Source of the DNA: Clostridiaceae bacterium
Lineage (GTDB): Bacteria > Bacillota > Clostridia > Saccharofermentanales > DTU023
Reading direction: 5' to 3'
Length of the DNA: 52,034 bases
Assembly (NCBI GenBank): GCA_012838795.1
Contig: DUOO01000051.1
Location: 1-52,034, forward strand
Positions within the stretch are counted from its first letter, which is position 1; each line of letters opens with the position of its first letter. Position numbers and translations under genes: made by a program. The notes beneath the pieces are model-generated. The model was not told the DNA's origin. It searched no databases and saw only the letters and a program-made list of their open reading frames with translations. Positions 1 to 52,034 of this stretch are shown piece by piece.

Positions 1-774
1 GAAACTATATATGTAAAAGTATCATCCTTGGCAGTGAGACCGGCCAAGAATTCGACAGTTTTACTTGGCAGATTGACTAAAGGTACCAAGGTAACGGGAT
101 ACCGCGAAGGAGCATGGATAAGAATAAACTATAATGGCAAGCCGGCATACATAGCTGCAAAATTCACAGAGACATTAACTTCGCAAAAAATTATTTACCT
201 TGATCCGGGACACGGCGGCAAAGATAGTGGTGCATATTATAGTGGTATTCGAGAAGCGACGCTTAATCTTAAAATTTCCAACCTGGTCAAAACAGGTCTG
301 GAGAAATTGAATTATCGTGTTATCATGTCACGCACTTCTGATGAATACATAGACATTTATGATCGTGCGGCGGAAGCCAACAGTAAGAATCCGGATATAT
401 TCGTAAGTGTTCACAATAATGCTTTTAGCGGCAATTCTTATGTAAATGGAATAGAGACATACTATTATCAATACAATCCGAAAAAGCCACCTGTTCTTAA
501 TCCGGAAATGCATAATGATCCGGATAGAATTGCAAAGAGCAGAAATCTTGCAGAAATACTCCAAAACATATTAATAAAAGATACAGGAGCAGCGAATCGA
601 GAAGTTAATACTGCATCATTTGTTGTATTACGGGAAACCAAGATACCGGCTGTGTTATTGGAACTGGGTTTTATGTCTAATCCGGATGAACTGCAAAAAT
701 TGACTACCTCTGCATATCAAAATACTTTGGCAAATGCCATAGTAAAAGGAATTCATAACTACTTCGTTCAATAG
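1..774 (+). CDS. SH3b-domain N-acetylmuramoyl-L-alanine amidase, 5'-truncated
   Basis: Secreted wall hydrolase predicted to cut the amide bond between N-acetylmuramic acid and L-alanine in peptidoglycan. The frame is open from base 1, so the true start and any signal peptide lie left of the window; an in-frame TTG at 28 lies inside the SH3b domain and is not the start. Counting from the first codon, about residues 4-56 form a bacterial SH3 (SH3b) domain with the LAVRPAKNST signature. An Amidase_3 domain follows: YLDPGHGG supplies zinc ligand H71, GIREA supplies E85, SVHNN supplies H138, and LELGF supplies the catalytic E221. All expected metal and catalytic residues are present, so the enzyme should be active. 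The SH3b module closely resembles the two in the CHAP protein at 1376-2431, which suggests both enzymes bind the same wall ligand. Family call is certain; physiological role (division, autolysis) is not. Confidence 0.93.
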   Translation, partial: ETIYVKVSSLAVRPAKNSTVLLGRLTKGTKVTGYREGAWIRINYNGKPAYIAAKFTETLTSQKIIYLDPGHGGKDSGAYYSGIREATLNLKISNLVKTGLEKLNYRVIMSRTSDEYIDIYDRAAEANSKNPDIFVSVHNNAFSGNSYVNGIETYYYQYNPKKPPVLNPEMHNDPDRIAKSRNLAEILQNILIKDTGAANREVNTASFVVLRETKIPAVLLELGFMSNPDELQKLTTSAYQNTLANAIVKGIHNYFVQ

Positions 775-919
775 TTTGATTTTATTATAGATTATCTGTT
801 TGGAGAATATTTTTATTTGTTATTCAAGTAGTTTGGAATAAATAGTCAGAAATTTAGAAATCACAGTTTAATCTGATTTGAAATTAAATATTTATCGACA
901 AAGAGAAGGAAATTAAATT

Positions 920-1303
920 ATGAAAAGAAAAATTATTGCAACAAAAAATGCACCGGCAGCTGTAGGAGCATATTCACAAGGTATAAAAGTCGGAGATTTT
1001 GTTTTTACATCAGGTCAATTGCCGATTAATCCGGAAACGGGTGAAATGTCTCAAACCATTGAGGAACAAACGGCCCAGTCCTTGAAGAATGTATCTGCAA
1101 TTTTAGAAGAGGCAGGGAGCAGTTTGGAACAAGCAATTAAATTAACTGTTTTTCTACAGGATATCAGTGACTTTGCAGCAATGAATGAAGTCTATGCATC
1201 TTTTTTCGAAGGTGCTGCACCATGCAGGTCAGCTATTGAAGTAGCAGCTATTCCTAAAGGAGCCAAAATCGAAATTGAAGCGATTGCTTTGATCAGCAAG
1301 TAA
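920..1303 (+). CDS. ridA: RidA family enamine/imine deaminase
   Basis: 127-residue protein of the RidA/YjgF/YER057c family, which hydrolyses reactive enamine/imine intermediates released by PLP enzymes such as threonine dehydratase. It has the expected length and the family signatures: AVGAYSQGIKVGDFVFTSGQ near the N-terminus, and near the C-terminus PCRSAIEVAAIPKGAKIEIE, which holds the conserved arginine that binds the substrate carboxylate. An AGAAGGA ribosome-binding site sits about 8 bases before the ATG. The gene lies between two wall hydrolase genes with 145 and 72 bases of flanking spacer, so it is probably a separate unit rather than functionally linked to them. Confidence 0.95.
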   Translation: MKRKIIATKNAPAAVGAYSQGIKVGDFVFTSGQLPINPETGEMSQTIEEQTAQSLKNVSAILEEAGSSLEQAIKLTVFLQDISDFAAMNEVYASFFEGAAPCRSAIEVAAIPKGAKIEIEAIALISK

Positions 1304-1375
1304 AACATCAAGCAAAAACTGCGCAAATCGAAAGATTCCAATTTCGCTAAGAAATTTAAAGATAAAGGCTAATAG

Positions 1376-2431
1376 ATGAGAAAACAAAAAAAGATAATTT
1401 CCGAAATATTGTGTGTTTTGATATTGGTACTGTTGATCGTACCGGGTTTATTCTCAATTAATACATTAGTATCAGCAAGTACCACTGAAGAAGATTTGTC
1501 CGGAAAAGCCGGAACTGAAGCTGAAGTTTTATATGTCCAAATTAATTATTTAGCAGTACGCCCGGCCAAGAACTCAACAGAGTTACTCGGCAGATTATTA
1601 AAGGGTGATCAGGTAACGGGTTACCGTGACGGTGTATGGATAAGAATAACCTATGGCGGTCAAACAGCTTATATAGCTGCAAAGTACACGGATACGAATC
1701 CCCCGCAGGCGGAAACATACTACGTTAAAGCCGGACCGTTAGCAGTACGCCCGGCCAAGAACTCAACAGAGTTACTCGGCAGATTATTAAAAGGTGATCA
1801 AGTAACAGGCTACCGTGACGGTGTATGGATAAGAATAACCTATGGCGGTCAAACAGCCTATATAGCTGCAAAATATACTACAGAAGAAGTAGTATTTCCC
1901 AAAACAGGTATCCGGAAACTTGACATGGTGTTAGCTCAAGCACGTAAATGGATCGGTACTAGTGATGAAAACCAGGGGCATAAATATATTATTGATACGT
2001 ACAATGAGCAGCCCAATCTTCCGCGTGGCTATCCCATGAGGTATGATGATCCTTGGTGTGATGCTTTTGTAAGTTTTGTAGGTATCCAAACAAATACGAC
2101 AGATATTATTGGCAGAGAAGTTTCTGTTTACTATCATATGAAATTTTTTATGAATAAAGATCAATGGATTGAAGATGGAACAATAACACCCCGCCCGGGA
2201 GATTTGATATCTTTTAGTTGGTCTGCAACCGCACAGCCGAATGATAATTTTCCGGATCACATAGGGTTTGTAGAAGGTATTGATGACGGCTATATTTATA
2301 CAATAGAAGGTAATGCTTCCTCAATAGAAGATTCTTCCTCAGAAGATCATAAGATAGGATATGTTGAGAGAAAAAGATATGCAATTGGATCAAGTGTGAT
2401 CAGGGGTTTTGCACGTCCGGAGTATAAATAG
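1376..2431 (+). CDS. Secreted CHAP-domain peptidoglycan hydrolase with two SH3b repeats
   Basis: 351-residue exported wall hydrolase. Residues 1-34 form a signal peptide (basic RKQKK, hydrophobic core, likely cleavage after VSA). Two nearly identical SH3b domains follow (about residues 58-105 and 121-168), then a CHAP amidase/endopeptidase domain (about 180-350) predicted to cut peptide cross-bridges or the MurNAc-Ala bond. The CHAP catalytic residues are visible: C228 in DDPWCDAF, H295 in DHIGFV, and the polar third position in IEGN (311-313). The SH3b copies are close relatives of the one in the amidase at 1-774, so these may be a pair of remodelling enzymes directed to the same wall component. 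The start ATG has AAAGG 8 bases upstream. Whether it is a phage-derived lysin or a housekeeping hydrolase cannot be decided here; the signal peptide favours a host enzyme. Confidence 0.93.
   Translation: MRKQKKIISEILCVLILVLLIVPGLFSINTLVSASTTEEDLSGKAGTEAEVLYVQINYLAVRPAKNSTELLGRLLKGDQVTGYRDGVWIRITYGGQTAYIAAKYTDTNPPQAETYYVKAGPLAVRPAKNSTELLGRLLKGDQVTGYRDGVWIRITYGGQTAYIAAKYTTEEVVFPKTGIRKLDMVLAQARKWIGTSDENQGHKYIIDTYNEQPNLPRGYPMRYDDPWCDAFVSFVGIQTNTTDIIGREVSVYYHMKFFMNKDQWIEDGTITPRPGDLISFSWSATAQPNDNFPDHIGFVEGIDDGYIYTIEGNASSIEDSSSEDHKIGYVERKRYAIGSSVIRGFARPEYK
1550..1873 (+). repeat. Two near-identical SH3b-coding direct repeats
   Basis: Copies at about 1550-1684 and 1739-1873, exactly 189 bases (63 codons) apart, with only a few third-position differences. 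Near-identity at the DNA level points to a recent in-frame duplication or ongoing gene conversion. A more diverged third copy is in the amidase gene at about 10-170. Confidence 0.9.
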
Positions 2432-2473
2432 TAAATAGACGTCATTCATAACTAGAACTTTGGTACCCCCCCC

Positions 2474-2536
2474 CAGATGTAAAGCTTCGGCAATGTCGTG
2501 CGTGACGAACATTACGGTGATGCCGGTTTTTGTGCG
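2474..2536 (-). pseudogene. Remnant of an ABC transporter ATP-binding subunit
   Basis: Read on the minus strand, 2527 down to 2474 encodes TGITVMFVTHDIAEALHL, which is the stretch after Walker B containing the H-loop histidine (FVTHD) of nitrate/sulfonate/taurine-type importer ATPases. A stop lies just upstream in frame (2537-2539), and a run of nine C on the plus strand (2466-2474) replaces what should follow. No other ABC motif is present on either side. This is a short decay fragment and not a gene. The surrounding spacer 2432-2690 holds nothing else that I recognise. Confidence 0.6.
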
Positions 2537-2690
2537 TTAAATTAATATGTTAAACATTTGCTAATTAAACTTTCTGTTGTTTCGATGTTTATTAAAAGAA
2601 ATGTTTCCATAATTCCCTATTGGTATTAATATCTATTGGTATCGCAATCAACAACCTTAATTACCAACTCTGACATAATTTTTGCCATAA

Positions 2691-4388
2691 TCAATCAGCG
2701 AAAATTTCATTGATTTTGGTTGTAATCTCTTCAATGGCAATATCTTCAGATGTGCCGGAACCGGCAATCTTCAGCTCGACTTTACCGTCGGCAATGCCAC
2801 GACCGACAGTTATCCGGGCATAAGCACCGATTAATTCCATATCATTGAATTTAACACCTGCTCTCTCATCGCGATCGTCAAGTAAAATATCGAGCTTGGT
2901 ATTTGAACTTAATTCCGCATATAGTTTATCAGCAACTTCAACTTGCTCAGCATTTTTCGTATTGATAATTACGATTGCGACTTGAATAGGAGCCAAATGC
3001 TTCGGCCAAAGAATACCGTGTTCATCATGGTTTTGTTCGACAATTGCCGCCATACAACGAGCAATTCCGATACCGTAAGAACCCATTTGAACAGGAATCA
3101 ATTTATTGTTTTGATCTGTATAATAGAGATCCATTGCTTTGGCATAACCATCGCCTAATTTGAACGTATTGCCGACTTCGATACCACGCATAAACTTGAC
3201 CGGACCTGCACCGTTTTCACACATGTCGCCTTCTTTGATTTTACGAATATCCGCAACTTGAGCAGGCTTGAAATCAGATAAATTGACATTAATAAAATGC
3301 TGATCGACTTGATTTGCGCCTACAATAAAATTCTTCATCACAGTTATTTCCTGATCAAGAATAATCGGAATATCCAGACCGACGGGACCGGCAAAACCGA
3401 CCGGAGCGTTAGTAGCAGCGACGACTTCTTCTTCGCTCGCCATTTCGATTTCATTGGCACCTAAAAGCTTCAGGACTTTAGTTTCATTGACTTCATGATC
3501 ACCTCTGACACATAGAGCATAAATCTTGCCGTCGATGTTATATATTAAAGTTTTGACAAATTTCTTGATATCTTCATTAAGGAATGCAACAACTTCTTCT
3601 ATAGTTTTGGCCTGTGGTGTATCTTTAATTTCATAAGATAACTCCGGCTCATCGGAGAGTTCATCTTCGATGACACACTTGGCAATTTCCAAATTGCCGG
3701 CATAGCCGGAAGATTCTTCAATAACCAAAATATCTTCGCCGATCTCGCACACCGCCTGAAATTCTTCAGAAAGCAACCCGCCCATTACACCTGTATCGGC
3801 ACGCACTATAACATAGTCAAGCTCTAAGCGATCAAAAATCTTTTTATAAGCCTGAAACATTTTGTCATAAGCCACATCAAGTCCTGCCAAATCACGATCG
3901 AAAGTATAGGCGTCCTTCATGACAAATTCACGTACGCGGATTAAGCCGAAACGCGGTCTCGGTTCATCACGGAATTTGGTTTGAAATTGATAAAGGCTTA
4001 TGGGCATATCTTTATAAGAGTGGATATGCATTTTGGCAGCAGCAGCAAATAATTCTTCATGGGTAGGTCCTAAAACAAACGGTTTATTAAAACGGTCTTT
4101 CAAAGCAAACATGCTATTACCGAAAGTTTCTCTGCGACCCGATTCAATATAGACTTCTTCCGCAATCATTGCCGGCATGCTCAATTCCAAAGAATGAATT
4201 GCATTCATCTCTTCTCGAACAATATTTTCGATTTTGTTCATGACTCGTAAACCTAAAGGCAACATCATATAGATTCCGGAGGAGGTTTTCTTAATCATGC
4301 CGGAGCGCACAAGTAAGTTTCCGCTGGTCGAATCTTCGTTTTTAACATCATCTCTTAAAGTAAAAAAATAATCTCTGCTTAGTCTCAT
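2691..4388 (-). CDS. proS: Prolyl-tRNA synthetase, bacterial type with editing domain
   Basis: 565-residue class II aminoacyl-tRNA synthetase charging tRNA-Pro. The start is placed at the ATG at 4386-4388 because AGGAG lies just upstream on the minus strand and the protein then begins MRLSRDYFFTLRDD, as expected for the family; a further in-frame ATG 27 bases upstream has no such site. Motif 2 (FRDEPRPRFGLIRVREF) and motif 3 (GSYGIGIARCMAA) are intact. Between motifs 2 and 3 lies the YbaK-like insertion domain (KFVKTLIYNIDGKIYAL and onward), which hydrolyses mischarged Ala-tRNA-Pro. The C-terminal anticodon-binding domain is complete. Length matches the bacterial form. It is transcribed divergently from malQ. 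I looked for a T-box leader in 4389-4653 and saw none. Confidence 0.97.
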   Translation of the reverse strand: MRLSRDYFFTLRDDVKNEDSTSGNLLVRSGMIKKTSSGIYMMLPLGLRVMNKIENIVREEMNAIHSLELSMPAMIAEEVYIESGRRETFGNSMFALKDRFNKPFVLGPTHEELFAAAAKMHIHSYKDMPISLYQFQTKFRDEPRPRFGLIRVREFVMKDAYTFDRDLAGLDVAYDKMFQAYKKIFDRLELDYVIVRADTGVMGGLLSEEFQAVCEIGEDILVIEESSGYAGNLEIAKCVIEDELSDEPELSYEIKDTPQAKTIEEVVAFLNEDIKKFVKTLIYNIDGKIYALCVRGDHEVNETKVLKLLGANEIEMASEEEVVAATNAPVGFAGPVGLDIPIILDQEITVMKNFIVGANQVDQHFINVNLSDFKPAQVADIRKIKEGDMCENGAGPVKFMRGIEVGNTFKLGDGYAKAMDLYYTDQNNKLIPVQMGSYGIGIARCMAAIVEQNHDEHGILWPKHLAPIQVAIVIINTKNAEQVEVADKLYAELSSNTKLDILLDDRDERAGVKFNDMELIGAYARITVGRGIADGKVELKIAGSGTSEDIAIEEITTKINEIFAD

Positions 4389-4653
4389 TAATGATCTCCT
4401 GTAAAAGCCAAACAAGTTTAAACTGTTTGCCGGTTTCTATATTTACTTAATGTATAAATATGTACTGTTTAATTCAATAAATGATTTTTATCCACAAAGC
4501 TATAAAATATAATTTCCTTAAATGCTGAATTATTGTATCATGATTCGTGGAGTCACGCTATATTTCAAGGAACAGCGAATATTCCGAAATTAAAAATACA
4601 AAATGCAAATTGTGTTTTTACCAGAATTATCATATATAAAAGCAGGTTAAATC

Positions 4654-6210
4654 ATGGTCAAAAAAAAGATTATTAAAACAATGCCTCGTTTGAGCGGAGT
4701 TTTGCTCCATATCAGTTCATTGCCATCTCCTTACGGAATAGGCACAATGGGCAAGGAGGCATATCGTTTCATTCGTTTTTTACACGAAGCAGGTCAGTCA
4801 TATTGGCAAATCTTGCCGTTAGGAACAACAGGATTTGCTAATTCTCCTTATCAGAATTTTTCAGTTTATGCCGGAAATCCTTATTTTATTGATTTCGATT
4901 TGCTGATTGAGGATGGATTGTTACTGCCTGATGCACCCGGCGGTTTAGATTGGGGTGAAGATCCTGCAAAAGTTGATTATGGCTTAATTTATGAAAATAA
5001 GAGAAAAGTCTTATATTGGGCTTATGAAGGTATGCTTTACTTTAAACCGCATCAGCTGATGGCGATGAAAGATGATTTTGTTGAAAAACAGCAATCGTGG
5101 TTGGAAGATTATGCCATATTTATGGTATTGAAAGATAAATTTTCAGGTGAAAGCTGGCAAACCTGGCCGGATCAATATCGCTTGCGCGATTCGCAAACGA
5201 TGGAAGATTTTGTTAAAGAACATGAGGCTGAACTTGATTACTATTATTTTGAACAGTTTATTTTTCATCGTCAATGGAGCCATGTCAGACAATATGCCGA
5301 ACAACATGATATCAAGATTATCGGTGATTTGCCGATTTATGTTGCTCCGGACAGTGTTGATGTTTGGGCGAATCCGGAATTATTTCAGCTGAATTCGGAT
5401 CGTGAATTAACACACGTTGCAGGATGTCCGCCGGATTTATTTACACCTGACGGACAACTCTGGGGCAATCCGCTATATGATTGGCAGGAAATGGAACAGA
5501 ACGATTTTTCTTGGTGGATCAAACGTATCGAGTGGTCGATGAGTCTTTATGATTATGTCCGAATTGATCATTTCCGCGGCTTTGAATCTTATTGGTCGGT
5601 TCCTTACGGTGATCCGACAGCTCGCTTCGGCAAATGGATTGACGGTCCGGGTGAAAGACTGTTTAAAGCTATGGCAGATTCTTTGGGTGAAATTCGGGTT
5701 ATCGCGGAAGACCTGGGATTTATGACGGATGAAGTAATTGCTTTAAGAAAAAAGCTTGGCTTCCCGGGTATGAGCGTTTTGCAATTTGCTTTTGATCCGA
5801 AAATGAACAGCACCTATTTGCCTCATAATTTAAAGCGTAATAATGTTGTTTATGCCGGAACCCACGATAATTCAACTACTCACGGCTGGTTTAATTTACT
5901 CGATGAAAAAACCAGAAGTTTGGCGGTTGATTATTTCGGTCTTACAGAAGAAGAAGGATATACCAAAGGTTTTATACGAGGAGCAATGAATACGGTTGCC
6001 AATACATGTATTCTTACGATGCAGGATCTGCTGGATTTAGATGAAAGTGCCAGAATGAATCTTCCCGGCAGTTCCGGAGGGAACTGGGAATGGCGTTTGT
6101 CAGCTGATCAAATTAATTCGGAAATTGCAGCAGATCTCCACCGTATGACATACCTGTCCGGACGTTTACCGGCAGAAAAACCGGAAATCGAGTTGCATGA
6201 ATTAGCATAG
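4654..6210 (+). CDS. malQ: 4-alpha-glucanotransferase (amylomaltase)
   Basis: 518-residue GH77 enzyme that transfers alpha-1,4-glucan segments between maltodextrins, releasing glucose. Hallmarks in order: GVLLHISSLPSPYGIGTMG, SYWQILPLG, NSPYQNFSVYAGNP, GDLPIYVAPDSVDVW, AGCPPDLF, the nucleophile aspartate in VRIDHFRG, the acid/base glutamate in VIAEDLG, and the transition-state aspartate in GTHDNSTTHGW. The C-terminal PGSSGGNWEWRL is also standard. Full length for the family. AGCAGG precedes the ATG by 7 bases. It stands alone without maltose transport or glycogen genes, so it probably serves glycogen or maltodextrin turnover encoded elsewhere. Confidence 0.97.
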   Translation: MVKKKIIKTMPRLSGVLLHISSLPSPYGIGTMGKEAYRFIRFLHEAGQSYWQILPLGTTGFANSPYQNFSVYAGNPYFIDFDLLIEDGLLLPDAPGGLDWGEDPAKVDYGLIYENKRKVLYWAYEGMLYFKPHQLMAMKDDFVEKQQSWLEDYAIFMVLKDKFSGESWQTWPDQYRLRDSQTMEDFVKEHEAELDYYYFEQFIFHRQWSHVRQYAEQHDIKIIGDLPIYVAPDSVDVWANPELFQLNSDRELTHVAGCPPDLFTPDGQLWGNPLYDWQEMEQNDFSWWIKRIEWSMSLYDYVRIDHFRGFESYWSVPYGDPTARFGKWIDGPGERLFKAMADSLGEIRVIAEDLGFMTDEVIALRKKLGFPGMSVLQFAFDPKMNSTYLPHNLKRNNVVYAGTHDNSTTHGWFNLLDEKTRSLAVDYFGLTEEEGYTKGFIRGAMNTVANTCILTMQDLLDLDESARMNLPGSSGGNWEWRLSADQINSEIAADLHRMTYLSGRLPAEKPEIELHELA

Positions 6211-6235
6211 TGTAACTCAAGTCACATATTTATTT

Positions 6236-6265
6236 TTGATAAAAGTATAAACTTGAATATATAAT
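6236..6265 (+). promoter_or_regulatory. Candidate sigma-A promoter of the suf operon
   Basis: TTGATA (6236-6241), 18-base spacer, consensus TATAAT (6260-6265), about 110 bases before sufC. The leader contains CCGGAAAAA-like repeats (about 6275-6311), which could be a regulator site, but none is recognised. No IscR/Rrf2 gene is in the window. Confidence 0.55.
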
Positions 6266-6374
6266 TCAGAAATTCCGGAAAAATTACTATTAACAAGTAC
6301 CGGAAAAACCGATAATTAAACAAATGATGTGATATACGCAAATTAATTATATTTTACATAAAGGAGTATTTTCG

Positions 6375-7154
6375 ATGTCGAAGATGTTGGAAGTAAATAA
6401 TTTAAAAGTAGCAGTCAATGATACTGAGATTATTAAGGGGATTGATTTAGAAATCGGACGTGGTGAAGTTCATGTTTTGATGGGACCGAACGGTGCCGGT
6501 AAATCAACTTTAGCCAGAACAATTATGGCTGATCCTCAATTTGAACAAGTTGAGGGAGATATTTATTTTGAAGGCGAGAATATCAATGAGTTATCGGCAG
6601 ATGAAAGAGCAAAACTCGGAATTTTTTTGACTTTTCAAAATCCGTTGGAGGTTGCAGGAATTTCTGTTGAAGATTTTTTACGTACAACCAAAATAGAATT
6701 GAGCGGTGAAGACATCTCTGTGCTCAAATTCAAACGTGAATTACAAAATCATATGCAAGAGCTTGATTTAGATCAGACCTATGCTGAGAGATACCTCAAT
6801 GTCGGTTTTTCCGGCGGCGAAAAGAAAAAAGGTGAAATCCTGCAAATGACCGTGTTGGATCCGGATTTAATTATGCTTGATGAACCTGATTCAGGTCTTG
6901 ATGTTGACGCTGTGAAAATTGTTTCTCAAACTGTTGCCGATTTCTTATCGGATAAAAATAAAAGTTGTCTGATCATTACCCACCATAGTGTTATTTTAGA
7001 GAGCGTGAAACCTGATTTTGCCCATATTTTAATCGATGGAAAATTAGTCAAACAGGGCGGTCCGGAATTAATTGAGCGAGTAAATAATGAAGGCTATAAT
7101 TGGATTCGCGAAGAACTTGGTTTGGAAAAAGTTCACGATGAAGTCCTCGCTTAA
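6375..7154 (+). CDS. sufC: Fe-S cluster assembly ATPase SufC
   Basis: 259-residue ABC-type ATPase of the SufBC2D scaffold, a soluble complex and not a transporter. Walker A GPNGAGKST is at 37-45, the signature loop is FSGGEKKK, Walker B is LIMLDEPDSGLD, and the H-loop is LIITHHS. The family-typical SGGEKKK and SGLD variants separate it from importer ATPases. AAAGGAG sits 8 bases before ATG. First gene of sufC-sufB-sufD-sufS-sufU, the usual Gram-positive order. Confidence 0.97.
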   Translation: MSKMLEVNNLKVAVNDTEIIKGIDLEIGRGEVHVLMGPNGAGKSTLARTIMADPQFEQVEGDIYFEGENINELSADERAKLGIFLTFQNPLEVAGISVEDFLRTTKIELSGEDISVLKFKRELQNHMQELDLDQTYAERYLNVGFSGGEKKKGEILQMTVLDPDLIMLDEPDSGLDVDAVKIVSQTVADFLSDKNKSCLIITHHSVILESVKPDFAHILIDGKLVKQGGPELIERVNNEGYNWIREELGLEKVHDEVLA

Positions 7155-7174
7155 TCTGAGGAGGAGTTGAATCA

Positions 7175-8698
7175 ATGTTAAATACAAAGCCTAAGCAAAA
7201 TATTAAACAACAAGACAGAGAACGAATCTTGGCGGAAAAAGCTGCTGAGCGTGAAATCTTGAAAGAAGCCAGACGCAAAGAGCGGGCTGAAAAGCTTAAA
7301 GAGCGAACTTACGTTGAAGAATTTGATCGTGGTGTTTACGATATAAAAAACCCGAACAGATATGAAATAATGTTGTCCAAAGGATTAAGTGAAGAGATTG
7401 TACGTGAAATTTCTTCGATTAAAAATGAGCCGGATTGGATGTTGAAAAAGCGTCTTGCAGCTCTTGAAATTTATCAGAAAATGGAAAATCCGAATTGGGG
7501 CCCTGACTTATCCGAATTGGATATGGATGAGATAGCAACCTATATTCGCCCGAAAGCCCAAATGGAAAGCAATTGGCAGGAAGTGCCGGACGAAATTCGC
7601 AAGACTTTTGAACTATTAGGAATTCCGGAAGCTGAACTCGATTATCTGTCCGGTGTCGGTGCACAATATGATTCGGAAGTTGTTTACCACAACATGAAAG
7701 ACTATTTAGCTTTACAGGGCGTGGTTTACACAGATTTTGAATCCGGGGTTGAACAATATCCGGAGATTATCCGGGAATATTTCGGCACCTGCCTTAAACC
7801 GAATCTGCATCGTTATTCAGCTTTGCATTATGCAGTTTGGTCAGGCGGTTCCTTCGTCTATGTACCGGAAGGTGTACAAGTCGATATTCCTCTGCAAAGC
7901 TATTTCAGAATGAATGCACCGGGTGCAGGTCAGTTTGAGCATACATTGATCATTGTTGAAAAAGGCGGAAGTCTGCATTTTATCGAGGGCTGTTCCGCGC
8001 CGCGTTATAATACAATCAATTTGCATGCCGGAGGAGTTGAATTATTTGTGAAAGAGGGTGCCAAGTTACGCTACTCGACAATTGAGAACTGGTCGCGCAA
8101 TATGTATAACCTGAACTCCAAACGAGCGATTGTTGAAAAAAACGGAGTAATCGAATGGATTTCCGGTTCATTCGGTTCAAGAGTATCTATGCTCTATCCG
8201 GCAAGTATTCTGATCGGTGAAGGTGCACGCAGTGAATTTACCGGAATTACGTTTGCCGGTGCCGGTCAAACTCTCGATACGGGAGCACAAGTTGTGCATA
8301 AAGCACCACATACTTATTCTACGGTAGAAACGAAGTCAATTTCCAAAGGCGGCGGCAAAGCGATATATCGCAGCCTGGTTCAAGTTGAAGAAGGTGCTTA
8401 CGGTTGCAAATCGAATACGGATTGTCAATCCTTGATGCTTGACGCACAAAGTCGCGGTGATACGATTCCGACGATTATTTTGAAAAACGATGATGTTGAC
8501 TTCGGGCATGAAGCGAAAATCGGCCGGATCGATGATCAGGCAATTTTCTATTTGATGAGTCGCGGACTTTCGGAGGAAGAAGCGAAAGCAATGATTGTGC
8601 GCGGTTTTGCTGAACCGGTTGCTAAAGAACTTCCTCTGGAATATGCAGTAGAGATGAATGAATTGATCAATCTCGAATTGAAGGGAGCGATCGGCTGA
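7175..8698 (+). CDS. sufB: Fe-S cluster scaffold protein SufB
   Basis: 507-residue scaffold subunit on which Fe-S clusters are built, partner of SufC and SufD. Hallmarks include YDSEVVYHNMK, the beta-helix core with VEKGGSLHFIEGCSAP, TIENWS, and the C-terminal DVDFGHEAKIGRIDDQAIFYLMSRGLSEEEA, which carries the conserved interface histidine. An N-terminal segment of about 40 residues is highly charged (Lys/Arg/Glu) and longer than in typical 465-residue SufB; it is probably helical. The start is supported by GAGGAGGAG 8 bases upstream. It begins 20 bases after sufC and its stop overlaps the sufD start (TGATG), consistent with coupled translation and stoichiometric assembly. Confidence 0.97.
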   Translation: MLNTKPKQNIKQQDRERILAEKAAEREILKEARRKERAEKLKERTYVEEFDRGVYDIKNPNRYEIMLSKGLSEEIVREISSIKNEPDWMLKKRLAALEIYQKMENPNWGPDLSELDMDEIATYIRPKAQMESNWQEVPDEIRKTFELLGIPEAELDYLSGVGAQYDSEVVYHNMKDYLALQGVVYTDFESGVEQYPEIIREYFGTCLKPNLHRYSALHYAVWSGGSFVYVPEGVQVDIPLQSYFRMNAPGAGQFEHTLIIVEKGGSLHFIEGCSAPRYNTINLHAGGVELFVKEGAKLRYSTIENWSRNMYNLNSKRAIVEKNGVIEWISGSFGSRVSMLYPASILIGEGARSEFTGITFAGAGQTLDTGAQVVHKAPHTYSTVETKSISKGGGKAIYRSLVQVEEGAYGCKSNTDCQSLMLDAQSRGDTIPTIILKNDDVDFGHEAKIGRIDDQAIFYLMSRGLSEEEAKAMIVRGFAEPVAKELPLEYAVEMNELINLELKGAIG

Positions 8699-9768
8699 TG
8701 ACTAAGACCAATATGAGAACTAATGAACTTCGGGGGAATAAATTACCCGCTTTGACTTGGAATTGGATGGATGTTAACGATGTAAAAATCGATTTGCAAA
8801 ATACTCAGAAAATTCCTTATACAGCTGTTCAAAGTGTTGGAACAGTAGATCAGAAACTTAAACAAACTTTTTATGATTTAGACCATGGAATTTCGGAAGA
8901 AGTCATGCGGATGAACACAGAACAATGTAATTTGGCTAATCATTGGCGAATATCCGATAGTGAACCAATTGAAGTTCGCTTACCGCAATCGGCAGAAAAT
9001 CCTTTACTGGTTGATCAAAATCAAATTGTAGTTCCTCCGTTACAAAATGGAACAGTCCTTTTATATAATTATAGTGAAGATGATTCCAGAGTTGAACGTA
9101 ATTCAACAATTCTGATTGATGTAGAAAACGATGCTGAAGTAAATGTTGTTCTGGTTCAACGCTTAAATAAAGACTCAGTGTCAAATGTATCTATAGTTGC
9201 CCGCGTCGGAGATGGTGCAAGATTAAACTTAGCCACTGTTGAACTTGGTGCAGGTAATACGGTTTTTCACTATATGGTTGATATGGAAGGCTTCGGTGCA
9301 GAAAGTCACATTAAGACCGCATATTTAGGCAGCGGCAATGATCATTTGGACTTATTTTATCATGTGCGCCATATTGGTGAAGAATGTGTTTCGGATATTC
9401 AAGTAAACGGTGCATTAATGGATCATGCCGTGAAAAAATTCCGCGGAACAATTGATTTTGTTGAGGGGTGCAGTGGTTCAGACGGTAATGAAGAAGAATT
9501 CACCATTTTATTGGACGATACCGTACGCTCAGTAGCGGTTCCTCTGTTATTGGCTCATGAAGATGATATTGTCGGTAATCATGCTGCGAGTGCAGGTCAA
9601 ATTGATGATGAACAATTATTTTATTTGATGAGTCGCGGTTTAAGTCGTAAAGAATCTGAAGGCTTAATTGTCGAATCACGGATGACACCGACCTTTGATC
9701 AAATTCCGAATGAAAAATTGCGTCTTGATTTGCGTAATGAAGTTCATTCAAGAATAATACGTCGTTAA
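8698..9768 (+). CDS. sufD: Fe-S cluster assembly protein SufD
   Basis: 356-residue paralogue of SufB that completes the SufBC2D complex and is needed for iron acquisition by the scaffold. The N-terminus is poorly conserved, as usual. The C-terminal core VGNHAASAGQIDDEQLFYLMSRGLSRKESEG parallels the SufB end and keeps the histidine placed at the SufB-SufD interface. The ATG overlaps the sufB TGA by one base. A 111-base spacer separates it from sufS. Confidence 0.95.
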   Translation: MTKTNMRTNELRGNKLPALTWNWMDVNDVKIDLQNTQKIPYTAVQSVGTVDQKLKQTFYDLDHGISEEVMRMNTEQCNLANHWRISDSEPIEVRLPQSAENPLLVDQNQIVVPPLQNGTVLLYNYSEDDSRVERNSTILIDVENDAEVNVVLVQRLNKDSVSNVSIVARVGDGARLNLATVELGAGNTVFHYMVDMEGFGAESHIKTAYLGSGNDHLDLFYHVRHIGEECVSDIQVNGALMDHAVKKFRGTIDFVEGCSGSDGNEEEFTILLDDTVRSVAVPLLLAHEDDIVGNHAASAGQIDDEQLFYLMSRGLSRKESEGLIVESRMTPTFDQIPNEKLRLDLRNEVHSRIIRR

Positions 9769-9879
9769 CTTTTATTAAAATAGTATCACATCGGTTAGTA
9801 GCTTAAATTAACCTGAGATGATTTGGATTATGAATATTTTAATATTGTCAGGAAAATAAAATCTGCGAAGGATGAGACG

Positions 9880-11133
9880 ATGGAAGCGATTTTGGAAAAA
9901 TTGGCAAATCCCGGATTTGATTTGGATCAAGTGAGATCCGATTTTGCTTATTTGGAATTGCCTGGACCGATAATTTATCTGGATAATGCTGCAACTACTC
10001 AAAGACCTAATCAGGTGATTGAGCGTATGGATCATTTTTATCGTTTTGAAAACGGAAATCCTTTGCGGGGCACGCATCGTTTAGGTACAACGGCAACCGA
10101 AGCAATGCTCGAGAGCCGTAAAAAAGTCGCACGATTTATCGGCAGCAAGTCGGAAAAAGAAATTATTTTCACCCGTAATGCCAGTGAATCTTTGAATCTG
10201 ATTGCCTATGCTTGGGGGTTGAACAATCTGCAGGCCGGAGATCAGATTCTGATTACCAGAATGGAACATCATTCGAATTTTGTGAATTGGCAATTTGTTG
10301 CGCAAAAAACCGGTGCGAAATTGGCATTTATTGAATTGACTGATGATTATCAATTGGATATGCAAGATTATCGCGACAAAATATCCGAACGCACCAAAAT
10401 TGTTGCGTTTTCTGCTGCATCCAATGTTTTGGGAACAATACCGGATGCCGCGGCAATCATCTGTATTGCAAAAGAGTACAATGCTTTGACCGTGGTTGAT
10501 GCAGCTCAGCTTGTACCTCATACCAAAGTTAATGTCCGGGAATTAGATTGTGATTTTCTGGTTTTTTCAGGACATAAAATGCTGGGACCCTTGGGTATCG
10601 GTGTCTTATACGGTAAAGCTGAAATATTGTTAGAGATGACTCCTTTCCTCTATGGCGGAGAAATGATTGAATATGTTGAAGATTATGAATCGACATTTGC
10701 TCAATTGCCCTATAAATTCGAGGCAGGTACCCAGGATGTAGGTGGGATGGTCGGTTTAGCTGCTGCAATCGAATATTTGGAGGCGATCGGTCTGGATAAA
10801 ATTGCTGCTTATGAAACTGCTCTGACGGATTATTGTGTAGCAAAACTTGAAGAATTGCCATATATTGAAATATATCATCCGCAACAAGGTGCTAAAGGAC
10901 CTGCAATTGCTTTTAACGTAAAAAATGCGCATCCGCATGATGTAGCAACCATCTTGGATTATCACGGAGTAGCAATCCGAGCCGGCCATCATTGTACACA
11001 GCCTTTGCACAGATACTTAGGTCAAAATTCAACTAATCGGGCAAGTTTTGCTTTTTATAATACTAAAGAGGAAATAGACTTATTCATTGAGGCATTGGAA
11101 GATGTCAAAAAGATAATGCAAATTGATATTTGA
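9880..11133 (+). CDS. sufS: Cysteine desulfurase SufS (group II)
   Basis: 417-residue PLP enzyme that takes sulfur from cysteine as a persulfide and supplies it to SufU/SufBCD. The start is set at ATG 9880 because AAGGATG lies just upstream; an in-frame TTG at 9823 would add 19 residues with no good ribosome-binding site. PLP lysine K233 is in FSGHKMLGP, the catalytic persulfide cysteine C372 is in RAGHHCTQP, and the aromatic/histidine region is MEHHSNFVNW. The short loop around the cysteine (RAGHHC) marks group II (SufS/CsdA) rather than IscS. The next gene in the pathway, sufU, is separated by the structured repeat array at 11150-11360. Confidence 0.96.
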   Translation: MEAILEKLANPGFDLDQVRSDFAYLELPGPIIYLDNAATTQRPNQVIERMDHFYRFENGNPLRGTHRLGTTATEAMLESRKKVARFIGSKSEKEIIFTRNASESLNLIAYAWGLNNLQAGDQILITRMEHHSNFVNWQFVAQKTGAKLAFIELTDDYQLDMQDYRDKISERTKIVAFSAASNVLGTIPDAAAIICIAKEYNALTVVDAAQLVPHTKVNVRELDCDFLVFSGHKMLGPLGIGVLYGKAEILLEMTPFLYGGEMIEYVEDYESTFAQLPYKFEAGTQDVGGMVGLAAAIEYLEAIGLDKIAAYETALTDYCVAKLEELPYIEIYHPQQGAKGPAIAFNVKNAHPHDVATILDYHGVAIRAGHHCTQPLHRYLGQNSTNRASFAFYNTKEEIDLFIEALEDVKKIMQIDI

Positions 11134-11149
11134 AATAAAATGGTGGAAT

Positions 11150-11360
11150 CTGCTCACTTTTCGTAGCTGTGCAAAGAAAATCCTGCACAGCTCGGAATTC
11201 TGAGCAGAAACCGGTGGTTCAACCATCAAAACTGCTCACTTTTTGGCGTTGTGCAAGCAAAAATTTGCACAGCTCAGAATTCTGAGCAGAAACCGGTGGA
11301 AACTGCTCACTTTTTGGCGTTGTGTAAGCAAAAATTTGCACAGCTCAAAATTCTGAGCAG
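11150..11360 (+). repeat. Three tandem 58-base nested-hairpin repeats between sufS and sufU
   Basis: Copies at 11150-11207, 11232-11289 and 11303-11360. Each starts CTGCTCA and ends TGAGCAG (outer 7-bp stem), with an inner stem GCTGTGCA/TGCACAGC around a short A-rich loop. AAACCGGTGG follows copies 1 and 2. In copies 2 and 3 the left inner arm changes C to T (GTTGTGCAA, GTTGTGTAA). These changes turn G-C pairs into G-U pairs in plus-strand RNA and so keep the stem, but would give A-C mismatches in minus-strand RNA. No protein is encoded. Possible roles are RNA processing or stability within the suf transcript, or a REP/MITE-like element. Not a CRISPR: the whole unit is conserved and self-complementary. 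Confidence 0.85.
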
Positions 11361-11387
11361 AAAAGATTTTTGAAATAAGGTAATATT

Positions 11388-11840
11388 ATGGATTTACGGC
11401 AAATATATTCACAAATCATTATAGAAAATTCTCGCTCGAACAAGCATCGTAATGAAATGCCGGATGCCACTGCTACAGAACGCGGTTATAATCCGAGCTG
11501 CGGTGACGATATTCATCTTTCGGTCAAAATAGATAATGATCGGATTGTTGATGTATCTTTCACCGGATCAGGTTGCGCAATTTCTCAAGCGTCAACGTCG
11601 CTCCTTTGCGGATTGATTAAAGGAAAGACACTTGAACAAGCAAAACATTTGGTTGAGACATTTTTGGGTATGATCAAAGGTGAAATTACAGATGATGATA
11701 TTCTGGAAGAAGAATTGGAAGATGCAATTGCTTTGAAAAATATATCTACAATGCCGCAAAGAGTTCGCTGTGCTGTTTTAGCATGGCGCACTTTAGATTT
11801 AATCATAGCTAAACAAACAGGAACTCCGATGACGGAATAA
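11388..11840 (+). CDS. sufU: Sulfur-transfer/Fe-S assembly protein SufU
   Basis: 150-residue IscU-fold protein that in Gram-positives accepts sulfur from SufS through a zinc-bound cysteine. Ligands are all present: C38 and D40 in NPSCGDD, C63 in GSGCAIS, and C128 in RVRCAVLAW. The 18-20 residue insertion between the second and third cysteines that distinguishes SufU from IscU is there (EITDDDILEEELEDAIAL region). ATG 11388 has AAGG 8 bases upstream. It is the last gene of the suf cluster. The repeat array upstream could alter its expression relative to sufCBDS. Confidence 0.95.
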   Translation: MDLRQIYSQIIIENSRSNKHRNEMPDATATERGYNPSCGDDIHLSVKIDNDRIVDVSFTGSGCAISQASTSLLCGLIKGKTLEQAKHLVETFLGMIKGEITDDDILEEELEDAIALKNISTMPQRVRCAVLAWRTLDLIIAKQTGTPMTE

Positions 11841-11881
11841 AAAAGTTAGAAATCCTGCAAAAAGCATTAAGTTTGTGAAAT

Positions 11882-11906
11882 GGCATTTATTGCTCAATAA
11901 AATGCC
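11882..11906 (+). terminator. Weak hairpin after sufU
   Basis: GGCATTTATT, loop GCTC, AATAAAATGCC: a near-perfect stem about 40 bases past the sufU stop, but with no U-run after it on the plus strand. It may end the suf transcript inefficiently or mark a processing site. Confidence 0.3.
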
Positions 11907-11921
11907 TTGAGAACAAAATAA

Positions 11922-11964
11922 TTGTTACAATTTAGTAACGATCAGATTTCTGTTATGTTATAAT
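11922..11964 (+). promoter_or_regulatory. Candidate walR operon promoter with inverted repeat
   Basis: Extended -10 TGTTATAAT, with TATAAT at 11959-11964, about 30 bases before walR. Just upstream is the inverted repeat TTGTTAC-AATTTA-GTAACGA (about 11922-11941). WalR-family regulators bind TGTWAH half-sites, so autoregulation is possible but unproven; no good -35 hexamer is seen. Confidence 0.45.
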
Positions 11965-11994
11965 GTATAAAATAAAAAAGGAAGTGAGCCTAAT

Positions 11995-12702
11995 ATGTCT
12001 GCAAAAATTTTAGTTGTTGATGATGAGCAAAACATCGTGGAAATTTTGCGAGAGAACCTTGAGCGAGAAGGATATGAAACGCTCGCAGCATACGATGGAA
12101 AAACCGCTTTAGAACTTGCTTTGTCAGATGATCCTGATTTGATTTTATTAGATTGCATGTTACCGCAAATGGATGGATTTGATGTTTGTCGCAAGCTTAG
12201 ACAGGAAACTTTAGTTCCGATTATTATGCTTACCGCAAAATCGGAAGAAATTGACAAAGTTCTTGGTTTGGAATTAGGCGCTGATGATTATATAGTTAAG
12301 CCGTTCAGTATGCGTGAAGTTATGGCAAGAGTAAAAGCTCTTTTGCGCAGAAGTAATATAGCCGAAGCCGGACCACAAGACACTTCCGATATAATTCAAT
12401 ACGGTGATCTGAAAATCAATCAAAAGGCTTATGAAGTTTTAATGAATGATGAGCCGATCAATCTTACTTTAAGAGAATATGAATTGGTCTTATTTTTAGC
12501 CCGCAATGCAGGTCAAGTGTTCTCGCGAGAGACGTTATTGGAAAAAGTCTGGGGTTATGAATATTTTGGTGATGTGAGAACCGTTGATGTTACAATCAGA
12601 AGAACTCGAGAAAAACTGGAGCCGGATCAGGAGAATTACAAATATATCTTGACAAAACGCGGAGTTGGCTACTATTTTAATCGCGATGCTGAAAAACAAT
12701 AA
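11995..12702 (+). CDS. walR: OmpR/PhoB-family response regulator, WalR-like
   Basis: 235-residue two-component regulator. The receiver domain (1-120) has the acidic pair D9/D10, phospho-acceptor D53 in LLDCMLP, the conserved threonine in MLTAK and the lysine in VKPFS. The C-terminal winged helix includes LTLREYELVLFLARNAGQVFSR and VRTVDVTIRRTREKLE. It is followed by a histidine kinase and then murA, walJ and pth, and the nearby walJ is the main reason for naming it WalR (YycF), the essential wall-homeostasis regulator, rather than PhoP. Its likely targets include wall hydrolases such as those at the left of this window, but I did not identify binding sites there. Confidence 0.85.
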   Translation: MSAKILVVDDEQNIVEILRENLEREGYETLAAYDGKTALELALSDDPDLILLDCMLPQMDGFDVCRKLRQETLVPIIMLTAKSEEIDKVLGLELGADDYIVKPFSMREVMARVKALLRRSNIAEAGPQDTSDIIQYGDLKINQKAYEVLMNDEPINLTLREYELVLFLARNAGQVFSRETLLEKVWGYEYFGDVRTVDVTIRRTREKLEPDQENYKYILTKRGVGYYFNRDAEKQ

Positions 12703-12750
12703 TTTTCGAACAGACGTTTTTCAGCTTCTTTTGGTATTTTAATCATCAAG

Positions 12751-14139
12751 TTGAAAAACGATAATAATGTATATATTTTATTTTCGGTTGTTTTTGTGGG
12801 AACTTTTTTTGCTGTATTATTAACGTTTATTATTACGAGTGGAGGCTGTGCTCTGTTTGCACGGTCTTATTTTTTGCGTCGTAAAAAAGTGGAAGATCGT
12901 GCGGTACACGAAATGCTGGGGCATGTAGCCCGTAAACAAAACGAATCACAAACAGTCTTGGCATCTTTGAATTTGGGAGTTATTGCGTACAGCAGTGATG
13001 GAATTCTGCTACTTAATAATCAGGCGTCAGGTAAAATGATCGAGGAGATTCCACATAATTTTGTTGATTTTTTGGATAAATATGATGTAGATCAAAAAAT
13101 TCGCTCCGGTTTTCTTTTAGACAAACAACAAGTCGAGATTAATTATGTCTATCAAGACAGGTCATATCGTTTATCTGTACAAAAAAGAGTACTGGCACGT
13201 GACAAAAATGCCGGCCATATTCTTGTTATTCAGGATATTACGCAACAGATCAGAGAGGAACAACAGCGCAAAGAATTTGTTGCCAATGTTTCGCATGAAT
13301 TAAAAACTCCTTTGACTACCATGAAAACATATAGTGAATCTCTTTTGGACTGGGGTATTGATGAGAAATCCCGCGAATCGATCAAAAAGGATATAAACAA
13401 ACTTTATGACGGGTCGTTACGCATGGAGAAATTAATAAATGATTTGCTCTTGCTCTCGCGCATTGACGGCAATGCAATTTATACAAGAATTGAAAAAATT
13501 GAATTACTGCCTATAGTTCGCTCATGTATAGAAAGACTATATCCGGAAGCTGAAAAGAAACATATTGAATTTACTTCTTATACCGTATCGGATAAACCTG
13601 TTGCTTATGCGGACCGATCTGCCTTAGAACGCATAATCCTTAATTTATTAAACAATTCAATCAAATATACTCAGGAATACGGTGAAATAAAAGTTTATGC
13701 AGGTACACTGGTCGATGAAATATATTTTAGAGTGACAGATAACGGAATGGGCATACCGTCGGAAGCTCAGAACAATATTTTCAAACGTTTTTATCGTGTT
13801 GATTCTACCGGATCGAGGGCTCACGGAGGCACAGGATTAGGTCTGGCTATAGTTAAAGAATTGGTAGATTTACACTTGGGACAAATTGATTTGAAAAGTG
13901 AAATAGGAAAAGGCAGCGATTTTACGGTGACTTTGCCCGGCGTGAAAAAGACTATGCGAACAGCACTATATGAATTAACGGAAAACGGTTCGTGTAGCCA
14001 TAATATAACCAAAGCGGCCCAAGCGGATTTAGATATACTTGCGGAAAAGTTGGGAATTATGGCAAAATGGAAAAGTTTGCAACAAAGAGAAATTGATGCA
14101 ATATTTAAGGCGATAGATGTATCGGAACCGATTTTCTGA
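12751..14139 (+). CDS. walK: Sensor histidine kinase, WalK-like with one membrane segment
   Basis: 462-residue kinase, partner of the preceding regulator. One transmembrane helix is visible (about residues 8-38); no second one and no extracellular sensor domain, unlike B. subtilis WalK but like the streptococcal VicK form. A PAS-like domain follows (about 62-165), then HisKA with H182 in NVSHELKTPLTTMKTYSES, and HATPase_c with NLLNNSIKYT, VTDNGMGIP and GGTGLGLAIVKELV. A C-terminal tail of about 65 residues past the ATPase domain is unusual and unrecognised. The only in-frame start near the N-terminus is TTG 12751, with a poor ribosome-binding site, so the start is uncertain. No walH/walI (yycH/yycI) genes follow. 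Confidence 0.85.
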   Translation: MKNDNNVYILFSVVFVGTFFAVLLTFIITSGGCALFARSYFLRRKKVEDRAVHEMLGHVARKQNESQTVLASLNLGVIAYSSDGILLLNNQASGKMIEEIPHNFVDFLDKYDVDQKIRSGFLLDKQQVEINYVYQDRSYRLSVQKRVLARDKNAGHILVIQDITQQIREEQQRKEFVANVSHELKTPLTTMKTYSESLLDWGIDEKSRESIKKDINKLYDGSLRMEKLINDLLLLSRIDGNAIYTRIEKIELLPIVRSCIERLYPEAEKKHIEFTSYTVSDKPVAYADRSALERIILNLLNNSIKYTQEYGEIKVYAGTLVDEIYFRVTDNGMGIPSEAQNNIFKRFYRVDSTGSRAHGGTGLGLAIVKELVDLHLGQIDLKSEIGKGSDFTVTLPGVKKTMRTALYELTENGSCSHNITKAAQADLDILAEKLGIMAKWKSLQQREIDAIFKAIDVSEPIF

Positions 14140-14318
14140 TACTCTATTACAATATAAATGTATTTACTAATGGAAATATCTGATGTTTCAGAATAGTTTT
14201 CAATCAAGATATGAAATATATTTATATATAGTTTATTTTTTAAGAATAAAAATAATATGAATATTTTTTAGACGATTAAATATAAATGAGTTTTTTGCAA
14301 AGAAAATGAGGCAATAAA

Positions 14319-15581
14319 TTGGCTAATAGTTATATTATACAAGGAAAAAACCCTTTGCGGGGTGAAGTGCAAATCAGTGGTTCGAAAAATGCGGCATTAG
14401 GGATAATTGCCGCCGCCATGGCAGTTGACGGTCCCAGTGTGATTGAAAATTTACCGAAAATTCAAGACATCAAAATATTACTGGAAATCTGCCAAGATTT
14501 AGGTGCAGGAATTGAATGGCTCAGTGAAAATTCGATTCGACTTGATCCGACAACGATTAATACTTGTGAAGCAATCAGTGAAAAGGTTTCCAAAATTCGC
14601 GGTTCTTATTATTTGCTAGGGGCCTTTTTAGGTAAATATCGCAAAGTTAGTTTATTAATGCCGGGAGGCTGTGATTTTGGTGCAAGACCGATCGATTTAC
14701 ATATTAAAGGATTCCGGGCTTTAGGCGGAGATAAACTGATTGAAGAAAACGGAGTAGTTTCGGTCGAAGCCGGCCGATTAAAGGGTGCGGGTGTCTTTCT
14801 GGATACGGTAAGTGTCGGTGCAACGATTAATATAATGTTGGCGGCAGTTAAGGCAGAAGGTATTACCGTAATCAACAATGCTGCGAAAGAACCGCATATT
14901 GTTGACGTTGCGAACTTTCTCAATACGATGGGAGCAGATATACGCGGAGCGGGTACCGATGTAATTAAAATTACCGGTAAACCGTATTTGCCTGCGAAAC
15001 GTTCTTATACGATTATTCCGGATCAGATTGAAGCCGGTACGTATATGATTATGGCAGCGATGACCCACGGTGATTTAACTTGTACTAATTTAATTCCCAA
15101 ACACATGGAGCCGCTGACGGCAAAATTAATTGAAATGGGTGCAATGGTCGAAGAAGGAGCGGATTCGATTCGAGTTATGCTTTTACCGCAAGAAAAACTG
15201 AAAGCAGTTAGTTTTAAGACGATGCCTTATCCCGGTTTCCCGACCGATTTACAACCGCAAACCACAACATTATTAACTGTTGCTAACGGTACCGGGCGTA
15301 TGATAGAGAGCGTGTGGGAAAATCGTTTTCAATATATCAAAGAATTGCAAGCGATGGGTGCCAATATTGTGACTACCGGTAAATTAGCCGTAATTCAAGG
15401 CTCGGGACTAAAAGGTGCAACTGTGTTTGCCAGGGATCTGCGAGCAGGTGCCGCAATGGTTACCGCCGGTTTAGGTGCGGAAGGTGAAACGAAAGTAACC
15501 AATGTCTATGCGATAGAACGCGGTTATGAAAATTTTGTACAAAAACTTTTGGCAGTAGGTGCGGATATCAGAGAAGAATAA
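14319..15581 (+). CDS. murA: UDP-N-acetylglucosamine 1-carboxyvinyltransferase (MurA)
   Basis: 420-residue enzyme for the first committed step of peptidoglycan synthesis: transfer of enolpyruvate from PEP to UDP-GlcNAc. K23-N24 (SGSKNAAL), R94 and the catalytic cysteine C118 in PGGCDFGARPIDLH are present; this cysteine is the one alkylated by fosfomycin, so the enzyme should be sensitive. Full length. It starts with TTG, preceded by GAGG. It lies within a wall-regulation block behind walRK, after a 179-base AT-rich spacer in which I see no gene. Confidence 0.96.
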   Translation: MANSYIIQGKNPLRGEVQISGSKNAALGIIAAAMAVDGPSVIENLPKIQDIKILLEICQDLGAGIEWLSENSIRLDPTTINTCEAISEKVSKIRGSYYLLGAFLGKYRKVSLLMPGGCDFGARPIDLHIKGFRALGGDKLIEENGVVSVEAGRLKGAGVFLDTVSVGATINIMLAAVKAEGITVINNAAKEPHIVDVANFLNTMGADIRGAGTDVIKITGKPYLPAKRSYTIIPDQIEAGTYMIMAAMTHGDLTCTNLIPKHMEPLTAKLIEMGAMVEEGADSIRVMLLPQEKLKAVSFKTMPYPGFPTDLQPQTTTLLTVANGTGRMIESVWENRFQYIKELQAMGANIVTTGKLAVIQGSGLKGATVFARDLRAGAAMVTAGLGAEGETKVTNVYAIERGYENFVQKLLAVGADIREE

Positions 15582-15601
15582 GTTTTAGGTAAATTAGAAA
15601 A

Positions 15602-16393
15602 ATGATTGGTTCGGTAGCATTGAGATCGGGTAGTTCCGGAAATTGCACTCTGATTCGTAACGGAGAAACCAGAATAATAGTCGATTGCGGCATTAACGGA
15701 AAAACATTCACCGGTGCTTTAGCTCTTGCCGGTGAATCACCTTTAGATATTGACGGTATTCTGATTACTCATGAACATAGTGATCATGTATCAGGTTTAG
15801 GTGTGATTCTACGAAAATATAAGATTCCGTTTTACATTACGGAAAAAACCTTGGAACTGATTTTTGATCACATAGGCAAGTTTGATCCTGATTTACTGAA
15901 TATTATTAAACCGGAAGAAGAGTTTTCAATCAAAGATCAGCTCGTCAGATCTTTTAAAGTACCGCATGACGCGGCTGAAACTTTGGCCTATCGCTTTGTA
16001 ACACCCCGTGGTGATATTACTGTATGTACTGATATAGGTTCAGTGGATCAAGTAATTTTAGATCAGATTATCGGCTCTCGTTTGATTATTTTAGAGTCGA
16101 ATTACGATTGGCAATTATTAAAGAACGGACCTTACCCCAGAATTTTGAAAGATCGAATAAGCAACGGTCACGGTCATTTATCGAATGATCAATGCGGGGA
16201 AACGCTATGTCATTTGGTGGAAAAAGGAACAGAACAAATTGTATTGGCTCATTTAAGCAAAGAAAACAATCATCCTTCAATTGCAGAGTTGACTACAGTC
16301 CAAAGCTTAGATAATATCGGCGCAATACAAGATAAAGATTATGTCCTGCAAGTAGCAAAACGTTACTCTAATTCAGACTGGATGCAGATATAA
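15602..16393 (+). CDS. walJ: MBL-fold hydrolase WalJ (YycJ)
   Basis: 263-residue metallo-beta-lactamase-fold protein of the YycJ/WalJ family, found with walRK and thought to act as a 5' exonuclease in DNA metabolism. The metal motif HEHSDH (H57, H59, D61, H62) is intact, the N-terminus RSGSSGNCTLI is family-typical, and NGHGHLSN and AHLSKENNHP supply further ligands. It starts 20 bases after murA and its stop abuts the pth start codon, so murA-walJ-pth are probably one transcript. Confidence 0.9.
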   Translation: MIGSVALRSGSSGNCTLIRNGETRIIVDCGINGKTFTGALALAGESPLDIDGILITHEHSDHVSGLGVILRKYKIPFYITEKTLELIFDHIGKFDPDLLNIIKPEEEFSIKDQLVRSFKVPHDAAETLAYRFVTPRGDITVCTDIGSVDQVILDQIIGSRLIILESNYDWQLLKNGPYPRILKDRISNGHGHLSNDQCGETLCHLVEKGTEQIVLAHLSKENNHPSIAELTTVQSLDNIGAIQDKDYVLQVAKRYSNSDWMQI

Positions 16394-16966
16394 ATGAATC
16401 AGCAAATAATTGTTGCCGGTTTGGGTAATCCCGGACCTAAGTATTCAAGAACATATCATAATTGCGGTTTTATGGTTTTGGAGATCTTAGCTCAACGCCA
16501 TAATTTTTTGTTGAAAAAAATCAAATTCAAAGCTTTAACAGCCGAAATAAATTATGCCGGGAAAAAAGTATTATTCATTCAGCCGTCTACCTATATGAAT
16601 CGAAGCGGTGAGAGTATACGAGCGGCAGTCGACTTTTATAAAATACCTTTAGAGAATCTTTTAATTATTTATGATGATATAGATATTGAAATCGGTAAAA
16701 TCAGAATCCGACCCTGGGGCAGTGCAGGTTCACATAACGGTATGCGTTCGATAATTCAATACTTGAATTCCGATCAATTTCCGCGAATCAGAGTAGGAAT
16801 CGGCCCGCAACCGGAAAATATAGATATTATTCAACATGTAATGAGTAATGTGCCGGCAAATCAGCAAAAAAATTTATTTGATGCCTTGAACAAAGCGGCA
16901 GATGCTGTAGAAATAATTTTAAAAGACAATCTTGATCTGGCAATGAATCGCTTAAACGGGATTTGA
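16394..16966 (+). CDS. pth: Peptidyl-tRNA hydrolase
   Basis: 190-residue esterase that recycles tRNA from peptidyl-tRNA dropped by ribosomes. N12 (GLGNPG), catalytic H22 in TYHNCGF, the aspartate in IYDDIDIEIG, and GSHNGMRS are all in place; length is standard. The start codon directly follows the walJ stop, so it is translationally coupled. pth next to mfd is a common Bacillota arrangement. Confidence 0.96.
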   Translation: MNQQIIVAGLGNPGPKYSRTYHNCGFMVLEILAQRHNFLLKKIKFKALTAEINYAGKKVLFIQPSTYMNRSGESIRAAVDFYKIPLENLLIIYDDIDIEIGKIRIRPWGSAGSHNGMRSIIQYLNSDQFPRIRVGIGPQPENIDIIQHVMSNVPANQQKNLFDALNKAADAVEIILKDNLDLAMNRLNGI

Positions 16967-17012
16967 TTTTTCAAAATCAAAATGTAAAGAACAATGGAAT
17001 GGAGCTTGTTAA

Positions 17013-20000
17013 TTGTCCCCGATAAAGACACGAGCAGAAATATCGAAGCTGATTTTCCAAAAACTTGAACAAGATAACAATGTTAAAAAAATTCTGCGTA
17101 ATCTAAACAGAAAATCTTTTCAGGTAGTTGGTCTTAACGAGTCTGCCCAAGTTTCCTTATTAGGATTGCTTTGCCAGAATCAAGCTGCGTTATTGGTTGT
17201 GTCCGATCAGTTGAAAGCGAATGCCTTACTGGATAATTGGCAAGCCGTTAGCAGCTTGCCGGCATATATTTTACCGGTAAAAGAATTAATTTTTACTGAT
17301 GTATTAGCCTCTAGTCGTGAAAATGAATTACAGAGATGTGCGATTTTATATCAATGGCTATGCGGTGAACCATGTCTGTTAATTGCTGTTGCCTCAGCTA
17401 TGGCTGATTGGTATCCGTCTGTGAAGCATTTTCAAGAGAACAGCTTAATTTTTAAATATGGTGAAATCTATGATTTTTTAGCTGTACAAGCCAAACTGCA
17501 AAGAACCGGTTATGAAAAAGTCGGACAAGTTGAATCAGCCGGACAATTTGCCGTGCGAGGAGATTTGTTGGATATCGGAATTTCAGTTCCCGGTTATCCT
17601 GCGGAAGTTCAATGTATCCGTCTTTCTTTTTTTGACAATGAATTGGAAGATTTGCGAGAATTTGATCCTGACAGCCAACGCTCAATAGGAACTTTGACAC
17701 GGGTGCAAATTCCACCTGCTCGGGAATGGTTATTAATGCCTGAGCAGATTACATTATTATCCGAACATATAAAACAATCATCCGAACGTCAAATGGAAAC
17801 AGCTTATCGTCAAGGAGCTGATCGAGATCTGGCGGAAGCTTTTGTTCGCCTGGGCAAACGTGATGCGGAACGCGTAGAGCAAAGTATGTATTTCCCGGCT
17901 TTAGATCGTTGGTTTTTTTTATTAGATACTGAAAAAAGCTCTTTATTGGAATTGGCAAAAACAAACCATAAGCTGATTGCTTTGGATGAGATTAGTCAAA
18001 TTCAAAAAAGACTTGATGCAAGCCAGGCAGATTTTCACGAACGAATCCTTGCATATTTGGAAAAAGCTCAAATAGTTAAAGGTACCGAAAAAATCAGACT
18101 GAGTTCAGCCGCAGCTTGGCAAGGTATCACTAGTTGTGGAGCTATCAGCTTTGCTCAAATTGATTCTTCCGGCAACGGAATTTCCGGATCGGAAAAAATT
18201 TCTTTTATAACTCAATCAAGCAGCAGTTATCGTTTAAGAGAGAGAGAGCTGATAGATGATATACAACATTGGACTGCAACTCAGGATACAGTAATAATTT
18301 TTGCCGGAAGTGAATCCCGTGTAAAACGTATCGATCAATTGGCCAAAGACCATAATTTAATGTGTAACATTGTTCAAGATGGATTAAATAAAGGTTTTAT
18401 CTGGCAGGGAATCGGTTTAAATGTAATCGGTACGCAAGATCTTTTCGGTACTGAAAAGAAGCGTCATCGCGGAAAACAACATGGTATGGCGATTGACTTT
18501 CTGTCCGATTTGAAACCCGGTGAATATGTGGTTCATGAAAGTCATGGTATCGGCAAATATAACGGTCTGAAAACTCTGGAAACAAGTGGAACACAAAGTG
18601 AATACTTACATATTTCTTATGCCGGAACGGATCAGCTTTACATTTCAGTTGATCAATTAGGACAAATTCAAAAATATGTTTCTGCCGGAGGCGGCAAACC
18701 GAAGTTGTCCAAGCTCGATGGGAAAAGCTGGAATAAACTTAAAAACAGAGCAAGAGATTCGATTAAAAGACTTGCGGTAGATTTGATTGCTTTGCATGCA
18801 GAAAGAATGAAGATTAAAGGTCATAATTTCGGGCCGGATACGGTTTGGCAGGCAGAATTTGAAGAAGGTTTTCCATACACGGAAACGGAAGATCAAATTA
18901 TTGCAATCGAAGAAGTCAAAGCTGATATGGAATCTGATCATGTGATGGACCGTCTCTTGTGTGGTGATGTAGGTTTCGGCAAGACGGAAATAGCTTTCAG
19001 AGCGATGTTTAAGGCGGCACTTGACAGTAAACAGGCTGTGCTGTTGGTTCCGACGACGGTTTTAGCACAACAACATTATGAGAATTTTGTCGAGCGGGTT
19101 CAAAATTTCCCGATCAATGTCAAAATGCTGAGTCGTTTTGTTTCGGCAAAAGAACGTAACAAGACTCTGCGCGGTTTAGAAACAGGAGAAGTAGATATCG
19201 TTATCGGTACACATCGAATATTATCCCAAGATGTTAAATTTGCTAATTTAGGTCTTTTGGTGATTGATGAAGAACAACGTTTCGGAGTAGATCATAAGGA
19301 AAGTCTCAAAGCACGTTTCCCTCAAGTTGATGTACTGTCAATGACCGCGACTCCGATACCGCGTACTCTCCATATGTCACTATCCGGTATCCGAGATATT
19401 TCGTTTCTCGAAAACGGTCCGTCCGATCGTAAAGCTGTTCAGACTTTTGTGATGGAATTCAGTCAGGATGTGATAGAAGAGGCTATATTACGTGAGATTT
19501 CGCGTGACGGCCAAGTTTTTTATTTGTATAACAACACAAAAAAAATTGATGAAAAATCACAAAAACTACGTGAAGCCATGCCCGGATTGAAAGTGGATTA
19601 CGGACATGGCCAAATGAGTGAACGAAGTCTTGAAGCAGTGGTTGAGAATTTTTTGGCAAAAAAATTCAATGTCTTTGTCTGTACAACTATTATTGAGTCA
19701 GGTCTCGATATGCCGAATGTTAATACGATCATTGTAGAGGATGCTGACCGTCTAGGCCTGGCACAGTTATATCAAATCCGAGGCAGAGTCGGTCGATCTG
19801 AACGTCAAGCCTATGCATATATCACTTATAATCCGGATCGTGTTTTGAATGAAGATGCAACTAAACGCTTAACGGCGATTCGTGATTTTACTGAAATAGG
19901 TTCAGGATTTAAAATAGCTTTACGCGATTTGGAGGTCCGCGGTGCGGGCAATTTGTTAGGTGCCGAACAACATGGTCATATGGAAGCGATAGGCTATGAA

Positions 20001-20507
20001 CTTTATTGTAAAATGCTGGCGGAAAATGTGCGTGAACTTAAAAATGAGCCTGAGGTCAAACAAGCAAAATTTGCCCAGATAGATTTGAATGTCGATGCGA
20101 GGATTCCTGAGTATTACATAGCTTCCGAGGGGCAAAGACTTGACTTTTATTTGCGAATTTCTCATGTCATGCAACTGAAAGATTATCAGGATATTACTGA
20201 TGAGTTGTTGGATCGATATGGTGATTTACCGGAAGAAGTGATCAATTTATGTGACGTAGCATTGATTCGATCAATCGGAGGTAATTTAGGTATAGAAAAG
20301 ATTACCGCGATCCAAGAAGATTTATTCTTTTATTTTTCTGAAAATGAATTTGATCCGCAAAAAATGGTAAAATTGTTAGACAATCCCGGAACAAAAGGCA
20401 GATTATTGTTCAATGCAGGAGCAAAGCCATATTTGATGCTGAAAAAAGGTGCTGCGAACCGGAAGCAGTATCTTAAACAAATTCTAAATATTTTGCTTAT
20501 ACAATAA
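17013..20507 (+). CDS. mfd: Transcription-repair coupling factor Mfd
   Basis: 1164-residue translocase that removes RNA polymerase stalled at DNA lesions and recruits UvrA. Domains in order: UvrB-like N-terminal module (1-350), RNA-polymerase-interacting CarD-like domain (about 490-560; DLKPGEYVVHESHGIGKYNG), RecG-like translocase with Walker A GDVGFGKTE near residue 650, VIDEEQRFGV and TATPIPRTLHMSLSG, the TRG region (RDLEVRGAGNLLG), and the C-terminal TRCF domain. The start is TTG 17013, preceded by ATGGAG. Complete for the family. Confidence 0.97.
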   Translation: MSPIKTRAEISKLIFQKLEQDNNVKKILRNLNRKSFQVVGLNESAQVSLLGLLCQNQAALLVVSDQLKANALLDNWQAVSSLPAYILPVKELIFTDVLASSRENELQRCAILYQWLCGEPCLLIAVASAMADWYPSVKHFQENSLIFKYGEIYDFLAVQAKLQRTGYEKVGQVESAGQFAVRGDLLDIGISVPGYPAEVQCIRLSFFDNELEDLREFDPDSQRSIGTLTRVQIPPAREWLLMPEQITLLSEHIKQSSERQMETAYRQGADRDLAEAFVRLGKRDAERVEQSMYFPALDRWFFLLDTEKSSLLELAKTNHKLIALDEISQIQKRLDASQADFHERILAYLEKAQIVKGTEKIRLSSAAAWQGITSCGAISFAQIDSSGNGISGSEKISFITQSSSSYRLRERELIDDIQHWTATQDTVIIFAGSESRVKRIDQLAKDHNLMCNIVQDGLNKGFIWQGIGLNVIGTQDLFGTEKKRHRGKQHGMAIDFLSDLKPGEYVVHESHGIGKYNGLKTLETSGTQSEYLHISYAGTDQLYISVDQLGQIQKYVSAGGGKPKLSKLDGKSWNKLKNRARDSIKRLAVDLIALHAERMKIKGHNFGPDTVWQAEFEEGFPYTETEDQIIAIEEVKADMESDHVMDRLLCGDVGFGKTEIAFRAMFKAALDSKQAVLLVPTTVLAQQHYENFVERVQNFPINVKMLSRFVSAKERNKTLRGLETGEVDIVIGTHRILSQDVKFANLGLLVIDEEQRFGVDHKESLKARFPQVDVLSMTATPIPRTLHMSLSGIRDISFLENGPSDRKAVQTFVMEFSQDVIEEAILREISRDGQVFYLYNNTKKIDEKSQKLREAMPGLKVDYGHGQMSERSLEAVVENFLAKKFNVFVCTTIIESGLDMPNVNTIIVEDADRLGLAQLYQIRGRVGRSERQAYAYITYNPDRVLNEDATKRLTAIRDFTEIGSGFKIALRDLEVRGAGNLLGAEQHGHMEAIGYELYCKMLAENVRELKNEPEVKQAKFAQIDLNVDARIPEYYIASEGQRLDFYLRISHVMQLKDYQDITDELLDRYGDLPEEVINLCDVALIRSIGGNLGIEKITAIQEDLFFYFSENEFDPQKMVKLLDNPGTKGRLLFNAGAKPYLMLKKGAANRKQYLKQILNILLIQ

Positions 20508-20711
20508 TTATTCGAAATAGTTTATAATTAATCATTATGGTTTTTTATTTAATATCTTTTATTTTTATTATTAGATAAATACTTTATTTTAATAATTAAA
20601 CTAAAAGAAATTAAATAGATAGAGAAGATTAAGTAAGAGTATTTTAAGGGACAAAGACTTATGGAAGTTAGTTTCATGAGCAAGAAAATATTTGTAGATT
20701 GAGGTAAGTAT

Positions 20712-21641
20712 ATGCAAATCAAACAATTAGAGGCACTTGTAAATGTTATTGATTTCGGGAGTTTCAGTAAGGCTGCGGAAGCAACTTATTTATCCCAACC
20801 CACCATCAGTTCACACATCAGAACTTTGGAAAGAGAAGTTGGGACAAAGTTGGTCGTGAGATCAACCAAAGAGATTTATCCGTCACATGCAGGAAAAGTT
20901 TTATACGAGTATGCAAAAGAGATTCTCAAATTAAGAGAAAGAGCAATGATTGAACTGAAACACGAAACATCAAGTATATCCGGAACCTTGCAAATAGGAG
21001 TTACCGAATTTCCGTCAGAATGTTTTTTGCCTGAATTTATCAGCAAGTTTTCTGAAAAATATGAAGAATTAACATTTAAAATCATTAATTATTCAAACCA
21101 AGATATCTCAGAAGCAATTTTGAATAACGGTGTTGAAGTCAGTATTTCAGAATCTGATATAGAAAAAAGAAATATTACTTTGGAACCGATTGCCGATATT
21201 CAATATGTCTTCATTACACCTGAGAACAACAAATATACCAAAATGCAAGAAGAGGGAGTGGGCTTGGTCGAGCTTTTGAAAAATTCCCGTTTTATCCTTT
21301 CAAAAGATGGTTCTGTTTTGTATCAAAATTTAATCCGCTATATTTCAAGTATCGGTTTAGAAAGGCGTGATCTGAATATCATTGCTTCGATGCAAAATGT
21401 TCGAGGTATTATTGAGGCTGTCAGAAATGGCTTGGGTATTTCTTTAGTGCCTGTTCAATATTTAACCGATAAAGATGGTTTGTTGATTTTTGGTAAGAAT
21501 ACAGACAGCAAATACTTAAATCGAAATTTATTTTTAGCTTATCATAGTAATAAACCCTTATCGCCTGCTGCTGAAGTTTTTGTTCAAGAACTGAAAAGAA
21601 AATATATTATGGACAAATCCGGTCCGTTAGCTAATATCTAG
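20712..21641 (+). CDS. LysR-family transcriptional regulator
   Basis: 309-residue LTTR. The winged helix-turn-helix occupies about residues 1-60 (GSFSKAAEATYLSQPTISSHIRTLE), followed by a linker helix and a periplasmic-binding-protein-like effector domain. The N-terminal sequence resembles the CysL / selenium-metabolism-associated subgroup, but no sulfur or selenium genes are nearby, so the effector is unknown. GAGGT precedes the ATG. It is flanked by AT-rich spacers (204 bases upstream, 267 downstream). The downstream HPr-like/C39 pair on the same strand is the nearest candidate target. Confidence 0.9.
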   Translation: MQIKQLEALVNVIDFGSFSKAAEATYLSQPTISSHIRTLEREVGTKLVVRSTKEIYPSHAGKVLYEYAKEILKLRERAMIELKHETSSISGTLQIGVTEFPSECFLPEFISKFSEKYEELTFKIINYSNQDISEAILNNGVEVSISESDIEKRNITLEPIADIQYVFITPENNKYTKMQEEGVGLVELLKNSRFILSKDGSVLYQNLIRYISSIGLERRDLNIIASMQNVRGIIEAVRNGLGISLVPVQYLTDKDGLLIFGKNTDSKYLNRNLFLAYHSNKPLSPAAEVFVQELKRKYIMDKSGPLANI

Positions 21642-21908
21642 CTACAGGAATAATAAAAAAATAATACATAATATTTTAAAGATAAAGGAAACGTTCATAA
21701 CCATAGGCAATATTGATCAGATTTAGCTGTGCTAATTAACAAAAAAGCACAAAACCCAAATGTCCAATCCGACTTGCTTTGCTTAACTGTGTTAAAATAC
21801 TACTGTAATATTAATGCTTAAACATTGATCAAACATAATATGTAGACGCATTAAACATAAAAAGAACAAAAAATGGAATTGATATTAAAAATTTAGAAGG
21901 AGATTTTT

Positions 21909-22142
21909 ATGATTACAAGAAAGATGTTTCGTTCGATTGATGAACTGCAATTGGTACAATACTATGCAACTTTGTCCTCGGAAGATGTTGGTTTTCACTC
22001 AGAAGACGGCAAAGTAATTGTTGATGCCAAAAGTTTTATCGGCTTATTCGGTCTTGATTTTAGCAAACCGATTTTAGTAGTCAGTGAAGATGAAGATTTT
22101 CATAAAAAAATCGGAAACATAGGAGAAACTGTTGAAGAGTAG
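21909..22142 (+). CDS. HPr-like small protein without phosphorylatable histidine
   Basis: 77-residue protein matching the clostridial HPr-family pattern: DGKVIVDAKSFIGLFGLDFSKPILV is the second half of an HPr fold (the serine-containing KSxxGLxxL stretch). The region where HPr carries its active-site histidine reads YYATLSSEDVGFHSEDG and has no equivalent of the HARP motif, so it should not act as a sugar-PTS phosphocarrier. Such HPr-like proteins are common in Clostridia and of unknown function. AAGGAGA precedes the ATG. Its end overlaps the next gene by 11 bases, which implies co-expression. Confidence 0.65.
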   Translation: MITRKMFRSIDELQLVQYYATLSSEDVGFHSEDGKVIVDAKSFIGLFGLDFSKPILVVSEDEDFHKKIGNIGETVEE

Positions 22143-23304
22143 TATCTCACAACAAAAAATAATCCGATACAGTGCAATTATCATTATAGTTGCAATTCTG
22201 ATCGGATTAGTCATGCATTTTGCAAATATTACAGATCCGATTGTAGCGAATATAGTCGGATCTGTTGATGTTTCAAATAATAATAGTTCTGCGGATATAG
22301 AAGACAAAGTTGCTGCTGATTCCGATCCTGATTCAGATGATGACATTGGCTCTGATACTTATTCTAATCCCGATTCTGATTCGAACTTTGATGTCGATTC
22401 AAAGAAAACCAAATCAGACAACTCGGATTTGGCTGGAACGGACAATTCAGAAGAAAAAAATAAAATAGAATTTGAATCCGAACCTATTATCGACCCGGTT
22501 CCTTATTTTGAAAGTGGCGGTCAATATAAAGCGACAGATCCGGAAGAAATTGAATTGCTCAAACAGTACCCGGATGTTGTAGACATGGAATTCAGCGGTG
22601 ATACATATAAATTCAATCCTCTCGAGCAATGGCGCTATGATAAAATCATGGAAAAACATGATAAATTACCGCTTAACTTGCAAGAACTGCTTGTTAACAG
22701 ACCACAATCGGTACATTTTGTCTATAAGTATTTTGATTATTTAGAAAATCCGCAAAACTATGACCCTGACGCAAAATCCAATATAATTGATTTTTCCAAA
22801 GTAAAGTCAAAAAGCAAGTACCCTTATTATTCAAATTGGGACAGTACTTGGGGCTATCTGGATTACAGTATGGGCATACTTGCAACTTCAGGTTGCGGAC
22901 CGGTAAATTTTGCGATGCTTGTTTCCGGCATGAATCAAGATGAAACCATGACACCTGCCAAAGCGCGTGAATTTGCACGTAAAAACGGTTATGAAGCCAT
23001 GAACGGCAAAGGAACGTTATGGGATTTATTTACCAAAGGTGTCAATGATTTTGGTATAAAGTCTGAAATTTTAAATGTTCACAGACCGGACCTGATAAAA
23101 CAAGCTCTTCATGACGGGAAACCGGTTATTTTATTGATTAATCATCCGGATTTTACCAATGTCGGACATTTTATCTTACTACATGATATCGAGGGCGACA
23201 TGGTTAAACTTCAAGATAGCAACAGCATCAGCAATACGAATAAGATGTGGGATCTAATGGAATTGCTGCAACATTCAGTCAATGCATGGAGTTTCTATAA
23301 ATAA
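22132..23304 (+). CDS. Membrane-anchored C39-like peptidase
   Basis: 390-residue protein starting at TTG 22132, inside the end of the HPr-like gene, with AGGAGA 5 bases upstream. One N-terminal membrane helix (about residues 10-30) is followed by a low-complexity Asp/Ser-rich stalk (about 48-115), then a papain-like peptidase_C39_2 domain (about 225-388). Likely catalytic residues are C255 in ATSGCGPVNFAML and H346 in NVGHFILLHD, with the acidic/polar residue in KLQDSNS. The arrangement suggests an extracytoplasmic cysteine protease held on the membrane. Substrate unknown; no bacteriocin or ABC exporter domain is attached, so it is not a leader-peptide-cleaving transporter. Confidence 0.75.
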   Translation: MKSSISQQKIIRYSAIIIIVAILIGLVMHFANITDPIVANIVGSVDVSNNNSSADIEDKVAADSDPDSDDDIGSDTYSNPDSDSNFDVDSKKTKSDNSDLAGTDNSEEKNKIEFESEPIIDPVPYFESGGQYKATDPEEIELLKQYPDVVDMEFSGDTYKFNPLEQWRYDKIMEKHDKLPLNLQELLVNRPQSVHFVYKYFDYLENPQNYDPDAKSNIIDFSKVKSKSKYPYYSNWDSTWGYLDYSMGILATSGCGPVNFAMLVSGMNQDETMTPAKAREFARKNGYEAMNGKGTLWDLFTKGVNDFGIKSEILNVHRPDLIKQALHDGKPVILLINHPDFTNVGHFILLHDIEGDMVKLQDSNSISNTNKMWDLMELLQHSVNAWSFYK

Positions 23305-23370
23305 TTCGTAATTAATATTCGCACAATATTACACTATCAATCATTAATATTTATAATATTTATATTCTCT

Positions 23371-25221
23371 TCAAAAACCGGTACTCATATCTTCCAATTC
23401 TGAAATCATTTCACCGATAAAATTAATCATATTACGTAATGGTTTGTCAGTTGTTAAATCAACATCAATGATTTTTGCATGCTCAATTACATCAAGCGGA
23501 CCGCCGGTACTGAGAAATTTCAGCCATTTCTCTACTTGTTGCGCAAGATGTTCTTCTTTGGATTTTGCAGATTCGGCTGCGGGTTTTTGATTTAATTTCA
23601 GGAAGAAATCTGTAGCAACAACTAAGCTTGCACTGTAAGTATATGAATAGAGATCAGCGTAATAGTGTGGTTGACGCATCCAGGTTTTTTCAGCACCCGG
23701 ATCAATAATAACACTGTCATCCCAGAATCTTTCGAGTAATTCTTTGAATATATCATCCAAATCATTGGCGGACAATTGTTCGCCGGCTGCAATGCGATCC
23801 ATGACTGTTCTTTGGAAACAAGCTTCATGCAGATGAGTTACTGCATTATGATAATAAGTATTACCGATCATGGAAGAGATTACCCAACGCCTGAAACGTA
23901 AATCGTCATTTTTCTTTAATAAACTGTCACTTAGCAATAATTCATGCGTTGTAGAGGGAACTTCAACCAAATAGAAAGGCATCTCGGATTCCAGGAATGA
24001 ATTGTTTTGCGAGACAAGAATGTCTTGTGCAGCATGTCCCAGTTCATGAGCAAGAGTAAATACTTCGCTTAATTTGTCTGACCAGTTAAGTAAAATATAT
24101 GGATGAGCAGCAGGAGCCATTGTGCAAAAACCGCCGGTCGATTTACCGATGTTTTGAGCAAAATCAATCCAACGTTCGGGATAACTTGCCATAATCATAT
24201 CGTGATATTCTTTACCCATAATTTGCATAGCGTCGGAAATATATTGTTCTGAATCTTTAATAGAAATTACGGGAGAATATTCAGGATCCAATGGCAGTAA
24301 TAAGTCGGCGAAATGCATTTCTTCCAGATTGTAAGCTTTTTGAATCAATTTGGCATAACGTCGCATATGGGGAGCAAGTTCGTTCATGATCAAATCTATT
24401 TGCCGATCATAGAGTTCACGTGTACTTTTTTGGTGAAATAAAGCTGCTTCGGTTGCATTTTTGAAGCCGCGTAATTTTGCCATAGTTTCTTTATAAGTAA
24501 AATTGGCCAACAATATTTGAGCATTGACATTATGATAATTTTGTAAAGTTGCGCAGAATTCTTGGAAAGCTGTGCGTCTGACTTCTGTATCAAACTCGGC
24601 AGAATATTTTGTTTCATACAAAACATAACTTAACGGATAAGATTTTTCCCTAACTTCGAAATCCGGAAAATTCATATCTTGAGCTTTTATTGTTTCGTAG
24701 ATTGTTTCAGGCAAATTTAAAGAGGGAATCAATGCAGCCAGTACCTGTTCAGTTTGAGGTTCAAGCAAATATTTTCGGTAGGCTGATTGATCGGCTAAAT
24801 ACTGTTTGTATATCTCTGTTTGTTCTATGGCTTGCTCGATTATTTCTTGCTCGGTTTCGGCTATTTCACTTGTGAAAAATGATAATTCAGCGCTTGCTTG
24901 TGCAGCCAATAATTCAAATTCCTGCAACCATTTGCCCAGTTGATCATTCCTCATATCGACAGCGAATTGCAGATAAGTATATGTGCCGATATTATTCATG
25001 AGAACTATTATTTCCTCATAATCGGCAATTCCGGTTAGAAGAAATTGCGGATCAGCTGTTGTCTTGATTTTAGTTTTGAATTTATCAACAAAAGATTGTG
25101 TTTTTTCTTTGAGATCTGTTTGAGCTGTCCGATATTCATCGTCTGTTGAAAAAATTGCATTTAAATCCCAGGTTTCTGCAACAGGAATTTCTGATCTTAA
25201 AGGTAGTGCCTGAATAGTCAT
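23371..25221 (-). CDS. pepF: Oligoendopeptidase F
   Basis: 616-residue cytoplasmic M3-family zinc metallopeptidase that degrades short peptides. The HELGHAAQD zinc motif is near residue 392, and the third ligand glutamate is in the downstream EVPSTTHELLLSD helix. The N-terminus RSEIPVAETWDLNAIF is typical for PepF. The start is set at the ATG at 25219-25221, giving MTIQALPLRSE with AAAGGA upstream; an in-frame ATG 63 bases upstream would add a non-conserved tail. It converges with the C39-like gene and diverges from trxB. Confidence 0.95.
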   Translation of the reverse strand: MTIQALPLRSEIPVAETWDLNAIFSTDDEYRTAQTDLKEKTQSFVDKFKTKIKTTADPQFLLTGIADYEEIIVLMNNIGTYTYLQFAVDMRNDQLGKWLQEFELLAAQASAELSFFTSEIAETEQEIIEQAIEQTEIYKQYLADQSAYRKYLLEPQTEQVLAALIPSLNLPETIYETIKAQDMNFPDFEVREKSYPLSYVLYETKYSAEFDTEVRRTAFQEFCATLQNYHNVNAQILLANFTYKETMAKLRGFKNATEAALFHQKSTRELYDRQIDLIMNELAPHMRRYAKLIQKAYNLEEMHFADLLLPLDPEYSPVISIKDSEQYISDAMQIMGKEYHDMIMASYPERWIDFAQNIGKSTGGFCTMAPAAHPYILLNWSDKLSEVFTLAHELGHAAQDILVSQNNSFLESEMPFYLVEVPSTTHELLLSDSLLKKNDDLRFRRWVISSMIGNTYYHNAVTHLHEACFQRTVMDRIAAGEQLSANDLDDIFKELLERFWDDSVIIDPGAEKTWMRQPHYYADLYSYTYSASLVVATDFFLKLNQKPAAESAKSKEEHLAQQVEKWLKFLSTGGPLDVIEHAKIIDVDLTTDKPLRNMINFIGEMISELEDMSTGF

Positions 25222-25448
25222 TGTGATAAGAATCCTTTCAATATTAACTCTCGAAGCTGCTGTAAATCTGTAACATTTTGCCACTATTATTGATTGAGTT
25301 TGTTAAATTTTTTATGCCATATTAGAATACACCTTAATTGATAATTAATAAACTTTTAAATTTGGTTATGATTCAGATTCGGAATTAGTTTTATCTTGGA
25401 ATTAAATTTGAAATTGATTTTAACCGGAATGTAAGTGAGGTGCATAAA

Positions 25449-26411
25449 ATGAATACACAAAAAATTTATGATGTAGCAATAATAGGTGCCGGTCCTGCCG
25501 GTTTAGCTGCCGGAATTTATGCAGGTAGAGCCGGTCTGTCTAATATTATCATCGAACAAGCTCTTGATGGAGGCCAAATTGCTAATACCAGTATTATCGA
25601 AAATTATCCCGGACAAAACCCGGATGGCGAATCCGGCACCAGCTTAATTGAGCGTTTCAGCAAACAAGCAGAATTGTTTGGCAGTGAGAGAGCTCAGGAC
25701 ATTGTTCAAGAAGTTGACTTAAATTCAACAATCAAAACTATCAAGGGTATGATGCAGACCTATCAAGCTCGCAGTTTGATCATTGCAACCGGTTCCAGTC
25801 CGCGCAAAGGTGGTTTTGCAGGTGAAGCTGAATTCACCGGACGCGGAGTTTCTTATTGTGCAACTTGTGACGGAAATTTTTTTAAAGGTTTAGAAGTTTT
25901 TGTTATAGGAGGCGGCGAAGCAGCGGTTGAAGAGGCAATTTATTTAACTAAACTTGCGCGCAAAGTCACAATTATTCATCGTCGTGATCGTTTGCGTGCC
26001 GTTGAATCAGTTCAGGAAAGAGCTAAGAATACTCCCGGTTTGGAATTAATGCTTAATACAGTTGTTGAATCGGTTTCCGGCGAAGATGTAATTGAAGAAC
26101 TAACTGTACGTAATGTAAAAAATGACGAAATAACCGTAATCAGGAAAAATGAAAACGATGCATTACTCGGTTTGTTTGTATTTGTCGGCAATGTTCCCAA
26201 TTCAAATCTGTTCAGTGATGAATTGGCAAAAAACAATGGATATATCATTACTGATACCGAAATGCAAACCAACATCCCGGGTGTCTTCGCAGCAGGCGAC
26301 ATCAGAGATAAAACTTTCCGCCAGGTAATAACCGCGGCAGCAGATGGGGCAATTGCAGCCAACTCGGTCTTACGATACCTTTCGACATTAGATGGAACTC
26401 TGTATGAATAA
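25449..26411 (+). CDS. trxB: Thioredoxin reductase (NADPH)
   Basis: 320-residue FAD enzyme that reduces thioredoxin. The FAD site is AIIGAGPAGLAAGIYAGRAG, the redox pair is C137/C140 in YCATCDG, the NADPH site is VIGGGEAAVEEA, and the C-terminal FAD motif is GVFAAGDIRDK. The start is ATG 25449, with GTGAGG 8 bases upstream; the in-frame GTG at 25440 overlaps that site. No thioredoxin gene is adjacent. The gene ends 40 bases before the 92-bp repeat array. Confidence 0.95.
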   Translation: MNTQKIYDVAIIGAGPAGLAAGIYAGRAGLSNIIIEQALDGGQIANTSIIENYPGQNPDGESGTSLIERFSKQAELFGSERAQDIVQEVDLNSTIKTIKGMMQTYQARSLIIATGSSPRKGGFAGEAEFTGRGVSYCATCDGNFFKGLEVFVIGGGEAAVEEAIYLTKLARKVTIIHRRDRLRAVESVQERAKNTPGLELMLNTVVESVSGEDVIEELTVRNVKNDEITVIRKNENDALLGLFVFVGNVPNSNLFSDELAKNNGYIITDTEMQTNIPGVFAAGDIRDKTFRQVITAAADGAIAANSVLRYLSTLDGTLYE

Positions 26412-26451
26412 ACTTTGATCTATTGATTTTTAGAAAACACCTCGTAAGTGA

Positions 26452-26819
26452 CAAAATTTACGCTTCTGCGGATGAACTGCTGGTTGCGAACCGCACAGCC
26501 GGCTTTTTTGACTAAGAACATCTTGAGATGAGACCTGATGTGCCAAAATTTACGCTTCTGCGGATGAACTGCTGGTTGCGAACCGCAGAGCCGGCTTTTT
26601 TGACTCAGAACATCTTGAGGTGAGACCTGATGTGCCAAAATTTACGCTTCTGCGGATGAACTGCTGGTTGCGAACCGCAGAGCCGGCTTTTTTGGCACTG
26701 AACATCTTGAGGTGAGACCCGATGTGCCAAAATTTACGCTTCTGCGGATGAACTGCTGGTTGCGAACCGCAGAGCCGGCTTTTTTGGCACGGAACATCTT
26801 GATATGAGGATCAAAATAT
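26452..26819. repeat. Four tandem 92-bp repeats in a convergent intergenic region
   Basis: Copies begin at 26452, 26544, 26636 and 26728, an exact 92-base period, and differ at few positions. Within each copy CTGCGG...CCGCAG forms an inner stem and GCCGGC is followed by T6. In copy 3 the unit is bounded by perfect 9-base inverted repeats GTGCCAAAA (26632-26640) and TTTTGGCAC (26690-26698), also seen in copy 4. The linker CATCTTGAGGTGAGACCTGATG is itself a small hairpin. The array lies between trxB and a minus-strand membrane gene and fills most of 26412-26847. It could act as a bidirectional terminator or barrier, or be a REP-like element amplified in place. No CRISPR spacers: nothing unique lies between copies. 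Confidence 0.9.
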
Positions 26820-26847
26820 CAATGTTTACGATAATGATTCGAAAACG

Positions 26848-28632
26848 CTATTTTGTAATTTCTATCGCATTGACTTCAATAGCTTTGCCTAATGAACGAT
26901 CATGAGCATTTTGTTCGGAGTTTTCACTAATTTTTGGTGCATAAAAATCAATTTTGACTTGGTCTCCCGATTCCAGAAACGGAAGTTGATCAGATATATG
27001 TATGGGTGCAGAGAATATCTGATTTTCAAAGAATTTATCTTCTGCACTATCTTCAGCATTGCCATTGTCCAACATAAAATAATAATAGCTGTTGCCGTTA
27101 ATTATGACACTGCTGAGATCAGTGATTTTTCCTTGAAATGAGTGGGCAACCAATTGCTCTTCATCATCATCCGGTTCATTGATCAAGCGGCTGCTTTGGC
27201 TGATGTCATAGTTTTGCATGGCCTCTTTTATACTGGCTCCAACTCCTGTTGTTTGATAATTCTGGGCATCAACCAAGGCATACATTTTTACCAGTTCAGC
27301 TTGGTCTTTAAGAGCCATACAATAAGACGGTCTGCCGTTAATGTTCAATAAGATAGGTACGGTAGCTGTATAGCCTTTTTCTTGTACGGCACCTTCAGCA
27401 CTGCGCATTGCCGAGGATTCATCGGCAGAAGGTATGGCATAAAAATTAGTTTGTTTGGTACGTAAGTTGACTAACACGAAACCCAGATTGGAATTATCTT
27501 CAGTTGAAACCGAGGTAATACCGGTATAGAGGTAAACATCATCATCTATTGCCAGATAGTTATACAGAGCGGTTGCTTGCAAGACTCCTTTTTGTCCGAT
27601 GAATGAATTGAAGAATCCTCTTTGATATTTTCCGTAATAATCAATATGTTCCAGAATCAGGCTTGAAGAATATACTCGATCGATCCAAGCAGGAATTTCA
27701 CCAATTTTATGTTTTACTGTTTCACCGGTTAATGCATTACATAAAATAACTTCCTTAACATCAAGTCCGCCAAACCAGCCTATAGTCGGTTTAAGCACCG
27801 GAGTTACCCAGTAAGGAACACCTTCTTCATCAACTTCCATGACCGGATTATCCATGATGTCAAAGGGATATCTGAAACGTAAATGGCGTTTAATATTTCT
27901 GAGTAAAGGTTCCGCATTTGAATATTTCATGCCGGACGGAAGGTTCTGCAATTCAACACTGCTGTCAATCATGTCTACACGAATCAAACGAGGTAAACCT
28001 TCAGAACGATTGTTGAACCATTTGATAATATCTCCGTAACGTAAAGGCGTGACCCTGACCGGTCTGCCTTGAAAGTTAATTTGCACATAATCCTGATCAA
28101 CTTCAAATTGAGAAACGAGTTCAGCAATTTCACCCATTTTTTTGCTTCCGAGTCTGGAGGCAGTTTGTTTATCAACGGTAGGAATATCCGTGAAAGCAAT
28201 CTCGGCTATATTGCCTTGGAAATCACCTTCTTCCACAGTAAGCAATTTTGCGTATTTTTTAGATTGAAAAAGCTTGGCGGATGAAAGGTTAAAAACTAAG
28301 AACAACACAGCCAAAATCAGTGGGATCCAGATCAAACCGGAACTATGTTTAAAAACATCTTTCAATGAAGTGATCTTAATTTGGATATTTTGTATGTTTT
28401 TAAAATCAAAAGGATTTCTGGGATCTTTTTTCTGATCATCACTTTTATCATTTTGCGTTTCCTTTTTAGGCAGACTGATTAAAAAAGGCACGATAATCAA
28501 GATGCTCAAAATAAGTAAACGAATGAAGAAACCTTTATCTCGCAGATTTATCGGTGAAAGATCAAAGAACCAATAAATCAGGGTGATGACAAATAAGATA
28601 ATATAATATTTTGTTTTTTGTTTTTTTGACAT
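26848..28632 (-). CDS. Conserved membrane protein of unknown function
   Basis: 594-residue protein. Three membrane segments lie in the first 120 residues (about 9-24, 36-54, 96-118), with a charged loop between the second and third. The rest (about 125-594) is a large soluble domain, predicted extracytoplasmic by topology, with no motif I can assign; notable stretches are IDYYGKYQRGFFNSFIGQKG and LNINGRPSYCMALKDQAELV. Similar long proteins of unknown role occur in Clostridia as I recall, but I cannot name the family securely. AGGAG precedes the ATG. It is divergent from murT (115-base shared spacer), which may hint at a wall-related role; that is inference only. Confidence 0.6.
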   Translation of the reverse strand: MSKKQKTKYYIILFVITLIYWFFDLSPINLRDKGFFIRLLILSILIIVPFLISLPKKETQNDKSDDQKKDPRNPFDFKNIQNIQIKITSLKDVFKHSSGLIWIPLILAVLFLVFNLSSAKLFQSKKYAKLLTVEEGDFQGNIAEIAFTDIPTVDKQTASRLGSKKMGEIAELVSQFEVDQDYVQINFQGRPVRVTPLRYGDIIKWFNNRSEGLPRLIRVDMIDSSVELQNLPSGMKYSNAEPLLRNIKRHLRFRYPFDIMDNPVMEVDEEGVPYWVTPVLKPTIGWFGGLDVKEVILCNALTGETVKHKIGEIPAWIDRVYSSSLILEHIDYYGKYQRGFFNSFIGQKGVLQATALYNYLAIDDDVYLYTGITSVSTEDNSNLGFVLVNLRTKQTNFYAIPSADESSAMRSAEGAVQEKGYTATVPILLNINGRPSYCMALKDQAELVKMYALVDAQNYQTTGVGASIKEAMQNYDISQSSRLINEPDDDEEQLVAHSFQGKITDLSSVIINGNSYYYFMLDNGNAEDSAEDKFFENQIFSAPIHISDQLPFLESGDQVKIDFYAPKISENSEQNAHDRSLGKAIEVNAIEITK

Positions 28633-28747
28633 AATATTAATAATGCTCCTGTTTATAATAAAAATTTTTTGTTTGAATTACATTGTCTAATACTCAAAAT
28701 AGTATAAACTAGTTAATGGAATGAGTCTAATAAAAACGGAGAACTTA

Positions 28748-30094
28748 ATGACAAAATTTGTTTATTATTTAACATTGTTGATCGGCAAATTACAAAGAAT
28801 TAAAGGTGGCGGAACCAGCTTCCCGGGTAAAGTGGCATTGCGTATGAAACCGGATATTTTAAAAGAATTTAAAATTCCTGAACATCATGTTTTTATCAGC
28901 GGAACAAACGGTAAAACTTCTACGGCTAATTATTTGGCAGAAGTATTTCGTCAGACCGGTCAATCAGTTTGCCATAATGCAGCGGGAGCAAATCTTAAAC
29001 AGGGCATTGTATCATCATTGCTGCAAAATTCAGACAGCAGTTTGAGAATAAAATCAGATGTTTTGATTCTTGAAATTGATGAACTGACCATGCTGAATGT
29101 ATTTCCCGAACTGAATCCGCAACATTTGATATTAACCAATCTTTTTACCGATCAAATTGATCGCTTTGGAGACAAATGGCAACTGGCGACAACTTTGAGC
29201 GAAAAATTGCCACAAGGGATGACACTTTATGTTAACGGTGATGATCCTGTTCTGGTTTGGCTTACGCAGCAAATCAATCCGAAAAAGGTAGTATATTATG
29301 GTTTGACAGCTGAATATTCGATCGCTGATACCAAAACAAAATTTCAAACGGAAAAATGTCCTTATTGTAATTCCAAATTAAATTATGAGCAAAGGTACTA
29401 TGACAGCTTAGGAAAATTCAGTTGTGAATGTGGTTTCAAATCCCCGAATTTGGATTATATTGCAGAGGACATAGATTTGATTGAACAACAATTTACAGTT
29501 AATTATCAGACCTATCGCATGGCATATCCGCAACTATATTTAGTTTATAACATGCTGACTGTGGTAGCTTATGCTCAGGAGACAGGCATATCTATTGATT
29601 TAATTGCCAAAGTATTATCTGAACAAACAGAAACTGAAGGCAGATTTGAATTTTTGAGTTTTAATAAACATTCGGCATGGTTAAATTTAGTAAAAAATCC
29701 TGCAGGGATTAATCAGTCGCTGACTTATCTTGAACAACAATTAACTTCAGCCACAGAAAACAATCAGAAGATTAATCTGTTATTGGCATTTAATAATATG
29801 TATGTTGATGGGCTTGATTCAACCTGGTTGGAACAAGCTGATTTTGAATTGTTGCAATCAGATAATCTGGCAGCCATATATTTGGCGGGATCTCTGCAGA
29901 ATATCGTTTGTGAATTATTGAAAAAGAGCGGAATTCCTGAAAATATAATTGTTCTGATTCCGGAGCAGGAACAACTTACACAAGCAATCTCTGAAATGCG
30001 TCAAAGTGATTTACCCGGATATTTTTTGACAAACTTTACGATGTTGGAACCGGTAAGGACGAGTATTCTTAAATCGAGTAAAATGACCAAATAA
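28748..30094 (+). CDS. murT: Lipid II isoglutaminyl synthase subunit MurT
   Basis: 448-residue Mur-ligase-like protein which, with the glutaminase GatD, amidates the D-glutamate of lipid II in Gram-positives. The P-loop SGTNGKTST is at about 51-59. A four-cysteine zinc ribbon inserted in the central domain (CPYCNSKL...SCECGF, about 203-231) is characteristic of MurT, followed by the DUF1727 C-terminal region. The start is ATG 28748, with CGGAG 6 bases upstream; ATG 28721 lacks a site. gatD, almost always adjacent, is absent: the next gene downstream is the B12 surface protein. Either gatD is elsewhere or the partner is different. Confidence 0.92.
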   Translation: MTKFVYYLTLLIGKLQRIKGGGTSFPGKVALRMKPDILKEFKIPEHHVFISGTNGKTSTANYLAEVFRQTGQSVCHNAAGANLKQGIVSSLLQNSDSSLRIKSDVLILEIDELTMLNVFPELNPQHLILTNLFTDQIDRFGDKWQLATTLSEKLPQGMTLYVNGDDPVLVWLTQQINPKKVVYYGLTAEYSIADTKTKFQTEKCPYCNSKLNYEQRYYDSLGKFSCECGFKSPNLDYIAEDIDLIEQQFTVNYQTYRMAYPQLYLVYNMLTVVAYAQETGISIDLIAKVLSEQTETEGRFEFLSFNKHSAWLNLVKNPAGINQSLTYLEQQLTSATENNQKINLLLAFNNMYVDGLDSTWLEQADFELLQSDNLAAIYLAGSLQNIVCELLKKSGIPENIIVLIPEQEQLTQAISEMRQSDLPGYFLTNFTMLEPVRTSILKSSKMTK

Positions 30095-30114
30095 GACAAT
30101 ATGAATATATGAAG

Positions 30115-30143
30115 TTGACACCTGTTTTGCTTTAATTTAAGAT
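30115..30143 (+). promoter_or_regulatory. Candidate promoter of the cobalamin riboswitch transcript
   Basis: Consensus TTGACA (30115-30120), 17-base spacer, TAAGAT (30138-30143), about 55 bases before the aptamer. An overlapping GATAAAAT is an alternative -10. Confidence 0.5.
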
Positions 30144-30200
30144 AAAATAGTGTTATCTATATAAATAAAAATAGATAATTAATATAGAAAATTTAATATT

Positions 30201-30345
30201 TTCCGAAGATAAGGGAAACAGGTGTAAAACCTGTGCGGTGCCGCCGCCGTAAGTGAGGAGGAGTTTGCTGTTGATCCACTGAGTGATTGGGAAGGAAGCA
30301 AACAACGACCATTTTTTACTCATGAGCCGGAAGACCTCTTCGGAA
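30201..30345 (+). promoter_or_regulatory. Cobalamin (adenosylcobalamin) riboswitch aptamer
   Basis: The closing stem P1 is TTCCGAAG (30201-30208) with CTTCGGAA (30338-30345). Inside are the family's conserved elements in order: AAGGGAAACAGGTG, AAACCTGTGCGGTGCC, GCCGCCGTAAG, CCACTGAGTGATTGGGAAGG, and GAGCCGGAAGACCT. This is the B12 box architecture known to bind cobalamin and repress the downstream gene. The only gene it can control here is the surface protein at 30564, via the terminator at 30402-30432. Confidence 0.93.
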
Positions 30346-30401
30346 ACAAAGTAACAAAACAACGTGTCATTGTGGTTACGATTTGAAAAGAGCAAATACG
30401 G

Positions 30402-30432
30402 GCTGTAATTTTAGTTAATTACAGCTTTTTTA
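30402..30432 (+). terminator. Rho-independent terminator, riboswitch expression platform
   Basis: GCTGTAATT, loop TTAGTT, AATTACAGC, then a T-run: a perfect 9-bp stem 57 bases after the aptamer and 130 bases before the controlled start codon. The predicted logic is that cobalamin-bound aptamer favours termination. Confidence 0.85.
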
Positions 30433-30563
30433 TTGCAAAATTGCAACTGAATATCTGAATTGCAATAAATAAAAGAAAATCTTTTTTAATTTTTTTGCTA
30501 CTTCTCAAACATCTCACAATAACTAAAAGAGTAAATTTCTTAATTAAGAAGAAAGGATTTAAT

Positions 30564-33563
30564 ATGCAATTCAAGAAATCAAAATTTTTGGCATTTCTGC
30601 TGACGCTAATTATGATGCTTTCATTTATACCTAATCAGCCGAGTTTAGCAGATAATACTGAAGATGTTTTATCTGGAGAATCAGATGTAGATGAAGAATC
30701 AGATGCAGCCGGAGAATCGGAAACAACCGGAGAATCAGAAGCAGATGAAGAATCAGATGCAGCCGGAGAATCGGAAACAACCGGAGAATCAGATGCAGAT
30801 GAAGAATCAGATGCAGCCGGAGAATCGGAAACAACCGGAGAATCAGATGCAGATGAAGAATCAGATGCAGATGAAGAATCAGATGCAGCCGGAGAATCGG
30901 AAACAGCCGGAGAATCAGGAGCAGATGAAGAATCAGATGCAGCCGGAGAATCCTCAGAATCAGACGAGACCACGGATCAATCTTCAAAAGAACAGGTTCA
31001 GGCTGATGATATTGGTGAAGAGAACGATGCTGATCAAACAAATCAAGATGATCCTTTAGTTGAGCAGAAAAATGCTGTTCAAGCAATGAATGAAGCTGCG
31101 AAAGCTAATCCGGATAAAATCACAGCGACTTTAATTGTTGAAGGTTCGAAAATTCTTGAAACAAAAGCTGATCATGATAATGCTCATGAAGAGTGGTATA
31201 AATCAACCGAAACTATTGCCCCAAATAAAACAATAGTGGATTTTGTTAACGAAACTTTAGAAAATGCGGAAATAGAGATAGATTTAGTGATGTTGTTTGG
31301 CAATTGGTTACATTCAATTGAAGTATCAGGTAAACCGATCAACATCAGCGGAGAAACCAACGGTCCCTCTTCATCATGGATGTGGTATGTACAAGCAAAA
31401 GATGCAACCGATTATGAAATGGTAAGCAGTCTTATTCCGGACCCGGAGAAGTATCCTAATCCGAAAGATGATCCTGCCTATGTCAAAGCGGATGATATTA
31501 TTAAACTGAAATTTATCAATGATCCGCGTTATCCGTTTAATGTTCCGGAACAAAAGCCTGAAACACCGATAGAATTAAAAGATGATGCGGATGTTGTTGG
31601 CTGGACAGGCTATAGGGGTGACAAGCAAAACAAAACTCCGGTACGTAAGGTCTCAGAGATTCCTCAACCGACTCGAGAGTTAATCTGGGAATCAGTGATC
31701 GAAGAAAAAAATGAATGGGGTTTTCCGGCAACGATTTCCGATTTGTTAATCATTAATGGAAAAACTTATTATGCTGCATCCGATAAATTATTCTGTCTGA
31801 ATTCCGAGGGGCAGCTTGTTAAGACACTCAAACTTGCCGGCAGTATAGAGTATTTTTCCAGATTGATCTATAGTAACGGCTTGATAATTGTTCCACTGGA
31901 AGGCGGTGCAGTACAGGCGATTGATGCTGATGGAATGGTTAGCAGGTGGACGACTGGCAGTATTGATCAAATGGAAAAATGGATTCCTGGAGAAAATCCG
32001 GAAGATGACTGGACCAGGGAATATTACAAAGTGCAAAATCTCGGTACACCGTTTGTTGTTGGTGATATCGTTTATGTACCGATTACCGCAATCAAAGGTT
32101 TGGATACGGCAGGCGGAATTCTGCGAGCAATCAATCTGAAAACCGGTAAAACCGAATGGCAATATCAAGATAATGAAGCGGGATATTATTGGGGAGGTGC
32201 AACCGAAGTCGGTGGATATCTGATTATCGGTAATGATTCCGGTACTTTGCGAGCATTGGATAAAAATGGTGAATCGCAGGCAACCTATTCGGTTGGCGGA
32301 CAAATTCGTTCAACTATTGTCGCAGACGGTAATAATTTATACTTTACTACTAAAGACGGCAGATTCCATAGTATTGTTTTTGATCCCACAACCCAAACAT
32401 TTTCTAATCATCGAACTGTACAATTTGCAGTTGGCGGAACATCAACTCCGACAATTTATGCAGGAAAAGCTTATGTAGGTGGTGTCGGCGGTGATGGTGG
32501 TTGGGGAGCTCCCGGGGTTTTTGCCGTAATTAATTTAGCCGACATGAAAATTGAATTCCAGACTGAAGAGATAAGCGGTGAAGTGAAAAGTGCACCCTTA
32601 GTTCTATATGATGATTCCGGCAAGTTATATGTATATTTTACCGGTAATGCGGATCAAGGCTTGCTCTATGTCTATCATGCGGGAAAAGTTGAAATAGCGT
32701 ATCAGCCAACCCTTGATCAGGCGAATTATACTACAGCAACACCGATTGTTGATCAAGACGGAAATATTTTCTATACGACAGATGCCGGCGTGATTATTTC
32801 GTTGAAAAGCGAGAAATTGGATATTAATTATGAATTGCGCATCAACACGGACGGTAAGCCTCAAGCAATAAGCAGTATTAATTTAAAAGAAATTGATGAG
32901 ATTGGTTTATTGAAACATTCATTGCTAAAAATTTTAGAAAACACACAAAACATCTCAGCTTTGTATAGTGACATTATTGCTGCGGTGATTGGCGATAAGG
33001 ATTACTTCACATTCCAGACATTATTCGAAGGAGATATTACAGGTGATCCTTGGGTACAATTGGATCTGGAAATAAATCAGGAGTTGATGCCTTTGGCGGA
33101 AGACGAAGAATATAAGTTATATAAATTGGTTGGAAACAGTTTACAGGAAGTTGAGTTAAACCAAGCAGGTTCAATTAATAACCATAATAATTTTAATATT
33201 GCACCACAAGGCAGAACAATGATGATTTCTCCGATTTTCCTAACTCAGATCGCAGGACAGTTATTACCAGCGAATCAACCTAAATCAAGTAATCGGATTT
33301 CTTTCCGTCAAAAATTGAAAGACAACAGCACATATGTTTTAACAACTGCCAAAGTTATGGCATCTGATCCGACTAAGACTGAGCCGACCAAGACCGATCC
33401 AAGCACAACCGATCCTACCGCCAAAAAAGTCACTCCAAGTCAAGAGATCAAACAAATCAGCAAAACCGGTGAACAGAGCATGATGATTTCGAGTGCATTG
33501 TTGATGGTAGTTGTTGCTAGTTTATTGTATATTCGTAAAAAGAAAACGGAGGATATTAAATAA
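30564..33563 (+). CDS. Wall-anchored DUF4430 / beta-propeller protein under B12 control
   Basis: 999-residue secreted protein; predicted role is cobalamin capture at the cell surface. The start is ATG 30564, with AGAAAGGA upstream, giving a signal peptide (1-29, cleavage after SLA). Next come an acidic Ser/Glu/Asp/Ala repeat (about 40-135), a DUF4430 domain (about 181-320, with [12 protein letters not shown]), a PQQ-type beta-propeller (about 342-750; repeated blade motifs such as [19 protein letters not shown] and [12 protein letters not shown]), an unassigned domain (750-925), a Thr/Pro/Lys/Asp linker, and a sorting signal: ISKTGE, hydrophobic stretch, RKKK tail. DUF4430 is related to the C-terminal domain of transcobalamin/intrinsic factor. 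ISKTG departs from LPXTG, so sortase anchoring is likely but not certain. No transporter genes adjoin. Function is inferred from the riboswitch plus DUF4430; binding is not demonstrated. Confidence 0.8.
30702..30950 (+). repeat. 54-base tandem coding repeats (Ser/Glu/Asp-rich stalk)
   Basis: Units of 18 codons (consensus [18 protein letters not shown]) start at 30702, 30756, 30810, 30882 and partly 30936; the third has an extra DADEES. Near-identical DNA makes this a slippage-prone region, so stalk length probably varies between strains. Long antisense and out-of-frame ORFs here are artefacts of the repeat. Confidence 0.88.
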
Positions 33564-33634
33564 GTTGAATCTGTAATTAATGAACAGCATTTTTGTTTAA
33601 CAATTAGTATTTAGCAAATTAAACAATAATTATT

Positions 33635-33683
33635 AAAGCCATCCTGAAAAAATTTATTAAATTTTGCTTAGGATGGCTTTTTT
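33635..33683 (+). terminator. Rho-independent terminator after the B12 surface protein
   Basis: AAAGCCATCCT...AGGATGGCTTTTTT, a 10-bp stem with a roughly 24-base loop and a T-run, about 70 bases past the stop codon. It makes the B12 gene a one-gene transcript. Confidence 0.8.
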
Positions 33684-33822
33684 AGTTGTGTTTTCGCACA
33701 TTTTTGCAAATAGGAGTTATTTTTTATAATATAATTGTGATAATATTAAAAATATAATAAATAAAGTATTAATCGCATAAGAAAATTATAGAATATATTT
33801 CTATTTTGAAAAGAGGTGTATC

Positions 33823-34791
33823 ATGCAAGAAAATAATCAAGGTACTTATCAAAATCCGGAAGAGAATGTCCAAAATTCTCAGATAGGTCAAAAACCGATG
33901 ACTGAGCAAACATTCCAGGCGGAACAATCTGCTCCTCAACCGATCAATCCTTATGAACCTTATCCGGATCAGTCTAATCAGGGACAACAATCTCAAGAAC
34001 AACCTCAACAAGGCCAACCCTATCAAGGTCAGCCTTACCAAGCTCAGCCATATCACGAACAAGTTTATCAAAGTCAGCCACATCAGGCTCAACCCTATCA
34101 AGGACAGCCCTATCAAGGACAGTCCTACCAAGAACAGCCCTATCAAGGACAACCCTATCAAGGACAGCCCTATCAAGGACAGCCCTATCAAGGTCAGCCT
34201 GTCCCGAATATTCCAAAACAGCCTAATCCGTTAGGCTTGATGTTTAAAAGTTTGTTTTCCAAACAACCATCAGATGTTTTAAAAGTAAAACAGAATTACT
34301 TGAGCATTTTCTTAATTATCGGTTTATCGATTTTCTTAGTTGGACTTAGCTTCGGTATAAAATCACATTTGTATTCCAGAAGTTTCGGCTGGTTCAGTTA
34401 TGGTTATAGCGGTAAAGGTTTCATATTCAGTTTCTTTATCAGTATCCTTTTCATGGCGTTAATAGAGGGAATCAAGCTGGGTTATGGAATTTTGATGCAG
34501 AATAAGAATAAACACATGAAAATGTCAAACAAAGTATTTTCTATACTGGAAGTGATGTCAGCATCAAGCATTATTCCTTTAGGTTTATACTTCTTGGCAT
34601 TTGTTTTTTCTTTGTTTTGGTCATACGGCTATAATTTATTATTGCAAACAGGTTTCACAGCAAGTATAGTTTATTTTATCAATGGTCTTAACATAAAATC
34701 CGGAGAAAAGAATGACAATATTTTCTTACAATTAGCTTTGATATCTGTTGCATACACATTATTCCGGTTAACACTTTATCTTTGTGTTTAA
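33823..34791 (+). CDS. Gln/Pro/Tyr-repeat membrane protein of unknown function
   Basis: 322-residue protein. The first ~130 residues are hydrophilic and low-complexity, with many PYQGQ pentapeptides (DNA unit TATCAAGGACAGCCC). The second half has about five hydrophobic segments, among them IFLIIGLSIFLVGLSFGI, FIFSFFISILFMALIEGI, IIPLGLYFLAFVFSLFW and LALISVAYTLFRLTLYL. No signal peptide; the repeat arm probably faces the cytoplasm, as in other Gram-positive proteins with a disordered Pro/Gln arm before a membrane domain. AGAGGTG precedes the ATG. Monocistronic, bounded by terminators. Function not recognised. Confidence 0.65.
   Translation: MQENNQGTYQNPEENVQNSQIGQKPMTEQTFQAEQSAPQPINPYEPYPDQSNQGQQSQEQPQQGQPYQGQPYQAQPYHEQVYQSQPHQAQPYQGQPYQGQSYQEQPYQGQPYQGQPYQGQPYQGQPVPNIPKQPNPLGLMFKSLFSKQPSDVLKVKQNYLSIFLIIGLSIFLVGLSFGIKSHLYSRSFGWFSYGYSGKGFIFSFFISILFMALIEGIKLGYGILMQNKNKHMKMSNKVFSILEVMSASSIIPLGLYFLAFVFSLFWSYGYNLLLQTGFTASIVYFINGLNIKSGEKNDNIFLQLALISVAYTLFRLTLYLCV
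34018..34199 (+). repeat. 15-base PYQGQ-coding tandem repeats
   Basis: About a dozen in-frame units of consensus TATCAAGGACAGCCC; the last ones are near-identical and hence recently expanded. Other frames stay open only because of the repeat. Confidence 0.85.
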
Positions 34792-34822
34792 TTTGATCAA
34801 ATAATTGTAAAATCATTTTCAA

Positions 34823-34863
34823 AGAGCTACATGGAACTTGACTGATGTAGCTCTATTTTTATT
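34823..34863 (+). terminator. Rho-independent terminator
   Basis: AGAGCTACAT...ATGTAGCTCT followed by ATTTTTATT, about 30 bases after the PYQGQ protein stop. Confidence 0.8.
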
Positions 34864-34891
34864 AAAAATTTTAGTATATTTATATCTATGT

Positions 34892-34920
34892 TTGTAAGTT
34901 TACGGTATTTTGTTTAAAAT
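34892..34920 (+). promoter_or_regulatory. Candidate tRNA-Arg promoter
   Basis: TTGTAA (34892-34897), 17-base spacer, TAAAAT (34915-34920), ending 18 bases before the tRNA. Confidence 0.5.
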
Positions 34921-34938
34921 GATTTACGATATAAAAAA

Positions 34939-35013
34939 GCTCCGATGGTCCAATGGATAAGACAGCAGTTTCCGGAGCTGCGGATACGGGTTCAATTCCT
35001 GTTCGGAGCACCA
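34939..35013 (+). tRNA. tRNA-Arg, anticodon CCG
   Basis: Cloverleaf: acceptor GCTCCGA/TCGGAGC, D-arm around GGTCCAATGGATAAGAC, anticodon stem GCAGT/GCTGC with loop TTCCGGA (anticodon CCG, reading CGG), T-arm ACGGG-TTCAATT-CCTGT, discriminator A and an encoded CCA. CGG is a rare arginine codon in this AT-rich genome. It stands alone with its own promoter and terminator. Confidence 0.95.
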
Positions 35014-35021
35014 CGTGATCC

Positions 35022-35049
35022 AAAGCCGAGCTTTTTGTTCGGCTTTTTT
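35022..35049 (+). terminator. Terminator after tRNA-Arg
   Basis: AAAGCCGA, short loop, TCGGCTTTTTT; starts 9 bases past the CCA end. Confidence 0.85.
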
Positions 35050-35098
35050 GATTTAAACAATTATTAAAAATGTTAAAATAAGAAGAAGTCTATTGTAC

Positions 35099-35129
35099 TT
35101 GAAGTATTCCATTATATGATTATTATAAT
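35099..35129 (+). promoter_or_regulatory. Candidate promoter of the lipoprotein/TIR-FHA/kinase operon
   Basis: Consensus TATAAT (35124-35129) with TTGAAG (35099-35104) 19 bases upstream; spacing is slightly long. About 60 bases before the lipoprotein start. Confidence 0.4.
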
Positions 35130-35188
35130 GAGTTACTGATTTTACATGATAATGTGAATCACAATTCTTATATTTCCGGGAGGCTCAG

Positions 35189-36304
35189 ATGTTGACTATA
35201 AATAAATTAATGAGAGTTTGTATCTTGATACTAGTTATTAGTCTTGTTATATCATCTTGTTCTTGCTCATCAACTGCAAGAAAACTAAAAACGCTGGAAT
35301 CAATTCAGAAGTCAATTCTCGAAACTGAGTCCGCTTATGAACAAGAATCATCGTCAGATTTGCAAACAAAAAATGATCAAATTCAAACAGAAACCACAAG
35401 AGAATCTCAATCAGAAACTGTAATTCAATCTTCAACTCAAAACGAAACTCAAACTGCCGTCTCAACTGAAACTCAAACTCAAACTGCCGCCTCAACTGAA
35501 ACTCAAACAGATGCAACAAGTGCAGAAGATGAGCCTGAATTTCCGGAATTGCCTGAAGCACCGGAAGCCCTTTGGACCTATCTTGAACAAAATGAATGGA
35601 CGGATTATTCTCTGGAGGGAATGCCTAACATAACAACTTTGTTGCATTCGATTGGTGAAGGATTGTTGTTCGTTCAATTTTATAATGACACGAATTCTGA
35701 TGAAGCAAATTACGGATTTTACGATCCGTCATTTTCATCGCCTGACCTTTCGAATTTTCCGTTTATTGAGCTTAAAGATGGTACCTTATTATTAGAAAAA
35801 GATGAATTAAGTGCTGAAAGTATTGCTGATTTATTGCATCTGATAGTCGTTTATCGGACGTATCCGTTGATGGAATATGGTGAAGCAGATGAACCCATGT
35901 ACTCTTTGGTCGGTATTGCAGAAATACGTCATGCCATCAGAGGTGCTTTTTTGTTGGATGAAGATATAAATGAAGAAGTTATTGCAAAATTCTTTGATCA
36001 AAAAACCATATCTGCCACGTCAGATGAAAATTTAGTCAAAACCGGAGGAGTGGGCGGCATATGGGGTACACAATTTTATCTTCAAACTGTTCAAGTTGCA
36101 CCGGATGGAATTTTACGTGTAACAGGAAGTGTCATGAATTTTGAATTCAAAAATTTCGCTTATCCTTTTGAAGCCTATTTCGAACCGAATCCGTGGAGTG
36201 TTTGGGACGGATATTCTTTGATTACAATGAGATTAACAAACATAGATGCTGACGGAAATTGGCGGATTGATGAATCTGTTGTGGATATGTTGATGGATTA
36301 TTAA
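35189..36304 (+). CDS. Lipoprotein with Ser/Thr/Gln-rich stalk, unknown function
   Basis: 371-residue lipoprotein: the hydrophobic leader ends at lipobox VISSC, so the mature protein is lipid-anchored outside the membrane. A low-complexity stalk rich in Gln, Thr, Ser and Glu (ETQTQTAASTETQT type repeats) runs to about residue 110, followed by an acidic domain (about 125-371) that I do not recognise (PEALWTYLEQNEWTDYS at its start, GGVGGIWGTQFYLQTVQV in the middle). GGGAGG precedes the ATG. It is the first gene of a three-gene run with the TIR-FHA protein (24 bases on) and the Ser/Thr kinase. The context suggests a surface sensor or partner for the kinase's outer domain, but that is inference. 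Confidence 0.75.
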   Translation: MLTINKLMRVCILILVISLVISSCSCSSTARKLKTLESIQKSILETESAYEQESSSDLQTKNDQIQTETTRESQSETVIQSSTQNETQTAVSTETQTQTAASTETQTDATSAEDEPEFPELPEAPEALWTYLEQNEWTDYSLEGMPNITTLLHSIGEGLLFVQFYNDTNSDEANYGFYDPSFSSPDLSNFPFIELKDGTLLLEKDELSAESIADLLHLIVVYRTYPLMEYGEADEPMYSLVGIAEIRHAIRGAFLLDEDINEEVIAKFFDQKTISATSDENLVKTGGVGGIWGTQFYLQTVQVAPDGILRVTGSVMNFEFKNFAYPFEAYFEPNPWSVWDGYSLITMRLTNIDADGNWRIDESVVDMLMDY

Positions 36305-36327
36305 ATAGTATAATTGAGGTAAAGAGT

Positions 36328-37257
36328 ATGAAGAGGTGTGGAGCAGAACCTTATAAAGGTAACGAAAAATATATTTTTGTAAGTTATTCCCATAAAGATA
36401 AGAAATTCGTTTTCCCAATCATAGAACAAATGGCTAAAGACGGATATAGAATTTGGTATGATGAGGGAATTGATCCGGGATCCGAATGGCCTGAGATTAT
36501 AGCTGCTCATCTGAATGATTGTTTTTCATGTATTGCTTTTATTTCTGATAATTCGATAAACTCTCATAACTGCCGCAGAGAAATAAATTTTGCACTGCTT
36601 AAAAAGAAACGGTTCATTTCTGTTGTGCTGGAAGAAGTACAAATGTCGCTGGGTATGGAAATGCAACTATCTGTAACTCAATCTATTTTTAAATATAAAC
36701 ATTCGTCCGATCAGGAGTTTTTTGCAAAACTCTATGAAGCAAAATTTTTACATGAATGCTTAGGCAAACCGAATCCGGACATCATAGTTTCCAAGTCATC
36801 TGATTATGATGAAAATTTGAAAGATCTTTTCGGCAGGGATGATTTGATAAGAGAACCATTCAGTGACAGATGGTTTCTTGAAGCTGATCCTGCATATAAT
36901 ACTGAGCTGTCTGATGAGGATGCAGTTTTCTGCAATAACGGATCGGATCGGCAAAAAAATGTCTGGTTGATCCGATGTAAGACGAATGAGAAGATAGATC
37001 TGCCGCTTGGCGAGTTTAAATTAGGCAGGTCTGATACTATTAATGATTATGCTGTTATCGGTAACAGTGCCATAGGACGTTTGCATGCATTGATAAGAAG
37101 AAATCAGGAAAAGTCAGTGATTGTTGATTGCAGTTCAAAAAACAGAACTTTTCTCAATGCAAAAGCACTGGATCCGGAAATTGAATATGATTTACATGAT
37201 GGAGATTTTATCAGACTGGCAAATGAAGAATTTATTTTCAAACAAACTGAGAGCTGA
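36328..37257 (+). CDS. TIR domain - FHA domain protein
   Basis: 309-residue cytoplasmic protein. Residues 14-130 form a TIR_2 domain: YIFVSYSHKDKKFV, then GYRIWYDEGIDPGSEW (BB-loop region), CIAFISDNSINS, and NCRREINFAL, where E85 falls at the position of the catalytic glutamate of NAD-consuming TIR enzymes. Residues 212-305 form an FHA phosphothreonine-binding domain with G233-R234 (KLGRSD) and SSKNRTFLN. The usual SRxH motif reads GRLH, so its serine is lost, which may weaken or change phosphopeptide binding. The gene sits directly before a transmembrane Ser/Thr kinase. A plausible model is that kinase phosphorylation recruits or gates the TIR enzyme. NADase activity is not shown; the TIR could be purely a scaffold. 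Confidence 0.88.
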   Translation: MKRCGAEPYKGNEKYIFVSYSHKDKKFVFPIIEQMAKDGYRIWYDEGIDPGSEWPEIIAAHLNDCFSCIAFISDNSINSHNCRREINFALLKKKRFISVVLEEVQMSLGMEMQLSVTQSIFKYKHSSDQEFFAKLYEAKFLHECLGKPNPDIIVSKSSDYDENLKDLFGRDDLIREPFSDRWFLEADPAYNTELSDEDAVFCNNGSDRQKNVWLIRCKTNEKIDLPLGEFKLGRSDTINDYAVIGNSAIGRLHALIRRNQEKSVIVDCSSKNRTFLNAKALDPEIEYDLHDGDFIRLANEEFIFKQTES

Positions 37258-37301
37258 TATTGAGAATAGATAAGGGTAATAAGTTAAGGAGTGGAATAAA
37301 C

Positions 37302-39599
37302 ATGAATTATTGTAATTTTTGCATGAATCCTATAGAAGACAACGAAATAGAATGTTCTTTTTGCGGAAAGGGTGTTACGAATCAAGTATTTGCGCATCAT
37401 TTGACACCCGGCACGGTTTTGAACAAAAAATATTACGTCGGAGCTTCACTTGGCGAAGGAGGATTCGGGATTACTTATATAGGTCGTGATATCACCCTTG
37501 ACCTCAAAGTGGCTATCAAGGAGTACTATCCTGCCGGTTATGTGAATCGTAATAACACGGTATCGCTTGATGTCCAGGATAGTGAAACTCAAAGTCGCAA
37601 GGATTTTTTTGTGCAAGGTAAAACAAGATTTCTGGAAGAAGCCAGAATCCTGGCTAAATTTTCAGGTGAACCGGGTATTGTCAATGTAAGAGATTTTTTT
37701 GAAGAAAACAATACGGCATACATTGTCATGGAATACCTGGAAGGTGAAACGTTAAAAGAGTACCTGAAAGTAAAAAAAGTATTAACTCCTGAACAAACTT
37801 TGAACTTGATGATGCCGATAATGTTATCGCTTAAGGAAGTTCATAAACAAGGCTTGATCCATCGCGATATCAGTCCTGACAATATTATGCTCGTTGGAAA
37901 CAATGTTAAACTATTGGATTTCGGTTCTGCCCGGAATGTTACAGCTATTGCCAACAGAAGTCTTTCAGTGATGCTGAAACCGGGATATGCTCCGGAGGAA
38001 CAATACCGCAGCAAAGGCAATCAGGGCGCTTGGACAGATGTATATGCCATTTGTGCAACCATGTATAAATGCATCACGGGAATAACACCTGATGACTCCA
38101 CTCAAAGAGTATATAAAGATGAGTTGAAAACTCCTACAGCACTTGGAATCGTAATTAATCCCGATATTGAACATGCCCTGATGAAGGGTCTGGCTATACT
38201 GCAAATAGATCGTTATCAAAACATAGAACAATTACTTGACGGGTTCCGGGGAATTGACAGAAAAATCAATCAAGATGATAAAATTACCGTGAATCCGGAA
38301 TACATCGTATCTGAAGATGACCAAGAAACACAATATATTGATCCGGGCAAGTCTGCTCCGGAAACAGAAGAAACCGAAGCAGCAATTCATGAAACTTCTT
38401 CAGCTGCATATAATCTTACTTCAAATGCTGAACATGTTAAACCGGAATCAATATCTGAAACTAAACCTAAGAAAAAACGAGTCCGTGTTATTGCAGTCTC
38501 TACGGTTTTGCTGATCGTTGTAATTGTTGGTATTTTTATACTTATAAACAAGGAAGTTCCCACAGCACCGGAAAAAGAGGAAGTTCAAACAGCTCCGGAA
38601 ACAGATAGAGTTCCAACAGTTCCGGAAAAAGAGAAAATTCAAACAGTTCCGGAAACAGATAGAGTTCAAACTGCTCCGGAAACAGATCAGGAAAACAAGA
38701 AAGAAATCACAATTATCTCAACTCCGGATGAAAATCTTGATCAAGAGATGATCGGAAAAGTTGAGAAAGAGGAACAGTCCTTTTCCGGTGATTTAAGCTA
38801 CACTGTCAGATTTCCGATTGCTGCAAAAGATAACAGTATGAATCTTGATGATGCAGAAACAACCGCATTTGCCGGTTTCGTTGATGATAAGAATAATAAG
38901 GTTGAAGGGGTTGTTACTACCTATAACATTAATGATGATCAATCAATTACGACCTATAATGGTCAGTGGAAAACTGATTCTGCAAGCAATATCTTAATGT
39001 CCGATATGCTCCATGATGGCATTTTTACCGGGTATTCGGTTAATAATTACGATGATTCCACATCCGTGTATTCCTTCGATAATTCGAATATAGGGGCATA
39101 TGTCGGTTTCTCTGGTGATTCTATTGATTATCTTAGTGATATAACAAAATACGATAAGAAAGTGAAAATTAAAAGCTCCTTAGATAATAAAAAGAAAAAT
39201 GATCCTCTTCAATTTTTATTTGAATTCAAAACAACCTCCGGCCACAAATTAGAGATTGATCTCTGTTTTGATGGGCACGACGGAAATTTATCCGGCCTGG
39301 ATTTTACTGAGTTAAATGATACTAATATTGTTATTGGAGAGGCGTCCTGGGAAAAAGCCGGTCCAAATTCATTATTGAGGAAGGATACGATAATAAATAT
39401 TAATGAATTGAGCCCGGATAAGTTCAAGGAAATTACGGATGATGTGATTGACAAAAAATTTGTTAATTTAAGTGTGAGTAAATCAAATTTTGTCAGTGAA
39501 AATTGGGACGAATTTCTAGAGAAAGGACAGCCGGAAATTGAATTCATGTTGTATATACTGCGATGCATTTACAGCGAGGAAGCAATAGAACTCAAATAA
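37302..39599 (+). CDS. Zinc-ribbon transmembrane Ser/Thr protein kinase
   Basis: 765-residue Hanks-type kinase. Residues 1-25 hold a CxxC...CxxC zinc ribbon (C4, C7, C18, C21). The kinase domain (about 42-330) has glycine loop GEGGFG (51-56), K73 in VAIKEYYP, catalytic loop HRDISPDN (187-194) and DFG at 206-208, so it should be active. A linker leads to one membrane helix (about 393-415), then Pro/Glu/Thr repeats (VQTAPETDR type) and an unassigned extracellular domain of about 300 residues rather than PASTA repeats. The start is ATG 37302, with AAGGAG 10 bases upstream; an in-frame TTG at 37260 lies just after the previous stop and is less likely. It is operonic with the TIR-FHA protein, whose FHA domain is a natural phospho-substrate reader. 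Confidence 0.88.
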   Translation: MNYCNFCMNPIEDNEIECSFCGKGVTNQVFAHHLTPGTVLNKKYYVGASLGEGGFGITYIGRDITLDLKVAIKEYYPAGYVNRNNTVSLDVQDSETQSRKDFFVQGKTRFLEEARILAKFSGEPGIVNVRDFFEENNTAYIVMEYLEGETLKEYLKVKKVLTPEQTLNLMMPIMLSLKEVHKQGLIHRDISPDNIMLVGNNVKLLDFGSARNVTAIANRSLSVMLKPGYAPEEQYRSKGNQGAWTDVYAICATMYKCITGITPDDSTQRVYKDELKTPTALGIVINPDIEHALMKGLAILQIDRYQNIEQLLDGFRGIDRKINQDDKITVNPEYIVSEDDQETQYIDPGKSAPETEETEAAIHETSSAAYNLTSNAEHVKPESISETKPKKKRVRVIAVSTVLLIVVIVGIFILINKEVPTAPEKEEVQTAPETDRVPTVPEKEKIQTVPETDRVQTAPETDQENKKEITIISTPDENLDQEMIGKVEKEEQSFSGDLSYTVRFPIAAKDNSMNLDDAETTAFAGFVDDKNNKVEGVVTTYNINDDQSITTYNGQWKTDSASNILMSDMLHDGIFTGYSVNNYDDSTSVYSFDNSNIGAYVGFSGDSIDYLSDITKYDKKVKIKSSLDNKKKNDPLQFLFEFKTTSGHKLEIDLCFDGHDGNLSGLDFTELNDTNIVIGEASWEKAGPNSLLRKDTIININELSPDKFKEITDDVIDKKFVNLSVSKSNFVSENWDEFLEKGQPEIEFMLYILRCIYSEEAIELK

Positions 39600-39624
39600 T
39601 TGCATGACTATTTGAAATATAGTA

Positions 39625-39652
39625 TTGAACTTTGCTGAATGAAGTTTATATA
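39625..39652 (+). promoter_or_regulatory. Candidate pyr operon promoter
   Basis: TTGAAC (39625-39630), 16-base spacer, TATATA (39647-39652). It would give a leader of about 280 bases before pyrR that contains the attenuator. Confidence 0.45.
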
Positions 39653-39736
39653 TCATAAAATCTGAATAAAAGAATTGATTGCAGCTTGCAATTTGAGCTG
39701 TTTAGAAGTAACATCAGAACAGTGAATGTTGAAAAT

Positions 39737-39766
39737 CCTTTAATCAGTCCTGTGAGTCTGAAAGGG
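39737..39766 (+). promoter_or_regulatory. PyrR-binding anti-antiterminator in the pyr leader
   Basis: CCTTT-AAT-CAG/CTG-A-AAAGG stem capped by TCCTGTGAGT, matching the PyrR recognition sequence (ARUCCNGNGAG...AAGG). With UMP bound, PyrR should stabilise this hairpin. Its 3' arm AAAGGG (39761-39766) is complementary to CCCTT (39815-39819) of the terminator, so the two structures can exclude each other through an antiterminator. This is the classic Bacillus pyr attenuation logic. Confidence 0.85.
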
Positions 39767-39810
39767 TGAGTAGCAAAAGATCAGGGAACCGTCCGGTTTT
39801 CCGCTTTTTT

Positions 39811-39837
39811 CTTGCCCTTGCAATGAGGGTTTTTTTC
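39811..39837 (+). terminator. pyr leader attenuator terminator
   Basis: CCCT-TGCAATG-AGGG followed by T7. A second imperfect hairpin with a T6 run lies directly upstream (39784-39810, GGAACC...GGTTTTCC). Which of the two is the main stop, and whether both act, is unclear. Confidence 0.7.
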
Positions 39838-39942
39838 TGCAAAAAATCTTAATAAATTTGGACATACAATAGCAGGAGATGCTGTTTGCAAAAATTGAGT
39901 ACTGAATTAAAGAAGAATTTTGAGAGAAAGGAAAGGAAATCT

Positions 39943-40506
39943 ATGCAAGTAAAAGCACATCTGATGGATCAGGCAACAATGGATCGGGTGATTACCCGGA
40001 TAGCACATGAGATTTTGGAATGCAATCGCGGAACTGAAGATATTTATTTGATAGGTATTCAGCGCAGAGGAGTTCCCCTGGCAAAAAGAATTGCTGCCAA
40101 GATCAAAGAAATTGAAAATGTAACTGTCGGTGTCGGAATTTTGGATATTACATTTTACCGGGATGATTTGAGTTTGCTTGCGGAAAATCCGATCGTCAAT
40201 GATACGCAAATCGATATTAATATCTATGGTGCCAAGATAATCTTGGTGGATGACGTACTTTATACAGGACGTACTGTGAGAGCTGCGATTGAAGCAATTT
40301 TTGATATGGGAAGACCCAACAGTATTCAACTGGCAGTTCTGATAGATCGGGGCCATCGGGAATTACCGTTCAGACCGGATTATGTAGGAAAAAATGTACC
40401 TACTTCACGTTCTGAAATGATCAATGTCGAAGTTGAAGAAATTGACGGTAAAGACCAGGTGCTTCTGGTAGGGCCTGAAGTTCGTATTGATCTTAATAAT
40501 TTATGA
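39943..40506 (+). CDS. pyrR: Pyrimidine operon attenuator PyrR / uracil phosphoribosyltransferase
   Basis: 187-residue RNA-binding regulator that, with UMP, stabilises the leader hairpin and stops transcription of the operon; many PyrR proteins also have uracil PRTase activity. The PRPP loop [19 protein letters not shown] and the N-terminal [10 protein letters not shown] are intact. The start is ATG 39943 with AAAGGAAAGGA upstream; the in-frame TTG at 39886 would add 19 non-conserved residues. It controls its own operon through 39737-39837. A terminator overlaps its stop codon. Confidence 0.95.
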
Positions 40507-40529
40507 TACGGTCTTGTACCGTATTTTTT
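40506..40529 (+). terminator. Intra-operon terminator overlapping the pyrR stop
   Basis: ATACGGT, loop CTTGT, ACCGTAT, then TTTTTT; the first A belongs to the pyrR TGA. A 7-bp perfect stem. It should reduce read-through from pyrR into pyrB; no second PyrR site is evident upstream of it. Confidence 0.75.
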
Positions 40530-40548
40530 ATAAGAAAGGAAAAACTGT

Positions 40549-41493
40549 ATGCATCTTAAATCAAAAGATCTGCTGGGGATTGAACAATTGAGTCCTGAAG
40601 AGATAACACTGATCTTGGATACTGCAAAAACAATGAAACGTGTATTATCTCAACCGACCAAAAAGACTTCGCATCTGCAGGGAAAATCAGTTGTCAATTT
40701 ATTTTTTGAAAATTCTACCAGAACACGGATGTCTTTTGAAATGGCAGCAAAATATATGGGTGCCGCCTCAGTCAATATCTCTTCATCCGGCAGTTCGGTC
40801 AATAAAGGTGAGAATTTGCTCGATACGGCAGTGACGATCGATATGATGGCAACCGATTTCCTGGTTATACGCCATCGGGAATCCGGAGCGCCTGAATTTT
40901 TAGCGAAAAGAGTCAAAGCTTCGGTAATCAATGCGGGTGACGGTATGCATGAACATCCGACTCAAGCTCTGCTCGACGTTTTTACAATGCGGGACAAACT
41001 TGGCCATCTTGATAAATTAAAAGTCGCCATCATCGGAGACTGTCTGCACAGCAGAGTATTCAGAAGTAATTTATTAGCTCTGACCAAACTCGGTTCAGAA
41101 GTTTGGGTTTCAGGCCCCGCGAGTTTGATGCCGCTTGATGTTGAAAGCACAGGCGCTCATTACACCAGACATGTTGAGGAGGCCATCCAGGATGCCGATG
41201 TAGTTATGAGTTTGCGGATTCAACTGGAACGTATCGAGAGCGGACTTTTCCCGTCAGTTAATGAATATTTCCGTTTCTATGGTCTGGATGATAAGAAAAT
41301 AAAGCTGGCGAAAAAGAATGCTTTAGTAATGCATCCGGGTCCCGCGAACAGAGGAGTTGAGATTAATTCCGCTTTGTATGCAAGTGATCAGTCGGTTATT
41401 TCTGAACAGGTTACAAACGGTGTTGCTGTAAGAATGGCCGTACTTTATTTGTTGAGTTTAAGGAGAAATGTCTATGAACGCGAGAATATTTAA
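40549..41493 (+). CDS. pyrB: Aspartate carbamoyltransferase
   Basis: 314-residue catalytic subunit making carbamoyl-aspartate, the committed pyrimidine step. The carbamoyl-phosphate site FFENSTRTRMSFE, HEHPTQALLD and MHPGPANRG are all present. No pyrI regulatory subunit follows, so feedback control probably rests on PyrR attenuation. AGAAAGGA precedes the ATG; its 3' end overlaps pyrC by 20 bases. Confidence 0.97.
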   Translation: MHLKSKDLLGIEQLSPEEITLILDTAKTMKRVLSQPTKKTSHLQGKSVVNLFFENSTRTRMSFEMAAKYMGAASVNISSSGSSVNKGENLLDTAVTIDMMATDFLVIRHRESGAPEFLAKRVKASVINAGDGMHEHPTQALLDVFTMRDKLGHLDKLKVAIIGDCLHSRVFRSNLLALTKLGSEVWVSGPASLMPLDVESTGAHYTRHVEEAIQDADVVMSLRIQLERIESGLFPSVNEYFRFYGLDDKKIKLAKKNALVMHPGPANRGVEINSALYASDQSVISEQVTNGVAVRMAVLYLLSLRRNVYERENI

Positions 41494-42775
41494 TGCAAAA
41501 TTGATTTTTCCGAGAGAAATCTCCGTTACCGATAATCAAGATATTCAAACCACGAATCAAGAATTATCTGAAATTTTCATCAAAGACGGCTGTTTTACGG
41601 AATCTTATGACGGACCTTTTGATTACGAAATTGATGCTGCAGGGCTGGTTGTATTTCCGGGCTTAATTGATGTACATGTTCATTTAAGAGAGCCGGGTTT
41701 TGAATACAAAGAAGACATTGCAAGCGGAACAAAAGCCGCCGCAGCAGGAGGCTTTACATCTGTTGCCTGTATGCCCAATACGAATCCTGTTTGTGACAAT
41801 GCTGCTGTTGCAGGATTTATTAAAGAAAGAGCTGCCGAGGTCGGTGTGGTAAATGTATGGCCGATCGGTGCCGTGACCAAAGAACAAAAGGGTGAACAAC
41901 TTGCCGAGATCGGATTGATGAAAGAAGCCGGTATAGTTGCACTTTCTGATGACGGTGTTTCTGTAAAGACGGCGGATATGATGCGTAAAGCAATGGTTTA
42001 TGCAGCTGATTTCGACTTAACGATTATTGATCACTGTGAAGATGCTACTCTATCTAATCGCGGCATTATGAATGAAGGTTTGGCATCGACCCAAATGGGG
42101 GTTCCCGGTTCACCTTCGATTGCGGAAGACATTATTGTTATGCGGGATATTTTGCTGGCAGATTATCTGAATTTACCGGTTCATATAGCTCATGTCAGTA
42201 CCAAGCGCAGTGTCCGGCAAATTAGAGCTGCCAAAGCCAGAGGGGTGAAAGTGACAGCCGAAACTTGTCCGCAATATTTTATTTTTACCGACGATGATTG
42301 TCGCGGATATAACACATTGTTCCGGGCTTATCCTCCGATGCGCAGACCGGAAGATATAACTGAGATCATCGCAGGTCTTCAAGACGGCACATTGGATATG
42401 ATTGTTACCGATCATGCACCTCATCATGAAGACGAAAAAGATATTGAATTTTGTTTGGCAAGAAACGGGATGACCGGATTGGAAACAGCATTTAGTGCTT
42501 CATATACATATTTAGTCAAACCCGGGTATTTACAGCTTGAAGATTTGGCTCGTTTATTTTGCTCGGCACCCGAACGCTTAATTAAAGTCGGACGGGGATC
42601 TTTCGCGTCTGGAGCACCTGCAGATCTGACACTGATAAACCTTGAGGAATCATGGGAGGTTGATCGTTTCAAAATGGTTTCTAAAGGAAAAAATTCCGCT
42701 TTCCATGGTATGACTTTAGATAGTAAAGTAAAATATACGATAGTTGACGGTAAGGTAGTTTATAGTGACTTTTAA
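41474..42775 (+). CDS. pyrC: Dihydroorotase
   Basis: 433-residue class I dihydroorotase cyclising carbamoyl-aspartate. The metal motif DVHVHLREPGFEYKEDI, ACMPNTNP, the H in IDHCED, AHVSTKRS and the catalytic D in VTDHAPH are all present. Two in-frame ATGs occur: 41468 is only 2 bases from AAGGAG, so 41474 (8 bases away) is the likely start. Overlap with pyrB implies translational coupling. Confidence 0.96.
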   Translation: MNARIFNAKLIFPREISVTDNQDIQTTNQELSEIFIKDGCFTESYDGPFDYEIDAAGLVVFPGLIDVHVHLREPGFEYKEDIASGTKAAAAGGFTSVACMPNTNPVCDNAAVAGFIKERAAEVGVVNVWPIGAVTKEQKGEQLAEIGLMKEAGIVALSDDGVSVKTADMMRKAMVYAADFDLTIIDHCEDATLSNRGIMNEGLASTQMGVPGSPSIAEDIIVMRDILLADYLNLPVHIAHVSTKRSVRQIRAAKARGVKVTAETCPQYFIFTDDDCRGYNTLFRAYPPMRRPEDITEIIAGLQDGTLDMIVTDHAPHHEDEKDIEFCLARNGMTGLETAFSASYTYLVKPGYLQLEDLARLFCSAPERLIKVGRGSFASGAPADLTLINLEESWEVDRFKMVSKGKNSAFHGMTLDSKVKYTIVDGKVVYSDF

Positions 42776-42800
42776 AATATATAACTGAAAGGTTAGATTA

Positions 42801-43742
42801 ATGCTTAGTTTTAGTGAAAAAATAACTGCTGCGATTAAAAGTAAAAATAACCCGACAGTAATGGGTTTAGATCCTAAATTGGAATATATTCCGGCAAGCT
42901 TGTTGCAAAAATGGCGGATCGAGTTTAGCGATGATGAACAATTTATCGAAGAAGCTTTAGTGCGTTTTAATAGTGCTTTGATTGATGCTGTTTACGATAT
43001 TATTCCGGCAGTCAAACCTCAAGCTGCTTATTATGAAATGTACGGTTTGCCCGGACTGAAAGCTTTGGCACGTACAATAGAATTAGCCAAAGCAAAAGAC
43101 ATGTTGGTTATTTTGGACGGAAAACGCAATGATATCGGCAGTACAGCTTCTGCCTATGCTGCTGCATGGTTGGGCAGAACACCGCTTGGAGAGACTGAGC
43201 GTGCTTTTTGGAATGCCGATGCCTTGACAGTTAATGCTTATCTCGGAATTGACGGAATTCAACCGTTTATTGATGTAGCTGAAAAATACGGTAAAGGCAT
43301 TTTTGTTTTGGTGCGAACTTCCAATCCTTCAGCGAAAGACTTTCAAGATTTAGAATTGAACGATGGAAGAAAAGTATATGAAGTAATGGCAGAGACTTTA
43401 ACAAAATGGTCAATAAACCATCTGGGATCAGATGGATATTCTCCGATCGGGGCAGTAGTCGGTGCTACTTGGCCGGAACAGGCAATGAAAATGCGTCAGG
43501 TTTTGGAACATTCCTGGATATTAGTTCCCGGCTACGGTGCACAAGGCGGAACTGCGGCTGATTGTGCAAAACAATTTAAATCAGACGGAACAGGTGCAAT
43601 TGTCAATGCCTCTCGTTCATTAATGTGTGCCTATAAAAAACAAACCGAACTTCCGCCGGAAGAATTTGCGGAAGCGACAAGACGTGAAGCACGGAGAATG
43701 CGTGATGATTTAATACAGGCGCTTAGAGAGAGGGACAATTAG
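42801..43742 (+). CDS. pyrF: Orotidine 5'-phosphate decarboxylase, type 2
   Basis: 313-residue enzyme converting OMP to UMP. The catalytic pattern DGKRNDIGSTASAYA carries the Asp-Lys-Asp triad residues. Its length and the start MGLDPKLEYIP mark the longer type 2 subfamily rather than the ~240-residue type 1. AAAGG lies upstream; the stop directly abuts the carB ATG (TAGATG). Confidence 0.95.
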   Translation: MLSFSEKITAAIKSKNNPTVMGLDPKLEYIPASLLQKWRIEFSDDEQFIEEALVRFNSALIDAVYDIIPAVKPQAAYYEMYGLPGLKALARTIELAKAKDMLVILDGKRNDIGSTASAYAAAWLGRTPLGETERAFWNADALTVNAYLGIDGIQPFIDVAEKYGKGIFVLVRTSNPSAKDFQDLELNDGRKVYEVMAETLTKWSINHLGSDGYSPIGAVVGATWPEQAMKMRQVLEHSWILVPGYGAQGGTAADCAKQFKSDGTGAIVNASRSLMCAYKKQTELPPEEFAEATRREARRMRDDLIQALRERDN

Positions 43743-46700
43743 ATGCCCAAAAATGACAACATAAATAAAGTTCTGGTTATCGGATCCGGTCCGATAATCA
43801 TCGGACAAGCTGCGGAATTTGATTATGCGGGAACACAAGCTTGCCGGACTCTTAAACAGGAAAACATTGAAACTGTTTTAGTTAACAGTAATCCTGCGAC
43901 AATTATGACGGATCAGGATATGGCATCTCAGGTTTATTTAGAACCGTTGCAAGTAGATGTTATTCAAAATATTTTATTGCGTGAAAAATGTGATGCTTTA
44001 TTAGCATCATTAGGCGGTCAGACAGCACTCAATTTGGCAATGGAGCTTTTTGAGTCAGGCTTTTTGGCAAAACACAAAATCAAGCTTTTGGGAACTCAAG
44101 CAGCAGGTATTAAAAAAGGCGAAGATCGCGAAGAGTTTAGAAATGCGATGCTCAAGATTAATGTACCTTGCATTCCTTCCGGTATAGCTCATGATCTTGC
44201 CGAAGCGATAGAATTAGCTGATGACATAGGTTATCCGGTTATCGTGCGGCCTGCTTTTACTTTAGGAGGTACAGGGGGCGGTATTACAGCCAATCTTGAA
44301 GAACTGCGTGAGATTGCGGCGACCGGTTTGGAAGTGTCGCGTGTTCATCAAGTTTTAATTGAAAAGTCGATTGCCGGTTGGAAAGAAATTGAATTTGAAG
44401 TAGTACGTGATGCCGACGGATATGCAATAACTGTTTGTTCTATGGAAAACTTTGATCCGGTAGGAGTTCATACCGGTGATTCGATAGTAATGGCACCTGC
44501 TTTAACCTTAAAATCAGAAGAATACGATATGCTGCGCAACGCAGCGCTGCGGATTGTTGAAGAATTGGAAATTGAAGGCGGTTGTAATGTTCAATTTGCT
44601 CTGCATCCTGCGAATGGAGAATATGCAGTAATTGAAGTTAATCCGCGACTTTCCCGTTCATCCGCTTTAGCTTCAAAAGCAACCGGTTATCCGATTGCCA
44701 AGGTTGCAACGAAAATTGCCTTAGGCTATAGTTTGCACGAAATCCGCAACGAGTTTACCGGCAAAGCATGGGCTGCGACTGAACCTGTTATTGATTATGT
44801 AGTTACTAAAATTCCGAAATGGCCGTTCGATAAGTTTGTTCATGCCAAACGAAATTTAGGTACACAAATGAAAGCAACCGGCGAGATTATGTCTATTGCC
44901 AGCACAACGGAAGGATCTTTGCTCAAAGCAATACGTTCCCTGGAGCAAGGTTTTGTCACGTTAACCAAACCTTCAATGCGGGAACTTTCGGATAATGATT
45001 TAATGGAAGTAATTTTACAAGTTGATGATCGCCGTCTGTTTTATCTTGCAGAAGTTATGCGTCGCGGAAAATCAATTGATGAACTTTATGATATTACACA
45101 AATCAGTCCTTATTTCCTGAATGTGGTCAAAAATATTGTCGATCTGGAATCTGCTTTAATTAAGTTAAAAGAAGAAAAACATTTGGAAAAATTATCATTT
45201 CGTGAACTGCATGAAATTCCGGAATTAAAGCAATTAATGATTCAGGCTGCAAAATGGAGTTTTTCTGAAACAGCTTTAAGCAATTTACTGGGTATGGAAT
45301 ATTCATATATTCAAAAAATCTGGCGAGAAATCGGTATCAGAACAGTTTACAAAACAATTGATACCGGCGCAGGTGAATCGAAAGCCGAGAGTCCGTACTA
45401 TTACGGTTGTTTGGAATTAGCAGGCGAATCTGGTCAGTCAGATTCAAATGTTAAAATAAAGTCTTCTGCTGAAATTAATTCTGAATATAACGGAGTTTCA
45501 GAATATGATGAAAAATCAGAAATTTCTGTGACAGACGAAACTGCAAAGAAGAAAAAAATCGTGGTTCTGGGATCAGGTCCGATTCGTATCGGACAAGGAA
45601 TTGAATTTGATTATTGTTCGGTACATTGTGTGCAAGCCTTAAAAACTTGCGGTTATGAATCGATTATTATCAACAATAATCCGGAAACAGTATCGACTGA
45701 TTTCGATACTTCGGATCGTTTATATTTTGAACCCCTGATGATAGATGATGTTGCCAGAGTCTTGGCTAAGGAGAATCCGGACGGAGTTATTTGTCAATTC
45801 GGCGGACAAACAGCCATAAAACTGATCGAAGATGTCAGCAATTTAGGTTACACAATTCTCGGAACATCTGCTGATGACGTGGATCGGGCTGAAGATCGTG
45901 CACGCTTTGATCAAGTTCTGGAGAACTGTCAAGTTCCGAGACCTCAAGCAGCATCTGTTTATACAACAAAAGAAGCTTTGGCAGCAGCTTCGGATTTGGG
46001 CTATCCGGTTTTGCTCAGACCATCTTACGTTTTGGGCGGTCAGGGCATGATGATTTGCAACAATGCTCAGGCTATTGAAGAATTCATGGCAATCATTAAT
46101 CTTCAAGCCCAGGAACATCCGATTTTGATCGATAAATATCTCAAAGGAACTGAACTGGAAGTTGATGCATTAAGTGACGGTACGAATGTTCTGATTCCCG
46201 GCATTATGGAACATCTGGAAAAAGCAGGTGTTCATTCCGGCGATTCAATTTCGATTTTTCCGGCGTATGTATCAGATAAAGTCAAAGAAAAAATTGTAGC
46301 TTATACCGAACGTTTGGCAAAAGAATTAAATGTAAAAGGTCTGATCAATATTCAGTTTATTTTATATAATTATGAAGTCTATGTTTTAGAAGTAAATCCG
46401 CGTTCAAGTCGTACCGTGCCTTATATCAGCAAGGTCACGGGTCTGCCGATAGTTGATCTGGCCACTCGTTTAATGGTTGGCAGCAGTTTTGAGGAACTGG
46501 ATTTGCCAACCGGTCTTTATGCTAATTATCCCGCTGTTTATGCGATTAAAGCGCCGGTGTTTTCTTTTGAAAAATTACATAATGTGGATACCGTATTGGG
46601 ACCTGAAATGAAAAGCACTGGTGAAGTTCTGGGTTTATCGGAACATTATGCCGATGCAATGTATAAAGCGATTTTGGCTTCAGGATTTAAGTTTCCCGTC

Positions 46701-47204
46701 AAGGGTAGTGCAATATTGATGTGGGTCAGTGATACTGATCGGGCAGAACTGCTTCCTCTCGCTGAACGACTATATGATTTGGGTTTTGATTTTTATGCAA
46801 CGGGCGGAACTGCCAATTATTTGAATCGACATGGACTTCCTACCAGTGTAGTAAAATATTCCGATACAAACGGTCATGATGTTCAATCGTTCATTCGCAG
46901 CGGCAAGGTAAAACTATTTATCAACACCGCAAGATCGGGTGAAACTCAAGGTCTGGGTTTTACTTTACGTCGTCTCTGTATCGAACACGGCATTGCGACC
47001 TTAACATCATTGGATACTTTGGTTGCCGTAACTGAATGTTTAGAAAAAGATTTGGATGTAAATGATTTAACAACGTATACGATTGCCGAATTTGCCGAAA
47101 TTGTCAGACAAACCAGACATTTCAACAAACCGATCAACGAGATGACGATGGATGAAATCAAAACAATACGCAAGCAATCTGATAATATAGAAATTGAGTT
47201 GTAA
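43743..47204 (+). CDS. carB: Carbamoyl-phosphate synthase large subunit
   Basis: 1153-residue synthetase made of two homologous ATP-grasp halves: GSGPIIIGQAAEFDYAGTQA opens the first, GSGPIRIGQGIEFDYCSVHC (near residue 610) the second, followed by the C-terminal MGS-like allosteric domain (about 1000-1153). It is longer than the usual ~1070, mainly because of an acidic low-complexity linker of about 50 residues between the halves (GESGQSDSNVKIKSS onward). carA, the glutaminase subunit normally next to carB, is not in this operon or window. It must be elsewhere, or the enzyme uses free ammonia. Confidence 0.96.
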   Translation: MPKNDNINKVLVIGSGPIIIGQAAEFDYAGTQACRTLKQENIETVLVNSNPATIMTDQDMASQVYLEPLQVDVIQNILLREKCDALLASLGGQTALNLAMELFESGFLAKHKIKLLGTQAAGIKKGEDREEFRNAMLKINVPCIPSGIAHDLAEAIELADDIGYPVIVRPAFTLGGTGGGITANLEELREIAATGLEVSRVHQVLIEKSIAGWKEIEFEVVRDADGYAITVCSMENFDPVGVHTGDSIVMAPALTLKSEEYDMLRNAALRIVEELEIEGGCNVQFALHPANGEYAVIEVNPRLSRSSALASKATGYPIAKVATKIALGYSLHEIRNEFTGKAWAATEPVIDYVVTKIPKWPFDKFVHAKRNLGTQMKATGEIMSIASTTEGSLLKAIRSLEQGFVTLTKPSMRELSDNDLMEVILQVDDRRLFYLAEVMRRGKSIDELYDITQISPYFLNVVKNIVDLESALIKLKEEKHLEKLSFRELHEIPELKQLMIQAAKWSFSETALSNLLGMEYSYIQKIWREIGIRTVYKTIDTGAGESKAESPYYYGCLELAGESGQSDSNVKIKSSAEINSEYNGVSEYDEKSEISVTDETAKKKKIVVLGSGPIRIGQGIEFDYCSVHCVQALKTCGYESIIINNNPETVSTDFDTSDRLYFEPLMIDDVARVLAKENPDGVICQFGGQTAIKLIEDVSNLGYTILGTSADDVDRAEDRARFDQVLENCQVPRPQAASVYTTKEALAAASDLGYPVLLRPSYVLGGQGMMICNNAQAIEEFMAIINLQAQEHPILIDKYLKGTELEVDALSDGTNVLIPGIMEHLEKAGVHSGDSISIFPAYVSDKVKEKIVAYTERLAKELNVKGLINIQFILYNYEVYVLEVNPRSSRTVPYISKVTGLPIVDLATRLMVGSSFEELDLPTGLYANYPAVYAIKAPVFSFEKLHNVDTVLGPEMKSTGEVLGLSEHYADAMYKAILASGFKFPVKGSAILMWVSDTDRAELLPLAERLYDLGFDFYATGGTANYLNRHGLPTSVVKYSDTNGHDVQSFIRSGKVKLFINTARSGETQGLGFTLRRLCIEHGIATLTSLDTLVAVTECLEKDLDVNDLTTYTIAEFAEIVRQTRHFNKPINEMTMDEIKTIRKQSDNIEIEL

Positions 47205-47226
47205 AAATGTTTCAGGAGTATCAGCA

Positions 47227-48156
47227 ATGAAAAAAATTGAGCATGATTGTACTTTGATTAATAAAACATTTCTCAATCAGGAAAATATTTTGTTAACTTT
47301 TCGGTCACAACTTATTTCCGATACGGTTCAGCCGGGGCAGTTTGTAGCGATCAAAGGACCGGCTTTTTTACGCAGACCTTTCGGGATTGCTCAAGCCGAC
47401 CGGTTGTCAGGAACGTTTTCATTAGGCATTCGGAAAAAAGCTGCCGGAACAGCCGCATTTTTTGATGCGGAAATCGGTGAAATTTTTTCGGTACTGGGGC
47501 CTTTAGGGCATGGTTTTGAACTTGACGGCTTGGAAACAGTATTTATTATCGGTGGCGGGACCGGTATTTATCCTTTGCTTTTTCTGCTGGAAGCTGTAAA
47601 GAAACGAGGCATTAAAACCTATATTGCAACCGGTTTTCGTTCAGATGGCGATGTTTTATTGGCAGAAGAAATGAAAAAATTGGCCGATGGTTTTTGTCTT
47701 GCTACAGAAGACGGTTCGAGCGGCATTAAAGGTTTTGCTCAAAATGCTTTGGAGAAACTTTGGTCGGATTTCAGCAATAATTATAGCAGCGATTTTGATA
47801 ATTCGAAGTCTGATGACGATAGAGATCTTGTGGAACATTCTTTTGAAAAATCGAAAACAGCCTTGTTCTGTTGCGGACCGCATCCGATGATGCAAAAAGC
47901 TGCAACGTGGGCTCAAGATCTCGGTTTGCAGTGCCAGGTTTCTCTGGAAGAGCGAATGGCATGCGGAATCGGAATTTGCCGAACCTGTGCAGTAGCAGTT
48001 AAACGTGAACCGCAAGTCGAAATTGAAGCTGTACTCGAAGTGATTAAGAATGAAATAGATACAGTAGTGGTCAGACATGAACCGGAATTTGACTATGATC
48101 GTTGTTGTATAGAGGGACCGGTATTTCCTGCGGAGGTAGTTGAATGGCAGATTTAA
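47227..48156 (+). CDS. pyrK: Dihydroorotate dehydrogenase electron-transfer subunit PyrK
   Basis: 309-residue FAD/[2Fe-2S] subunit passing electrons from PyrD to NAD. The FAD/NAD region includes RRPFGIAQ, the GGGTGIYPLL nucleotide loop and CCGPHPMM; the iron-sulfur cysteines are in MACGIGICRTCAV and the C-terminal RCCIEGPVF. It is about 50 residues longer than usual, partly from an Asp/Ser-rich insert before the CCGPHPM segment (SSDFDNSKSDDDRD). The start is ATG 47227, with AGGAG 8 bases upstream. Overlaps pyrD by 13 bases. Confidence 0.94.
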   Translation: MKKIEHDCTLINKTFLNQENILLTFRSQLISDTVQPGQFVAIKGPAFLRRPFGIAQADRLSGTFSLGIRKKAAGTAAFFDAEIGEIFSVLGPLGHGFELDGLETVFIIGGGTGIYPLLFLLEAVKKRGIKTYIATGFRSDGDVLLAEEMKKLADGFCLATEDGSSGIKGFAQNALEKLWSDFSNNYSSDFDNSKSDDDRDLVEHSFEKSKTALFCCGPHPMMQKAATWAQDLGLQCQVSLEERMACGIGICRTCAVAVKREPQVEIEAVLEVIKNEIDTVVVRHEPEFDYDRCCIEGPVFPAEVVEWQI

Positions 48157-49058
48157 GTGTAAAAGTCGCGGATTTGGCTTTGAAAAATCCTTTAATTGCT
48201 GCATCCGGCACGTTCGGTTTCGGTCAGGAAATGGCTGAGTTTTTCGATATTTCTGCTCTTGGCGCTATTTCAACCAAAGGATTTACACGTCTGCCTCGCA
48301 AAGGTAATCCGGCACCGCGAGTCGCAGAGTGTGATTGCGGAATGTTGAATGCTGTCGGACTGCAAAATCCCGGTCTGGAAGTTGTTCTGCGAAAAGAACT
48401 TCCGTTTATGCGTTCGGCAAATGCGACTATTATTGCAAATGTTGCCGGCGATACTGCAGAAGACTATATCTATATTACTGAGCGGCTGGCACAAGAAGAC
48501 ATCGGGGCGATTGAACTGAACTTTTCCTGTCCCAATGTAAAAGAAGGCTGCATTACATTCGGTTCCGATCCCCAAGTAATAGAATCGCTTACTGCGGAAT
48601 GTGTAAAGCACAGTCCTCATCCGATTTGGGTAAAATTAACACCGAACGTTACTTCTATTTCCGATATGGCAAAAGCTGCCGAACAAGGCGGAGCCACAGC
48701 CGTAAGTTTAATCAATACTTTATTAGGCATGGTAATTGATATCGAAACCAGAAGACCGATTTTGCGCAATAATACCGGCGGTTATTCCGGACCGGGGATT
48801 AAACCGGTGGCACTTCGTATGATTTCTGAAGTTTACAATTCAGTGTCTATTCCGATCGTGGGATTAGGCGGCATCAGCTCAGCAGAAGACGTAGCGGCTT
48901 TCATGATTGCCGGCGCCTCTGCCGTACAAATCGGCACGGGATTATTAGTTAATCCCTCATTGCCCTGGAAAATTCTGGCTGAATTACCTGAGTTATGTCG
49001 CAAGCTGAAGGTTGACAGGATCTCAGAATTGACCGGAACATTAGAACTTTGGACCTGA
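48144..49058 (+). CDS. pyrD: Dihydroorotate dehydrogenase, class 1B catalytic subunit
   Basis: 304-residue FMN enzyme oxidising dihydroorotate. ASGTFGFG, the active-site cysteine in ELNFSCPNVKEG, KLTPNVTSI and GLGGISSAEDVAAFMIAGASAVQIG match class 1B, which works with PyrK and NAD as in other Gram-positives. GGAGG precedes the ATG, which lies inside the end of pyrK. Confidence 0.96.
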   Translation: MADLSVKVADLALKNPLIAASGTFGFGQEMAEFFDISALGAISTKGFTRLPRKGNPAPRVAECDCGMLNAVGLQNPGLEVVLRKELPFMRSANATIIANVAGDTAEDYIYITERLAQEDIGAIELNFSCPNVKEGCITFGSDPQVIESLTAECVKHSPHPIWVKLTPNVTSISDMAKAAEQGGATAVSLINTLLGMVIDIETRRPILRNNTGGYSGPGIKPVALRMISEVYNSVSIPIVGLGGISSAEDVAAFMIAGASAVQIGTGLLVNPSLPWKILAELPELCRKLKVDRISELTGTLELWT

Positions 49059-49140
49059 CATGTATTTTAGAACCAGAGATTTAAGTGTTAATACAGAACC
49101 ATGGACTTAAACGTTACAACAGAACTTTAGACCTGATCTG
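49041..49140 (+). repeat. Imperfect 26-base repeats at the pyrD-pyrE junction
   Basis: AGAAC-centred units at about 49043, 49069, 49095 and 49120; the first covers the last codons and stop of pyrD (TTAGAACTTTGGACCTGA), and the last (ACAGAACTTTAGACCTGA) closely echoes it. This looks like tandem duplication of the gene's 3' end, now decaying. Confidence 0.55.
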
Positions 49141-49158
49141 ACAAAAGGAGAATTGAAA

Positions 49159-50070
49159 ATGACATCTATTATTACCGATGCTTTATTTGCGACAGAAGCT
49201 TTTAAAGTATGCCCTGAAAATCAGCCGTTCTGGTATACATCAGGTCTTTTCGGACCGTATTATGTCAACACACATTTTCTGTTCGGCTCGGAAACTGAAG
49301 CCAAAATGTTGTTGCAATTTATCGAAAAAATGGCAGAAAAAGAAAATCGAGAATATTTGTGTAAAGAGCTGGCAACAGTTTGCAAAGCGCAATATGAAAA
49401 ATCGGAAATTTATCGCTCGGTAATTGATACCGCAGTCGCAGCAGTTAAAGATGTTACTTGCGATTTTATCTCCGGCGGAGAACGCAGGGATTATTTTTTC
49501 TCAATTGAAATTGCCAGACAACTGAACAAACCGCATCTGACTTTATTTAAGGATAATCAAGCCTGGTATTCGACCGACATTACTCAAAAAGCGGTACGTG
49601 TGGATAATCTGCAAAATCAGAATATCAAAGAATGTGATATTGATTCGGAACACACTCCGGACATGTTTAACTCAGACCTAACATTAGGCCGAGCTTTACA
49701 CATTGCGGATTTAATCACCGAAGCTTCAAGTTATACCAGAAATTGGATCGGCAGTGTGGCAGCAAGCGGCGGCAAAATCACAGATACTCTGGCAATCGTT
49801 GATCGTTGCCAAGGCGGCATTGAAATCCTTGCTCAGCAAGGAATCAAAGCTAAGACTCTGGTTCAGATATCTCCTGAGTTATTTGCCGATGCACTGGATA
49901 AAAACTTAATCAGCAATGCCCAAGAGAAACTTTTACTCGACTATTACGCCGATCCCCATCAATTTGTCCGCAATTTCTTGGAGGAAAATCCGCAATATCT
50001 GGACCAACAAGCCAAATTAGATCCGAAAACCGCGGAACGAGTTGAACGTCTGAGAAACATGAAACTTTAG
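49159..50070 (+). CDS. pyrE: Orotate phosphoribosyltransferase, long clostridial form
   Basis: 303-residue protein adding ribose phosphate to orotate. N-terminal YTSGLFGPYYVN and FISGGERRDYFFS match the longer OPRT-like family seen in Clostridia. The PRPP loop is degenerate: the usual DD-xx-TG pattern reads HIADLITEASSY. As the last gene of a complete pathway without another pyrE, it is the best OPRT candidate. Start is ATG 49159, with AAAGGAG 8 bases upstream; TTG 49153 is too close to the site. Confidence 0.85.
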   Translation: MTSIITDALFATEAFKVCPENQPFWYTSGLFGPYYVNTHFLFGSETEAKMLLQFIEKMAEKENREYLCKELATVCKAQYEKSEIYRSVIDTAVAAVKDVTCDFISGGERRDYFFSIEIARQLNKPHLTLFKDNQAWYSTDITQKAVRVDNLQNQNIKECDIDSEHTPDMFNSDLTLGRALHIADLITEASSYTRNWIGSVAASGGKITDTLAIVDRCQGGIEILAQQGIKAKTLVQISPELFADALDKNLISNAQEKLLLDYYADPHQFVRNFLEENPQYLDQQAKLDPKTAERVERLRNMKL

Positions 50071-50646
50071 TTTAGAATTGATACATATTTGCCTGACTGC
50101 GAGCAGTTGCGAAAAGAATTGAAAAAATATCCATTACGCTGATCGTACTTTTTTGATTGTTAATTATCCATTACTATTTCTCTTGCCCTATTCTTGATAA
50201 TAATAAAAAGAACATGTATCGGAGTATTTTTTAAATACAAACCGGTTAAATTAATCGAAAACCCCTACATATCTGCAAAAATTTTTAAAATAGTGACAAA
50301 TGCTCACACTACAAAATGTCTCTTTAGAGTTATAATAATACTGGAGAAATATTTTTTCTTTTAATGAAGCTATTTATAATTAAAGGAGAGCCTATTTTAG
50401 AGCTAAAAGTACCGGAATACAATATTTTACAGGTGAGTTTTAATAGTAACAAATCAGTCACCTTGGATATGAAGTCAAAATTTATCGTTTATCACTTCGG
50501 TGTACATCCTTTCATACCGACATATTAGCAAGTGTGAAGAGGGATGGAAAAATGGTTCAGCGGTACAAAGACGGATCGTGAGGATGACAGCTAGGATAAG
50601 TTTATAGTAAACCAATAATCGAAAAATCAGAGGAGAAGGAGTACCT
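50071..50646 (+). other. Long intergenic region before the beta-helix gene
   Basis: No confident gene. A consensus TATAAT is at 50331-50336 without a clear -35. A good Shine-Dalgarno (AAAGGAGAG, 50382-50390) precedes a short open frame in which the properly spaced codon is ATT (50394); the same frame has an ATG at 50364 and ends at 50528 (54 codons, no recognisable product). No clear terminator for the pyr operon is visible. The rest appears to be non-coding. Confidence 0.5.
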
Positions 50647-52034
50647 ATGAAAATGAAAAAAAAGATATTCTCAGCATTGCTGGTTGTATGTATGTGCCTA
50701 ATACTCTTGCCGGGAACTGTTTTTGCAGAGGGGCCGAAGACGTGGTATGTAACAAAGGACGGAGCAGGAACCGGTGACGGCTTAAGCTGGGCCAGTGCCA
50801 AGTCAGATTTGAAGACCGTCATGGCCAATGCTGAAGAAGGTGACGAGATTTGGGTAGCTGCGGGGACTTACAGTCCGGGCAACGACCCCACGGATACTTT
50901 CTCTTTGAATAAGGGCGTCAAGGTCTACGGAGGTTTTGCCGGTACTGAGACGGACTTGGGTCAGCGAAACTGGGTCAATAACGTAACCACCTTGAGCGGT
51001 AATGATACGAACTACCATGTCGTGACATGCGACGATTCAACCGCGACCTCCGACGACACGCGGCTGGACGGTTTTACCGTGACACAAGGCAACGCATACA
51101 ACTACGCACACTTTTACAGCGTAATCGGCGGCGGGATGCTCAACAGTAATTCCAGCCCGACGGTGGCGAACTGCACCTTCTCCGGCAACAAGGGCCATAA
51201 TGGCGGCGGGATGTATAACGAGACGACTACAGGCGGTCCGAGCAGCCCGAGCAGCCCGAGGATAGAAAATTGCACTTTCTCCGGCAATACGGCGAGTATT
51301 GCCGGCGGAATGTACAACAGTAATTCCAACCCGACACTGATGAACTGCACCTTCTCCGGCAACACGGCGGATGATCGCGGCGGCGGGATGTCCAACAATG
51401 ATTCCAGTCCGACGGTGGTAAACTGCACCTTCTCTGGCAACACAGCGGATAATGGCGGCGGCGGGATGTACAACAGTAATTCCAGTCCGACGGTGGAGAA
51501 CTGCACCTTCTCCGGCAACAATGCGGACTATTATGGCGGCGGGATGTACAACGTGACGACTACAGGCGGCACGAGCAGCCCGAGGATGGAAAACTGCACC
51601 TTCTCCGGCAACAAGGCAACTAATGGCGGAGGGATGAACAACGATAATTCCAGCCCGACGGTGGTAAACTGCACCTTCTCCGGCAACACGGCAACTAATG
51701 GCGGTGGTGGCGGCGGGATGCGCAACTATGAATCCAGCCCGACGGCGGTAAACTGCACCTTCTCCGGCAACAATGCGGACTATGGCGGCGGGATGTTAAA
51801 CTATGACTCTAACCTTACGGTGATGAACTGCACTCTCTCAGGCAACACGGCGACGACCCTCGGCGGCGGAATGTACAACATAGGTGACGCCAATAATCTG
51901 ACACTGGCAAACACGATCCTGTGGGGCAACACCGCCGGTAGCGCAGATGACGGTCCTGACATTTTTCAGAACTTTCTGAACAACGCTGAACTCACTTTGA
52001 ATCACTGTGTAGTTGATGTCGACAACAAGTGTAA
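50647..52034 (+). CDS. Secreted right-handed beta-helix (Pmp-like) protein, 3'-truncated
   Basis: At least 462 residues, open to the right edge. Signal peptide 1-27 (KMKKK, hydrophobic core, cleavage after VFA), then WYVTKDGAGTGDGLSWASA, typical at the start of right-handed parallel beta-helix surface proteins. Nine repeats of NCTFSGN (one NCTLSGN) alternate with GGGMYN-type turns, like the FxxN and GGA(I/L/V) motifs of polymorphic membrane proteins and clostridial adhesins. GAGGAGAAGGAG precedes the ATG. The GC content is plainly higher than in the rest of the window (36 of 60 bases in 51121-51180 are G or C), suggesting acquisition from another genome. The C-terminal anchor is beyond the window. 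Likely an adhesin or a glycan-binding surface protein. Confidence 0.88.
   Translation, partial: MKMKKKIFSALLVVCMCLILLPGTVFAEGPKTWYVTKDGAGTGDGLSWASAKSDLKTVMANAEEGDEIWVAAGTYSPGNDPTDTFSLNKGVKVYGGFAGTETDLGQRNWVNNVTTLSGNDTNYHVVTCDDSTATSDDTRLDGFTVTQGNAYNYAHFYSVIGGGMLNSNSSPTVANCTFSGNKGHNGGGMYNETTTGGPSSPSSPRIENCTFSGNTASIAGGMYNSNSNPTLMNCTFSGNTADDRGGGMSNNDSSPTVVNCTFSGNTADNGGGGMYNSNSSPTVENCTFSGNNADYYGGGMYNVTTTGGTSSPRMENCTFSGNKATNGGGMNNDNSSPTVVNCTFSGNTATNGGGGGGMRNYESSPTAVNCTFSGNNADYGGGMLNYDSNLTVMNCTLSGNTATTLGGGMYNIGDANNLTLANTILWGNTAGSADDGPDIFQNFLNNAELTLNHCVVDVDNKC

Follow-up and report, generated by a model that had tools for sequence, protein, structure and literature searches.

A 999-aa exported protein encoded by a member of the Clostridiaceae probably serves, in our judgement, to capture corrinoids outside the cell for an uptake system of the ECF/CbrT type in its B12-dependent host, which belongs to the Clostridia. 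The window, i.e. the whole stretch of 52,034 nucleotides analysed here, is an entire contig (C35) from a genome of 2.09 Mb that is split over 63 contigs, and the features of the gene are collected in Table 1. A role in corrinoid uptake is well supported by genomic context, namely by the linkage of such genes to cobalamin riboswitches and by the operon of the relatives, which encodes a DUF4430 lipoprotein, an ECF module and a CbrT-like S component. In favour of capture we count the riboswitch score, the linkage within the family, the operon, the CbrT match, the co-occurrence with EcfS, the loci found class-wide, the presence of NrdJ and MetH without CbiC, and an independent prediction from 2007; the points counted against it are given below with the features they concern. 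An earlier note, made from the sequence of this locus, had proposed corrinoid scavenging by a wall-anchored protein of distinct architecture with a propeller comparable to BtuG. Riboswitch control, export, probable anchoring and, through the linkage to the riboswitch and ECF-CbrT, the uptake role are borne out by our analysis, but the BtuG-type propeller and the novelty of the architecture are not.

Table 1. Features of the gene for the 999-aa protein, its leader and its 3' end (positions in the window)
Feature	Position	Strand	Basis
Promoter-like site TTGACA-17-TAAGAT	30115..30143	+	Consensus scan; conserved in the leaders of two relatives
Cobalamin riboswitch aptamer	30188..30357	+	Rfam RF00174, 68.6 bits, E 6.7e-15, model 1-189
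Riboswitch intrinsic terminator	30400..30433	+	Stem 30400-30427, then T run
CDS, exported surface protein, 999 aa	30564..33563	+	ORF and translation, ATG 30564
Predicted signal peptide, residues about 1-30	30564..30653	+	KKSK, hydrophobic core, end near LAD
Acidic repeat array	30675..30952	+	TRF period 18/54; 5.1 copies of 54-bp unit
DUF4430-like (transcobalamin C-terminal type) domain, residues 176-345	31089..31598	+	Alignment to relatives; hhalign
PQQ-type eight-bladed beta-propeller (modelled), residues 346-762	31599..32849	+	PQQ_2; AlphaFold2 model; fold matches
C-terminal domain, residues about 763-935	32850..33368	+	No Pfam match besides anchor; kept in genus relatives
Thr/Pro/Lys linker	33369..33449	+	Sequence
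Putative cell-wall sorting signal: ISKTGE, hydrophobic stretch, RKKK tail	33450..33560	+	Sequence; Gram_pos_anchor below cut-off
Hairpin and T run 3' of gene, likely transcription end	33635..33684 (about)	+	Read by eye: AAAGCCATCCT ... AGGATGGCTTTTTT

The complete cobalamin riboswitch that the earlier note had recognised was recovered by a covariance-model search as a full-length match to RF00174, scoring 68.6 bits where the gathering threshold is 31.5. The promoter-like site starts 73 nt 5' of the aptamer, the number of such sites returned by the consensus scan across the region not exceeding that expected by chance. The switch also has its own terminator, as had been claimed, and when the leaders of two relatives were compared with that of the window the stem arms proved invariant whereas the loop differs. 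Since most relatives carry comparable terminators 40-78 nt 3' of their aptamers, this hairpin and its conservation fit a transcriptional OFF switch, a mode of action predicted from the terminator architecture. A candidate antiterminator pairing between GGUUAC (30374) and GUAAUU (30405), for which six pairs are possible, is not claimed, as the forced fold was weak (-6.4 vs -20.2 kcal/mol); as all three leaders share the same pairing bases, covariation cannot speak for it. The coding sequence begins 206 nt from the aptamer and is the only gene under its control, in agreement with the first reading, as the next CDS starts only at 33823, beyond the hairpin and T run at the 3' end.

The 999-aa protein, of which full-length relatives about 80% identical exist (L006 and L007), is probably exported and anchored at the surface, judging from its signal peptide and C-terminus. 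The sorting signal had been described in the earlier note, and the hydrophobic stretch after ISKTGE, the basic tail and a sortase encoded in the genome agree with it, but the motif is not LPXTG, and Gram_pos_anchor stayed below its cut-off of 20 (16.5 bits on the protein, 18.9 bits on the C-terminal part). We count this non-canonical motif against a role in capture. A second surface protein of the genome ends in VSKTGE followed by a membrane stretch and a basic tail, which suggests that the sortase of this organism uses a non-LPXTG motif; this protein (G000:C49:1-1095, L116) carries repeated Cna_B-like units. The sorting motifs of relatives, such as LPATGE, IPPTGE, VPTTGE and similar, are of the LPXTG type. 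A flexible acidic stalk had also been described. Acidic repeats are indeed present, residues 31-165 having a net charge of -56, but the array is not close to the wall: it lies between the signal peptide and the DUF4430 domain. The sorting signal itself follows a short Thr/Pro linker, which in turn comes after a domain without family match. A similar acidic Asp/Ser stretch occurs in a Peptidase_C39-like protein encoded elsewhere in the window (22132-23304).

Segment 176-345 is a divergent DUF4430 domain that is recognised through its relatives. The domain had been assigned in the first reading, and its homology stands, but not by direct detection: PF14478 (DUF4430) gave no Pfam match at E 1 in the window protein, while it was matched by 10 of 14 aligned homologous segments (best 3.8e-10), and a profile built from the window clade only aligns to DUF4430 lipoproteins with an hhalign probability of 67% (E 5e-5). 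This divergence is counted against a role in capture. Transcobalamin and intrinsic factor share the DUF4430-type beta-grasp domain, although there it is paired with an alpha/alpha toroid and in the window protein with a propeller. In transcobalamin the equivalent domain works together with that toroid, and its absence from the window protein is a further point that we set against corrinoid capture. In a search of the PDB with the DUF4430 profile transcobalamin was not found. Toroid-like proteins are encoded in some related operons (L044, L096, L100), all of them below the Pfam cut-off.

The earlier note had suggested counting how often a cobalamin riboswitch precedes genes of this kind. Propeller relatives, counted at about E 1e-12 or better with weaker matches left out, are present in 21 of 38 genomes of the family, and in 16 of 20 relatives' loci the gene is immediately preceded, on its own strand, by a cobalamin riboswitch at a distance of about 0-210 nt. 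Of the remaining four loci, three break off at a contig end within the gene and L055 lacks a riboswitch. In genome G036 the riboswitch is found at C88:3075-3247 and the N-terminus of the ORF just below 2989. With the window and G036 included, 18 of the 19 family loci with visible upstream DNA are thus led by a riboswitch. The family genomes contain 60 cobalamin riboswitches above cut-off in about 64.5 Mb, a density from which the chance linkage for one gene comes to about 1e-4, and in 10 genomes the riboswitch of the propeller gene is the sole one of its class. In a class-wide sample of 391 genomes searched at E 1e-20, relatives were found in 22, the window genome included; among 20 further class-wide loci, 11 have a riboswitch, 12 have ECF genes and 16 have at least one of both.

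The relatives' operon usually continues with genes for a DUF4430 lipoprotein, EcfT, a fused EcfAA and EcfS. The only significant PDB match of the EcfS profile is 6fnp_A (E 1.1e-12; the next has E 1.5), from the structure of ECF-CbrT, for which cobalamin transport is proven (PMC5997447). EcfS occurs in 19 of 21 family genomes with the propeller vs 4 of 17 without it (Fisher p 4e-5, a statistic that ignores kinship). In the window genome a DUF4430 lipoprotein and an ECF set are encoded on another contig (C15), unlinked from the propeller gene, and the S component of this partner operon is, by sequence, homologous to CbrT. The C15 operon has no riboswitch above threshold, which we count, together with the missing linkage, against a role in capture. 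ECF-CbrT of Lactobacillus delbrueckii (PDB 6FNP), whose S component is related in sequence to that of C15, differs in having been described without an extracellular capture protein.

The host appears to need B12. Its genome encodes a class II, B12-dependent NrdJ (C40) and a MetH with a B12-binding domain, and CbiC, an enzyme of ring synthesis, was not found in it. The second cobalamin riboswitch of the genome (G000:C31:51604-51773; L002, L004) precedes class III NrdD/NrdG, and together with NrdJ this is what would be expected of a B12-controlled choice between ribonucleotide reductases. A FecCD match considered as BtuC was weak and partial (29.6 bits vs a cut-off of 26.5) and was not counted.

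According to the mechanism we propose, scarcity of cobalamin in the cell would keep the riboswitch terminator from forming, so that the protein is made, while plentiful B12 would lead to an early end of transcription. The protein would be exported and anchored by sortase, and its DUF4430 domain, its propeller or both would bind extracellular B12 or other corrinoids. From there the ligand may be handed to the two partners encoded on C15, the DUF4430 lipoprotein and the ECF transporter with its CbrT-like S component.

Which domain would hold the corrinoid depends on the nature of the propeller. A PQQ-type beta-propeller had been recognised in the sequence and is confirmed by PQQ_2 (47 bits, cut-off 27.6). 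An AlphaFold2 model from a four-row alignment (pLDDT 78.2, pTM 0.81) has about 32 strands; an earlier model of the DUF4430 domain with the propeller, from a three-row alignment, reached a pLDDT of 45 and was set aside. The best fold matches of the propeller model are Cake8, YxaL and BamB (Z 34-37, 2.0-2.3 A), and the best-matching propellers, YxaL, BamB, Cake8 and Tako8, are eight-bladed. Sequence profiles likewise match BamB, Cake and YxaL, and BtuG chains are absent among the listed profile and fold matches. By this model the propeller is of the eight-bladed BamB/YxaL type. BamB and YxaL are not known to bind B12, and this is counted against a role in capture. The propeller of BtuG2 is seven-bladed (PMC6143338, PMC10404256), so the comparison with BtuG made in the earlier note is not upheld by the predicted structure. 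The propeller may nevertheless work like BtuG. BtuG2 of Bacteroides thetaiotaomicron (PDB 3DSM) is also a surface-held beta-propeller from an uptake locus under a cobalamin riboswitch, but it is an outer-membrane lipoprotein that works with BtuB, whereas the window protein is predicted to be wall-anchored and to have an ECF transporter as partner. Orthology with BtuG, or gain of a binder of BtuG type from Bacteroidota, is hardly credible for this propeller: both indeed stand in riboswitch-controlled B12 loci (PMC6143338), but blade number and the listed profile matches speak against it, and BtuG homologues have been reported in Bacteroidetes only (PMC6143338).

More tentatively, we suggest that the eight-bladed PQQ-type propeller might itself be the main corrinoid binder, a Gram-positive invention independent of and parallel to BtuG, from which the ligand would pass to DUF4430 lipoproteins and on to a CbrT-type ECF transporter, while the DUF4430 fusion and the anchor are freely swapped. 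Alternatively, and somewhat doubtfully, corrinoid would be bound by the DUF4430 domains only, with the propeller as a tether or spacer to wall polysaccharide or partners. A tethering role for extra domains was proposed by Burroughs et al. (PMC1796856), and the surface-retention modules of the relatives are many: besides sortase-type signals and a C-terminal membrane stretch they include a lipobox (L053, L054), SLH (L091, L096), CWB2 (L089) and dockerin (L055, L108), a variety which indicates that being held at the surface matters. However, with SLH, CWB2, dockerin, LPXTG or lipobox tethers already standing beside it, a propeller serving the same end is harder to explain, and it is the propeller, not the fused DUF4430 domain, that is the constant part, as the riboswitch-led loci L045-L048 have a propeller without fused DUF4430.

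Two further explanations concern the substrate and the function as a whole. Import of cobalt, a corrinoid precursor or another metabolite instead of B12 would agree with the fact that cobalt transporters are also found under cobalamin riboswitches (PMC11477304) and with EcfT matching the CbiQ family, which it does only at cut-off. We consider it very unlikely in view of the CbrT-like S component; reading of the operons revealed no recognisable CbiM/CbiN gene, and CbiC was not detected in the host; cobinamide uptake would be compatible with the proposed system, since CbrT also takes cobinamide (PMC5997447). Still less probable is that B12 represses a surface protein whose role, as a PQQ dehydrogenase-like enzyme or in adhesion, is unrelated to uptake. 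The PQQ_2 family fold and the adhesin-like acidic repeats could be read in this way, but the linkage to the riboswitch and to a CbrT-type ECF operon is strict, and the best sequence and fold matches are of the non-catalytic BamB/YxaL type.

The combination of domains is not a new architecture, as had been supposed in the earlier note. Surface proteins with an SLBB (DUF4430-type, transcobalamin-like) domain and a beta-propeller were described in Clostridium by Burroughs et al. (2007; PMC1796856), who predicted that they scavenge B12, and the window protein is therefore a further instance of a predicted kind, with a transcobalamin C-terminal-type domain fused to a propeller. Members of their clade bear signal peptides and in some cases Gram-positive anchors, and a second SLBB protein is often present; SLBB proteins generally lie in CbiO/CbiQ operons, in hosts that usually lack key enzymes of B12 synthesis (PMC1796856). 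The window gene differs from these cases in standing alone with its own riboswitch and in its divergent DUF4430 domain, and here a cobalamin riboswitch is demonstrated and the S component is tied to CbrT. What is added to the 2007 work is the riboswitch linkage (which may have been reported before), the tie to CbrT, the number of blades and the range of anchor types. Among the papers searched, two join DUF4430 and cobalamin, one on vertebrate B12 binders and one on a Lacticaseibacillus proteome, and no test of bacterial B12 uptake is apparent in either. The strong linkage to riboswitch and transporter makes the computational prediction of 2007 directly testable. Little is known of how Gram-positive anaerobes capture B12 before it reaches the membrane, and the description of ECF-CbrT includes no surface binder. 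Should the propeller bind corrinoids, capture by a propeller would have arisen independently of BtuG, and the transcobalamin-type domain known from animals would have living bacterial relatives in working B12 import.

Some relatives stand in other surroundings. On the Vescimonas plasmid pMM35_02 (L115), genes for a terpene cyclase-like (toroid) protein, MoxR, DUF58 and a transglutaminase precede that of a propeller-dockerin protein, and in L055 a similar transglutaminase-like gene precedes such a protein and is followed further downstream by ECF genes and one that is CobT-like; the two represent a second locus type. On an IMG/VR contig a DUF4430-propeller-dockerin gene (L108:4362-6266) lies beside phage structural-like genes; it may belong to host DNA at the border of a prophage, or a phage may carry it.

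In the window, a gene for a MurT-type Mur ligase (28721-30094) is located directly 5' of the riboswitch on the same strand. Downstream of the propeller gene, 33823-34791 encodes a 322-aa membrane protein without Pfam match that has 15-bp tandem repeats (PYQGQ) at 34009-34199. Beside a tRNA-Arg (34939-35013), the region 35189-39599 holds a lipoprotein-like ORF, a protein combining TIR and FHA (36328-37257) and a Ser/Thr kinase (37260-39599), which PADLOC matched to kinases of the PD-T4-6 type; this is possibly a signalling or defence cluster.
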